A program made the translations under genes and the position numbers. Source: Spirochaetales bacterium (GTDB taxonomy: Bacteria; Spirochaetota; Spirochaetia; DSM-2461). From it: a stretch of DNA of 44,851 nucleotides. The stretch covers positions 1-44,851 of the forward strand of contig JAFGXR010000056.1 of the NCBI GenBank assembly GCA_016936555.1, read 5' to 3'. The notes under the pieces were generated by a model. The model was not told the origin of the DNA. It saw only the letters and a program-made list of their open reading frames with translations, and did no database searches. Positions within the stretch are counted from its first letter, which is position 1, and each line of letters starts with the position of its first letter. Below, one piece after another: positions 1 to 44,851 of this stretch.

Positions 1-452
1 AGTAGGAGAAGAGCTTCCTTCATTGCTTCGTCAAATGTTTTGTAGAGGTGAAGAGGGAAGTCCCTGCTGTAGAGCCTTTTACCCAGTTCGAAAGACCATC
101 GTATAAAAGGGGGACCGTTAAAGCCCATCAGGCCGAGCAGGCAGCCCCTTTTCTTCTCTTCCAGAAGGTGTCTTGTAAAGATCATTCTGTTGTTTTTGGA
201 GACTTTCCCCTGCAGCTGCGAATAGTCCTTCAGTTCGATATGTATTCTGTCATAGAGTCCGATCTCCTGAAGAAACTCTTTCCGCTTTACGAGAAACAGG
301 GAGAGGCCTTCGCCGCTGCTGTCTCCAACAGGCAGAGATAGCAGAATATTTTCCCCGGCCAGTCTGAACGAAACGGAGTACTGCTCTGTTAATTTTATAT
401 TTTCCCACAGAGGAAATATTTTTATTCCGTCCAGAAAGTCCTCCTCTTTCAT
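1..452 (-). CDS. Hypothetical protein, 5' part only (runs off the left edge)
   Basis: An open minus-strand frame reads from an ATG at 452 to the window edge without a stop, giving about 150 residues beginning MKEEDFLDGIKIFPLWENIK. No signal peptide or membrane segment is visible; the fragment is a soluble mix of short strands and helices. The last stretch, roughly WSFELGKRLYSRDFPLHLYK followed by TFDEAMKEA, ends like a small alpha/beta domain of STAS-like size, but I do not recognise the family. There is no clear Shine-Dalgarno sequence before the ATG. The gene is divergent from the dehydrogenase operon, with about 210 bp between the starts. What lies downstream is unseen, so it could be the N-terminus of a larger signalling protein. 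The call as a gene rests on the long open frame and natural-looking composition. Confidence 0.6.
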   Translation of the reverse strand, partial: MKEEDFLDGIKIFPLWENIKLTEQYSVSFRLAGENILLSLPVGDSSGEGLSLFLVKRKEFLQEIGLYDRIHIELKDYSQLQGKVSKNNRMIFTRHLLEEKKRGCLLGLMGFNGPPFIRWSFELGKRLYSRDFPLHLYKTFDEAMKEALLL

Positions 453-567
453 TAATTATCTGATAAATAGATCTGAAATCAAGAATGTATCGGAAGGATT
501 TGAAATTTGTAGGAAAGATATAAAAAAGTTAAAAGAAAGAATATAGAAAGAATAAGGAAAAAGTATA

Positions 568-612
568 TTGACTAAACCTCTTATGCGAAAGATAATAAAA
601 ACCATAACGAAA
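568..612 (+). promoter_or_regulatory. Promoter of the dehydrogenase operon with a bipartite CGAAA operator
   Basis: The AT-rich gap 453-664 holds a sigma70-type promoter: TTGACT (568-573), 17-bp spacer, GATAAT (591-596). A CGAAA box abuts the -10 (586-590) and a second lies 22 bp downstream (608-612) in the early transcribed region. The same layout, with the same 22-bp box spacing, occurs before the sorE-like gene at 11154-11197. The boxes read TTTCG on the other strand, which resembles tandem-repeat operators of DeoR-family sugar regulators; that assignment is inference. Predicted transcript start is near 603, leaving about 60 nt of leader before the GTG start. Confidence 0.7.
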
Positions 613-664
613 TGTATAGATAAGCTGTTAATAAGTGAAAATTACCGATATATAGGAGATCATT

Positions 665-2050
665 GTGGCGGAAAAAGTTTTAATGCCCAAACAGGGGAAC
701 TCTGTTGAGTCCTGCATTATTGTTTCATGGCTCAAAAAAGAAGGCGATGCCGTCGCTGTAGGTGATATACTCTGCGAAGTGGAAACCGATAAGGCGACCA
801 TTGAAGTGGAATCAGGATTCGAAGGCACTCTGCTTAAGATTTTTTATGAAGAAGACGCCGATGTTCCGGTGCACGAATTGATTGCGCTTATCGGGCAGCC
901 CGGAGAGGACATAAGCGGTTATGCTGCCGGCGGAGAAGGCCATACTTCTGATGGAAGTGCTCCTGCAGCTCCCGAAGAGAGAATAGCTTCTGCCCCTGTT
1001 GTCTCGCAACCTGCTGTTCAGACACCTGCCGCTCAGCCTTCTGAAGCCGTGGAAGGAAAAAGAGCCGGTTCTCCCAGAGCCATGAATCTGGCCGCCGCCA
1101 AAGGCATTGATATCCGCACTGTTGCCGGTACCGGACCGGATGGACGTGTTATTGAAAGAGATATCCTGACTCTGACAAAAGATTATCCCTCACTCTCTCC
1201 CGCGGCCATTGAAGAGCTTTTGAAATCCGGAAAACCCCTTCCCGTTAAAGGCAGCGGAATCGGAGGACGTGTTCTTCTTACCGATGTTCAGAACCGCGAC
1301 GCGGCCCTTCGGCCTTCCGCCGCAACGGTTCCCGGAGCGATGGCTGCCTTCCCCGGTCCTGTCGAAGATATCAAAGTGCGGGGTATCCGCAAGATTACGG
1401 CGGAAAGAATGTTCGATTCCCTTGCAACAACAGCTCAGCTCACCCTCAATTCTTCTGCCGATGCCACTGCTATTCTGTCACTCAGAAAAAAATTCAAAAA
1501 CAGTGATGAGTCTCTGGGACTTCAGAAAATCACTATCAACGATATGATTCTCTTCGCCGTGGCAAAAACTCTTCCCAAATATCCCGAACTGAATGAGCAT
1601 TTTCTCGGCGATACGATCCGCCGTTTTGAGAAGGTGCATCTCGGATGTGCCGTCAACACGGAGAAAGGTCTTCTCGTGCCCGTAATCAAGGATGCCGGGG
1701 CCTATTCTCTCAAGGGTATTTCGGAAAAAGGCAAGGAGCTGTTCGGAGCCGCCCATGACGGGAAATCCAATCCCGACGATCTGCAGGGCGGAACATTTAC
1801 AGTCACCAATCTCGGGTCCATGGGGATCGAGAGTTTCACACCGGTTCTCAACAAACCGGAAGTGGGAATCCTCGGCGTCTGTTCGGTCAACCTCAAACCC
1901 GTAGATAGAGACGGAGAAGTGAAGTTCGTTCCCTATATGGGGCTGTCCCTCACAATCGACCATCAGGCTGTGGACGGCGCTCCCGGAGCGGCCTTTCTGC
2001 AGGAACTCGTTAAAGCGATAGAAAATATCGATCTGCTCACAGCAGTGTAA
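665..2050 (+). CDS. pdhC: 2-oxoacid dehydrogenase E2, dihydrolipoyl acyltransferase
   Basis: The 461-residue core subunit of a pyruvate-type dehydrogenase complex moves the acyl group from E1 to CoA on a swinging lipoyl arm. Residues 1-80 are a lipoyl domain with the lipoylated lysine in ETDKATIE (K43). An Ala/Pro-rich linker follows (about 95-130), then a peripheral subunit-binding domain (about 136-168) and a second similar motif (about 178-209). The catalytic domain fills the rest and ends with DHQAVDG (H433, D437), the acyltransferase active-site motif. Translation starts at GTG, set by AGGAG a few bases upstream. It is the first gene of the operon and is followed after 10 bp by E3. Pyruvate is the default substrate; an acetoin- or branched-chain-type substrate cannot be excluded from sequence alone. 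Confidence 0.9.
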   Translation: MAEKVLMPKQGNSVESCIIVSWLKKEGDAVAVGDILCEVETDKATIEVESGFEGTLLKIFYEEDADVPVHELIALIGQPGEDISGYAAGGEGHTSDGSAPAAPEERIASAPVVSQPAVQTPAAQPSEAVEGKRAGSPRAMNLAAAKGIDIRTVAGTGPDGRVIERDILTLTKDYPSLSPAAIEELLKSGKPLPVKGSGIGGRVLLTDVQNRDAALRPSAATVPGAMAAFPGPVEDIKVRGIRKITAERMFDSLATTAQLTLNSSADATAILSLRKKFKNSDESLGLQKITINDMILFAVAKTLPKYPELNEHFLGDTIRRFEKVHLGCAVNTEKGLLVPVIKDAGAYSLKGISEKGKELFGAAHDGKSNPDDLQGGTFTVTNLGSMGIESFTPVLNKPEVGILGVCSVNLKPVDRDGEVKFVPYMGLSLTIDHQAVDGAPGAAFLQELVKAIENIDLLTAV

Positions 2051-2060
2051 GGGGAGATAC

Positions 2061-3389
2061 ATGTACGATATTATTATAATCGGTTCCGGACCCGGCGGGT
2101 ATCTCGCCGCCGAGAGAGCGGGGGCCAGAGGGAAGAAAGTCCTTATCATTGAAAAGGAACACCTCGGCGGTGTCTGTCTCAACAGGGGCTGTATTCCTAC
2201 AAAGAGTCTTCTGAACTCTTCAAAACTCTACAGGAAAGCTCTTCACAGCGAGCAGTTCGGTGTACACGCCGAAAAGGTAACTTTCAATATGGAAGAAGCC
2301 ATGGCCTGGAAGCGTGAAGTGGTTCTGCACAACCGCAATGGCGTGGCGTTCCTTATGAAACACAACAAAGTGGACGTCATCGAGGGCGAAGCCTTCTTCA
2401 AGGGTGGTAGGACAGTTCTTGTCGACGGTAAGGAATATGAAGGGGAGACCATTATTCTCGCTACAGGTTCCCGCCCCTTTATCCCCCCCATACCGGGAGC
2501 CGACAGTCCCTATGTCAAAACAAGCCGTGAAGTTCTCGAACTTAAAGAGCTTCCCGGTTCCGTGGCGATTATCGGCGGCGGCGTCATAGGCCTGGAATTC
2601 GCTTCCTTTTTCTCCAATCTGGGAATCAGAACGGATATCATCGAGATGATGGATGAGATCGTTCCCTTCATGGATAAAGACCTTGCGAAAATCATGCGCC
2701 GGGAAATGAAAGATGTCAGTTTCAATCTCTCCTGTAAAGTAGAAAGGATAGACGGTAAAAAAGTCTGCTTTACTGATAAAAAGGGGAAAGAGAACTGTAT
2801 CGAAGCCGATCTTATCCTCATGTCCGTAGGGCGCCGCCCCAATATAGAGAATTTTGAAGGAGCCGGTCTGGATATCGAAAGAGGCCGTGTCAAAGTGGAT
2901 GATAAAATGCGGACCAATCTTCCCGGAGTTTACGCCATCGGCGACGTTACGGGAGAATCTCTTCTGGCCCATTCGGCTTACCGCATGGGCGAAGTGGCTG
3001 TAAACAACATCTGCGGCGGCGACGACCATATGCGCTATAAAGCCGTTCCCTGGGCGGTTTACAGCCATCCCGAAGCGGCAGGCGTCGGCCTGACGGAGAG
3101 CGAAGCGAAAGAAAAGGGCTATAACGTTAAAGCCGCATCCATGCAGATGCGCGGAAACGGGCGGTTCTTTGCGGAGAACGGAAAAGCTTCCGGTGTCTGC
3201 AAAGTCGTGGCCGATGCCGATACGGACGTGATTCTCGGGGTCCACATGCTCGGCGGCATGTGCAGCGAGATCATTGCGGCCGGTTCAACCATGATAGAGG
3301 CTGAACTGAGAGTCAGCGAAGTTAAAGAAATCATTTTCCCCCATCCCTCGGTATCGGAAATTATCAAAGATACCCTCTGGGCGTTGTAA
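2061..3389 (+). CDS. lpdA: Dihydrolipoyl dehydrogenase (E3)
   Basis: This FAD flavoprotein of 442 residues reoxidises the lipoyl arm of E2 with NAD+. The N-terminal dinucleotide-binding motif is GSGPGG (8-13). The redox-active disulfide is in CLNRGC (C39, C44), a second Rossmann motif GGGVIGLE lies near residue 175, and AIGDV marks the FAD-binding segment near 290. The C-terminal HPSVSE (H428, E433) supplies the catalytic His-Glu pair. Length is slightly below the usual 460-475 residues, with no obvious domain missing. It lies 10 bp after E2 with its own GGGGAG ribosome-binding site. The genomic link to E1 and E2 indicates that it serves this complex. Confidence 0.93.
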   Translation: MYDIIIIGSGPGGYLAAERAGARGKKVLIIEKEHLGGVCLNRGCIPTKSLLNSSKLYRKALHSEQFGVHAEKVTFNMEEAMAWKREVVLHNRNGVAFLMKHNKVDVIEGEAFFKGGRTVLVDGKEYEGETIILATGSRPFIPPIPGADSPYVKTSREVLELKELPGSVAIIGGGVIGLEFASFFSNLGIRTDIIEMMDEIVPFMDKDLAKIMRREMKDVSFNLSCKVERIDGKKVCFTDKKGKENCIEADLILMSVGRRPNIENFEGAGLDIERGRVKVDDKMRTNLPGVYAIGDVTGESLLAHSAYRMGEVAVNNICGGDDHMRYKAVPWAVYSHPEAAGVGLTESEAKEKGYNVKAASMQMRGNGRFFAENGKASGVCKVVADADTDVILGVHMLGGMCSEIIAAGSTMIEAELRVSEVKEIIFPHPSVSEIIKDTLWAL

Positions 3390-3404
3390 TAAAGGAGTTT
3401 GAGA

Positions 3405-5864
3405 ATGCCAAGATCACAAGTAGTCGATCCCATCGAAGTAAGAAAATCAGATGTCATAAAAATCAAGGATATCCCGGTCAATCAGTACAAACCGGACATA
3501 AAGAAAGAGCTGAAGAAATACGGGAAAGAGGGGCTGAAGAATATCTATTACGATATGCTCATGGTCCGCGAGTTCGAGATGATGCTCAACTCCATCAAAA
3601 CAGAGGGGTCCTATAACGGATTGACCTATAACCACAAGGGGCCCGCCCATCTTTCGGCCGGTCAGGAATCGGCTTCGGTGGGGCAGAGCTATCACCTCAC
3701 CGCCGATGACTTTATCTTCGGTTCCCACAGATCACACGGGGAAATCCTCTCCAAGTCCTTTTCCGCTGTCAGACAGATGGATGACAAAGATCTGACCGGT
3801 ATCATGGAAAACTTTTTCGGCGGAGACTGCCTCCGGGTCGTCGAGAAAGGCTACAAAAACGGCGATACAAAAGACCTGGCTGAAAACTTTGTTCTCTATG
3901 GTGCGCTTGCGGAAATCTTCGCCCGCGCCACGGGATTCAACAAGGGTCTCGGCGGTTCCATGCATACTTTCTTTTCTCCTTTCGGAAGCATGCCCAATAA
4001 CGCCATAGTAGGGGGAAGCGCCGATATCAGTATGGGTGCCGCACTCTACAAAAGAGTGAACAGAAAGCCCGGTATCGTTATCGGAAACATCGGCGATGCG
4101 TCTCTGGGCTGCGGTCCCGTCTGGGAAGCTCTTTCCATGGGCTCCATGGATCAGTACTCCACTCTCTGGGACAAATCTCTGGGAGGCAATCCCCCCTGGA
4201 TGCTCAACATCTTCAATAACTTCTACGGAATGGGCGGGCAGACGTCCGGTGAGACAATGGGCTACGGACTGGCCGCCAGAGTGGGCGCCGGGGTCAATCC
4301 CGACAATATGCACACCGAAAGGGTGGACGGTTTCAATCCCCTCGCCGTGGCCGACGCCATGGAGAGAAAGAAAAAGCTTCTCCTCGAAGGAAAAGGGCCC
4401 GTCTTTATGGAAACCATCACCTACAGGCTATCGGGCCACTCTCCCTCCGACGCCTCTTCCTACAGATCGAAAGAGGAGATCGATTCCTTCAGAGAGAACG
4501 ACAGTCTTGAGGGATACGGAAGATACCTCCTTGAGAACGGCGTCATAAGCGAAAGCGAACAGGCCGAGCTCAAGTCCAGAGTGGTCGATAAAATCACCAA
4601 TACCATGTCTCTGGCCATCAACGATGAAGTTTCGCCCCACGTCAGCGCGTCCTTTATCGAATCGGTTATGTTCTCCAATGGAAATGAACCCAAACTGGAT
4701 GACAGAGAGCCTGAAGTTCTCACTCCCAAAGAGGAAAATCCCCAGGTTAAGTCAAATAAGAGAAAAAACAGATTCGCCTTTGACGAAAATGGCAAGCCCT
4801 ACCCGGCGGCCAGGACCTTCACGCTCAGGGACGGTCTGTTCGAAGCCATGATACACCGGTTCTACGAAGATCCGACCATGATCGCCTACGGAGAGGAAAA
4901 CAGGGACTGGGGCGGTGCCTTTGCGGTATACCGAGGACTCACGGAAGCTCTGCCGTACCACAGGCTTTTCAACTCGCCCATTTCCGAAGCGGCCATCGTC
5001 GGTTCCGCTGTCGGATACGCCATGAGCGGCGGAAGGGCCGTCGCCGAGCTGATGTACTGTGACTTTATGGGCCGGGCGGGTGATGAAATCTTCAACCAGA
5101 TGCCCAAATGGCAGTCCATGAGCGGCGGCGTTCTGAAGATGCCTCTTGTTCTGAGAGTTTCCGTCGGCAACAAATACGGAGCCCAGCATTCCCAGGACTG
5201 GACGGCCCTGACAGCCCATATCCCCGGTCTCAAAGTCATGTTCCCCACAACGCCCTACGATGCCAAGGGAATGCTCAACCTGGCTCTGAGAGGAACCGAC
5301 CCGGTTATCTTCTTCGAAAGCCAGAAACTCTACGGTATCGGCGAGCAGTTTGAAAAAGAGGGCGTTCCCGAAGGCTACTACGAGATTCCCGAAGGAGAGC
5401 CGGCTATCAGAAGGGAAGGGAAGGACATCACGTTCCTTACGATCGGATCGACTCTCTATACGGCCATGGAAGCGGCTGAAAAACTGAAAGCGGATCATGG
5501 GCTCGAAGCGGAAGTCATCGATATGCGCTTTATGAATCCCCTCAATTACGAGAAGATCATCGAGTCTGTAAAGAAAACAGGAAAAATCCTGCTCGCTTCC
5601 GATGCCAGCGAAAGAGGTTCCTTCCTCCACACGGCGGCCTCTCACATCAGCCGTCAGGCCTTTGATTACCTCGACGCTCCACCCGTTGTCGTCGGCGCCA
5701 TGAACTGGATTACGCCTCCCGCAGAAATGGAAGATTACTTCTTCCCCAGTGCGGACTGGCTGATCGATGCCGTTCATGAGCAGATTCTGCCTCTGCCCGG
5801 TTATGCGGCAAAGAGCAACCAGACCAACGGCGAAGTCTTACGAAGAAATAAAGAGGGAGTCTGA
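3405..5864 (+). CDS. Fused 2-oxoacid dehydrogenase E1 alpha-beta
   Basis: One 819-residue chain carries both halves of the thiamine-diphosphate-dependent E1 that are usually two proteins. The first part (about 30-430) is E1 alpha: [16 protein letters not shown], the TPP/Mg region beginning NIGDAS and ending NIFNN, and [11 protein letters not shown]. The second part (about 450-800) is E1 beta: [42 protein letters not shown] and GAQHSQDW. The TPP motif has GDA where GDG is usual, with an insertion of roughly 16 residues before the NN. The ATG at 3405 has AAGGAG seven bases upstream; an in-frame TTG at 3399 sits too close to it and was rejected. Alpha/beta fusions of this type occur in spirochaetes and some Firmicutes. 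Pyruvate is the most likely substrate but this is not proven. Confidence 0.88.
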
Positions 5865-5867
5865 TTT

Positions 5868-7148
5868 ATGGGTCAAATCAATCTGACCAACCTGAAAACC
5901 AAGGCCGGTGAAACAGTCGCCGAGCCGAAAAACGATGAAGTGAACAACCACGTACACACGACCTATTCATTCAGTCCCTATACACCCGCCGGGGCGGCTT
6001 TTCATGCCTGGAAAGCCGGGCTGGGCGCTGTGGGCATTATGGACCACGACAGTATCTCAGGCGCTGAAGAAATCATTGAAGCGGCTAAAATCCTGGGTAT
6101 CGCCTCAACCTGCGGTTTCGAGGTACGTGTCAATATGTACGGAACGAAATTGGAAGGGAAGAAAATAAACAATCCCGACTCGGAAAATATCGCCTATATG
6201 GCGGTCCACGGCGTGCCGAAGAATAAATTCCCTCTCGTGGAAGCTTTTCTGGCTCCTATCTGTGTTGAACGGAACAAGAGAAACAGGAAAGAGGTGGAGC
6301 GACTCAATGAGCTCATCAGAAATTTCCCGATCGAACAGATTGATTTCGACCGCGATGTTCTGGCCATCTCCAATGCGGGAATCAAGGGAAGCATTACGGA
6401 ACGCCATATCCTCTATGCCCTGGCCGGCAAAATCCTTGATCAATTCGGAAAAGGGGAGGAAACGGTCCACTTTCTCGAAGAGACAATGAAAATCGATCTC
6501 AGCCCTAAAATCAGAGAGTTTCTTCGAGACGAATCGAATCCCCACTATCGGTACGATCTTCTGGGGGTTATGAAATCGAGCTTTCTTCCCGGGTTTTTCA
6601 TACAACCGGACCATGATGAGTGCATCAATGTGCAGCTTGTCGTGAATTTCGCCAATTCCATAGGCGCCATTCCCGCCTATGCCTACCTGGGAGATGTAAC
6701 CGAAAGCGCGACCGGCGATAAGAAAGCGGAGAAATTCGAAGACGATTATCTGGACCTTCTCTTTGATGAACTGAAAAGGATAGGCTTCCGGGCCGTAACC
6801 TATATGCCGCCCCGCAACAGGAAAGAACAGCTGAAACGGGTTCAGAAACTCTGCAGCGAATACGGATTGATGGAGATCAGCGGTGTGGATATCAACTCAT
6901 CCCGCCAGTCCTTTCACTGTCCGGAAGTTCTCGATCCCGATTTTTCCCACCTGATCGATGCGACCTGGGCTCTCATCGCCCATGAAAAACTGACCGATGG
7001 GGATCCTGATCTCAACCTGTTCAGTAAAGATAATCCCCTTGCTGGACTGTCTCTCGATGAGAGAATCTTCCGGTATGGAAAAGCCGGCCGTCTTCTCGAT
7101 CCGTCCGATCCGGTTATGACGGAAAAAATCAGAGAAATTTTGAATTGA
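5868..7148 (+). CDS. PHP-domain metal-dependent phosphoesterase-like protein
   Basis: A protein of 426 residues with an N-terminal PHP domain: HVH (H28, H30), MDHDSISG (D59, H60, D61) and GFEVRV (E85) are the first three metal-binding motifs. FIQPDHDE in the middle and GVDINSSRQSFHC near the C-terminus supply later ligands. The PHP family contains histidinol phosphatases, polymerase-associated phosphatases and 5'-3' exonucleases. This protein is longer than the free-standing phosphatases, with a helical insertion of about 120 residues between motifs. It follows E1 by 3 bp and precedes the SDR closely, so it is in the operon. Context suggests a phosphorylated carbohydrate substrate, but the actual substrate is unknown. 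Confidence 0.75.
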   Translation: MGQINLTNLKTKAGETVAEPKNDEVNNHVHTTYSFSPYTPAGAAFHAWKAGLGAVGIMDHDSISGAEEIIEAAKILGIASTCGFEVRVNMYGTKLEGKKINNPDSENIAYMAVHGVPKNKFPLVEAFLAPICVERNKRNRKEVERLNELIRNFPIEQIDFDRDVLAISNAGIKGSITERHILYALAGKILDQFGKGEETVHFLEETMKIDLSPKIREFLRDESNPHYRYDLLGVMKSSFLPGFFIQPDHDECINVQLVVNFANSIGAIPAYAYLGDVTESATGDKKAEKFEDDYLDLLFDELKRIGFRAVTYMPPRNRKEQLKRVQKLCSEYGLMEISGVDINSSRQSFHCPEVLDPDFSHLIDATWALIAHEKLTDGDPDLNLFSKDNPLAGLSLDERIFRYGKAGRLLDPSDPVMTEKIREILN

Positions 7149-7161
7149 GGAAATGAAGAAG

Positions 7162-8241
7162 ATGAATGAAATCGTAAAAACAGCTGCCCGGATAAGGGGG
7201 CTTTCCTATAATAATGGCAACTGCGGTATTGTCTCTTTCTCAGCCGATGGAAAAGGGAATACCGACTCATTGAAATTGAAAACCCCGGAGAATCCCGAAG
7301 CCGGACTGGCTGTTGCTTTTAAAAAATACACTGATGAAAAAGGGCAGCCGCCCGCTTCGGTGGATATAGAGGGAATTGGTTTCTTCTCCATCGTTTATCC
7401 GGGAACCGTTTCCCCTTCGGTTCTGAACGGAAAAGTATCCGTTGTTACCGGCGGTGCCCAGGGATTCGGAGAGGGGCTTGTCCGGGATCTCGCAGAGCAG
7501 GGGAGCCTTGTCTTTATTGCCGATATGAATCTCAGCGGTGCGCAGGTTCTGGCTGACGATCTCAACGGTAAAGCGGGGAGGACAGTCGCTTACGCCGTGG
7601 AAGTCAATGTAACCGATGAAGAGTCGGTTGAAAAGATGATGGAAACCATTGCTCTCAGTGTCGGCGGAGTCGATGTTTTTATCAGCAATGCCGGTGTTCT
7701 CAAAGCCGGGAGTGTCAAAGAGATGTCATTGAAGGATTTCAACTTCGTCACTTCCGTAGATTATACGGGCTATTTCATCTGCACCAAGTTCGTATCACAA
7801 TTGATGGCTGAGCAGAACAAATACGCGCCGGATCATCTGACCGACATCATTCAGATCAACTCCAAATCGGGACTTGAAGGCTCCAATAAAAACGGGGCCT
7901 ATGCGGGAGCCAAGTTCGGCGGAATCGGCTTGACCCAGAGTTTCGCACTCGAGCTGATTTCTGACCGGATCAAGGTCAACTCCATCTGTCCGGGGAACTT
8001 TCTGGACGGGCCGCTCTGGTCCGATCCCGACAGAGGGCTGTTCGTCCAGTATCTGAACACCGGGAAGGTTCCGGGCGCGAAGACAATTGCCGATGTCCGG
8101 GCCTTTTACGAGGCGAAAGTGCCGATGAAAAGGGGCTGTACGACTGAAGATGTCATGAAGGCCGTGAGATACATCGTCGATCAGAAATATGAGACGGGTC
8201 AGGCGGTGCCCGTTACCGGAGGCCAGCTCATGCTCAACTGA
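7162..8241 (+). CDS. Short-chain dehydrogenase, sorbitol-6-phosphate dehydrogenase-like, with N-terminal extension
   Basis: Residues from about 90 onward form a classical SDR: cofactor motif TGGAQGFG, SNAGVL, catalytic Ser in INSKSGLEG and YAGAK (YxxxK). The closest impression is of sorbitol-6-phosphate 2-dehydrogenases and of the SDR half of aldolase-dehydrogenase fusions. About 90 extra residues precede the SDR. Their end (IEGIGFFSI) resembles the last strand of class II aldolase domains (GLGLF type), so the extension may be a remnant of a fused aldolase; this is inference. The ATG at 7162 has GAGGA ten bases upstream, whereas the in-frame ATG at 7153 lies only one base after it; either is possible. 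It is the last gene of the operon. A matching promoter element before the sorE-like gene at 11232 supports a role in polyol phosphate metabolism. Confidence 0.75.
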   Translation: MNEIVKTAARIRGLSYNNGNCGIVSFSADGKGNTDSLKLKTPENPEAGLAVAFKKYTDEKGQPPASVDIEGIGFFSIVYPGTVSPSVLNGKVSVVTGGAQGFGEGLVRDLAEQGSLVFIADMNLSGAQVLADDLNGKAGRTVAYAVEVNVTDEESVEKMMETIALSVGGVDVFISNAGVLKAGSVKEMSLKDFNFVTSVDYTGYFICTKFVSQLMAEQNKYAPDHLTDIIQINSKSGLEGSNKNGAYAGAKFGGIGLTQSFALELISDRIKVNSICPGNFLDGPLWSDPDRGLFVQYLNTGKVPGAKTIADVRAFYEAKVPMKRGCTTEDVMKAVRYIVDQKYETGQAVPVTGGQLMLN

Positions 8242-8339
8242 TTTTTATGGGGGCGCTAGCTGCGTTACTGAAAGACTCGTGTATAGAAATACACTTCGGC
8301 TTTCGGTGCCTTGCTAACACCTCCTCTAAAAATCAGTTG
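8235..8339. repeat. Long imperfect palindrome, terminator or REP/MITE-like element
   Basis: A perfect 13-bp inverted repeat, CAACTGATTTTTA (8235-8247) and TAAAAATCAGTTG (8327-8339), encloses a further imperfect stem. GCTAGC near 8255-8260 faces GCTAA near 8313-8317, GAAAG (8270-8274) faces CTTTC (8300-8304), and GTGTAT (8279-8284) faces ATACAC (8289-8294) around an AGAA loop. The whole 105-nt unit folds on itself and overlaps the stop codon of the SDR gene. It may end the upstream operon transcript. Its size and clean ends also fit a non-autonomous repeat. Confidence 0.65.
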
Positions 8340-8390
8340 CATTGGCATAAAGGGGAAGGCGCTGCGCTGTTCCCCTGATGGGGTGAAGTG

Positions 8391-8419
8391 TTGACAGGTT
8401 TCGGGGTTTGAGTTAATAG
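8391..8419 (+). promoter_or_regulatory. Predicted promoter of the trp leader-trpS transcript
   Basis: A perfect -35 TTGACA (8391-8396) is followed after 17 bp by TAATAG (8414-8419), a weak -10. The predicted start of transcription is at about 8426-8427, essentially on the ATG of the leader peptide. No Shine-Dalgarno sequence lies between, so the leader would be translated from a leaderless mRNA. Confidence 0.5.
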
Positions 8420-8426
8420 TTTATTC

Positions 8427-8489
8427 ATGAACAGGATTTCATTTGTAAAATTGAATAGTTTCATTCTCTGGTGGTGGCTGAACAGATAG
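8427..8489 (+). CDS. trpL: Tryptophan leader peptide of the trpS attenuator
   Basis: A 20-codon reading frame runs ATG to TAG and contains three consecutive TGG codons at positions 15-17 (8469-8477), giving the peptide ending ILWWWLNR. Three adjacent Trp codons in a tiny ORF just before a tryptophanyl-tRNA synthetase gene are the hallmark of ribosome-mediated attenuation. The stop codon lies inside the second RNA segment of the attenuator, so a ribosome finishing the peptide masks that segment. The ATG coincides with the predicted transcription start and has no ribosome-binding site, as in leaderless trp leaders of alpha-proteobacteria. Confidence 0.85.
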   Translation: MNRISFVKLNSFILWWWLNR

Positions 8490-8541
8490 CCGTCCGGAGA
8501 TAAATTAATATGGCGGCTCTTTTACAGCCGCGGTCTTTTTT
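8476..8541 (+). promoter_or_regulatory. Tryptophan transcription attenuator (segments 1-4)
   Basis: Mutually exclusive RNA helices can be read directly. Segment 1 GGCT (8476-8479, in the Trp codons) pairs with segment 2 AGCC (8488-8491). Segment 2 AGCCGTC (8488-8494) pairs with segment 3 GGCGGCT (8512-8518) as antiterminator. Segment 3 GCGGCT (8513-8518) pairs with segment 4 AGCCGC (8526-8531) as terminator, with a T-rich tract at 8534-8541. Stalling at the Trp codons would free segment 2 and favour antitermination. Completed translation would cover segment 2 and allow termination. Confidence 0.82.
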
Positions 8542-8552
8542 GTTTTGAGATA

Positions 8553-8583
8553 GAGCCGTGAGTTTTCGCGGTTCTTTTTTTTT
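8553..8583 (+). terminator. Second intrinsic terminator before trpS
   Basis: GAGCCGTG (8553-8560) pairs with CGCGGTTC (8567-8574) around a six-base loop, with two wobble pairs, and is followed by nine T (8575-8583). It lies between the attenuator and the trpS ribosome-binding site, so it must be read through for trpS expression. Its AGCCG could also pair with segment 3 of the attenuator, linking the two elements. Confidence 0.72.
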
Positions 8584-8607
8584 ATAAAAATTTTTAAGGG
8601 GTTTACA

Positions 8608-9636
8608 ATGGAGAATGGGAAAACGATTTTAACGGGGGACAGGCCGACGGGGCCTCTTCATTTAGGGCATTATGCAGGAAGCCTGAAGAAAAGGATTGAG
8701 CTTCAGGATCAGTTTCGGACTTTTATCGAGATCGCCGATGTACAGGCTTTGACTGATAATTTTCACAATCCGGGGGCTCTGAAAAGGAATGTCATGGAGG
8801 TGATGCTGGATTATCTTTCAGTTGGACTGGATCCGGAAAAGGTTACATTTGTTCTGCAATCACAAATTCCAGAGATTCATGAGTTATCTATTTATTTCCT
8901 CAATCTCGTTACCGTTTCCCGTGCTCTGAGAAATCCGACGGTGAAGAGCGAGATTTATGAGAAGAGAAACGATCCGGGGAAAATGAGCCATTTCGGTAAG
9001 GAACTGGATATTCCTCTTGGTTTTCTCATATATCCCGTACATCAAGCGGCTGATATCGCAGTTTTTGATGCGGACCTCGTTCCCGTCGGAAATGATCAAT
9101 TGCCTATGCTTGAACAGGCAAGGGAGATTGTTAGAAAATTCAATTCTCTTTATGGAGATGATATTCTGAAAATGCCGGAACCGGTACTCAGCGATTGTGA
9201 GAGACTGCCCGGCATTGACGGGCGGGCGAAGATGAGCAAATCTCTCAATAACGGCATTTATCTGAAGGATTCAAAAGAAACTGTTGAAAAGAAGATAAAA
9301 TCGCTGTTTACCGATCCCAAAAGAATACGGGCTGATATTCCGGGAGAAGTGGAAGGAAATCCGCTATTCATATATCATGACGCATTTAACCGGCATGCTG
9401 ACGAGGTTGAAGAGTTCAAGAGATTATATAAAGCCGGGAAGATTGGCGATATGCCTGTGAAAATGAGATTGATGGAGGAGATCAACGAATTCCTCGAACC
9501 CGTCAGGGAGAAGAGGGAGTCCTATCAGGGGAGAGAAAATCTGATTATTGAAATGTTGATGGATCAAAGTGCTGACGCAAGAAAAACAAGCTCGGCGGTT
9601 TTAAAGCGCGTGCGCAGGGTCGTGGGAATAATCTGA
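8608..9636 (+). CDS. trpS: Tryptophanyl-tRNA synthetase
   Basis: The class I aminoacyl-tRNA synthetase TrpRS, 342 residues, which is the usual length. The HIGH-type motif is HLGH within [16 protein letters not shown] near residue 15, and the KMSKS loop is KMSKS within [12 protein letters not shown] near residue 210. It charges tRNA-Trp in the cytoplasm. The ATG follows AAGGGG closely. The preceding leader peptide and attenuator would raise its expression when charged tRNA-Trp is low. A small membrane-protein gene follows after one base, so the two are co-transcribed and probably translationally coupled. Confidence 0.95.
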
Positions 9637-9637
9637 T

Positions 9638-10279
9638 ATGGATGGCAATGAAAAGAAAGGGAATTTTCAGGCGATAATTTCGATTATTCTCTGGTGTTTA
9701 AGCGGAGTCTGTTTCAGAAAGGGATCGGAAGTTTTCAAACCTATGACTTATCTGGCTCTTATAACGGGAATCGGTGTGCTGACTGCTGTTCTCATTCAGT
9801 ATCTGAGAAAGAAAAACCTGAAATCTCTCTTTTTTCTCCCAATGAAAGTTATTATTGCAGGTATTCCCGGGATCTCTATTTATACTGTGTTTCTGGCTTT
9901 TGCCGGTGACTTTTATCTTTCCAGACCTCAATGTCTGTTACCCCATATACTGGCTCTGACAGGCGGTTTCTTCTGGGCGGTTTATTCAGTAATGCTCAAG
10001 GTCCGGGAAATTCCTGATGAGCAGTCCGGTACGGCTTTTCATTTTACCTTTTGTTCTGTTTTATCTTTGATCATCGCTCTGATTCTGGGTGAGTTTTCTG
10101 AAATCCCCACTCTGACTGGAGAGTCGCTGTTCTGGATTATTCTCGGCGGTGTCGGTCCCGTTGGAATTGCCTATTACCTCTGGGAGCTGGGGTTGATACC
10201 CGGTGCCCTGATGATCGCGGCCGGAGCGTATGCCGTCAGAATGGCTGTTGCGGGAGTTGAGAAGCCGGAATCCTGTTGA
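9638..10279 (+). CDS. Shortened EamA/DMT-family transporter, possibly decayed
   Basis: A membrane protein of 213 residues with the signatures of the drug/metabolite transporter superfamily, close in flavour to aromatic amino acid exporters such as YddG. Visible segments match transmembrane helices 1-3 (about 10-26, 36-53, 70-90), 6-8 (about 98-120, 133-150, 162-185, including FFWAVYSVML and YYLWELGL) and the last helix (IPGALMIAAGAYAV). Normal members have about 290-300 residues and ten helices. The region for helices 4-5 (after FLAFAG) and for helix 9 (after WELGL) is missing, as if two in-frame deletions had occurred. Its start is one base after the trpS stop, so it shares the Trp-attenuated transcript. 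A tryptophan transport role fits the context, but the deletions make activity doubtful. Confidence 0.65.
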   Translation: MDGNEKKGNFQAIISIILWCLSGVCFRKGSEVFKPMTYLALITGIGVLTAVLIQYLRKKNLKSLFFLPMKVIIAGIPGISIYTVFLAFAGDFYLSRPQCLLPHILALTGGFFWAVYSVMLKVREIPDEQSGTAFHFTFCSVLSLIIALILGEFSEIPTLTGESLFWIILGGVGPVGIAYYLWELGLIPGALMIAAGAYAVRMAVAGVEKPESC

Positions 10280-10281
10280 AA

Positions 10282-11034
10282 TCAGATACCGTATTTTTTC
10301 AGGATTTTTTCAATAGTTCCATCTTCCCACATTTCGTCAAGAACACAGTTCAGCTCGTAGATGATATTCGAGTGGGGCGATTGTTTGCTGATGAGGAGAT
10401 GGAAGTGGCTTTCTTCTCCGATGCCTTCTGTTTCCACTATCAATTCCTGCAGTTCCAGTTGTTCTATATTGGAGCGGGCTATGCTTTTCTCTTCGATTAT
10501 CAGATCTCCCCGGCCGGCGGCGAGCATTCTGTACATGCCTTCTACTCCTCTGGCATATTCTACAGGTATGTGGAATTTCTCAGCGACATTTTCTTTAATC
10601 CAGTCATTGCCAATATAGGAAATAACGGAGTAGCCTGTTTGTTTTATATCAGCTAAACCGTGAAGCTCGTTTATAGTTTCCAGGTTCTCATGTTCTATAT
10701 AGGTATAGATGAGCCTTTTTTTTACCCAGACAGGCGAATCCGTTGATATAGCGTATTCCAGTCTTTCCTTGGTCGGTATGGTGAGCATCATGTCGCGGTC
10801 ACCGGTTTTTACCAGATGCTGGCAACGGGGCCATGGGTATATGGATATTTCCACTGGTATCCCCATTCGGTTTTCCAGGGCTTCAATAGTTATTTCGTAG
10901 AGGAATCCGGCATAGTTTCCCTTTTCATCTATGTAATTGGCCGGTGCGTAATCGGTGAATACCCATTGGATAGGTTCATCTCCATAGATGTTCAGAAAGA
11001 AAAATAATAATAAAATAATTGATAAGATCCGCAT
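10282..11034 (-). CDS. Periplasmic solute-binding protein, family 3 type (orphan)
   Basis: This protein of 250 residues has a cleavable signal peptide (MRILSIILLLFFFLNIYG, mature part beginning near DEPIQWV). A bacterial extracellular solute-binding family 3 fold follows: FTDYAPANYIDEKGNYAGF at the start, a middle segment DMMLTIPTKERLEYAIS, and EDGTIEKILKKYGI at the end. Such proteins usually bind amino acids or related small molecules for ABC importers or sensor kinases. No permease or ATPase gene is adjacent, so it may serve a transporter encoded elsewhere or be a stand-alone sensor. It converges on the DMT gene with only two bases between the stop codons and is divergent from the sorE-like gene. 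Ligand unknown. Confidence 0.8.
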   Translation of the reverse strand: MRILSIILLLFFFLNIYGDEPIQWVFTDYAPANYIDEKGNYAGFLYEITIEALENRMGIPVEISIYPWPRCQHLVKTGDRDMMLTIPTKERLEYAISTDSPVWVKKRLIYTYIEHENLETINELHGLADIKQTGYSVISYIGNDWIKENVAEKFHIPVEYARGVEGMYRMLAAGRGDLIIEEKSIARSNIEQLELQELIVETEGIGEESHFHLLISKQSPHSNIIYELNCVLDEMWEDGTIEKILKKYGI

Positions 11035-11153
11035 CTTTTAACCTATTCTATATAATTATATTACTTTTCATGGCCATATTATTAATTCTATTTTTATTTA
11101 TTTGTTCTCTATGGGGAAAAAAGAAAAGAAAGCAGAAATTATATGTAAAAACA

Positions 11154-11197
11154 TTGACAGGAAAGCTATACGAAAGATAATATAAAGTATAACGAAA
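11154..11197 (+). promoter_or_regulatory. Promoter of the sorE-like gene with the bipartite CGAAA operator
   Basis: TTGACA (11154-11159), 16-bp spacer and GATAAT (11176-11181) form a strong promoter. CGAAA boxes at 11171-11175 and 11193-11197 are 22 bp apart. The block CGAAAGATAAT, eight variable bases and TAACGAAA is shared with the dehydrogenase operon promoter (586-612). Identical placement relative to the -10 points to one regulator acting on both. The divergent binding-protein gene shares this intergenic region. Confidence 0.72.
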
Positions 11198-11231
11198 GTT
11201 AAATGAGGGAATTAAAATCAGGAGTAAAAAT

Positions 11232-12494
11232 ATGAAAACGAAAGCTGTACGCCTCTACGGCAAAGGTGATTTAAGATTGGAAGAGTTTGAACTTCCTGAA
11301 TTGAAAGAGGGGGAAATACTGGCGAGAATCGTTTCAGACAGTATCTGCATGTCTTCCTACAAGGCTCAGAGCCAGGGGCCTGATCATAAACGTGTTCCCG
11401 ATAATGTCGCCGATAATCCCGTTATCATCGGTCATGAGTTCTGCGGCGAGATTGTGGAAGTGGGATCCAGATGGTCTTCTCAATTTAAACGCGGAGACCG
11501 GTTTTCCATCCAGCCCGCTCTGAACTACAAGGGCAGCCTCGAGGCTCCCGGATATTCCTACAGCTATATCGGCGGAGATGCGACATATATCATTATCCCG
11601 GAAGAGGTCATGGAAATGGATTGTCTTCTCCCCTATGACGGCGAGGCTTTTTTTATGGGATCCCTAGCCGAACCCATGTCCTGTCTGGTCGGGGCTATGC
11701 ATGCCAATTACCACATTAAACAGGGAACTTACATTCATGATATGGGTATCGTCGAAGGCGGTGCCATGGCTGTTCTGGCCGGTGTGGGACCGATGGGTCT
11801 CGGACTGATCGATTATACAATTCACTGCGACCGCAGACCGGCCAGGCTTGTTGTTACTGATATCGATACAGCAAGACTGGAGCGTGCCGCATCCATTTAC
11901 ACGGTAGAAGAAGCTGCTGCCAATGGTGTTGAGCTCTCCTATGTGAACACGGCCGAAATCGGAAATCCCGTGCAGGCATTGATGGAACTCAATAAGGGAG
12001 AGGGGTACGATGATGTTTTCGTCATGGCGCCTGTTAAACCTGTTGTCGAGCAGGGAGATGCACTGCTCGGAAAAGACGGATGTCTCAACTTTTTTGCCGG
12101 TCCTTCCAATACGGATTTCTCGGCATCCATGAATTTCTACGATGTCCATTATGCGGCCCATCACATTGTCGGAACCAGCGGTGGAAATACCGATGATATG
12201 CGGGAATCCCTGGAGATGATGTCCAAAGGGCTGATCAACCCCGCAGCCATGATTACACACATAGGCGGACTCGATGCCGTTGTGGATACGACAATCAACC
12301 TTCCGAAAATTCCCGGAGGTAAAAAGCTGATTTACACGGGAATTTCCATGGAGCTGACGGCTATTGCCGATTTTGCGGAAAAGGGAAAGAGTGAGTCGTT
12401 ATTCAAGGGGTTGGATGAAATCTGTAGAAGAAACAAGGGATTGTGGTCGGCTGAAGCGGAACAGTATCTTCTGAAAAACGCGGAAAATATCTGA
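11232..12494 (+). CDS. sorE: L-sorbose-1-phosphate reductase-like zinc alcohol dehydrogenase
   Basis: A medium-chain dehydrogenase of 420 residues, most like SorE, which reduces L-sorbose 1-phosphate to D-sorbitol (glucitol) 6-phosphate with NAD(P)H. Visible features are the catalytic-zinc ligands in DSICMSSY (Cys) and IIGHEFCGEI (His-Glu), a nucleotide-binding segment GVGPMGLGLIDY near 185, and no four-cysteine structural-zinc loop. Length and the opening MKTKAVRLYGKGDLRLEEFELP suit SorE. The gene is monocistronic, between two binding-protein genes. Its stop codon directly abuts the stop of the convergent gene. The shared operator with the operon at 665-8241 links it to the SDR there, which could catalyse the next step. 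No sorbose PTS is visible, so the true substrate may be another ketose or polyol phosphate. Confidence 0.78.
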   Translation: MKTKAVRLYGKGDLRLEEFELPELKEGEILARIVSDSICMSSYKAQSQGPDHKRVPDNVADNPVIIGHEFCGEIVEVGSRWSSQFKRGDRFSIQPALNYKGSLEAPGYSYSYIGGDATYIIIPEEVMEMDCLLPYDGEAFFMGSLAEPMSCLVGAMHANYHIKQGTYIHDMGIVEGGAMAVLAGVGPMGLGLIDYTIHCDRRPARLVVTDIDTARLERAASIYTVEEAAANGVELSYVNTAEIGNPVQALMELNKGEGYDDVFVMAPVKPVVEQGDALLGKDGCLNFFAGPSNTDFSASMNFYDVHYAAHHIVGTSGGNTDDMRESLEMMSKGLINPAAMITHIGGLDAVVDTTINLPKIPGGKKLIYTGISMELTAIADFAEKGKSESLFKGLDEICRRNKGLWSAEAEQYLLKNAENI

Positions 12495-13205
12495 TCACTT
12501 CTTTGCGAGGAGCTCTTCTTCCAGCTGAAGAATCAGCTTCTCCATTTCGCCGCTTTCCCTCATCTCTCTAAGCTTTTGATCGATTATGGGGACAATATGG
12601 CTGTTTTTTCTGTGTAGAAAGTGGTACAGGTCCAGCGAAATGACCGGATCGGCCAGACCGGTCATTTCATCGTTGCCTGTATCGGCCAAGGTGAAATTCC
12701 CTCCCAGTCTGCTGGTCAGGGCGATATCGGCCCGGCCTATCCTGACGAATTCCATCATGGCTTCCATGCTGTCGAAATCGTAAACTTCGGGAACATCCCC
12801 GGTCAGCCTGTCCGTATTGACGACGCCTTTTATGCGGGCTACCCTGTAATTCTTCAGCTCCTCTTTTGTCACATGCTCTATTCCGCTGTCCTTCCGGACA
12901 AAGGCGAGAGTTGAATTCTGATAAAGCACAGTGGGAACTTTTATCAGCTGGGGGAATATCATTTCAAAGGACGCTATTCTCGCGACTTCGCCGTCCACAG
13001 CGCCGCTTGATGCTTCCTGCTGGGCCCTTAGCGCCGACATGGGGAGAATCTCCACTTCCAATCCTATTTCTGCGTACAGTTCTGTCAGGATCATGGCGCA
13101 AACGCTTTGTATTGCCTGATCTTCGATGACAGCCAGTCTGAGATCCTGTGCGCCGAGAGTAAATATTATTGCCGTAAGCAGAAATGCAATAAATTTTTTT
13201 CTCAC
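12495..13205 (-). CDS. Periplasmic solute-binding protein, family 3 type (second orphan)
   Basis: A second small binding-protein-like gene of about 236 residues. The signal peptide is MRKKFIAFLLTAIIFTLGA with cleavage near AQDLRLA, and the body resembles family 3 solute-binding proteins (EIGLEVEILPM, DGEVARIASFE, LKNYRVARIKGVVNT, GRADIALTS, MRESGEMEKLI). The start is taken as GTG at 13205, with AGG five bases upstream and right before the lysine-rich signal sequence. An upstream ATG at 13268 would bury the signal peptide and was rejected. Its stop abuts the sorE-like stop codon, making a TGATCA join with no space for a terminator. As with the gene at 10282, no partner transporter is near. Ligand unknown. 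Confidence 0.75.
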   Translation of the reverse strand: MRKKFIAFLLTAIIFTLGAQDLRLAVIEDQAIQSVCAMILTELYAEIGLEVEILPMSALRAQQEASSGAVDGEVARIASFEMIFPQLIKVPTVLYQNSTLAFVRKDSGIEHVTKEELKNYRVARIKGVVNTDRLTGDVPEVYDFDSMEAMMEFVRIGRADIALTSRLGGNFTLADTGNDEMTGLADPVISLDLYHFLHRKNSHIVPIIDQKLREMRESGEMEKLILQLEEELLAKK

Positions 13206-13321
13206 AATAACCTCATAGGATAAGTTTAATACAGGAGGGAGGTTTTTTGAAAAGAAATATTTTCCCATTGGCCTGGCCGGGAATCCGTTGATAGCGCTTC
13301 GCTTGTTCGCCGCTCATGTTT

Positions 13322-13354
13322 GATTTACACATAAACTGGAATGATTTGTAAATC
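13322..13354. promoter_or_regulatory. Inverted repeat before the rhaB-fucI operon, candidate operator
   Basis: GATTTACA (13322-13329) and TGTAAATC (13347-13354) are perfect 8-bp inverted arms with 17 bp between them, about 35 bp before the kinase start. Arm centres are 25 bp apart, between two and two and a half helical turns. It could bind a regulator such as the AraC-type protein of this operon. No convincing -10/-35 pair was found beside it, so the role is a guess. Confidence 0.35.
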
Positions 13355-13387
13355 GACAGGGGCATGAAGGGATTTTAATATGAAATC

Positions 13388-14866
13388 ATGAATGAGCGGG
13401 GAAATTATCTGGCATTGGATTTCGGCGCTGAAAGCGGCCGGGCTATTATCGTATCGTTAAGCAGGGAAAAGGCGGAACTGAGGGAAATACATCGATTCCC
13501 GAACAGGCCTGTATTACTGAACGGAACTCTGCAATGGGATCTTCCCTATCTGTTCGGGGAGATCATTACATCTTTGAAAAGGGCTAAGGCGGAAGATATT
13601 CCGCTCGATGGTCTGGCTGTTGATACCTGGGGAGTCGATTTCGGTCTGCTTGATATCTATGGCGATCTGATCGGAAATCCCGTGCACTACAGGGACAACA
13701 GGACAGATAACATAAAAGATGGCAGTCCCATGACCGATGAGGATATTTTCAAAGAGACGGGAGCGCTGCCCTGGAATATCGGTTCTCTTTTCCAGTTAAA
13801 ATCGCTTCTGGACCAAAAACCCGGACAGCTGGACAGGGCCGTTGATTTTCTCCATACGCCCGATCTGTTCAATTATCTGCTCTGCGGCGAAAAGAAATCG
13901 GAGCTGACAATAGCCAGCACCTCGCTGCTTGTAAACACCGAAGGAGCGTGGTCAGCCAAAGTTCTGAATTCCTTCCGTCTCCCTCCGGTTTTCAGAGACA
14001 TAGTCAAGCCCGGTTCTGTCCTGTCCACATTGCGCCCGGAACTGGAAGACCTGACCGGCTTTACCAATCTCAAGGTGCTGACAACCTGTTCTCACGATAC
14101 GGCATCGGTTGCTGCCGTCGTTCCCGAAAGAGAAAGCGACACCGCATTCCTCAGCAGCGGAACCTGGAGCATTCTCGGGAAAATAAATGACAAACCGGTT
14201 ACAGATCTCAAGTTGCTGGAAAAGGGGTTTACAAATGAAGCCTCTCTGGAATCCTGGTATCTCTGCCGCAATATTACGGGACTCTTTCCCTTTCAGGAGT
14301 TAAAGAGAGAGTGGGAACATTCTTCAGATCCCTGGGATTACGGAAAGATGTGCAGCGAAGCCGCTGAAGCGGAGAGCAGAGGTGTCGTCGATCTTGAATT
14401 CAGTGACTTCAAGTTGCCGGGACATATGAATGAAAAAATTATCGGGTATCTGACCGGTTATCACGGTGCTGGAATCAGCCTGACAAGAGGGGAGGCGGCA
14501 AAAGTTCTCCTCGACAGTCTGGCTCTTGAGTATGCTTTTAATCTGGAAATTCTGGAAAATCTCACAGGACAGAAAATCAACAGGCTTTATATACTGGGGG
14601 GCGGAACAAAAAACACCTACCTCTGCCAGAGAACCGCAGATCTTTGCGGAAAAAATGTCGTGGCGGGAATTGACCAGGGGACGGCACTCGGTAACGGTTT
14701 GGTCCAGGCATACGGGCTGGGGCATATCAGCAGTGCGGAAGAGATCCGGAGAGTCGCGGCCCGTAGTTTTCCCATGAAGGAGTACCTGCCCGGCCGAGAA
14801 AATGAAACCGAAAAATTAATTAATGCATATCGCAAACTGAAGGAGAGAAATAATGACAATGAATAA
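13388..14866 (+). CDS. rhaB: Rhamnulokinase-family sugar kinase (probably phosphorylates L-fuculose here)
   Basis: A FGGY-family carbohydrate kinase of 492 residues that resembles rhamnulokinase RhaB more than fuculokinase FucK. Features are the N-terminal phosphate-1 motif [12 protein letters not shown], the substrate region [25 protein letters not shown], and the C-terminal adenosine segment [15 protein letters not shown]. It would phosphorylate a ketose on O1. The gene overlaps the fucI start by 14 bases, so the two form one operon. Because the isomerase is L-fucose isomerase, the likely substrate is L-fuculose rather than L-rhamnulose; this comes from context. No aldolase gene for the next step is in the window. 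Confidence 0.85.
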
Positions 14867-16646
14867 AGCTGAAAACCGTCTCCGCGGTTCCATGCCCAGA
14901 GTGGGAATCCGCCCGACCATAGACGGACGGCGTAACGGTGTCCGCGAGTCACTGGAAGAACAGACCATGAATATGGCGAAAAGCGCCGCGAAACTGATCA
15001 GTGAGAACCTGAGACATCCCAACGGGCTGCCTGTTGAGTGCGTTATCGCCGATACGACCATCGGGGGGTTTGCCGAAGCGGCTGACTGCGCCGACAAGTT
15101 CAAACGTGAAAATGTGGGCGTTTCGCTGACCGTGACGCCCTGCTGGTGTTACGGATCGGAGACCATGGATACGGATCCCCATATGCCCAAAGCCGTCTGG
15201 GGTTTCAACGGAACGGAAAGACCCGGCGCCGTTTATCTGGCGGCTGTTCTGGCCGGTTACACCCAGAAAGGTCTTCCCGCCTTCGGCATATACGGACGGG
15301 ATGTTCAGGATTCCGATGATTCATCGGTTCCCGAAGATGTAAAAGATAAAATCCTCGATTTCGCCAAAGCGGGACTCGCCGTCGCCTATATGAAGGATAA
15401 AGCGTATCTCTCGCTCGGGAATGTTTCCATGGGTATCGCCGGTTCCATAGTGGATCAGGATTTCTTCCTCAAGTACCTCGGCATCCGCACGGAAACGGTC
15501 GATATGGTTGAGTTCATGCGCCGCATCGATGAGGAAATCTACGATAAGGAAGAATACGAAAAGGCCATGAAATGGGTCGCCGATTTCTGCAAGGTCGGTA
15601 AGGATGACAATCCGGCGGATAAACAGAGAACAGCGGAACAGAAACAGGAAGACTGGGAAACATCGGTAAAAATGACTTTAATCGCCAGGGATCTCATGGT
15701 GGGGAATCCGAAACTGGCTGAAATCGGATACGGGGAGGAGGCCATGGGGCGCAACGCCATAGCGGGCGGTTTCCAGGGGCAGCGCCAGTGGACCGACTAC
15801 AAGGCCAACGGCGATTTTATGGAAACCATGCTCAACACCTCCTTCGACTGGAACGGAATCAGAGAACCCTATATTATGGCGACGGAAAATGACTCGCTCA
15901 ATGCCGTGCCCATGCTGTTCGGCCACCTGCTGACGGACCGAGCCCAGATTTTCAGCGATGTGAGGACCTACTGGAGTCCCGATGCGATTGAACGGGTTAC
16001 AGGCTGGAAGCCCGAAGGACCGGCTGCCGGAGGGCTTATCCATCTGATCAATTCCGGTTCGACGACTCTCGACGGATCGGGAGCCATGAGCGAAAATGGT
16101 GAACCGGTTATGAAACCCTGGTGGAATGTGACGGAGGAGGACGCTAAGAACTGTCTCGACGCCACTCTATTCCGTCCCGCCGATACGGGCTATTTCAGAG
16201 GCGGCGGTTATTCCACGGACTTCCTGACTAAAGGCGGTATGCCCGTAACCATGAGTCGCGTTAATCTGGTCAACGGATTGGGACCTGTCCTGCAGATTGC
16301 TGAAGGTTTTACTGCGGAGATTCCCGCTAATGTACACGATACGCTTGATGACAGAACCAATCCGACCTGGCCGACGACCTGGTTCGCCCCGCGTCTGACC
16401 GGAGAGGGGAACTTCAGCGATGTCTACGCGGTCATGGCCAACTGGGGTGCCAACCACGGTGCCATCAGCTACGGCCATATCGGAGCTCAGCTGATAACAT
16501 TGGCTTCCATGCTCAGAATCCCTGTTTCCATGCACAATGTTCCGGAGGATCGGATTTTCAGGCCCTCCGCCTGGGCTTCCTTCGGTATGGATCGGGAGGG
16601 AGCGGATTTCAGGGCCTGCTCCAATTTCGGGCCTCTCTATAAATAA
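14853..16646 (+). CDS. fucI: L-fucose isomerase
   Basis: A cytoplasmic Mn-dependent aldose-ketose isomerase converting L-fucose to L-fuculose (also D-arabinose to D-ribulose in this family). Its 597 residues match FucI length. Opening [20 protein letters not shown] is characteristic. Likely metal ligands are Glu in ATENDSLNA, Asp in FSDVRTYW and His in [11 protein letters not shown], in the order of E337, D361 and H528 of the E. coli enzyme. The ATG at 14853 has AGGAGA six to seven bases upstream and lies inside the end of the kinase gene. The AraC-type regulator follows directly. Confidence 0.93.
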
Positions 16647-16682
16647 TTGCCAGATAGAACGGATAAACCTATACTGGGGTTA

Positions 16683-17585
16683 ATGAATGAAATCGGCATC
16701 TACAGGGAGGGGGGGCTACCCCCCTTTCCCGTTGGCTTCCTCAAATACGATCTGAAAATTCTCCGGTGCAGCTACTGGGATGTCTATTACTGGCAGCATG
16801 ATTCCCTCCTGGCTCCCTATTGGAGAATATACTGGAACGACCGGGAAGGAGCATCCGTCTTTCTCGACGGGGAACGATGGGAAATGACTCCGTCCCGTAT
16901 CTATCTCATACCCCCCAATACAGCCTTCGGCTCCCGAATGGAATTGAATCCGGTCAGGAAGGACAGAAACTTCCTTATGGGCTGTCCGGTCAGTGATGAT
17001 AGTCATGAGAGACCGTTGAAATCGATGAAGCATTTTTTTATTCACTTCACAGCCGGTCTGCCCTGGGATCATCTTTCACCTTCGATCTATCAGTTCGAAG
17101 CAAGGGGTGAAAAGATGGGGCTGGTTGATGAATTGAGGGACAAATTGAGCCGTCCCGCCAATATCATGGATCGACGGACCATCTTTTCAGTCAGGGCGCT
17201 TATCAATCTGCTCTTCCTGGAAATCCCCGACGGCGATTGGCCCGATGATATTCTGGACGAGCGGATAAGCCGGATTCTGGCTTTTATGGAATCCCATTAT
17301 CTGGAGCCCCTTCAGGTAAAAGACCTTGCGGACCTGGTCAACATGTCGGAAAACGGTTTCAGCAGGCTCTTCAGAAAGAATACCGATAAAAGCCCGAGGG
17401 AATTCCTTATAAGCAGGAGGCTTGAACATGCCTGCACTCTGCTTCACCACAGCGACGACTCCATTGAGCAGATTGCCGTGAGGAGCGGCTTCTGTGACAG
17501 ATCCTATTTCAGCCGCATGTTCATACGCAAATACGGGACCGGTCCGGCCCGGTTCAGAAAGACATCATTTAACAGATCGAATTGA
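16683..17585 (+). CDS. AraC-family transcriptional regulator
   Basis: About 300 residues. The N-terminal 190 form a cupin-like sensing domain (ASVFLDGERWEMTPSRIYLIPPNT). The C-terminal 100 residues form the paired AraC helix-turn-helix (VKDLADLVNMSENGFSRLFR and EQIAVRSGFCDRSYFSRMF). The ATG at 16683 follows CTGGGG and is preferred. An in-frame TTG at 16647 directly after the fucI stop has no ribosome-binding site. Its place after rhaB-fucI suggests that it activates or represses that operon in response to L-fucose or a derivative. The ligand is inferred from context only. Confidence 0.88.
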   Translation: MNEIGIYREGGLPPFPVGFLKYDLKILRCSYWDVYYWQHDSLLAPYWRIYWNDREGASVFLDGERWEMTPSRIYLIPPNTAFGSRMELNPVRKDRNFLMGCPVSDDSHERPLKSMKHFFIHFTAGLPWDHLSPSIYQFEARGEKMGLVDELRDKLSRPANIMDRRTIFSVRALINLLFLEIPDGDWPDDILDERISRILAFMESHYLEPLQVKDLADLVNMSENGFSRLFRKNTDKSPREFLISRRLEHACTLLHHSDDSIEQIAVRSGFCDRSYFSRMFIRKYGTGPARFRKTSFNRSN

Positions 17586-17622
17586 CTGTACAAATATCCT
17601 TAACTCTGCTTAAAATAGGCAG

Positions 17623-18480
17623 ATGGACACAATACTTGTCGTGGATGAATCCTCCCTGTTCAGGAAATTCGCAAAGCATATGCTCGAGACCGAGGGCTTT
17701 GTCGTACATACGGCGCGGAGCGGTTTCGACGGACTCAATCAGATACGAAAACACCGTCCCGATCTCGTTATTATTGATGATGGTCTGAACCGCCAGAGCG
17801 TCAATAATTTCCTCAAAAAAAAGAGTGAGGATATCAATATCAGCGATACACCGGTCATTTTTACGGCCAGGGAGTTCACTCAGGAGCGGATAGTCGAATT
17901 ATGCCGGGTCAAAGTCAGGCGTTTTCTTGTGAAGCCCCTGAAGATTGATCAGTTTTTCGAGACAATCGGTTCCTTCCTTTCCCGCAGTCTTGAAGTCGAC
18001 TCGACTCCCTGTCAGCTTAACCTTCATGTCAATCAGAATCTTATTCTCCTGGAAGTCGCCAAAGGGCTGAATAGAACGAAACTCGATCTGGTTCACTGGA
18101 AGATTCGCGAGATCTCTGAATCCAATGATATCACCGATCCCAGAATCATGATCCTGATGAGCGATGTCCATATGGAAAAGCAGTCGGAGTTTGTTCTGGA
18201 GAGCTTTATAAAGTCTCTTGTCGGGATTACGGGAAATGCCTCAAATGTGAAGGTACTTACCAGTGAAAAAGCTGTGAAACAGGCTTTTGAATCGAATATG
18301 TCCCTGACCGGCGTGGATATATGCAACAGCCTTATAGAAGCCATCGATGCCTTTTTCGGGAAGCGGGGACTGGAAAAGCTCACTTCCAATCAGGACATAG
18401 TCCATCAGATTTATCTTTCCTCTCACGAAGATTTTGATACGACGGGCCAGATCGATCTGAGTTTTAAGAAAGAATCTTAA
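17623..18480 (+). CDS. Response regulator with an unrecognised C-terminal domain
   Basis: A protein of 285 residues. Residues 1-125 form a receiver domain: acidic pocket at D8 (VVDES), phospho-acceptor D52 (VIIDD), Thr in IFTAREF and Lys in FLVKPLK. The remaining 160 residues (LILLEVAKGLNRTKLDLVHWKIRE, ending DFDTTGQIDLSFKKES) match no output domain I know; no DNA-binding helix-turn-helix, GGDEF or HD-GYP motif is seen. The start codon lies about six bases after a possible -10 TAAAAT (17611-17616), with only a weak ribosome-binding site. It converges with the hybrid histidine kinase at 18477, with stops overlapping by four bases, and the two may form a signalling pair. Confidence 0.8.
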   Translation: MDTILVVDESSLFRKFAKHMLETEGFVVHTARSGFDGLNQIRKHRPDLVIIDDGLNRQSVNNFLKKKSEDINISDTPVIFTAREFTQERIVELCRVKVRRFLVKPLKIDQFFETIGSFLSRSLEVDSTPCQLNLHVNQNLILLEVAKGLNRTKLDLVHWKIREISESNDITDPRIMILMSDVHMEKQSEFVLESFIKSLVGITGNASNVKVLTSEKAVKQAFESNMSLTGVDICNSLIEAIDAFFGKRGLEKLTSNQDIVHQIYLSSHEDFDTTGQIDLSFKKES

Positions 18481-20516
18481 ACAGGGCTTTCCGTCAGGCA
18501 CCGCCTGACGGCGTTGATCAGTGTATTGCGGAGTATCGGCTTATGAATGACTTCTCTGATATTCAATTCCCTTTTCTCCCGTTCCGTCAGATCCTCATCG
18601 TGACCGGTTATCATAATGGCCGGAAGATCCTTCCGCTCCTTTTTGATTTCTTTTAACAGATCGAGTCCGTTTATATCGGGCATATATAGATCGGCAATAA
18701 TGAGCGTAAACAGATCGGGATTGCTGCTGAACATTTCAAGGGCTTTTTCAGAGCTGTTGAAGCTTTGGACCGATAAGCCGCTGTTGACAAGCATTATCTT
18801 CAGAAGCTCCGTAATGTCTCTGTGGTCGTCGACGAGGAGAATGATATTTTCCCTGTTTATATCGGGAAGCCGGTCCGCCGGCAGGGGATTATCTTTCTCA
18901 TCGGGAATAAGAGGGAGTAGTATGCGGAACAGCGTCCCGAGCCCTTCCCGGCTCTCCACATGGATCGTGCCGCCATGACTGCTTATTATGCCGTGTACAA
19001 CCGACAGCCCAAGGCCTGTTCCTTTGCCGACCGGTTTGGTTGTAAAAAAAGGCTCGAATATGCGGCTTCTGATTTCAGGACTCATACCGTGGCCCGTATC
19101 GGCTATGATCAACTGGGCGTATTCTCCCGTTTTCAGTTCGGGATACTGCCGTTTTAATTCTCCGTCCACATTTATCTTTTTCAGCTCGACAGTGAGATTG
19201 CCTCCGCTTTTTTCCATCGATTGAAAAGAGTTCGTACAGAGATTGGCAATGACCTGATGGATTTGAGCGGGATCCCCCATTATCTTTCCGCAGTGGCTGG
19301 ATATATGTTTGTAAATGCTAATGGTTTTGGGAATCAGGGATCCCATCAGCTGGAGGGCTTCCCTGACTATTTTATCGAGAAAAACCGGTTCTTTCCGGCG
19401 GCTCTCTTTATGGCTGAATGCCAGAATCTGCTTGACCAGCTCTTTGGCCCGCACAGCTCCGGTAAAGATCTGCTGGTTGAATTTATACAAGGGGTCATCG
19501 GGTGACAGCTGACTGAGGATCATCTCCGAATACCCGAGTATGGGCGTCATTATATTGTTGAAATCATGGGCGATTCCTCCGGCCAGTGTGCCGATTGTTT
19601 CCATTTTCTGAGCCTGGAGAAGCTCCATTTCCAGCTCGCTCTGTTTGTATTTAAGCCTGATGGACTGAAGGCCGTGACAGATATCCTCCACGAGGTTCTC
19701 CAGGTTCTCTCTGTCCCCGGCAAAATCCACTTCGATCCGGGAGTAAATATTGAGAGAGCCCAGAGCCGTATTTTCCAGGATCAGGGGCAGAGAGATCACA
19801 GAACGGTATCCCCCTGAAAGGAGAAGTTCCTTTTCTTCATCATCTCCGGCGAAGAAATCGATGTTGTTGTAAAGGATCGTTTTTTTCTCCCTCATGGACT
19901 GAGCGGATATGTAGAGTGACCGCACCGGTCCGATCAGCTTTCTTCCTCCTGAGAAACTGCCTGAGCATAAATTGCCGTCATCTTTCTGGAGAGAATACCA
20001 TGTCAGGTCATAATTTCCGGCTTCACTGATCACTGCGGATATTTTATCGAGAAAAGACTGTTCATCCTCCTCTGACAGCAGTATCTGATGGCACTGTTTT
20101 ATCAGGGAGAGGGATCGGCGGAATTTTTCAAGCTCATTTTCCATCCGGAGCAGTTCTCCGTTCTCTCTTGCCGCCACCAGGAAAAGGGGAGGTCCGCCAT
20201 TCCCGGCCGGAGAGATGGATATGGAGAGTTCGAGGGGAAAGGAGCTGCCATCTCCGGATTTTCCCCTTGTTTTTATGGTGTGGCTTGTGTTTTTACCCCT
20301 CAGGAGATCCTCGAGAAAAATCTCAATTTTCTCCCGGTCCCCCTCGTTAAAGCAATCTGTAAAGAGCAGAATCTCTGCTTCTCCGGCTGTTTTGAGACCG
20401 AACAGGTCCATGTAGGCTTTATTGCAGATCAGATGGCGGTTTTCTGACACTATCGCAACTGAATCGGAGTTATTCATAAAAGCCTGTTGCATCAGTTCGG
20501 GGTTCAGATCTGCCAT
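18477..20516 (-). CDS. Hybrid sensor histidine kinase (PAS-GAF-HisKA-HATPase-REC)
   Basis: A cytoplasmic kinase of about 679 residues without membrane segments. A PAS domain (about 10-120) is followed by a GAF-like domain (about 150-285, including SVISLPLILENTALGSLNIYS). Next is a HisKA dimerisation helix with phospho-acceptor H317 in GGIAHDFNN. The HATPase domain has NLCTNSFQSM (N box), ADTGHGMS (G1) and GKGTGLGLSVVHG (G2). A C-terminal receiver (about 555-675) has phospho-acceptor Asp in IIADLYMP and Lys in VIHKPIL. ATG at 20516 is preferred over two upstream TTG codons. The predicted promoter leaves almost no 5' leader. The receiver protein encoded convergently at 17623 is a plausible partner. 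Confidence 0.9.
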   Translation of the reverse strand: MADLNPELMQQAFMNNSDSVAIVSENRHLICNKAYMDLFGLKTAGEAEILLFTDCFNEGDREKIEIFLEDLLRGKNTSHTIKTRGKSGDGSSFPLELSISISPAGNGGPPLFLVAARENGELLRMENELEKFRRSLSLIKQCHQILLSEEDEQSFLDKISAVISEAGNYDLTWYSLQKDDGNLCSGSFSGGRKLIGPVRSLYISAQSMREKKTILYNNIDFFAGDDEEKELLLSGGYRSVISLPLILENTALGSLNIYSRIEVDFAGDRENLENLVEDICHGLQSIRLKYKQSELEMELLQAQKMETIGTLAGGIAHDFNNIMTPILGYSEMILSQLSPDDPLYKFNQQIFTGAVRAKELVKQILAFSHKESRRKEPVFLDKIVREALQLMGSLIPKTISIYKHISSHCGKIMGDPAQIHQVIANLCTNSFQSMEKSGGNLTVELKKINVDGELKRQYPELKTGEYAQLIIADTGHGMSPEIRSRIFEPFFTTKPVGKGTGLGLSVVHGIISSHGGTIHVESREGLGTLFRILLPLIPDEKDNPLPADRLPDINRENIILLVDDHRDITELLKIMLVNSGLSVQSFNSSEKALEMFSSNPDLFTLIIADLYMPDINGLDLLKEIKKERKDLPAIMITGHDEDLTEREKRELNIREVIHKPILRNTLINAVRRCLTESPV

Positions 20517-20525
20517 CAACAACTA

Positions 20526-20553
20526 AGTATACTTAAGTCTGAAACTTTTTCAA
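20526..20553 (-). promoter_or_regulatory. Predicted promoter of the hybrid histidine kinase
   Basis: On the minus strand TTGAAA (20553-20548), a 16-bp spacer and TATACT (20531-20526) precede the ATG at 20516 by only nine bases. Transcription should begin about three bases before the ATG, and no Shine-Dalgarno sequence is present. Confidence 0.5.
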
Positions 20554-20579
20554 CAATCTTTACAGATGAAATAAAAGAC

Positions 20580-20607
20580 TTGAGAACATACCGTTTTCTG
20601 TTATTAT
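20580..20607 (+). promoter_or_regulatory. Predicted promoter of the zinc-ribbon/HTH gene
   Basis: TTGAGA (20580-20585), 16-bp spacer and TATTAT (20602-20607) lie in the 154-bp divergent gap. An AGGA ribosome-binding site precedes the ATG at 20671, giving a leader of about 55 nt. Confidence 0.5.
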
Positions 20608-20670
20608 ATATATAGATAATTACATCCGAATGATTAAAAAAACAATTAAACAAAACATAGGAACATTTTC

Positions 20671-21195
20671 ATGCACTGCATCGTTTGCAATAAAGAGATT
20701 TACGGTGTCCTGATCCATGGGCACTGCCGTAATTGTGCGGCTGAAAAAATTGAGCAGTTCGATACTCTCTCAAAAGAGCTGAAGGATGCTCAGAACCATG
20801 TCGATGAGCTTCTCGCCGAACTCAGACGGCTTTCCATAAAAAACCAGTCTCTCAAGAACCGGAGAAGATTGCAGAAAAGCGATGGTGACCGGGAGAAACG
20901 GTCTCTTATGTCGGAAGAGGAATACAGGGAGTTTCTCGATAAACTCGGTAAATACAGGGATTCCGATCTGGCCAGGGATTACGGTGTCTCCGATTCCTAT
21001 GTCTGCAGAACGAGACAGAAACTCGGCATACCGACGTTCGCCAACAACGAGGATCTGTGGAACAGGGTTGATCCCGTCATCTTCGATAAATCGATCCGGG
21101 CCATAGCTGCCGAATTCGGTATCGACCGGGGCCGGGTTGAACGGAGAAGAAAAAAGCTTCTCCTGGAGAAGGAGAAGCTTGTCAACATCAACTGA
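20671..21195 (+). CDS. Zinc-ribbon, coiled-coil and helix-turn-helix protein, unknown function
   Basis: A 174-residue protein. The N-terminus has two CxxC pairs (C3, C6 and C19, C22), a small zinc ribbon. Residues about 25-70 form a charged coiled coil. The C-terminal half contains two helix-turn-helix-like repeats of similar wording: DSDLARDYGVSDSYVCRTRQ and RAIAAEFGIDRGRVERRRK. This looks like a small DNA-binding protein, but I do not recognise a named family. It is a lone gene, divergent from the hybrid kinase and convergent with the FTCD gene. A perfect 10-bp inverted repeat (21154-21163 with 21171-21180) lies in its last codons and may help end or stabilise the transcript. Confidence 0.72.
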   Translation: MHCIVCNKEIYGVLIHGHCRNCAAEKIEQFDTLSKELKDAQNHVDELLAELRRLSIKNQSLKNRRRLQKSDGDREKRSLMSEEEYREFLDKLGKYRDSDLARDYGVSDSYVCRTRQKLGIPTFANNEDLWNRVDPVIFDKSIRAIAAEFGIDRGRVERRRKKLLLEKEKLVNIN

Positions 21196-21264
21196 CAGGG
21201 AATCAGGTCGTCGATCGTTGTGAAATTCAGGAATTTCTCTCTGACGGTTCCGTCCGATTCGTTA

Positions 21265-23109
21265 TCAGCGCCGCCTCATTTCAAGCAGCTTGTTATCTAC
21301 AAAGGAATTAATCTGATCCAGCAGTTTATTCGCCTTTTCATTGAGATCCGTGCATTTCTGCTCCATCTCTTCGACGAATTTCCGGTCCCGGATGTCTTTC
21401 AGGTTGATCAGGACGTTGAGTATGCCGCCCCGGACACCGGCGTATGCTATCTGGGCACCTACCGCCGCATCGGTAAGGGAATTGGAGTTGCCCAGCTCAG
21501 CCGAAACTTTTGCCGTTTCAATGGCTTCGTAACTCCTCAGAGCCGTCAGATAGGGAACATGGACGGCTTCCTTTAAACCGGCATCCATCCTCTCCAGCCG
21601 GTTTTCCTTCTCCGCATCAGTTTTTTTCGGCAGCCTGAGAGCTTCCATGTAGGCGTTGAAGGCATTCGTGTCCTCATCGACCGCCAGGAGAAGGGCATCT
21701 TTGAGAGCCTGGGCTCTTTCGGCATTTTCCGTCATAACTCCGTCAATCTCTTCCGAACCGGCTTTTCCCTGTGTCAGATTGGCCACCATGGAGGAGAGCG
21801 CCGCTCCCATGGCTCCGGCCGCCGCGGCGATGGAGCCGCCGCCGGGAGCCGGTGTTTCCCGGGAGACTTCATCGGCAAGGTCTCTCAGAGTCATATCGAC
21901 CAGGGCATTATCATAATTTTTCGGAAGACCGATCACTTTCTTTTCGATATCGAATGGTGCCAGATCGTCGAGTCCCATGGACTGAATGGCCGCTTTGAGA
22001 ATATCCGTAACGGGTATTCCCGTCGACTGGCCCTGTTTGGCAAGGTAATATTTACCCGATTCCAGAAGCGCCTGAAAGGGGACGAGCCCGACGATTTCGC
22101 TGCCCGTTACGACAAGTCCCCGTTCGGCCGCCAACCTTCGGGCCTCCTCCAGAACGAGATGGGCGGGGGTTTCCCTGTAATTGGTCAGGTTTATGGACAG
22201 CTGGGCTCTTTCGTATTCATCGACATACCAGCCGATGGATTTGCAGTAATCGAACTTCCCGGCCCGGAGGACACCCCGGCCCGGCAGCCGCTTCAGATCG
22301 ACATCGTGGAGCGAGCACATATTGGCGAAGTCAATATCATGGGCTTTTTCATAGTGCTCTGCCAGCTCTTCAGGTTGTTCCGCCACAAAATCACAATTCC
22401 CGCAGGGCAGGTGATTTTCGGCGTAATAGGCCAGTTTCCCCTTAAAGTAAAAAGGGGATGTATTGCCGGTTCTGGCAACGCGGCCCTTTTTTCTCAGTTC
22501 GAAAGCTATGTCGGTGGCGTATTTGCTCTCTCTCGTATTGAGGGATATGTTGTAGGCGATGAGAAATTCTCTGGCGCTGATGGCCGTCGCTCCCGCTTTG
22601 GCGTTAAAGACCGACGGTCCGAAATCGGGTTTCCAGTAGGGATCCTTCAGTCTCTCTTCAAGTCCTTCGTATTCGCCTTTGCGCACATGGGCGAGGTTTC
22701 GCCTCTCTTCAGAGGTCGCGGCATTTTCATAGAGATAAACGGGAATCTTCAGTTCTTCGCCGACTCTTTTTCCCACGCGGCGGGCTATTTCGGCGCACTC
22801 TTCCATAGTGACGCCTTCTACCGGGATAAAGGGGCAGACATCTGTGGCTCCCATGCGGGGATGAGCCCCTTTGTGGACAGACATATCGAGAATTTCCGAT
22901 GCGCGCTTTATGGCCAGAAACGCCGCTTCCTCCACATCTTCGGGGGAGCCGATAAATGTGACAACGGTGCGGTTCGTATCGGCGCCGGGATCGACATCGA
23001 GAAGTCTTATGCCCTTAAGCGATTCAATCGTTCTGGTTATCTCACCGATTTTTGCCAAATCGGCGCCTTCTGAGAAATTGGGAACACATTCCACCAGTTT
23101 CTGGCTCAT
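21265..23109 (-). CDS. ftcD: Glutamate formimidoyltransferase-formimidoyltetrahydrofolate cyclodeaminase fusion
   Basis: A bifunctional enzyme of histidine and purine degradation. The transferase moves the formimino group of N-formimidoylglutamate to tetrahydrofolate; the cyclodeaminase then makes methenyl-THF and ammonia. Residues 1-375 are the transferase (VPNFSEG, VHKGAHPRMGATDVCPFIPV, IGWYVDEYERAQLSINLTNY). Residues about 400-614 are the cyclodeaminase (SRETPAPGGGSIAAAAGAMGAALSSMV). At 614 residues it is about 70 longer than the mammalian enzyme. The extra part, about 211-285, carries a C2H2-type zinc-finger pattern (C236, C239, H252, H257). No hut genes flank it, so it may work alone in one-carbon supply. 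The start ATG at 23109 follows AGAGGTAATAAT-type sequence. Confidence 0.92.
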   Translation of the reverse strand: MSQKLVECVPNFSEGADLAKIGEITRTIESLKGIRLLDVDPGADTNRTVVTFIGSPEDVEEAAFLAIKRASEILDMSVHKGAHPRMGATDVCPFIPVEGVTMEECAEIARRVGKRVGEELKIPVYLYENAATSEERRNLAHVRKGEYEGLEERLKDPYWKPDFGPSVFNAKAGATAISAREFLIAYNISLNTRESKYATDIAFELRKKGRVARTGNTSPFYFKGKLAYYAENHLPCGNCDFVAEQPEELAEHYEKAHDIDFANMCSLHDVDLKRLPGRGVLRAGKFDYCKSIGWYVDEYERAQLSINLTNYRETPAHLVLEEARRLAAERGLVVTGSEIVGLVPFQALLESGKYYLAKQGQSTGIPVTDILKAAIQSMGLDDLAPFDIEKKVIGLPKNYDNALVDMTLRDLADEVSRETPAPGGGSIAAAAGAMGAALSSMVANLTQGKAGSEEIDGVMTENAERAQALKDALLLAVDEDTNAFNAYMEALRLPKKTDAEKENRLERMDAGLKEAVHVPYLTALRSYEAIETAKVSAELGNSNSLTDAAVGAQIAYAGVRGGILNVLINLKDIRDRKFVEEMEQKCTDLNEKANKLLDQINSFVDNKLLEMRRR

Positions 23110-23252
23110 CTATTATTACCTCTTGTTTTACATGGCTTTGACCTTTCAGCGGGTCTGATATAATTCTATACCTGAACGGGGCGCAGAGCAATAGAAAAGC
23201 ATAAGCTCTTATGTAAAATGCGGGCATAGGATTTGATAATTTGTATTAAAAG

Positions 23253-23978
23253 ATGGATGATAGAGATATCGCAGTCCTTTCCGAGGAGGAGTATTCAGTC
23301 ATGCAGCATTCCGGAAGAGAAGAAATCGTTTCTTACCTCAGGGAACATCCCGATCTCAAAATCTCGGAGGCGGATACGGCTCGTCTGATCTCTTCGGTGA
23401 AAGCAGTAAGCATCGAAGAGGGCGATATTCTTGTGAATCAGGGAGATTCCTGTCTCTACCTCCCGATTGTGCTCAGGGGAAGTATTAAGGTGACCAAGGT
23501 TTCGCAGAATGCAAGAGAAGTCGTTCTGTATTATATCAACACCGGCGGCAGCTGTATCCTGTCGGCACTTGGAATCCTCAATTCCTCAACCTTTCCGGCT
23601 AATGCGCTTTGCGACAGAAAAGCAAACGTATTGCTCATTCCTTCTTCAATCATAAGGGAGTTTGTTCATAAATATGAAGGATGGAGGAATTTCGTGTTCA
23701 AGCTATATAACAGCAGATTCAACCATCTGCTCTGCTTTATTGATGAAATTCTCTTCAGCAAGCTTGATGTGCGTCTTGTCAGGCATCTTTTAACCTTGAG
23801 CGGCTCCGATAGCATTATAAGAAAGACTCATCAGCAATTAGCTGAAGAGCTGGGAAGCACAAGAGAGGTAATCAGCAGGATCCTCAAAGATATGGAGAAG
23901 AACGGTCACATTGCGCTGGGCCGGGGAAGCGTTTCGCTGCTCGAACCGGAAAAAATCAAAAAAAAGTACTTATTGTAA
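23253..23978 (+). CDS. Crp/Fnr-family transcriptional regulator
   Basis: This regulator is 241 residues long. Residues about 40-150 form a cyclic-nucleotide-binding-like beta roll (EEGDILVNQGDSCLYLPIVLRGSIKVTKV). A long helix links it to a winged helix with recognition segment HQQLAEELGSTREVISRILKDMEKNGHI. There is no N-terminal four-cysteine cluster as in Fnr, so direct oxygen sensing by an iron-sulfur cluster is unlikely. It precedes a DUF2892 membrane protein by 64 bp and then an iron permease gene, so it may control local redox or metal functions. No ribosome-binding site precedes the ATG; a possible -10 GATAAT (23235-23240) lies 12 bases before it. Confidence 0.87.
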   Translation: MDDRDIAVLSEEEYSVMQHSGREEIVSYLREHPDLKISEADTARLISSVKAVSIEEGDILVNQGDSCLYLPIVLRGSIKVTKVSQNAREVVLYYINTGGSCILSALGILNSSTFPANALCDRKANVLLIPSSIIREFVHKYEGWRNFVFKLYNSRFNHLLCFIDEILFSKLDVRLVRHLLTLSGSDSIIRKTHQQLAEELGSTREVISRILKDMEKNGHIALGRGSVSLLEPEKIKKKYLL

Positions 23979-24042
23979 CCAAAGTCACTGAACGGCACCT
24001 AATTCTCCTGTATATTCTGAACACAAGTATAAGGAGTGTTTT

Positions 24043-24246
24043 ATGAAAAATATGGGAAAGATTGATAGAATAATCAGGTTTGTTCTGGGACTCGCTCTTA
24101 TCGGAGCCGCTGTTTATTTTCAGGTAACTGTTGAACGTCTCTGGTGGTTGGGGATTTTCGGCGGTGTGTTCGTGGGAACGTCGCTGATCTCTTTTTGCCC
24201 GCTTTATCTTCCTTTTAAAATAAATACAGGGCATAAAGGGAAATAA
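24043..24246 (+). CDS. DUF2892 (YgaP-like) small inner-membrane protein
   Basis: A 67-residue protein with two membrane segments (about 11-28 and 33-50) flanked by MGKIDRIIRF at the start and FCPLYLPFKINT near the end. This pattern is typical of DUF2892, the membrane domain often fused or adjacent to rhodanese (sulfurtransferase) domains. The FCPLY cysteine is a conserved family feature. AAGGAG lies seven bases before the ATG. It sits just after the Crp/Fnr regulator and may be co-regulated. Molecular function is not established. Confidence 0.8.
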   Translation: MKNMGKIDRIIRFVLGLALIGAAVYFQVTVERLWWLGIFGGVFVGTSLISFCPLYLPFKINTGHKGK

Positions 24247-24249
24247 GAT

Positions 24250-24359
24250 ATCAGGACTTAAGACCCAGGCTTTGCCGGATATCGGAGGGCTGCAAGCCAG
24301 TGTAACGATGAGCTGACCGGCTCGGGACACCCCTGATTCTCATTGCGAGATTCGAGGGG
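24250..24359 (+). promoter_or_regulatory. Structured leader RNA, candidate metal riboswitch before the iron permease
   Basis: The 182-bp gap 24247-24428 holds a compact set of helices. ATCAGG (24250-24255) pairs with CCTGAT (24332-24337) to close a domain. Inside are a stem at 24269-24290 closed by GC/GC with CCG/CGG at the tip, and a GAGC/GCTC stem at 24310-24323 followed by GGGACA (24324-24329). A second hairpin, 24330-24359 (CCCCTGATTCTC facing GAGATTCGAGGGG), uses the same bases as the 3' side of the closing stem, so the two are mutually exclusive. The CAGGC, TGCAAGCC and GGGACA segments recall the czcD/NiCo (iron-responsive) riboswitch joining segments, but the match is partial. No U-tract follows the second hairpin. 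Confidence 0.45.
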
Positions 24360-24428
24360 GGATAATTTAACCCGTTTGGAAGGGGCTTTGCTCATTACCG
24401 TACAGAAAAAAAAACAAGGAGTTGACTT

Positions 24429-25262
24429 ATGACACAAATAATTCCCGGCCTGATCGTCGGTTTACGGGAGGGCCTTGAAGCCTTTCTGATAATAGTTTTA
24501 ATTCTGGATTACCTGAAAAAACTTGGAAAAAGAGAGCTATTTACATCTGTCCGGAACGGAGCGGTCACCGGTATGGCCGTATCCTTTCTTTTCGGATTTT
24601 TGTTATGGACTATATCGGGATTTCTCGATAATGGTAGCTCGGTAGTCGGAAAGCTGTGGGAAGCCGGAGCCTCTTTCGCCGCGGTTTTATTTATTACCTA
24701 TTTCATTTTCTGGATGATAAGGCACGGTAGACAAATCGGCAGTGATATCAGAAAATCTGTAGATTCGGATCTATCGGGAAAAGGTTTGTTTCTGCTCTCA
24801 GCTTTAGCTATCGCCAGAGAAGGAGCTGAGATAGCTCTGTTTTCCTTTGTCTCTGAAGAAAAGGTTTTCTATATCTCCGGAAACCTTGCCGGCCTGCTCG
24901 TCGCAGGCATCCTGGCTTTCTTAATTTACAAATCACTGGTTAAGGCGGATGTGGGGTTCATATTCAGAATCACTCTTGTCTATCTGATACTTCAGGCAGC
25001 CTATCTGTTCGGCTATTCCCTTCATGAACTTCTATCGGCTTTCAAGGCGCTGGAAGTGATCGGCTCCGATTCTCAGCTCTTCCTGAAATTATATGATTTC
25101 AGCGGTACAGCAGTTGATCATAAAACCGGATGGCTGGGCATCATTTTAAATGTCACGATTGGATGGTATTCCAAACCCGAAATTATACAGGCTCTGTCAC
25201 AGGTCCTGTACCTCCTGGTTCTAGGAGGATACTGGAGAAGAGTTTATTCGACAGGCAATTGA
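24429..25262 (+). CDS. FTR1-family high-affinity iron permease
   Basis: A 277-residue membrane protein with seven hydrophobic segments. It has two REGxE iron-binding motifs: LREGLEAFL near residue 13 and IAREGAEIALF near residue 125. These are the hallmark of FTR1/EfeU permeases, which carry iron across the cytoplasmic membrane. Periplasmic partners (EfeO, EfeB, P19) are not encoded nearby. The ATG follows AAGGAG eight bases upstream. The structured leader at 24250-24359 suggests control by a metal or metabolite. NatA/NatB-type exporter genes follow after 64 bp with their own promoter. Confidence 0.88.
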   Translation: MTQIIPGLIVGLREGLEAFLIIVLILDYLKKLGKRELFTSVRNGAVTGMAVSFLFGFLLWTISGFLDNGSSVVGKLWEAGASFAAVLFITYFIFWMIRHGRQIGSDIRKSVDSDLSGKGLFLLSALAIAREGAEIALFSFVSEEKVFYISGNLAGLLVAGILAFLIYKSLVKADVGFIFRITLVYLILQAAYLFGYSLHELLSAFKALEVIGSDSQLFLKLYDFSGTAVDHKTGWLGIILNVTIGWYSKPEIIQALSQVLYLLVLGGYWRRVYSTGN

Positions 25263-25290
25263 TATGCCCATATGAAAGAACCGCGAACTG

Positions 25291-25319
25291 TTTACTTTTA
25301 ACCTATTTGTTCTTATTAT
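25291..25319 (+). promoter_or_regulatory. Predicted promoter of the natAB operon
   Basis: TTTACT (25291-25296), 17-bp spacer and TATTAT (25314-25319) lie right before the ATG at 25327. The start of transcription should be at or one base before the ATG, and no ribosome-binding site is visible, so a leaderless mRNA is predicted. Confidence 0.5.
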
Positions 25320-25326
25320 ATAAGTT

Positions 25327-26061
25327 ATGATTCAACTGGAAAATGTCTATAAGTCATTCCCTCAGAGGAAGGGCCGGAAAGAAGTCCTGAAAGGCTTGAG
25401 TTTCAAGGCCGCCCCCGGTGAAGTCTACTGTCTTCTCGGGGCGAACGGCAGCGGAAAAACCACCACGCTTCAGACCATAGCCACTTTGCTGAAGCCGGAC
25501 AGCGGCCGGGTTTATGTCAATGAAATGAATGTCGCCGAAAAAGGCCGGGAAGTGCGGTCTGTGCTCGGTTTTCTCACAGGGGAAATGCGGCTTGCCGGCA
25601 GTCTTACGGGACGCGAATGGCTCTCTTTTTTCGGAAAGCTGAACAAAATGAAACCGGACGGCCTCAAGGCTAAAATTTCCCTTCTGGCCGATCATCTGGA
25701 AATGGCGGATTTTCTCGATAAGCCCGTTGATAAACTCTCGACCGGAATGAAGCAGAAAATCTCCATAGCCATCAGTCAGATTCACGATCCCCAGGTCATT
25801 CTCTTCGACGAACCGACCAGCGGGCTCGATATCATGGCTTCCAGAATCGTTCTCGAATATATTAAGCAATGCCGGATCGAAGGGAAAACCATCATCCTCT
25901 GCACTCATATCATGAGTGAAGCCGAGAAACTGGGCGACAGGATCGGTATTCTCATTGAGGGAAAACTGGCGGCGGAAGGATCTCTGATGGACCTGCTGGC
26001 GACAAGCGGGGAATCCTCTCTGGAAGATCTGTTTTTCAAACTGTCGGGAAGGGAGGAATAA
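25327..26061 (+). CDS. natA: ABC transporter ATP-binding protein, NatA type
   Basis: The 244-residue ATPase has Walker A GANGSGKTT (about 38-46), signature LSTGMKQKISIA (about 138-149), Walker B VILFDEPTSGLD (about 158-169) and the switch histidine in ILCTHIMSEAEKLGDR. Wording and length match NatA of sodium or drug efflux systems. It energises the permease encoded 2 bp downstream. The ATG has no clear Shine-Dalgarno sequence and lies directly after a -10 element. The exported substrate cannot be read from the sequence; sodium is only the family precedent. Confidence 0.9.
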   Translation: MIQLENVYKSFPQRKGRKEVLKGLSFKAAPGEVYCLLGANGSGKTTTLQTIATLLKPDSGRVYVNEMNVAEKGREVRSVLGFLTGEMRLAGSLTGREWLSFFGKLNKMKPDGLKAKISLLADHLEMADFLDKPVDKLSTGMKQKISIAISQIHDPQVILFDEPTSGLDIMASRIVLEYIKQCRIEGKTIILCTHIMSEAEKLGDRIGILIEGKLAAEGSLMDLLATSGESSLEDLFFKLSGREE

Positions 26062-26063
26062 CC

Positions 26064-27197
26064 ATGTTTGCCGATGCTCTGATTATTATGGGTAAAGAAT
26101 TCCTCAATCTCTTTAAAAGCAGAAGAACACTGCTTATGACTTTCGGGCTTCCACTCATTCTCTTTCCCGTCCTTTTCTCCGCTATGGCTTTTGTTCAGCA
26201 GAAGGAAAATGCCGATAAGGCCGGAACCACTTATTACGTGGAGTTCGAAAACTTCGGCGATGACCGTTTTTCCGATATTCTGGCTTCGAAAATGGCTTTT
26301 ATCGAATCGAACCAGGGGGTGAGCGACGACTCCCTGGTTATCAGGAGCAGAGAAGGGGCTGTGGAAATACTCTACGATTCCTCTTCCTCCAAAATGGCTT
26401 ATGCCGCCGATAAAGCCTGGGAAGCACTCAGGGAATACAATGATCTTCTTGGAGATGCCGTTCTGGCTCAGGCCGGTCTCAATCGGAAAGATCTGGAGAT
26501 TTTCAGTATTAAAAAAACCGATACGGCTCCGGAAGAATCTCAGGGCGGGGCTCTTCTGGCTGTTTTTATACCTTATATCCTGATTCTCTTCCTGCTTATC
26601 GGGGCCATGTCTCTGGTTCTCGATGTAACGGCGGGAGAAAAAGAGAGAGGCACAATCGCCGTCCTCCTCGTCAATCAGATTTCCCGGACTTCCATTGCCC
26701 TGGGGAAGACATTTTATGTCATCATCTGTTCCATTCTCAACAGCTTCAGCTCTGTTATCGGCATGGGGCTGGGGATGATCATTCTGCTGAAAGGGGCGGG
26801 AGCCGGTGATTCTTTCAGCCTGTCGCTCTTTTCCCCCCTGAAAATCCTTCAGCTCCTCTTCATTCTGATTTCCGTCAGCGCCGTCGTATCCTCTCTCATG
26901 GTGTATCTGGGAAGCCTGGCTGGAAATTTGAAGGAGGGGGGAAGCTATGTTATGCCGGTCTATATGCTCGGGCTTTTTGCCGTGGTCATTACCATGAACA
27001 TGGAAGCGGCAGCCGGACCTCTGTACTATCTTATCCCCGTCGTGAATGGCGTTTTCGTAATGAAAAGCCTGCTGACTGAGGGGTTTCCTCCTCTGGAATA
27101 CCTGCTCTGTCTGGTAAGCAATCTGCTCATTACGGCTCTCTTCGTTTACAGGACGAGCCGGCTGTACAATTCCGAGAGGGTGTTGAAAACCGTATAA
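26064..27197 (+). CDS. natB: ABC-2 type permease, NatB type
   Basis: A permease of 377 residues with one N-terminal membrane segment (about 22-42), a long extracytoplasmic loop of about 130 residues, and five to six membrane segments from about residue 165 to the end. The motif LVLDVTAGEKERGTIAVLLVNQISRTSIALGK after the first segment of the C-terminal bundle is typical of NatB/ABC-2 exporters. The gene follows natA after 2 bp with GGGAGGAA as ribosome-binding site. Together they form an export system of unknown substrate. Confidence 0.87.
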   Translation: MFADALIIMGKEFLNLFKSRRTLLMTFGLPLILFPVLFSAMAFVQQKENADKAGTTYYVEFENFGDDRFSDILASKMAFIESNQGVSDDSLVIRSREGAVEILYDSSSSKMAYAADKAWEALREYNDLLGDAVLAQAGLNRKDLEIFSIKKTDTAPEESQGGALLAVFIPYILILFLLIGAMSLVLDVTAGEKERGTIAVLLVNQISRTSIALGKTFYVIICSILNSFSSVIGMGLGMIILLKGAGAGDSFSLSLFSPLKILQLLFILISVSAVVSSLMVYLGSLAGNLKEGGSYVMPVYMLGLFAVVITMNMEAAAGPLYYLIPVVNGVFVMKSLLTEGFPPLEYLLCLVSNLLITALFVYRTSRLYNSERVLKTV

Positions 27198-27241
27198 AGA
27201 TTCTGCTTTTCACTAAGAAGCAAAAAGACTAGACTTGCAGT

Positions 27242-27898
27242 ATGACTAGAAATGCCATTATCTTCGATCATGACGGAACCTTGGTGGATTCCATCAAAGC
27301 GGTCGAAATCTGTTCCAATAATATTATCGCAGGAGCCGGATTCGAGCCTGTTTCTCCTGAAGAAATCAGAAAGGGGATGGCTTTTCCCACGGCGGAGCGT
27401 TTCGGATATCACACCGGCGAAACCGACCTTAACCGGCTGGAGGAGATGAGCCGCGATTTCTACCTGAATATGCATGAAGAGGGTATCGGCTATCTGCGGC
27501 TCTACGAGGGAGTCAAGGAAACCCTCGATGTCCTGGCGCAGAATGGGTTCGCTCTGGGCATGGTCACCAATAACCAGGGGCTTTTCGTCAGAAAAGCGGC
27601 GGCCCGGCTCTCCTACGCCTTTGATTTTGAAGTGATCCTTGGCGAGGAGAATGTCCCCAGACCGAAACCCGACCCTTCTGGGCTCCTTCAGGCCTGCGCC
27701 GGAATGGGCGCTCAGCCCGGGGATTGCTGGTATATCGGAGACGGAAAGCCCGATTTCGATGCTGCAAAGGCTGCCGGAATGAAGTGCGGCCTGGTCAGCT
27801 GGGGTGCCTATCCCCGGGAGGAACTGATTCAATACGGTGCAGATGTCATTTTCGACAGCCCCGAGGAGATGAAATTATTTTTTATGACTCAAAAATAA
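27242..27898 (+). CDS. HAD-family phosphatase, phosphoglycolate phosphatase-like
   Basis: A 218-residue haloacid-dehalogenase hydrolase with all four motifs: FDHDGTLVD (nucleophile D9, acid D11), MVTNN (motif II Thr), RPKPDP (motif III Lys) and IGDGKPDF (motif IV). A helical cap domain lies between motifs I and II, as in subfamily IA phosphoglycolate phosphatases and PpaX-like pyrophosphatases. The gene begins 45 bp after natB and is followed by a 92-bp gap. Substrate is uncertain; small phosphorylated metabolites are usual for the family. Confidence 0.85.
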   Translation: MTRNAIIFDHDGTLVDSIKAVEICSNNIIAGAGFEPVSPEEIRKGMAFPTAERFGYHTGETDLNRLEEMSRDFYLNMHEEGIGYLRLYEGVKETLDVLAQNGFALGMVTNNQGLFVRKAAARLSYAFDFEVILGEENVPRPKPDPSGLLQACAGMGAQPGDCWYIGDGKPDFDAAKAAGMKCGLVSWGAYPREELIQYGADVIFDSPEEMKLFFMTQK

Positions 27899-27990
27899 AA
27901 AGAGGAGATTCTATTATACTATCTTCCGGGGTGAGGGAGTAGAATTATCCGATTGAAAAAAACAGCCCCTATAAATATCAGGAGGAAGAG

Positions 27991-29178
27991 ATGGACGAAA
28001 ATAAAGTAGTGGAAATTCTGGGCCGGCGACTGAGGCTGGCTGTAATCGGAGGCGCTCCCGGATCCTTCATCGGGGGGATGCACCGCATGGCCGCGAGAAT
28101 AGACGACCGCTATGAAATCGTTGCGTCCGTTCTCTCTTCAAATCCCGAAAAGGCTGTCAAAGCGGGCAAGGCGCTCGGGATTCCCGATGGCCGTGCCTAT
28201 GCCGATGTACCGGCCATGCTGGAAGCGGAGAAAAACCGCGGTGACGGCGCCGATGTGGTCGCGATCATGACGCCCAATGACAGTCATTTCACATACGCCA
28301 TGGCGGCACTGGAACTGGGATTCCATGTAATTTGTGACAAACCCATGACCAACAGTGTGGAAGAGGCAGAAGCCCTTCATAAAAAAGTGGAAGAGACCGG
28401 ACTGGTTTTCTGTCTGACCCACAATTATACAGGCTATCCCATGGTCCGCCAGGCCAGAGCTATGGTCCAGGCCGGGGAACTGGGTGATTTGCGTCTGGTG
28501 CAGGTGGAATACGTACAAGGCGGGAAAGCCGATGAGAGCAAACCGGATATAACCACAGGTCCCCGTTCCTGGAAATTCGATCCGGAAAAAGGCGGCCCGT
28601 CCCTCGTTATGGGGGATATAGGAACCCATGCCCACAATATAATCCGCTATGTGACGGGTCAGGAAGTTTCCCAGGTCTGCGCCGAAGCGGGCGCTATCGT
28701 TCCGGGCCGGATTGTCGATGATTTCGCCGGAGCCCTGATCCGTATGGAGAAAGGAGCCAGAGGTAGCTACTGGGTGACCCAGGCGGCTGCGGGGGTGGAG
28801 AATTCCCTGAAATTCAGGATTAGCGGAACAAAGGGAACTCTGGAATGGCACCAGGAATTCCCCCAGAGACTGACTTTCAGACCTCTCGGCGCTCCTGTTC
28901 AGTCCCGGACACCGAACGGTCCGGGGACTCTGCCTCTTGCCGCCCGTTCCAGCCGCATCGCCCCCGGCCATCCCGAAGGGTTTCCCATGGGTTTCGCCAA
29001 CATCTATAAAGATGCGTCGGAAGCGATTGCTGCGGTTCTCTCCGGTGGCGAAGCAGATCTCCTGGCCATGACTTTTCCGAACTCCTATGACGGGCTCATG
29101 GGAGTCAGATTCGTCAAGGCTGTTGTCGATTCGAGCCGGGAAGGCAGCGTCTGGAAAGAGGTTTCTCTCAAATCCTGA
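27991..29178 (+). CDS. Gfo/Idh/MocA-family oxidoreductase
   Basis: A 395-residue NAD(P)-dependent sugar dehydrogenase of the glucose-fructose oxidoreductase family. The N-terminal Rossmann fold starts [20 protein letters not shown] and includes the family motif CDKPMTN (EKP-like, lysine catalytic). The C-terminal alpha/beta domain includes [17 protein letters not shown] with the conserved Asp-His-type residues. AGGAGGAAGAG gives a strong ribosome-binding site. The gene appears monocistronic; its last 11 bases overlap the end of the convergent chemoreceptor gene. Substrate not determinable from sequence. Confidence 0.87.
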
Positions 29179-30937
29179 AAAAACTGACCATCTGATCGAG
29201 CTTGTCAACCTGCTCGGTCAGAGTCGACGCCGTTGAAGCCAGCTCTTCAGAAGCCGACGCGTTGGATTGTATCACTGTTGAAAGCTGACCTGCGGCGCTG
29301 TTGATCTGCTCAATACCTATTTTCTGCTCCATTGTTGAACTGCTTATTTCCTTAATGAGATCGGATGTCTGTTTGATTCCCGGAATGAGCTCCAGCAGCA
29401 TGATGCCGGCTTTTTCCGCGGCATCAGAAGTAGAAGCGGATAATTCCGTAATCTCCCCGGCTGCGTGCTGGCTTCTTTCCGCCAGTTTTCGCACTTCAGA
29501 CGCGACAACGGCAAAACCCTTTCCCTGTTCTCCCGCTCTCGCCGCCTCGATGGCTGCATTGAGAGCCAGAAGGTTGGTCTGTTTCGCTATTTCTTCAATG
29601 ATTGAAATCTTCTCGACGATCTGTTCCATGGCCAGAACGGCTTCTCCGACCACTTTTTCGCTTTCCTGAGCTTTCCTGTAGGCTGTTGCGGCTATCTGTT
29701 CTGTAAGCCTTGTATTTTCCGCCGTATGTTCCAGATTGGAACTGATCTGTTCAACCGAACTGGAAACTTCTTCAGCTGTCGCTGCCTGCTCATTCGCTCC
29801 CTGGCTGACGATCTGGGCTGTGGAATTGATCTCACTGCTGCCCGTCGATACGGTCGAAGAGGATTGGAGAAGTTCCGAGACGATTCCCGTGAGATTTCTC
29901 GACATGGTCATCATGGAGGCATAAACGCCCCGTTCGGATTTCATGCTGTTAAGCGATGCCGAGCGCAGATCCCCTTCGGCAATGGAAGCGGAAATGCTTT
30001 CAATTATAGAGGGATCGCTGCCCAGCTGCCTGAGAAGCTGAGCGGAAAAAATGATAAAAATAACAGCGACGAGCAAGGTCCCGATAATACCCATTATAAG
30101 AGCAAGCCTGAAGGTAGCTTCAGTACGGTTTTCTGTCGCGCTGATTCCCTGTTCCGCTACTTGTCCCGATTCGGCGAGCAGTTTTTCTATTATTGGCTCT
30201 ATTTTATGAACAGAGCTTCGCATATCCTCCGTATAAGTCGAAATTGTATCATTCTCGCTCACGAGCATCCGGAAAGAGCTCCGGTAGCTATCGAGCGAAG
30301 ATATCATCTGCTCTTTCCCCGCTGAGGCGATATTCAAACTGCCTACGGAGCCTATCAGTTTGTCGATCATGGCTTCAGCCTGGTTGACATATTTGCTGTC
30401 CAGACGGAGGAGGTAGTCTTTTTCGTGTCTTCTGAGCATGAGATAATCAACCAGCAGTTCCTGCCGGCCCTCTATCATATCCTCGAGATTGTGAGCGGCA
30501 TCGCGGAAGTCTCCCTGTAGTCCGGAGTTTTGATCGATGCCCATTTTTATCCATGCCCGGGATAAGTTGCTGAAGTTGGTACCGTACTCGCCTATATACT
30601 TTTTAATATCCTGTGCTTCTTTTTTATGAATGGTAATTGATTGGCTGTCAATTGCTGAGAGCTTATCCGCTTCATCAATGATAAAGCCGATCTGCTCCTC
30701 GACTTTGTCTATATAGGACGGATCGAGACGGAGCAGAAAATCCTTTTCCGACCTTCTGGCGCTCAGCATGGCTATGGCGATTTCTCTGGCATGCTGCGAT
30801 ATTCCCAGTTCTTTTTCAATAATCTGTCTGTACATATGATCGGTGTTGGAAAGGGAAATGAGTAAGAGGGCCAGCGTACCGGAAAAAACCAGAACAATGA
30901 CAAAAGCGTAAAGAGTGAGCTTTGCCGATAATTTCAC
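29168..30937 (-). CDS. Methyl-accepting chemotaxis protein with HBM-type sensor domain
   Basis: A transmembrane chemoreceptor of about 589 residues. An N-terminal membrane segment (about 5-28) and a second near 275-300 flank a periplasmic helical domain of about 240 residues. That domain has two related motifs, [13 protein letters not shown] and [13 protein letters not shown], as in helical bimodular sensors that often bind organic acids. The cytoplasmic part has a HAMP-like region and the signalling tip [34 protein letters not shown] at 30937 is chosen because AGGAG lies seven bases upstream; an ATG at 30955 has no such site. A GCCATAAA element upstream resembles the flagellar sigma28 -10 region. 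Confidence 0.9.
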
Positions 30938-31073
30938 AATGGAATCTCCTATCATCTGAATTTTCGTTTATGGCTATCTTTGCGTCAAATTAATGAAGAC
31001 TAAAAAAGAAAGTGTTACTTTTTAAAAGTACAATCGTATTAAGAAGCAAAGCCCCCCTGTAAAGTGAGGAAAA

Positions 31074-32474
31074 ATGAAAATGAAATACAAAAGCGTACTA
31101 GTGGTGATAATTCTGCTTTCAGCGGTTTGTGCTTCCGGCGCAGCTCAGGATATGAGCCATCGCGCTTATGAGGAATACCGGCAGGCAATCAGGCGTACCG
31201 CCGATATGGTTTACGATCAGAAGGCAATGGAACTGGCTGCCCGTTACGGCCTGGATATTGTCGATGTCACCTGGGAGGATACGGGCCGCTATTACAATTC
31301 CTCCGTGGGACCGAATATCAGCGATATGACAATTCAGGTCGGCCTGCAGGACCGGCACAATCGCGGATTCTTTGAAGTGACGGCCATGCCGGTTATTCGA
31401 TTCCCCAATTACGACGATCTGAGCACCGATCTCGATCCGCGCGATTTTACCCTGCTGGTGGGCAATGAAAAAGGGGAGGAGCTGAAACGGATTTCTCTCT
31501 TCGATTTTCTGGAATCGCCACGGGAGTATCTCTCCGACCCGGACAGCTGGCCGGGGATGACCAGCAGTCTTCTGGCGCCGAGGGATTCGAAAGTCCTGGT
31601 CAGCGCCCAGGCCTGTTTTCTTCCCATTCCGGCAGGAGGAAAAGCACAGTTCAACCCGGTGCTTTTCAATTATCAGTCCTATGAGAAGAATCCCGCTGTT
31701 CTGACAATCCTGGCCACCCGGGAAGGTACAAGCGTCACGATTATCGATAATGTGAGAGATTCCTTTGAGGGGGGGTATTTCTGGGGGCAGAGGCTCTTTC
31801 ACAACAGAAACGGAGAAAAAGCCAGTCTGACCGGGCAGAGACAGAGCGAGTTCCTCTCTGAGAACCCGGGACCGGCTGATCGCGTTCCGGTAGCATCGGC
31901 GGGCGGCGAAAGCGGATTGAATATGGTTCTCCTCATTCAGATACCCCTCAAGCAGAAACCGCAGAGACGGGATCTGTTCGGCGGTTGGATGGACGGTATG
32001 GTCATGGAAAGCGCCGCTCCCATGGCTATGGAAAAATCGAGCGATGTGGAGAACGCCGTCATCGGCAGCGGTCCCGTTGAAGGTCCTTTCATAGAAATCG
32101 ACGGGCTTAAAATAAAAAGAGATCCCGACTTTCCCGTCAGAGTAACAGTTCAGTTTTATAAAGCCACATCCAACGGCATCGTAAACGAGCGGGACATCGA
32201 TGAAATCGCCCATCAGATCCGGAAGGTCTACAGTCAGGGGGATTATGTTTCGAGCCTCGTTACCGGGGGGGGCGCCGGAAGGATCACCGAATACAGCGGC
32301 ATGAAGATTCAGCCGCCTTTCTGGTGGCACGATTTCTGGAGTCGCTTTGAAAAGAATACGGGTATAGACCGGAATGATGCGATAATCCGTCTCCGCGAGT
32401 TTCTGGGAGAGGATTACCGCAGCCGAGAGGTCTCTGAACTCTATCTGAGGGATTTGCTCAGGGAGAATAATTGA
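31074..32474 (+). CDS. Secreted protein of unknown function
   Basis: A 466-residue protein with a clear signal peptide (KYKSVLVVIILLSAVCASGA, cleavage near AQDMS). The mature part is predicted periplasmic or surface-exposed, without further membrane segments. It has an aromatic and Asp-rich N-terminal half and a Met/Gly-rich segment near 305-325 (WMDGMVMESAAPMAMEKS). The C-terminal alpha/beta stretch includes FIEIDGLKIKRDPDFPVRVTV and RDIDEIAHQIRKVY. I do not recognise the family. It lies between two chemoreceptor genes, divergent from one and upstream of the other, but the second receptor has its own promoter. A GAGGA site precedes the ATG; another in-frame ATG two codons later is equally possible. 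Confidence 0.75.
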   Translation: MKMKYKSVLVVIILLSAVCASGAAQDMSHRAYEEYRQAIRRTADMVYDQKAMELAARYGLDIVDVTWEDTGRYYNSSVGPNISDMTIQVGLQDRHNRGFFEVTAMPVIRFPNYDDLSTDLDPRDFTLLVGNEKGEELKRISLFDFLESPREYLSDPDSWPGMTSSLLAPRDSKVLVSAQACFLPIPAGGKAQFNPVLFNYQSYEKNPAVLTILATREGTSVTIIDNVRDSFEGGYFWGQRLFHNRNGEKASLTGQRQSEFLSENPGPADRVPVASAGGESGLNMVLLIQIPLKQKPQRRDLFGGWMDGMVMESAAPMAMEKSSDVENAVIGSGPVEGPFIEIDGLKIKRDPDFPVRVTVQFYKATSNGIVNERDIDEIAHQIRKVYSQGDYVSSLVTGGGAGRITEYSGMKIQPPFWWHDFWSRFEKNTGIDRNDAIIRLREFLGEDYRSREVSELYLRDLLRENN

Positions 32475-32491
32475 TAGATTCTACCGGTCGG

Positions 32492-32519
32492 TTGACATGG
32501 TGGTACTCAATGTTATAAA
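32492..32519 (+). promoter_or_regulatory. Predicted sigma70 promoter of the second chemoreceptor
   Basis: TTGACA (32492-32497), 16-bp spacer and TATAAA (32514-32519) form a near-consensus promoter, 44 bases before the ATG at 32563. The leader contains ACTTGAAAAAAGT, a weak inverted repeat, and a GAGGA ribosome-binding site. Confidence 0.65.
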
Positions 32520-32562
32520 TGTATGACTTGAAAAAAGTTATCTTTTTTTCATTGAGGATTGA

Positions 32563-34179
32563 ATGAATATATTAAAAAAAATTGATGCCATTTATGCTGA
32601 TACGTCAGTTAAACGGCGGTTTATCTCGAAATCGATGTTCTGGGTCTGCAGTTTTGTAGGCCCTATCTTTGTATATGGTTTTATTGTCAATCTATTGGAA
32701 GGGGACTTTATCGGTTCTGCTGTAGAAGGAGCCTTTGCGGTATTGCTTTTCACCGGAATTCCCATGATTTTCAAAAAGAGAATTGATATTCTGTCTATAT
32801 CTTTTGTCTATGCTGCTCTTCTCGTTGGGATTGTGGCCGGTATCATTACAAAAGGGCCTTCCCTATATGCGGCTTATATTGCTTTTACTTTTCTGATGCC
32901 TTCCTTGATCAGTCTTGCCTTTTTAGGGCAGACTGTTAAACAGGCTTTAATTACCAGCATCATTATTCTGGGGGGTATTATATTCTCCTATTTTTCAAAA
33001 GCCGCCCCTTTACTTTCCACCCTTGAACCTTCGGTGGAGACCAGCCTGGCCACTCTGCTGATTCCGCCTGTTGTCATGACCATTCTAGGGGCGATCCTCA
33101 CAACCATGATCGTCTACTCAACCGAAAGCATTATAACCAAGCTTTCCGAATCGGAGGAGGAATCGGGCAAACGTCTCGACGGTATGAAAGCTTTCTTTCA
33201 ATCTCTAAAGGAAACAATTAATGTGGGCGAAACGCTCAACGGCTCCGCCAGAAATTCTCTTGAACATACGGAAACGATCACAGGGAATCTTGAAAGCATG
33301 GAGAAAGCCGTTGAGAACCTCAAAGCCCAGATCCTGTCAACTCAGAACATCCACGAGTCAATAGACCGGGCCGGTCAGGTCGTTCTGGAAGGTTCCCAGA
33401 CTCAGTCATCCGCTGTTGAGCAGTCCGCTTCGGCTGTTGAGGAAATGGCGTCCTCTATCGTTCAGATGTCAAAAACTGCCGAATCGAGACGGGAGTTGAT
33501 CGAAGAACTCGTCGATACAGAGAAAGATGTATCGGTCCAGATAAAAGCCGGACAGAAATCCTTTGATAAAGTGAAACAATCGGCCGGAGAGATGCTCAAT
33601 GTCGTTTCGGTCATTTCCGATATCGCCGAGAGGACGAATCTGCTGGCTATGAACGCCGCCATCGAAGCCGCCCACGCCGGAGCATCGGGGCGCGGATTTG
33701 CCGTCGTTGCCCAGGAGATCCGGAAACTGGCCGAAGAAGCGGGTAACAATTCCCAGAAGATCAAGGAAATTATAGAGGGAAGTATCAAAGGCATAGATGA
33801 AGCTGTCACAATGAACAGCCGGGTGGGCAGTGAGTTTCACGGAGTTTCCGAAAAAGTCCGGGAAATTGATAATGCTCTTTCCGAGATCATCAACGGCTTT
33901 TCCGAACTGGCTTCGGGGACCAGAGAAATTACCCATGCCGTTGAAAACCTAACGGAGATCAACAGCTCTGTTCAGACCTCTGTTTCGGAAGTGACCGATC
34001 AGCTGGCCAGGGGAAGATCCAGCGTCGATGAAATATCAAAGGCGACAGAAGGTATTATCAGCAGTATGAACCATATTGCCGGAGACTCTCACAATATCAG
34101 GTCCGAAGCGGAAAATATCTATAAAATCGGCCAGGACAATATCAAGCATATCCGTTTGCTTGAAGAGAAGCTCTCTTGA
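32563..34179 (+). CDS. Methyl-accepting chemotaxis protein with multi-pass membrane domain
   Basis: A chemoreceptor of 538 residues. Residues about 25-190 contain five or six closely spaced membrane segments with no large periplasmic domain, so it may sense membrane-linked signals rather than a periplasmic ligand. The cytoplasmic portion has the conserved tip [41 protein letters not shown] and methylation-helix heptads. The start ATG follows GAGGA at good spacing. Its stop codon overlaps the start of the flavoprotein gene by four bases, so the two are co-transcribed. Confidence 0.88.
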
Positions 34180-35426
34180 TCTATGATCTGATAATAGTCG
34201 GAGGCGGTGCAGCCGGACTTTTTGCCGCTGCCAACGTTCCGCAGAGTAAAGTTCTTCTCCTCGAAAAAATGGATACGTCCGGAAAGAAAATTCTCATTTC
34301 CGGCGGCGGTATGTGCAATCTGACCAACTGTGATGAACCGGATGTTTTTATTCAGCATTTCGGAGGCAGAAACAAGGCTAATTTTCTTAAACCATCTCTC
34401 TTCGGTTTCAGTCCGGAAATGACTGTCCGGTGGTTTGAAGACCGGGGTTTCTCTCTCATCACCCGGGAGGATGGAAAAATATTCCCCGCCGACCTGAAAG
34501 CCCTGTCGCTCGTCAGTTTTCTAATGAAAGAGATTGCAAAAAAAGGTGTGGAATACAGAAACAACAGCCCGGTCTCGAAAATAAAACAAGCCGGAGATAC
34601 TTTTGAAGTTGTTTCCGGAGACAAAACCTTTTCCAGCCGCTTTGTTCTGATAAGCGCCGGAGGAAAAAGCTTTCCATCGACCGGTTCCGATGGGTCGGCC
34701 TATGCTCTGGCCCGTTCTATGGGACACAAACTCATTGATCCCACGCAAGCTCTCGCATCAGTGTATATAGACTCGTACAAGTACGGATCCCTCTCGGGAA
34801 GTTCTCTCAGAGATATACAGATCGATTTCTTTCATCGGGGAGAAAGGAAACGCTATCTTCAAAGCCGGGGAGATCTTCTTTTCACACATAATGGTTTGTC
34901 GGGTCCGGTTATTCTCAATAATTCCCGGTTTATCAGATCCGGTGATATCCTGGATATCTGTCTTGTCCCCGGTGACAACAGAGAGGTTCTCAGGGAAGAA
35001 CTTCTGAAAGAGTGGACAGCCCGGGGAGGTAAAACAGTCAGAAATTTCCTGAAAGCAATCGGATTGTTCTCCTCTCTTGCCGAAAATCTGCTTGAATCCT
35101 TCGGGATCAATCAGGCTGCTCTGTGCCATACCATCGGAAAAAAAGACAGGAACAGGCTCTTTTCCTCGCTTCTCCACTTAATGCTGAGCGTCTCCGGGAA
35201 ATCTTCTTTTTCCGCTGCCATGGCAACGGCCGGAGGTGTCGATCTCGGAGATATCGACAGAAAGACGATGGAGTCCAAAGTTGTTCCGGGTCTGTTTTTT
35301 GCCGGAGAGATTCTGGATATTGACGGCGATACCGGGGGATACAATATACAGGCCGCATTCTCCACGGCTTTTAGGGCTGTCCGTACTTTCTCCGTAAGAA
35401 GAGAAAGAGAAGATAGGCCGGTCTGA
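34176..35426 (+). CDS. HI0933/YhiN-family FAD-dependent oxidoreductase
   Basis: A 416-residue flavoprotein with N-terminal FAD motif LIIVGGGAAGLFAAANV (GxGxxG region) and GKKILISGGGMCNLTNCD, the signature of the HI0933/YhiN family. The C-terminal motif GLFFAGEILDIDGDTGGYNIQAAFSTAF closes the FAD site. Start is TTG at 34176 in a TTGA overlap with the chemoreceptor stop; the nearby ATG is out of frame. The last 56 bases overlap the 3' end of the convergent lnt gene. The biochemical role of the family is poorly defined. Confidence 0.87.
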   Translation: MIYDLIIVGGGAAGLFAAANVPQSKVLLLEKMDTSGKKILISGGGMCNLTNCDEPDVFIQHFGGRNKANFLKPSLFGFSPEMTVRWFEDRGFSLITREDGKIFPADLKALSLVSFLMKEIAKKGVEYRNNSPVSKIKQAGDTFEVVSGDKTFSSRFVLISAGGKSFPSTGSDGSAYALARSMGHKLIDPTQALASVYIDSYKYGSLSGSSLRDIQIDFFHRGERKRYLQSRGDLLFTHNGLSGPVILNNSRFIRSGDILDICLVPGDNREVLREELLKEWTARGGKTVRNFLKAIGLFSSLAENLLESFGINQAALCHTIGKKDRNRLFSSLLHLMLSVSGKSSFSAAMATAGGVDLGDIDRKTMESKVVPGLFFAGEILDIDGDTGGYNIQAAFSTAFRAVRTFSVRREREDRPV

Positions 35427-37779
35427 GCAGGAGATATACTAGAGTGAAGATGACGGCGCCTTCGGGCAGCCAGTCTCCGAATCGGGTATAGAAAGTCATA
35501 GGTCTCTCCATCAGGGGAATCTCTGCGGTAATGTAGCCTTTTTCGTAAAATTCCTTAACATCTCCCTGAATCCGTCCCGCGGAATCGCCGTAAACCGTAT
35601 AGCCCGAGCAGGTGGCCCTCATCATGGGTCTGCGGTTTTCCACGGCCCGGAAAAGACCGTTTATACCGTGCTGCATCCCTTCGACAGGTGAAAGAGACCA
35701 GTAGTCGTTGCTCAGGTTGGCAATATACTGGCCTCCTTCCAGAACATATTTCCGAATATGGCCGGGAAAGGCATCTTCAAAACAGATCGGTGTAAAGATC
35801 TTCAGTTCTCCCGCTTCCATGACTTTCCAGTCCCAGCCGGCCAGCCAGTTGGAGGTGTCGAATTTCTGCAGGAATTCCCACATGACCGGCATCTGCTTCT
35901 TGTAGGGAAAGTGCTCCGTAAAAGGGACCAGTTTTATTTTATGATAGATATCGCTGATCGATCCGTCAGGAGCCAGAAGGGCCGAGGAGTTGAAGTTGCG
36001 TCTGATCTCCTGGTCCTCCTCCTGAAGAAAGATATGGTCCTGGGTTCCCGTTACCAGCCAGGTGTCGATGGATTGTACATAGTCTTTCAGCTGAGTCACC
36101 AGCCTGCCGTTGTTGTATTCTTTCCGGCTTTCATCGCTGTACCACCGGATATCCGGTTTGAACGCTCCTTCCGGCCAGAGAACCAGATCGGGTTTGGAAC
36201 CCAGTTCGTCCAAGGCCACATCGGTCATTTCCATGGCGAAATCGAGGCTTTGCTGATAACTGTGTTTCCGGGGATCTCTGTTCTGCTGCACGACGATTAT
36301 GTTTGCTTTTCTTTCGGCCCCCTCTTCCGAATTTTCAATAAGCTCGATTCTAATGAACCCCCAGATCGCAATCACAATAGTGAATGCGAGTACCGTCGCG
36401 GGATATATCCTGTACTTTTTCTCCCTCCATCTGCCGCCGGCCAGCCAGGCCAGAGCGCTGTTGGCGTAGAGTAGCACAAGGCTTAATCCCCATATTCCCG
36501 TAAGCGATGCAAGCTGTATAAAGGGAGTGAAGGCGAACTGGCTGGTGCCGATCAATCCCCAGGGATAGCCGATATATCCGACGGAGCGCAGATATTCGAA
36601 AGCCAGCCAGACCGGAGGGATAACGATCAGCTTCCATTTCCCGCTGAATTTGAGTATGAGGCTCAGGACTGTCATGAAAAGAACGTATTCGATGAGCAGC
36701 CCGATCGTTACGAGCTGCAGGCCTATGTAGCTGTATGTCCCCTGCCAGAAATTGATGAAAATGGCCTGAAGCACTCCGAAGGCGGAGCCGTATAAGAGCC
36801 CTTTTGCGAAACCGGACTTTTCGAGAACCAGAAAAAGCGGGACCAGGGAGAACCATGCCAGAACGGGAAAGCCTTTCAGGCTCAGCTGATTGGGAAAGCT
36901 CAGGCTGTAAAGAACGGCCGAAAGAATGATCAGCCCCAGTGAAAAGGAGAATAGGGTTTTCTCTTTTCTGTCTTTCCAGTACATCCATACAGTTATGAGA
37001 AGAACCGGGAGAAAGCGGATATAGGCGTAAAGCTGTTCCGTCGAGGTGTCCTGGGCAATGGTAACCTGTCCTTTCGTTGCGACGAATTTCTGGAAATAAT
37101 CCATATTGGCGTTGCGGGCGAAGAACCAGGAGAAGAGAAACAGAACGATACTTATAACCAGCGAGATTTCGATCAGCGCACTTTTTTCCCTTTCGAAAAC
37201 ATGGAGAAATACAGTCAGGGCAAAAAGAGCGAGCAGGATAATATAGGCCGTATCGAAAAGGCTGATCCGTTTGGCACTGAAGGAAAATGCATCTATGATG
37301 CCGGCTGATGAGTCCAGCTCTACCAGGGTGAAAAACTGCCCGGAATAGCGCTCCATCATCTCTTCGGTCTGACTGTCTCTGAGGGACAGGAAAATATTAT
37401 ATCCGCTTTTTTCATTTCCGTAGAGCGATACGGTCAGAAGTTTTTCTATTCCCGCCTCATGGGCTATTTTCGCGTAGTCGGAATAGGGCTGAAATGTTTT
37501 CACTTCCTCGGGATGCTTGTTGAAGTAATCCTCGAATCTGATCTGCCTCACGATTGTGTAGGACCCTGTTTTCACCATATGGCTTTCAATGATTTTCGTC
37601 AGGTCGTCAATGAACTGCTCGTCTTTGCTTATGGAATTGTAGACCGGCGAGACGATCACCGTCGTCTTATCAAGGGTAGCCATAGGGCTGAAGAATAAGA
37701 GGATGACCTCGGTGGTCAGGATGGTGAGAGCTGTAAGAAAGATTATAAGCCGGCTGATTCTCTGTTTTGTCGGAAGCAT
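35371..37779 (-). CDS. lnt: Apolipoprotein N-acyltransferase with long N-terminal extension
   Basis: The last enzyme of lipoprotein maturation, transferring an acyl chain to the N-terminal cysteine in the inner membrane. The Lnt core runs from about residue 277 to the end, with a multi-helix membrane domain (about 277-480). A nitrilase-like domain follows with the triad E537 (LVLWPEGAF), K614 (IYHKIKLVPFTEHFP) and C666 (FTPICFEDAFP). At 802 residues it is far longer than the usual 500-550. The first 275 residues hold a membrane anchor (about 9-31), an extracytoplasmic alpha/beta domain (about 38-165) and two further helices. That domain has the look of a TolB-N/CsgG-like fold (VIVSPVYNS, DDLTKIIESHMVKTGSYTIV). 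The start is ATG at 37779 with no obvious ribosome-binding site. Confidence 0.9.
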   Translation of the reverse strand: MLPTKQRISRLIIFLTALTILTTEVILLFFSPMATLDKTTVIVSPVYNSISKDEQFIDDLTKIIESHMVKTGSYTIVRQIRFEDYFNKHPEEVKTFQPYSDYAKIAHEAGIEKLLTVSLYGNEKSGYNIFLSLRDSQTEEMMERYSGQFFTLVELDSSAGIIDAFSFSAKRISLFDTAYIILLALFALTVFLHVFEREKSALIEISLVISIVLFLFSWFFARNANMDYFQKFVATKGQVTIAQDTSTEQLYAYIRFLPVLLITVWMYWKDRKEKTLFSFSLGLIILSAVLYSLSFPNQLSLKGFPVLAWFSLVPLFLVLEKSGFAKGLLYGSAFGVLQAIFINFWQGTYSYIGLQLVTIGLLIEYVLFMTVLSLILKFSGKWKLIVIPPVWLAFEYLRSVGYIGYPWGLIGTSQFAFTPFIQLASLTGIWGLSLVLLYANSALAWLAGGRWREKKYRIYPATVLAFTIVIAIWGFIRIELIENSEEGAERKANIIVVQQNRDPRKHSYQQSLDFAMEMTDVALDELGSKPDLVLWPEGAFKPDIRWYSDESRKEYNNGRLVTQLKDYVQSIDTWLVTGTQDHIFLQEEDQEIRRNFNSSALLAPDGSISDIYHKIKLVPFTEHFPYKKQMPVMWEFLQKFDTSNWLAGWDWKVMEAGELKIFTPICFEDAFPGHIRKYVLEGGQYIANLSNDYWSLSPVEGMQHGINGLFRAVENRRPMMRATCSGYTVYGDSAGRIQGDVKEFYEKGYITAEIPLMERPMTFYTRFGDWLPEGAVIFTLVYLLLRPAYLLFLFLRRKYGQP

Positions 37780-37921
37780 ACTGAATTTTAACCCCGATTT
37801 TTCATTCCTTCAGTTTAAAATAAGAATAATCCGGCATTTTTGTTCATCTCCGCTTATCGGTTCCGGCTTCACTCCTGTTCCCTACCTGTGTTATCATTAA
37901 TCATCTTTTGAGGTCTCTAAC

Positions 37922-38923
37922 ATGAATATTTATGATATAGCAAAACTGGCCGGAGTCTCCTATGCCACGGTTTCCCGGGTTATTAACAACAAAGATGATG
38001 TGAAACAGGAGACCAGGGAGCGGGTTCAGAAAATTCTCGACGAACAGGGGTACCTCCCCAACAGTTTTGCCCGGGGCCTCTCCATGAGCGGTATGAAGCT
38101 TATCGGCATTCTGCTCATCGATGTGAGAAACCTCCACCACAGCAACACGGCGTTTCATATCGAAACGGAATTTTCCAAATTCGGTTATACCTCCTTTATC
38201 GCCGGCTGCGGACTCGACAACACGAAGCAGGAGGAGTATCTGCGGGTTATGGCCAGCCGCAATGTGGACGGTCTGGTCCTGATAGGCTCCCGTTTTCAGA
38301 ACGAGGAAACCAGAAAAAACATCAAAAAATACTTCAGCGGGAAACCGGTGGTTATCGCCAATGGTTACCTGGATCTTCCCAATGTCTGCGGAATCGTCGA
38401 TGAGGAGAGAAAAGCCGTTGCCGGTGTTGTCGATCTGCTGGTTTCCAGAGGGCATCGCAACATCGCTTTCATCAATGACTATGTGACGTTCAGTGCCCAG
38501 GAGAAAGAAGCGGGATTTATGGAGGGGATCGGGAGAAACAACATTCTCTATAACGAAAACAATATCCGCCATATAAAAACAGATATCGACGTGAGCGTAA
38601 TCGAATCGGAGAAGCTTTTCAGCCTGAACCGCGAAATTACCGCTGCTATTTACAGTGAAGATATCATGGCTGTCGGCGGTGTGAAGGCCTGTGCCAGGCT
38701 GGATCTGAAAATTCCCGCTGACATCAGCATAATTGGTTTTAACAACTCGATTTATTCCGAAGTCTCAACGCCGAGAATCACCACAATTGATAATAAAAGG
38801 TATGATCTGGGAGCTAAATGCACCGACGCTTTGTACGCCATGCTGAAGGGTAAAAAAGTGGAACCTGTTGTAAAGATCGTTCCCGAATTAATTCATAAGG
38901 AAACGACGGATCTTCTTAAATAA
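37922..38923 (+). CDS. LacI-family transcriptional regulator
   Basis: A 333-residue repressor-type protein. The N-terminal LacI helix-turn-helix is MNIYDIAKLAGVSYATVSRV and the hinge helix lies near LPNSFARGLSM. The rest is a periplasmic-binding-protein-like sugar sensor (IGILLIDVRN, NVDGLVLIGSR, ISIIGFNNSIYSEVSTPRITTID). The YATVSR recognition helix is the type that binds palindromes with a central GCGC or CG. Four such palindromes lie just downstream, before the yhcH operon, so this gene is their likely regulator. The ligand is probably the sugar or sugar acid handled by that operon. Confidence 0.93.
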   Translation: MNIYDIAKLAGVSYATVSRVINNKDDVKQETRERVQKILDEQGYLPNSFARGLSMSGMKLIGILLIDVRNLHHSNTAFHIETEFSKFGYTSFIAGCGLDNTKQEEYLRVMASRNVDGLVLIGSRFQNEETRKNIKKYFSGKPVVIANGYLDLPNVCGIVDEERKAVAGVVDLLVSRGHRNIAFINDYVTFSAQEKEAGFMEGIGRNNILYNENNIRHIKTDIDVSVIESEKLFSLNREITAAIYSEDIMAVGGVKACARLDLKIPADISIIGFNNSIYSEVSTPRITTIDNKRYDLGAKCTDALYAMLKGKKVEPVVKIVPELIHKETTDLLK

Positions 38924-38941
38924 GTTTTATCAAAATAAATC

Positions 38942-38969
38942 TTGACAACCCGGGAATGCGTGCTAACAT
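38942..38969 (+). promoter_or_regulatory. Predicted promoter of the yhcH-TRAP operon
   Basis: TTGACA (38942-38947), 16-bp spacer and TAACAT (38964-38969) lie just after the regulator stop codon. The first LacI-type operator (38975-38988) covers the predicted transcription start, a classic repressor position. The leader to the first gene is then about 210 nt. Confidence 0.65.
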
Positions 38970-38974
38970 TAACT

Positions 38975-39151
38975 CGTAAGCGGTTACGAAATGAAACTTT
39001 TTATGAGCTTCATTTTTTTTGATAATCAACCGTAAGCGCTTACGGTTAGCGGACTCCAGCTGCTGTTTTTTTTAGTATTGAATCGTAAGCGGTTACGGGT
39101 TGAGCGGCAAAGAGTGTCCGTTTTTTTTAACTCTAACTGTAAGCGCTTACG
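38975..39151. promoter_or_regulatory. Array of four LacI-type operators alternating with T8 tracts
   Basis: Four near-identical palindromes occur: CGTAAGCGGTTACG (38975-38988), CGTAAGCGCTTACG (39031-39044), CGTAAGCGGTTACG (39084-39097) and TGTAAGCGCTTACG (39138-39151). Start-to-start distances are 56, 53 and 54 bp, close to five helical turns. The central bases alternate GCGG and GCGC. The second copy extends to a perfect 20-bp palindrome (39028-39047). Between copies lie runs of exactly eight T at 39013-39020, 39066-39073 and 39121-39128, each preceded by a short GC-containing or imperfect stem. The array lies wholly in the predicted leader of the yhcH operon, next to the LacI gene that presumably reads it. 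Confidence 0.85.
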
Positions 39152-39185
39152 GGATTTTCAAATTGTGTTTTTAGGGGAGATGCAG

Positions 39186-39662
39186 ATGATTTTTTCATCC
39201 ATACACGCTGAAGCGAGAGCGGGTATTTACCCGGCTGTCATCGAAGATGCCGTTCAGTTTTTCAAAGAAACTGATTTCAGCACTTATGAAACAGGAGAGT
39301 TCGAGATACAGGGGCGGGATATTCTGTTTCAGGTTCACGACATCGATACGGCTCCGGCGGAAGAGAGGAGACCGGAGATTCACAGAAAGTACATCGATGT
39401 TCAGTTTCTCTACAAAGGGAAGGAAGCCATCGGCGTTGTGAGCGATTCCGGTAAAAATGAAGTTGCCGAAGATCTCTTCGATCAGAGAGATATTCTTTTT
39501 TACAAAGATGTGAAAGATGAAACCTTCGTTTCCATGAAAGAGGGGGACTTCTGCGTTTTTTTTCCCGAGGACATTCACAGGCCGGGCTGTCAGAGAGAGG
39601 GCAGCTCTTCTATCAGAAAAATCGTGTACAAGATTAATGTGAAACTTCTGGAGGATAATTAA
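39186..39662 (+). CDS. YhcH/YjgK/YiaL-family protein
   Basis: A cupin-like protein of 159 residues of the family including YiaL, YhcH (NanQ) and the beta subunit of evolved beta-galactosidase. Members act on sugar anomers or accompany sialic acid and sugar-acid catabolism. Visible motifs are HRKYIDVQFLYKGKEAIGV and FCVFFPEDIHRPGC, with metal-binding histidines and acids. ATG at 39186 is chosen with AGGGGAG six bases upstream. A start at 39078 would run through the operator array and was rejected. It is the first gene of the operon, and the next start follows by one base. Confidence 0.85.
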   Translation: MIFSSIHAEARAGIYPAVIEDAVQFFKETDFSTYETGEFEIQGRDILFQVHDIDTAPAEERRPEIHRKYIDVQFLYKGKEAIGVVSDSGKNEVAEDLFDQRDILFYKDVKDETFVSMKEGDFCVFFPEDIHRPGCQREGSSSIRKIVYKINVKLLEDN

Positions 39663-39663
39663 T

Positions 39664-40665
39664 ATGTTGAACAAAAACGAAGTCAACTGGGGCATGATCG
39701 GCTGCGGCCAGGTTACGGAAGTGAAAAGCGGTCCGGGACTTTATAAATCGGAAAACTCCCATCTGGTCGGTGTATACAATGTCGATTATGATCTGACTCT
39801 CGATTATATAAAGCGACATGGAGTCGAGAAGGCTTACAAAACAGTTGAGGAACTGCTGACTGATCCGGACGTGGATATCATTTATGTGGCGACGCCTCCG
39901 AAATTTCATTATCAATATGCTCTGGATATTCTTAATGCGGGAAAAATTCCCTATATAGAGAAACCTGTCGCACTGAATTACAAAGAGGCTCTGGAAATCA
40001 AGATGCTCTCTGAAAAGTTGAATATTCCCGTCTACGTGGCTTTTTACAGAAGGGGAGTGGAGAAGTTCCTTAAAATGAAAGAGCTGCTCGATCAGAAAAT
40101 ACTCGGCGATATCCGTTATCTCTATGTAACTCAGATCATGCCTGTGGAAGAGAGCGAGCTCGATCCGGCTCATTTGCCCTGGAGAGTTATTCCCTCCATT
40201 TCCGGCGGCGGGAAATTCCTGGATATGGCCGTTCATGTACTCGATGTTCTGATCATGTTTTTCGGGGAAATCGAAGATATACAGGGCATTGTTACCAATC
40301 AGGGCGGTTATTACGAAGCCGATGACACGGTTCTCGCCACTTTCAAGTTCAGGAACGGCATTGTCGGTTCCGGGACCTGGTGTTATGTCGCGGATAAGAA
40401 TATTAACGAAGTGCAGATTGTCGGAGAAAAAGGCCGGATCACTTATGACGGACTGTCCGCCAAAAGATTTACTCTGGAACTGGACGGCAGATCGGAAACC
40501 TTCGAGTTCCCCGAGCCCGAACACGCCAGCATGCCCTACCAGCAGGCCGTAGTCAACGAACTGCTCGGCAAGGCGAAGAGTGAAGCCAGTTTCGAGCAGG
40601 CCATCAATACTGTGAAAATCACCGACATGATCCTCGATAGCTACAGAAAAGGACTGGAAAAATGA
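39664..40665 (+). CDS. Gfo/Idh/MocA-family oxidoreductase
   Basis: A protein of 333 residues, shorter than the relative at 27991. The Rossmann fold is NWGMIGCGQVTEVKSGPG at the N-terminus; the catalytic-lysine motif is YIEKPVALN near residue 100. The C-terminal sheet domain includes GGGKFLDMAVHVLDVLIMF with the conserved Asp-His positions. It probably oxidises or reduces the sugar or sugar-acid imported by the TRAP system. GGAGGA gives a good ribosome-binding site, and the stop overlaps the next start by four bases (ATGA). The substrate is inferred from operon context only. Confidence 0.87.
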   Translation: MLNKNEVNWGMIGCGQVTEVKSGPGLYKSENSHLVGVYNVDYDLTLDYIKRHGVEKAYKTVEELLTDPDVDIIYVATPPKFHYQYALDILNAGKIPYIEKPVALNYKEALEIKMLSEKLNIPVYVAFYRRGVEKFLKMKELLDQKILGDIRYLYVTQIMPVEESELDPAHLPWRVIPSISGGGKFLDMAVHVLDVLIMFFGEIEDIQGIVTNQGGYYEADDTVLATFKFRNGIVGSGTWCYVADKNINEVQIVGEKGRITYDGLSAKRFTLELDGRSETFEFPEPEHASMPYQQAVVNELLGKAKSEASFEQAINTVKITDMILDSYRKGLEK

Positions 40666-41669
40666 AAAGAGTCAAATATGACGACATGGTGGCGGAATTC
40701 GAACGGGTTCTCCTCTCCAGAGGATTTGATCAGGATACGGCACATGAAAGCGCGGTAATCTTCGCCAGAAACAGTGTGGACGGCGTCTATTCCCATGGCA
40801 TCAACCGCTTCCCCCGGGTCATCTCCTATATCGAGAAAGGCTATATCGATCCCAAAGCCAGGCCGACAGTCGAGACATCATTCGGAGCCATGGAAAGATG
40901 GAACGGCAACCTCGCCATGGGTAACACGACGGCGAAAAAAGCCATGAGCCGAGCTGTCGAACTGGCGGAAGAACACGGTGTGGGAATTGTCGCTATCGCC
41001 AACACGAATCACTGGATGCGCGGCGGAGCTTTCGGATGGCAGGCCGCCGATGCGGGAATGATCGGAATCTGCTGGACCAATACCATGCCCAATATGCCGG
41101 CCTGGGGAGCGAAAGACAGACGGATCGGAAACAATCCGCTGGTCATCGCCGTTCCCAGAAGCAACGGAGAGCATGTGGTCGTTGATTCGGCACTGGCTCA
41201 GTTTTCCTACGGGAAAATCGAAGAGACTAAACTCAAAGGGAAACAGCTTCCCTTTGCGGGCGGATACGATTCCGAAGGCAACCTGACGACCGATCCGGCC
41301 GAGATCGAAAAGACATGGCGCGTGCTTCCCATGGGATTCTGGAAAGGGTCCGGGCTGTCCATCGTTCTCGACCTGGTGGCGACTGTTCTCTCCGGCGGGA
41401 ACTCGACGACAGCTGTCGGCAAAATGAGCGATGATGAATACGGCGTTTCCCAGGTCTGCATCGCCATCGATCCGGCGAAAGCCGGCTCCGTTCAGATCAA
41501 CGACGCCATGATCAATGAAGTCCTGGAGGATATCAAGGGCTCGGAAAAAGCCGATGAAGGCAGCGAGATCCTCTATCCGGGAGAACGGGCTTTCAGAACC
41601 AGACAGGAAAATCTCAAAGAGGGAATCCCCGTTTTTGAGGATATCTGGGAAAGCATAAAAAAAATGTAG
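40662..41669 (+). CDS. Malate/L-lactate dehydrogenase-family (YiaK-like) oxidoreductase
   Basis: A 335-residue NAD(P)H-dependent enzyme of the Ldh2/MdhII family. It resembles 2,3-diketo-L-gulonate reductase YiaK: FARNSVDGVYSHGINRFPR, catalytic His region AIANTNHWMRGGAFGWQAADAG, NPLVIAVPR and GFWKGSGLSIVLDLVATVLSGGNS. The family reduces 2-oxo acids or diketo sugar acids. The combination with YhcH/YiaL-type, TRAP and dehydrogenase genes mirrors the E. coli yiaKLMNO cluster, so diketogulonate or a similar acid is a reasonable guess. It is translationally coupled to the preceding gene. Confidence 0.88.
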   Translation: MKRVKYDDMVAEFERVLLSRGFDQDTAHESAVIFARNSVDGVYSHGINRFPRVISYIEKGYIDPKARPTVETSFGAMERWNGNLAMGNTTAKKAMSRAVELAEEHGVGIVAIANTNHWMRGGAFGWQAADAGMIGICWTNTMPNMPAWGAKDRRIGNNPLVIAVPRSNGEHVVVDSALAQFSYGKIEETKLKGKQLPFAGGYDSEGNLTTDPAEIEKTWRVLPMGFWKGSGLSIVLDLVATVLSGGNSTTAVGKMSDDEYGVSQVCIAIDPAKAGSVQINDAMINEVLEDIKGSEKADEGSEILYPGERAFRTRQENLKEGIPVFEDIWESIKKM

Positions 41670-41722
41670 ATATTTAATCCTTCAGGAGAAGGTGTAAATA
41701 TAAAAAGAACAAGGAGATTTAT

Positions 41723-42733
41723 ATGAACAAATTTATGACGGCAATGTTAGCTCTGCTGATGGTTTTCAGCGCAGCGGTTTTTGGAAACGGTCAGCAGGAA
41801 GCTTCCGGTGATAAGGTTATCACCCTTCGTGTCGCCCATAACCAGACATCACTGGATAACCCCTATCAGTTCGGTCTGGTGAAATTCGCATCTGAGCTGG
41901 AAAGACTTTCCGGCGGTACCATGAAAGCGGAAGTTTATCCCGGTACTCTGGGAACAAACGAATCTGAACTGGCTATGAAACTGACAACCAACTCAGTTGA
42001 TATGGTAGTCGCTTCTCCGGGATTCATGTCCCAGACCGGTGTAAAGGAATTCGACCTTCTCTCTCTTCTCTACCTCTTCGACAGCTTCGATGACTGGGAA
42101 ACAGCAATCGACGGCGAATTCGGTGACAAAATGAAAGATCTTATCAAAGAAAAGACAAATAACGAGTTTAAAGTTGTCGGTTACTACTCTTCCGGCGTGA
42201 GAAACTTTTACGGGAAGAAACCCATCAATGTTCCTTCCGATGCGGCCGGGCTGAACATCAGAACTCAGGGATCTCCCGTACAGCAGCTTTTCTGGAAAAA
42301 CGCCGGCGCCAACCCCATCAGTGTAGGCTGGCAGGAACTCTACCAGGCTCTTAACACAGGAACAGCCGATGCAGCTGAGAACGACCATACAAACATGATG
42401 CTCAAAGAGCACCACAAAACTCCCAACGGAAAATACACTTCACTGACTATGCATGACTTTACAACCAGACTCCTTCTTATGAACGGGAACGCTTTCGACA
42501 AGTTCACTCCCGAGCAGCAGGGCTGGATCCTCGAAGCGGCGAAAGCTTCCGTAGACGAAGAAAGAGCTGTAACGTACAAAATGCTCGACGAATCCAGGGC
42601 GAAAATCCTGGCCGACGGCGGTATGATCAACGAAGTTGACCTGGCGGCATTCAAAGCGCTTGCTCTTCCCATTCAGGATGACTACGCTAAACAGAACGGA
42701 CTGGAAGATCTTCTGGAACTGGCCAGACAGTAA
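41723..42733 (+). CDS. dctP: TRAP transporter substrate-binding protein, DctP type
   Basis: A periplasmic binding protein of 336 residues with a signal peptide (MTAMLALLMVFSAAVFG, mature part from about NGQQE). The DctP/YiaO fold is visible: TLRVAHNQTSLDNPYQFGLVKFASELERLSGGTMKAEVYPG, the conserved arginine region AAGLNIRTQGSPV that pairs with the substrate carboxylate, and WQELYQALNTGTADAAEN. The conserved Arg fits a carboxylate-bearing ligand, consistent with a sugar acid. An AAGGAG site precedes the ATG. It lies 53 bp after the reductase and is followed by a strong hairpin that may stabilise its mRNA. Confidence 0.92.
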   Translation: MNKFMTAMLALLMVFSAAVFGNGQQEASGDKVITLRVAHNQTSLDNPYQFGLVKFASELERLSGGTMKAEVYPGTLGTNESELAMKLTTNSVDMVVASPGFMSQTGVKEFDLLSLLYLFDSFDDWETAIDGEFGDKMKDLIKEKTNNEFKVVGYYSSGVRNFYGKKPINVPSDAAGLNIRTQGSPVQQLFWKNAGANPISVGWQELYQALNTGTADAAENDHTNMMLKEHHKTPNGKYTSLTMHDFTTRLLLMNGNAFDKFTPEQQGWILEAAKASVDEERAVTYKMLDESRAKILADGGMINEVDLAAFKALALPIQDDYAKQNGLEDLLELARQ

Positions 42734-42748
42734 TATTCTAGATTGACG

Positions 42749-42787
42749 AGCGGAACAGGGGTACCTCCGGGCAGCCCCTGTTCCGCT
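42749..42787 (+). terminator. Strong intercistronic hairpin between dctP and dctQ
   Basis: AGCGGAACAGGGG (42749-42761) and CCCCTGTTCCGCT (42775-42787) form a perfect 13-bp stem with a 13-base loop. Only three T follow, so full termination is unlikely. Placement right after the binding-protein stop fits an attenuating or 3'-protecting element that gives more binding protein than permease. Confidence 0.75.
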
Positions 42788-42804
42788 TTGCGGAGATTCG
42801 AAAA

Positions 42805-43287
42805 GTGGAAAGATTTGTCAGATATATCAGAAATGCCGAGCTGGGCCTGGGAGCCGCATTTATCACTATTTTCTTTATTACCATAGTTATTCAGGTTTTT
42901 TCCCGATATCTGGGGATTACCGTAATGTGGACAGGAGAGGTCAGCACCTATTCCTTTACCTGGGCAGTATTTATGGGAGCCGGAGCCATGACCTGTGAAA
43001 ATAAGCATTTCGCTTTCGATTCGCTCCTTCACCATCTCAAAGGGAAAAAGAAAGAGATCCTGAAGATTTTTATCTCTCTGGTCATCCTGATCTTTTCCCT
43101 GGCGACATTCTATTACGGTGTTATCATCACTCAGAAATTCTGGAACTACCGGTGGATCAATCTGCCGATCAAAATGGGCTGGACCTGGCTCTGCGTTCCC
43201 ATACTCGGCGGGACGGCCGCCCTTTACAGTTTTACCCATATTCTCGATCACATTAAAAACTACAGAAAAGGGGGTATGCCTCTATGA
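42805..43287 (+). CDS. dctQ: TRAP transporter small permease, DctQ type
   Basis: The small membrane subunit, 160 residues, with four transmembrane helices (about 14-36, 50-66, 88-110, 128-148). GELPxxx-type conserved wording appears as MWTGEVSTYSFTWAVFMGAGAM, typical of DctQ. GTG start with GGAG upstream. Its last codons overlap the dctM start by four bases. It forms a complex with DctM that uses ion gradients to import the ligand delivered by DctP. Confidence 0.9.
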   Translation: MERFVRYIRNAELGLGAAFITIFFITIVIQVFSRYLGITVMWTGEVSTYSFTWAVFMGAGAMTCENKHFAFDSLLHHLKGKKKEILKIFISLVILIFSLATFYYGVIITQKFWNYRWINLPIKMGWTWLCVPILGGTAALYSFTHILDHIKNYRKGGMPL

Positions 43288-44573
43288 CGCAGGTATTGCT
43301 TGTCCTTTTGTTTATCGGACTCATCGTTCTCGGAGTCCCCATATCCTATGTCATCGGTGTTGTGGCTTTTACCGGTGTAATCCTAATTGACAATCTCAGC
43401 GGAATCGTCGTCTTTATGAAGATGTTTACCGGCCTCGGCTCATTTGTCCTTCTGGCCGTTCCGCTTTTCATACTGGCTGCCAATCTTATGAATCATGGCT
43501 CTATATCCAAGCGGCTCATCGATCTGAGTATCGCTCTGGTCGGCCATATCAGGGGAGGGCTGGCTCACGCCAATATTCTCGTTTCCATGATTTTCGCCGG
43601 GGTTTCCGGATCGTCTCAGGCCGACACGGCGGGCGTCGGTAAAATCCTCATCCCCCAGATGGAAGAAAACGGCTATGACAAAGGAACCTCGGTCGGAGTT
43701 ACGGCGGCTTCCTCTACGCTGGGGAGCATCATCCCTCCGAGCATCACCATGGTTGTTTACGCGGGAATCGCCAATGTCTCCACGGGAGCTCTCTTCATGA
43801 TCGGGATTATTCCCGGCATCATTCTGGGCGTGTCCATGATGATCGTTGTCTACTTCATCAGCCTGAAAAAGGGATTTCCCAGAAGCGACAGGACTTCATT
43901 CAAGACGAAGGTTAAGCTCTTTCTTGAGAATCTCCCCGCGCTACTCACACCGGTTATTATAATCGGCGGGATCGTGACGGGAGCCTATACTCCCACAGAG
44001 GCGGCTGCTTTCGCCAGCGTCTACGCACTTCTCATAGGTATGTTTGTATACAAGACAATCAAAATCAGAAATCTCCCTCACATCGTCATGGAAACTCTGA
44101 AACTCAGTTCTCTCTCTCTTTTTGCTCTGGCTACAGCCAATGCGCTGGGCGAGCTGCTCGGCTACTACAATGTTTCGACATACGCTGCAAAATTCTTTCT
44201 CGAACTTCCCGGAGGGCAGACTACTTTTATCCTGATCGTCATTCTGTTTTTCCTCTTTATCGGAACCTTTATGGATGCCGTTCCGGCCATGATCCTCTTC
44301 GTCCCTGTTATTCTGCCTGGAGCCATGGCGCTGGGAGTTGATCCCACCCATCTCGGTCTGATCATCGTCATGACACTGGCCCTCGGTCTGGTTACGCCTC
44401 CCTACGGACTCTGCCTGCTGATCGCCGGTTCTATTTCCGACCTGAGCCTGTCGGAATCCTTTAAAGGGGTTCTGCCTTATTTCCTGGTGGCCGTTGTCGT
44501 ATTAATAACCATAGCTCTGTTTCCGGGCGTGATACTGGGAATTCCCAAAATGATAAATCCCGCTTTGTTTTAG
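43284..44573 (+). CDS. dctM: TRAP transporter large permease, DctM type
   Basis: The transport-channel subunit, 429 residues, with about twelve membrane segments. Family signatures are VPLFILAANLMNHGSISKRLIDL, GGLAHANILVSMIFAGVSGSSQADTAGVGKILIPQM, SSTLGSIIPPSITMVVYAGIANVSTGALFMIGIIPG and the repeat LGLVTPPYGLCLLIAG. It is the YiaN counterpart in the diketogulonate system. Start is coupled to dctQ (ATGA overlap). The next gene begins 18 bp after the stop. Confidence 0.93.
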   Translation: MTQVLLVLLFIGLIVLGVPISYVIGVVAFTGVILIDNLSGIVVFMKMFTGLGSFVLLAVPLFILAANLMNHGSISKRLIDLSIALVGHIRGGLAHANILVSMIFAGVSGSSQADTAGVGKILIPQMEENGYDKGTSVGVTAASSTLGSIIPPSITMVVYAGIANVSTGALFMIGIIPGIILGVSMMIVVYFISLKKGFPRSDRTSFKTKVKLFLENLPALLTPVIIIGGIVTGAYTPTEAAAFASVYALLIGMFVYKTIKIRNLPHIVMETLKLSSLSLFALATANALGELLGYYNVSTYAAKFFLELPGGQTTFILIVILFFLFIGTFMDAVPAMILFVPVILPGAMALGVDPTHLGLIIVMTLALGLVTPPYGLCLLIAGSISDLSLSESFKGVLPYFLVAVVVLITIALFPGVILGIPKMINPALF

Positions 44574-44590
44574 CGGTAAAGGTGTAAAAA

Positions 44591-44851
44591 TTGAAAGCTA
44601 TATTGATTCCGGAGCCTTACAAAATAGAGTTTACCGAAGTTGAAATGGAAAAGATAAATAAAGATGATGAGGTGCTGATCAAAGTAAAAGCCGGGGGGAT
44701 CTGCGGATCCGATATGCACGGCTACCACGGGACATCGCCCTTCATCAAATATCCGGTTATTCCCGGTCACGAGTTTGCCGGGGAAGTCGTAGAAGTCGGA
44801 CCCGCCGTAAAAGATATTGCGGTCGGAGACCATGTCAGCGTCGATCCGATC
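44591..44851 (+). CDS. Zinc-dependent alcohol/polyol dehydrogenase, 5' part only
   Basis: The first 87 residues of a medium-chain dehydrogenase open to the right edge. The catalytic-zinc Cys-Gly motif is GGICGSDMHGYHG and the GHE motif is IPGHEFAGEVVEVG. The start is taken as TTG at 44591 with AAAGGTG eight bases upstream. Wording is close to threonine, galactitol or L-idonate dehydrogenases; the fragment is too short to choose. As the last visible gene of the TRAP operon it probably oxidises the imported carbohydrate or its product. Confidence 0.82.
   Translation, partial: MKAILIPEPYKIEFTEVEMEKINKDDEVLIKVKAGGICGSDMHGYHGTSPFIKYPVIPGHEFAGEVVEVGPAVKDIAVGDHVSVDPI

Follow-up and report, generated by a model that had tools for sequence, protein, structure and literature searches.

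A candidate ribosome-mediated attenuator before an auxiliary tryptophanyl-tRNA synthetase gene in a spirochaete

Attenuated trpS genes in other bacteria

Attenuators of the type considered here are already known outside the spirochaetes. According to Vecchione & Sello (2010, J Bacteriol 192:3565; as cited in PMC4787780), the gene for the auxiliary tryptophanyl-tRNA synthetase (TrpRS) TrpRS1 of Streptomyces coelicolor, which accompanies a housekeeping one and specifies an indolmycin-resistant product, is subject to ribosome-mediated transcriptional attenuation. Candidate attenuators with leader peptides have also been proposed for trpS2 of S. avermitilis (PMC1262725) and for trpL2-trpS of S. 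lividans, where the transcript is leaderless, as well as for trpL1-trpE of the latter species (PMC8079986), and in Caulobacter a leader coding sequence before trpS has been seen by ribosome profiling (PMC4117421). In the trpL-trpE(G) system of Sinorhizobium meliloti, the transcript starts at the leader AUG and carries tandem Trp codons and an intrinsic terminator (PMC7298713).

Here, we analysed a 44,851-nucleotide stretch of DNA from a Spirochaetales bacterium (the window), in which a trpS gene is preceded by a leader of this general design. We consider it highly probable that a ribosome-mediated transcription attenuator controls this auxiliary TrpRS gene. The computed basis of this reading consists of the sequence, the pairings, the in silico folding order, the second-copy status of the gene and conservation at the second copies of two other spirochaetes; from these we infer where transcription starts and from which promoter, that the leader is translated and stalls the ribosome, that transcription terminates, how a second terminator is passed and what the physiological trigger is. 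S. coelicolor TrpRS1 resembles the window in that an attenuated auxiliary gene stands beside a housekeeping one; the gene for this antibiotic-resistant Streptomyces enzyme is the closest functional precedent (PMC4787780). S. lividans and S. avermitilis share the leader peptide before trpS, and S. lividans also the leaderless transcript predicted here, but trpL2 contains one Trp codon and no U-rich tract, whereas the window has three consecutive Trp codons and two T-tracts (PMC8079986, PMC1262725). The S. meliloti leader likewise matches in tandem codons, terminator and the transcript start predicted for the window; however, it controls biosynthesis, with roles in trans for both its sRNA and its peptide, rather than trpS (PMC7298713).

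In our upstream scans, related trpS genes of Proteobacteria were often preceded by Trp-Trp leaders; these occurred in Aeromonas, a deltaproteobacterium, a Klebsiella plasmid, Vibrio, Salinivibrio, two Burkholderia, Variovorax, Methylocystis, Proteus and a Salmonella record, several of the records labelled plasmids being megabase replicons. At nine loci (L221-L226 and L228-L230) such a leader precedes trpS, and at most of them an inverted repeat resembling a hairpin separates the two. Of the Trp-Trp trpS loci tested, none was matched above the cut-off by an Rfam leader model, and the leader was absent before trpS in the Acinetobacter and Acetobacter records and the Staphylococcus epidermidis plasmid copy. 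These proteobacterial loci resemble the window in the two Trp codons late in a short ORF, the inverted repeats before trpS and the same broad trpS type. Inspection by eye, however, showed G-rich segments 2 and 4 and a C-rich segment 3 in Klebsiella and Aeromonas, whereas in the window and the two other spirochaetes segment 2 contains AGCC and segment 3 GGCT. On the Klebsiella pneumoniae plasmid (L221), the trpS with its Trp-Trp leader directly follows two SMR efflux genes and precedes a gene for an HlyD-type adaptor. The original prediction had been aware of no described trpS attenuator of this kind in spirochaetes. Our literature search, with most subscription journals outside its scope, indeed found no spirochaete report, but the novelty does not extend to trpS attenuation as such, which is published for Streptomyces and frequent in the proteobacterial scans.

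The leader and its alternative RNA structures

The features of the locus are listed in Table 1. The TTGACA of the predicted promoter lies 36 nt before the leader ATG, so that transcription would be expected to start at the A of the AUG, and the start site, placed by promoter spacing, is predicted at or adjoining 8427. The resulting mRNA would be leaderless, in line with the absence of a Shine-Dalgarno sequence at the leader ORF, which is probably translated in this manner. As in trp-type attenuators, the amino acid to be sensed is encoded by adjacent codons in the ORF. When the complete intergenic sequence (8242-8607) was subjected to 5000 dinucleotide shuffles, a short ORF with three consecutive Trp codons close to its end arose 3 times and one with two such codons 116 times; a triple-Trp leader is thus expected by chance in fewer than 1 in 1000 cases.

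Table 1. Coordinates of the predicted features of the trpS locus in the window
Feature	Position	Strand	Details
Sigma-70 promoter (predicted)	8391..8420	+	TTGACA, 18 nt, AATAGT (or 17 nt, TAATAG)
Leader ORF	8427..8489	+	MNRISFVKLNSFILWWWLNR, then stop; 20 codons
1:2 stem	8466..8498	+	outer helix 8466-8471/8493-8498 (from fold) and 8476-8479/8488-8491
Sensing site, three consecutive TGG	8469..8477	+	codons 15-17 of 20
2:3 antiterminator	8488..8518	+	8488-8494 with 8512-8518; 7 pairs, one G-U
3:4 terminator (T1)	8513..8541	+	8513-8518 with 8526-8531, then T-rich tract GGTCTTTTTTGTTTT
Second intrinsic terminator (T2)	8552..8583	+	AGAGCCGTGAGTTTTCGCGGTTCT; 10-pair stem 8552-8575, then T-tract
Second trpS, tryptophan--tRNA ligase	8608..9636	+	TIGR00233, 253.6 bits (cut-off 176.75); HIGH-type and KMSKS motifs intact
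YddG-like EamA transporter remnant	9638..10279	+	in-frame losses of ~56 and ~35 residues

The 20-codon ORF with its three TGG codons and the 1:2, 2:3 and 3:4 pairings of the original prediction were all recovered where it had placed them. The three pairings are mutually exclusive, with 3:4 serving as an intrinsic terminator, and the layout, the pairings and the conservation at second copies together support the classical ribosome-mediated Trp attenuator that it had proposed. The set is not complete as first described, since the outer helix of the 1:2 stem and the stronger T2, which lies beyond the canonical set, had been missed; the stem energies are -14.0 kcal/mol for T2 versus -8.7 for T1. 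The leader folds with a z-score of -2.6, an equally good fold being found in 2 of 200 shuffles, and the 1:2 stem is predicted to form when the leader is unoccupied.

A T-box riboswitch, defined by a T-box sequence and a specifier stem in the 5′ leader, had not been seen in the letters and was rejected here for want of an Rfam match: neither a T-box nor any other Rfam family reached its cut-off across the window, and a search of the leader region with E values up to 5 returned no T-box. Matches to BjrC1505 and RcsR1, at 23.2 and 15.8 bits against cut-offs of 50 and 60, were likewise rejected as support for the leader.

In the mechanism that we propose, transcription would start at or beside the leader AUG. 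With charged Trp-tRNA, the ribosome would read through the three UGG codons, reach the UAG at 8487-8489 and cover segment 2 (8488-8494), so that segment 3 would pair with segment 4 and transcription would stop at T1, with T2 as a further stop if T1 failed. With uncharged tRNA-Trp, as under Trp starvation or in the presence of a TrpRS inhibitor, the ribosome would stall at 8469-8477, and segment 2, left free, would pair with segment 3 while segment 4 had yet to be transcribed; T1 would not form, the polymerase would continue towards trpS, and the product, a spare TrpRS, would restore charging. Either cue may be the trigger, and the enzyme may have a role in drug tolerance.

The coordinates agree with this geometry. 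Segment 2 starts 10 nt past the final Trp codon and shares positions with the UAG stop, so that a ribosome of generally accepted footprint size would leave it free when stalled and cover it when at the stop codon. In cotranscriptional folding in silico, in which the RNA was grown and the segment beneath the stalled ribosome removed, the 2:3 helix formed first (-9.6 kcal/mol) once segment 3 had emerged, before 3:4, and stayed the best structure until segment 4 was nearly complete; thereafter, 3:4 was better at equilibrium. Such a kinetic window is usual in attenuation.

The second terminator fits this scheme less readily. Even when the 2:3 helix was kept in place, T2 was favoured at equilibrium (-26.1 kcal/mol versus -21.1 to -23.5 for the alternatives that open it), so that 2:3 pairing does not account for passage of the polymerase through T2. 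Positions 8529-8537 can pair with 8552-8561, a weaker alternative to T2. The polymerase may get past T2 because this pairing imposes a kinetic delay or because termination there is incomplete; alternatively, the unit may have lost its function. Separately, 8514-8520 is a perfect 7-nt complement of 8552-8558, in the 5′ part of T2.

Second trpS copies in spirochaetes

The original prediction correctly named trpS as the target but did not recognize it as an extra copy. The window ORF is full length, and a housekeeping trpS, 33% identical to it, lies elsewhere in the genome (G000:C126:5737-6723), the arrangement seen with S. coelicolor TrpRS1. The housekeeping type is found throughout the genus and family, and in the tree this copy groups with those of G002 and G007 with full support, whereas the window copy sits in a different, widely distributed TrpRS group. 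The Trp leader is absent before the trpE and the housekeeping trpS of the same genome. The window gene is a second copy, probably gained laterally, whose product is likely a TrpRS for emergencies, induced once tRNA-Trp is left uncharged.

Among the results from 395 genomes drawn from the class, two divergent full-length trpS genes were present in four: that of the window (G000), G007, G043 and G478. Leaders of the same layout, MNRNFDGYSFSSHNSRLNWWRPAQ and MVIAPINNNRSTNLSWWWLK, each followed by a stop, precede the second trpS of G007 (L134) and that of G043 (L136) and end 119 and 121 nt before the gene, compared with 118 nt in the window; the three leaders span 20-24 codons, and in all three TTGACA starts exactly 36 nt before the leader ATG, which predicts a leaderless mRNA for each. 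The 2:3 helix is retained throughout (-9.2 to -10.6 kcal/mol), with standard pairs in 21 of 21 cells, one pair changed on both sides (G-C to A-U) and two on one side. Pair counts were made on an alignment cut to this helix, MAFFT having slid segment 2 of L136 by one base; as many pairs were reached in 146 of 500 shuffles, which is not significant with only three similar sequences. The check suggested with the original prediction, an alignment of related spirochaetes, thus found Trp codons, pairing and promoter spacing kept at both second copies, in a comparison of three sequences whose shuffle control is not significant. The window leader region is closer to L134 and L136 than to their shuffles, with z-scores of 4.6 and 5.2, values that shared function alone may suffice to raise.

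A Trp-Trp leader occurs at none of 89 further distinct trpS loci from spirochaetes, among them the housekeeping copies of the window genome, G007 and G043; G478 has no such leader at either of its divergent copies; and a search of 393 genomes of the phylum with the leader pattern returned, besides the window, matches only at the level of the reversed control. At L136, the leader layout and the 2:3 helix are shared but no U-tract follows the 3:4 hairpin, so that termination there would not be of the standard intrinsic kind and would need another means.

In the TrpRS tree, the window enzyme and those of L134 and L136 fall in different groups, so that the attenuator follows the status of a gene as second copy, not the lineage of its enzyme. 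Across both TrpRS types, the leaders agree in layout, in the spacing of the promoter and in the polarity of their pairing segments. A broader reading, which we advance only tentatively and regard as rather doubtful, is that the Trp attenuator of spirochaetes marks a spare trpS whatever its TrpRS lineage, that regulator and enzyme have had separate histories, and that the unit is an inducible switch for tolerance of TrpRS inhibitors.

The fate of the unit and its meaning

The flanking genes are adjacent and collinear in the genus mates G001 and G002, with no trpS between them, so that a unit of ~1.9 kb, which includes its own predicted promoter and attenuator, was either gained here or lost there. 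The downstream ORF, originally taken for a transporter under the same control, is probably not a working gene: compared with intact YddG-like homologues, reading frames of 302 and 340 codons in G001:C14 and G003:C443 (L216-L218), it is an internally deleted remnant, which hints that this part of the unit is decaying. In another genus mate, G003, a trpS relic of 36 residues, 58% identical to the window type, lies between other genes (G003:C92; L133 1199-1306).

These observations bear on the most serious alternative, namely, that the attenuator was once functional and is now being lost, leaving trpS either silent or with low, constant expression. The two deletions in the YddG-like gene, the lone relic in G003 and the failure of the 2:3 helix to melt T2 at equilibrium would all fit such decay, but the trpS ORF is full length with its motifs intact, as are the promoter, the Trp codons, the position of the leader stop and each of the three pairings, and pairing of 8529-8537 with 8552-8561 could delay T2 during transcription. 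We therefore regard decay of the regulator as improbable.

A further possibility is that there is no regulator at all, T1 and T2 being tandem terminators of the upstream srlD-like operon, which ends at 8241, and the triple-Trp ORF a product of chance. Both hairpins follow that operon and resemble intrinsic terminators. However, directly 3′ of the srlD-like gene lies a separate, long imperfect hairpin (8242-8345), present in a single copy in the genome; a hairpin whose loop is similar occupies the matching place in genus mates, among them G001 and G002, from which the unit is absent. With the rarity of such a leader among shuffles and the matching design at the second trpS of two other spirochaetes, this explanation becomes very unlikely. 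Least credible of all is that the leader acts mainly in trans, or through translation or Rho, in the manner of peTrpL/rnTrpL of Sinorhizobium, and not by terminating transcription intrinsically in cis. An sRNA and a peptide that act in trans can arise from leaderless leader mRNAs of this type (PMC7298713), and L136 lacks the U-tract of a standard intrinsic terminator, but the window has two intrinsic terminators with T-tracts, no target is known, and the sub-threshold BjrC1505 and RcsR1 matches do not count as evidence.

The attenuator of an auxiliary trpS, as proposed here for the window, would add spirochaetes to the bacteria in which leader-peptide attenuation controls an aminoacyl-tRNA synthetase, and would tie it there to second trpS copies. 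Trp-Trp leaders before trpS look far commoner than Rfam shows, and the rule suggested by these loci is that an extra synthetase under attenuation may be an emergency or drug-tolerant enzyme.
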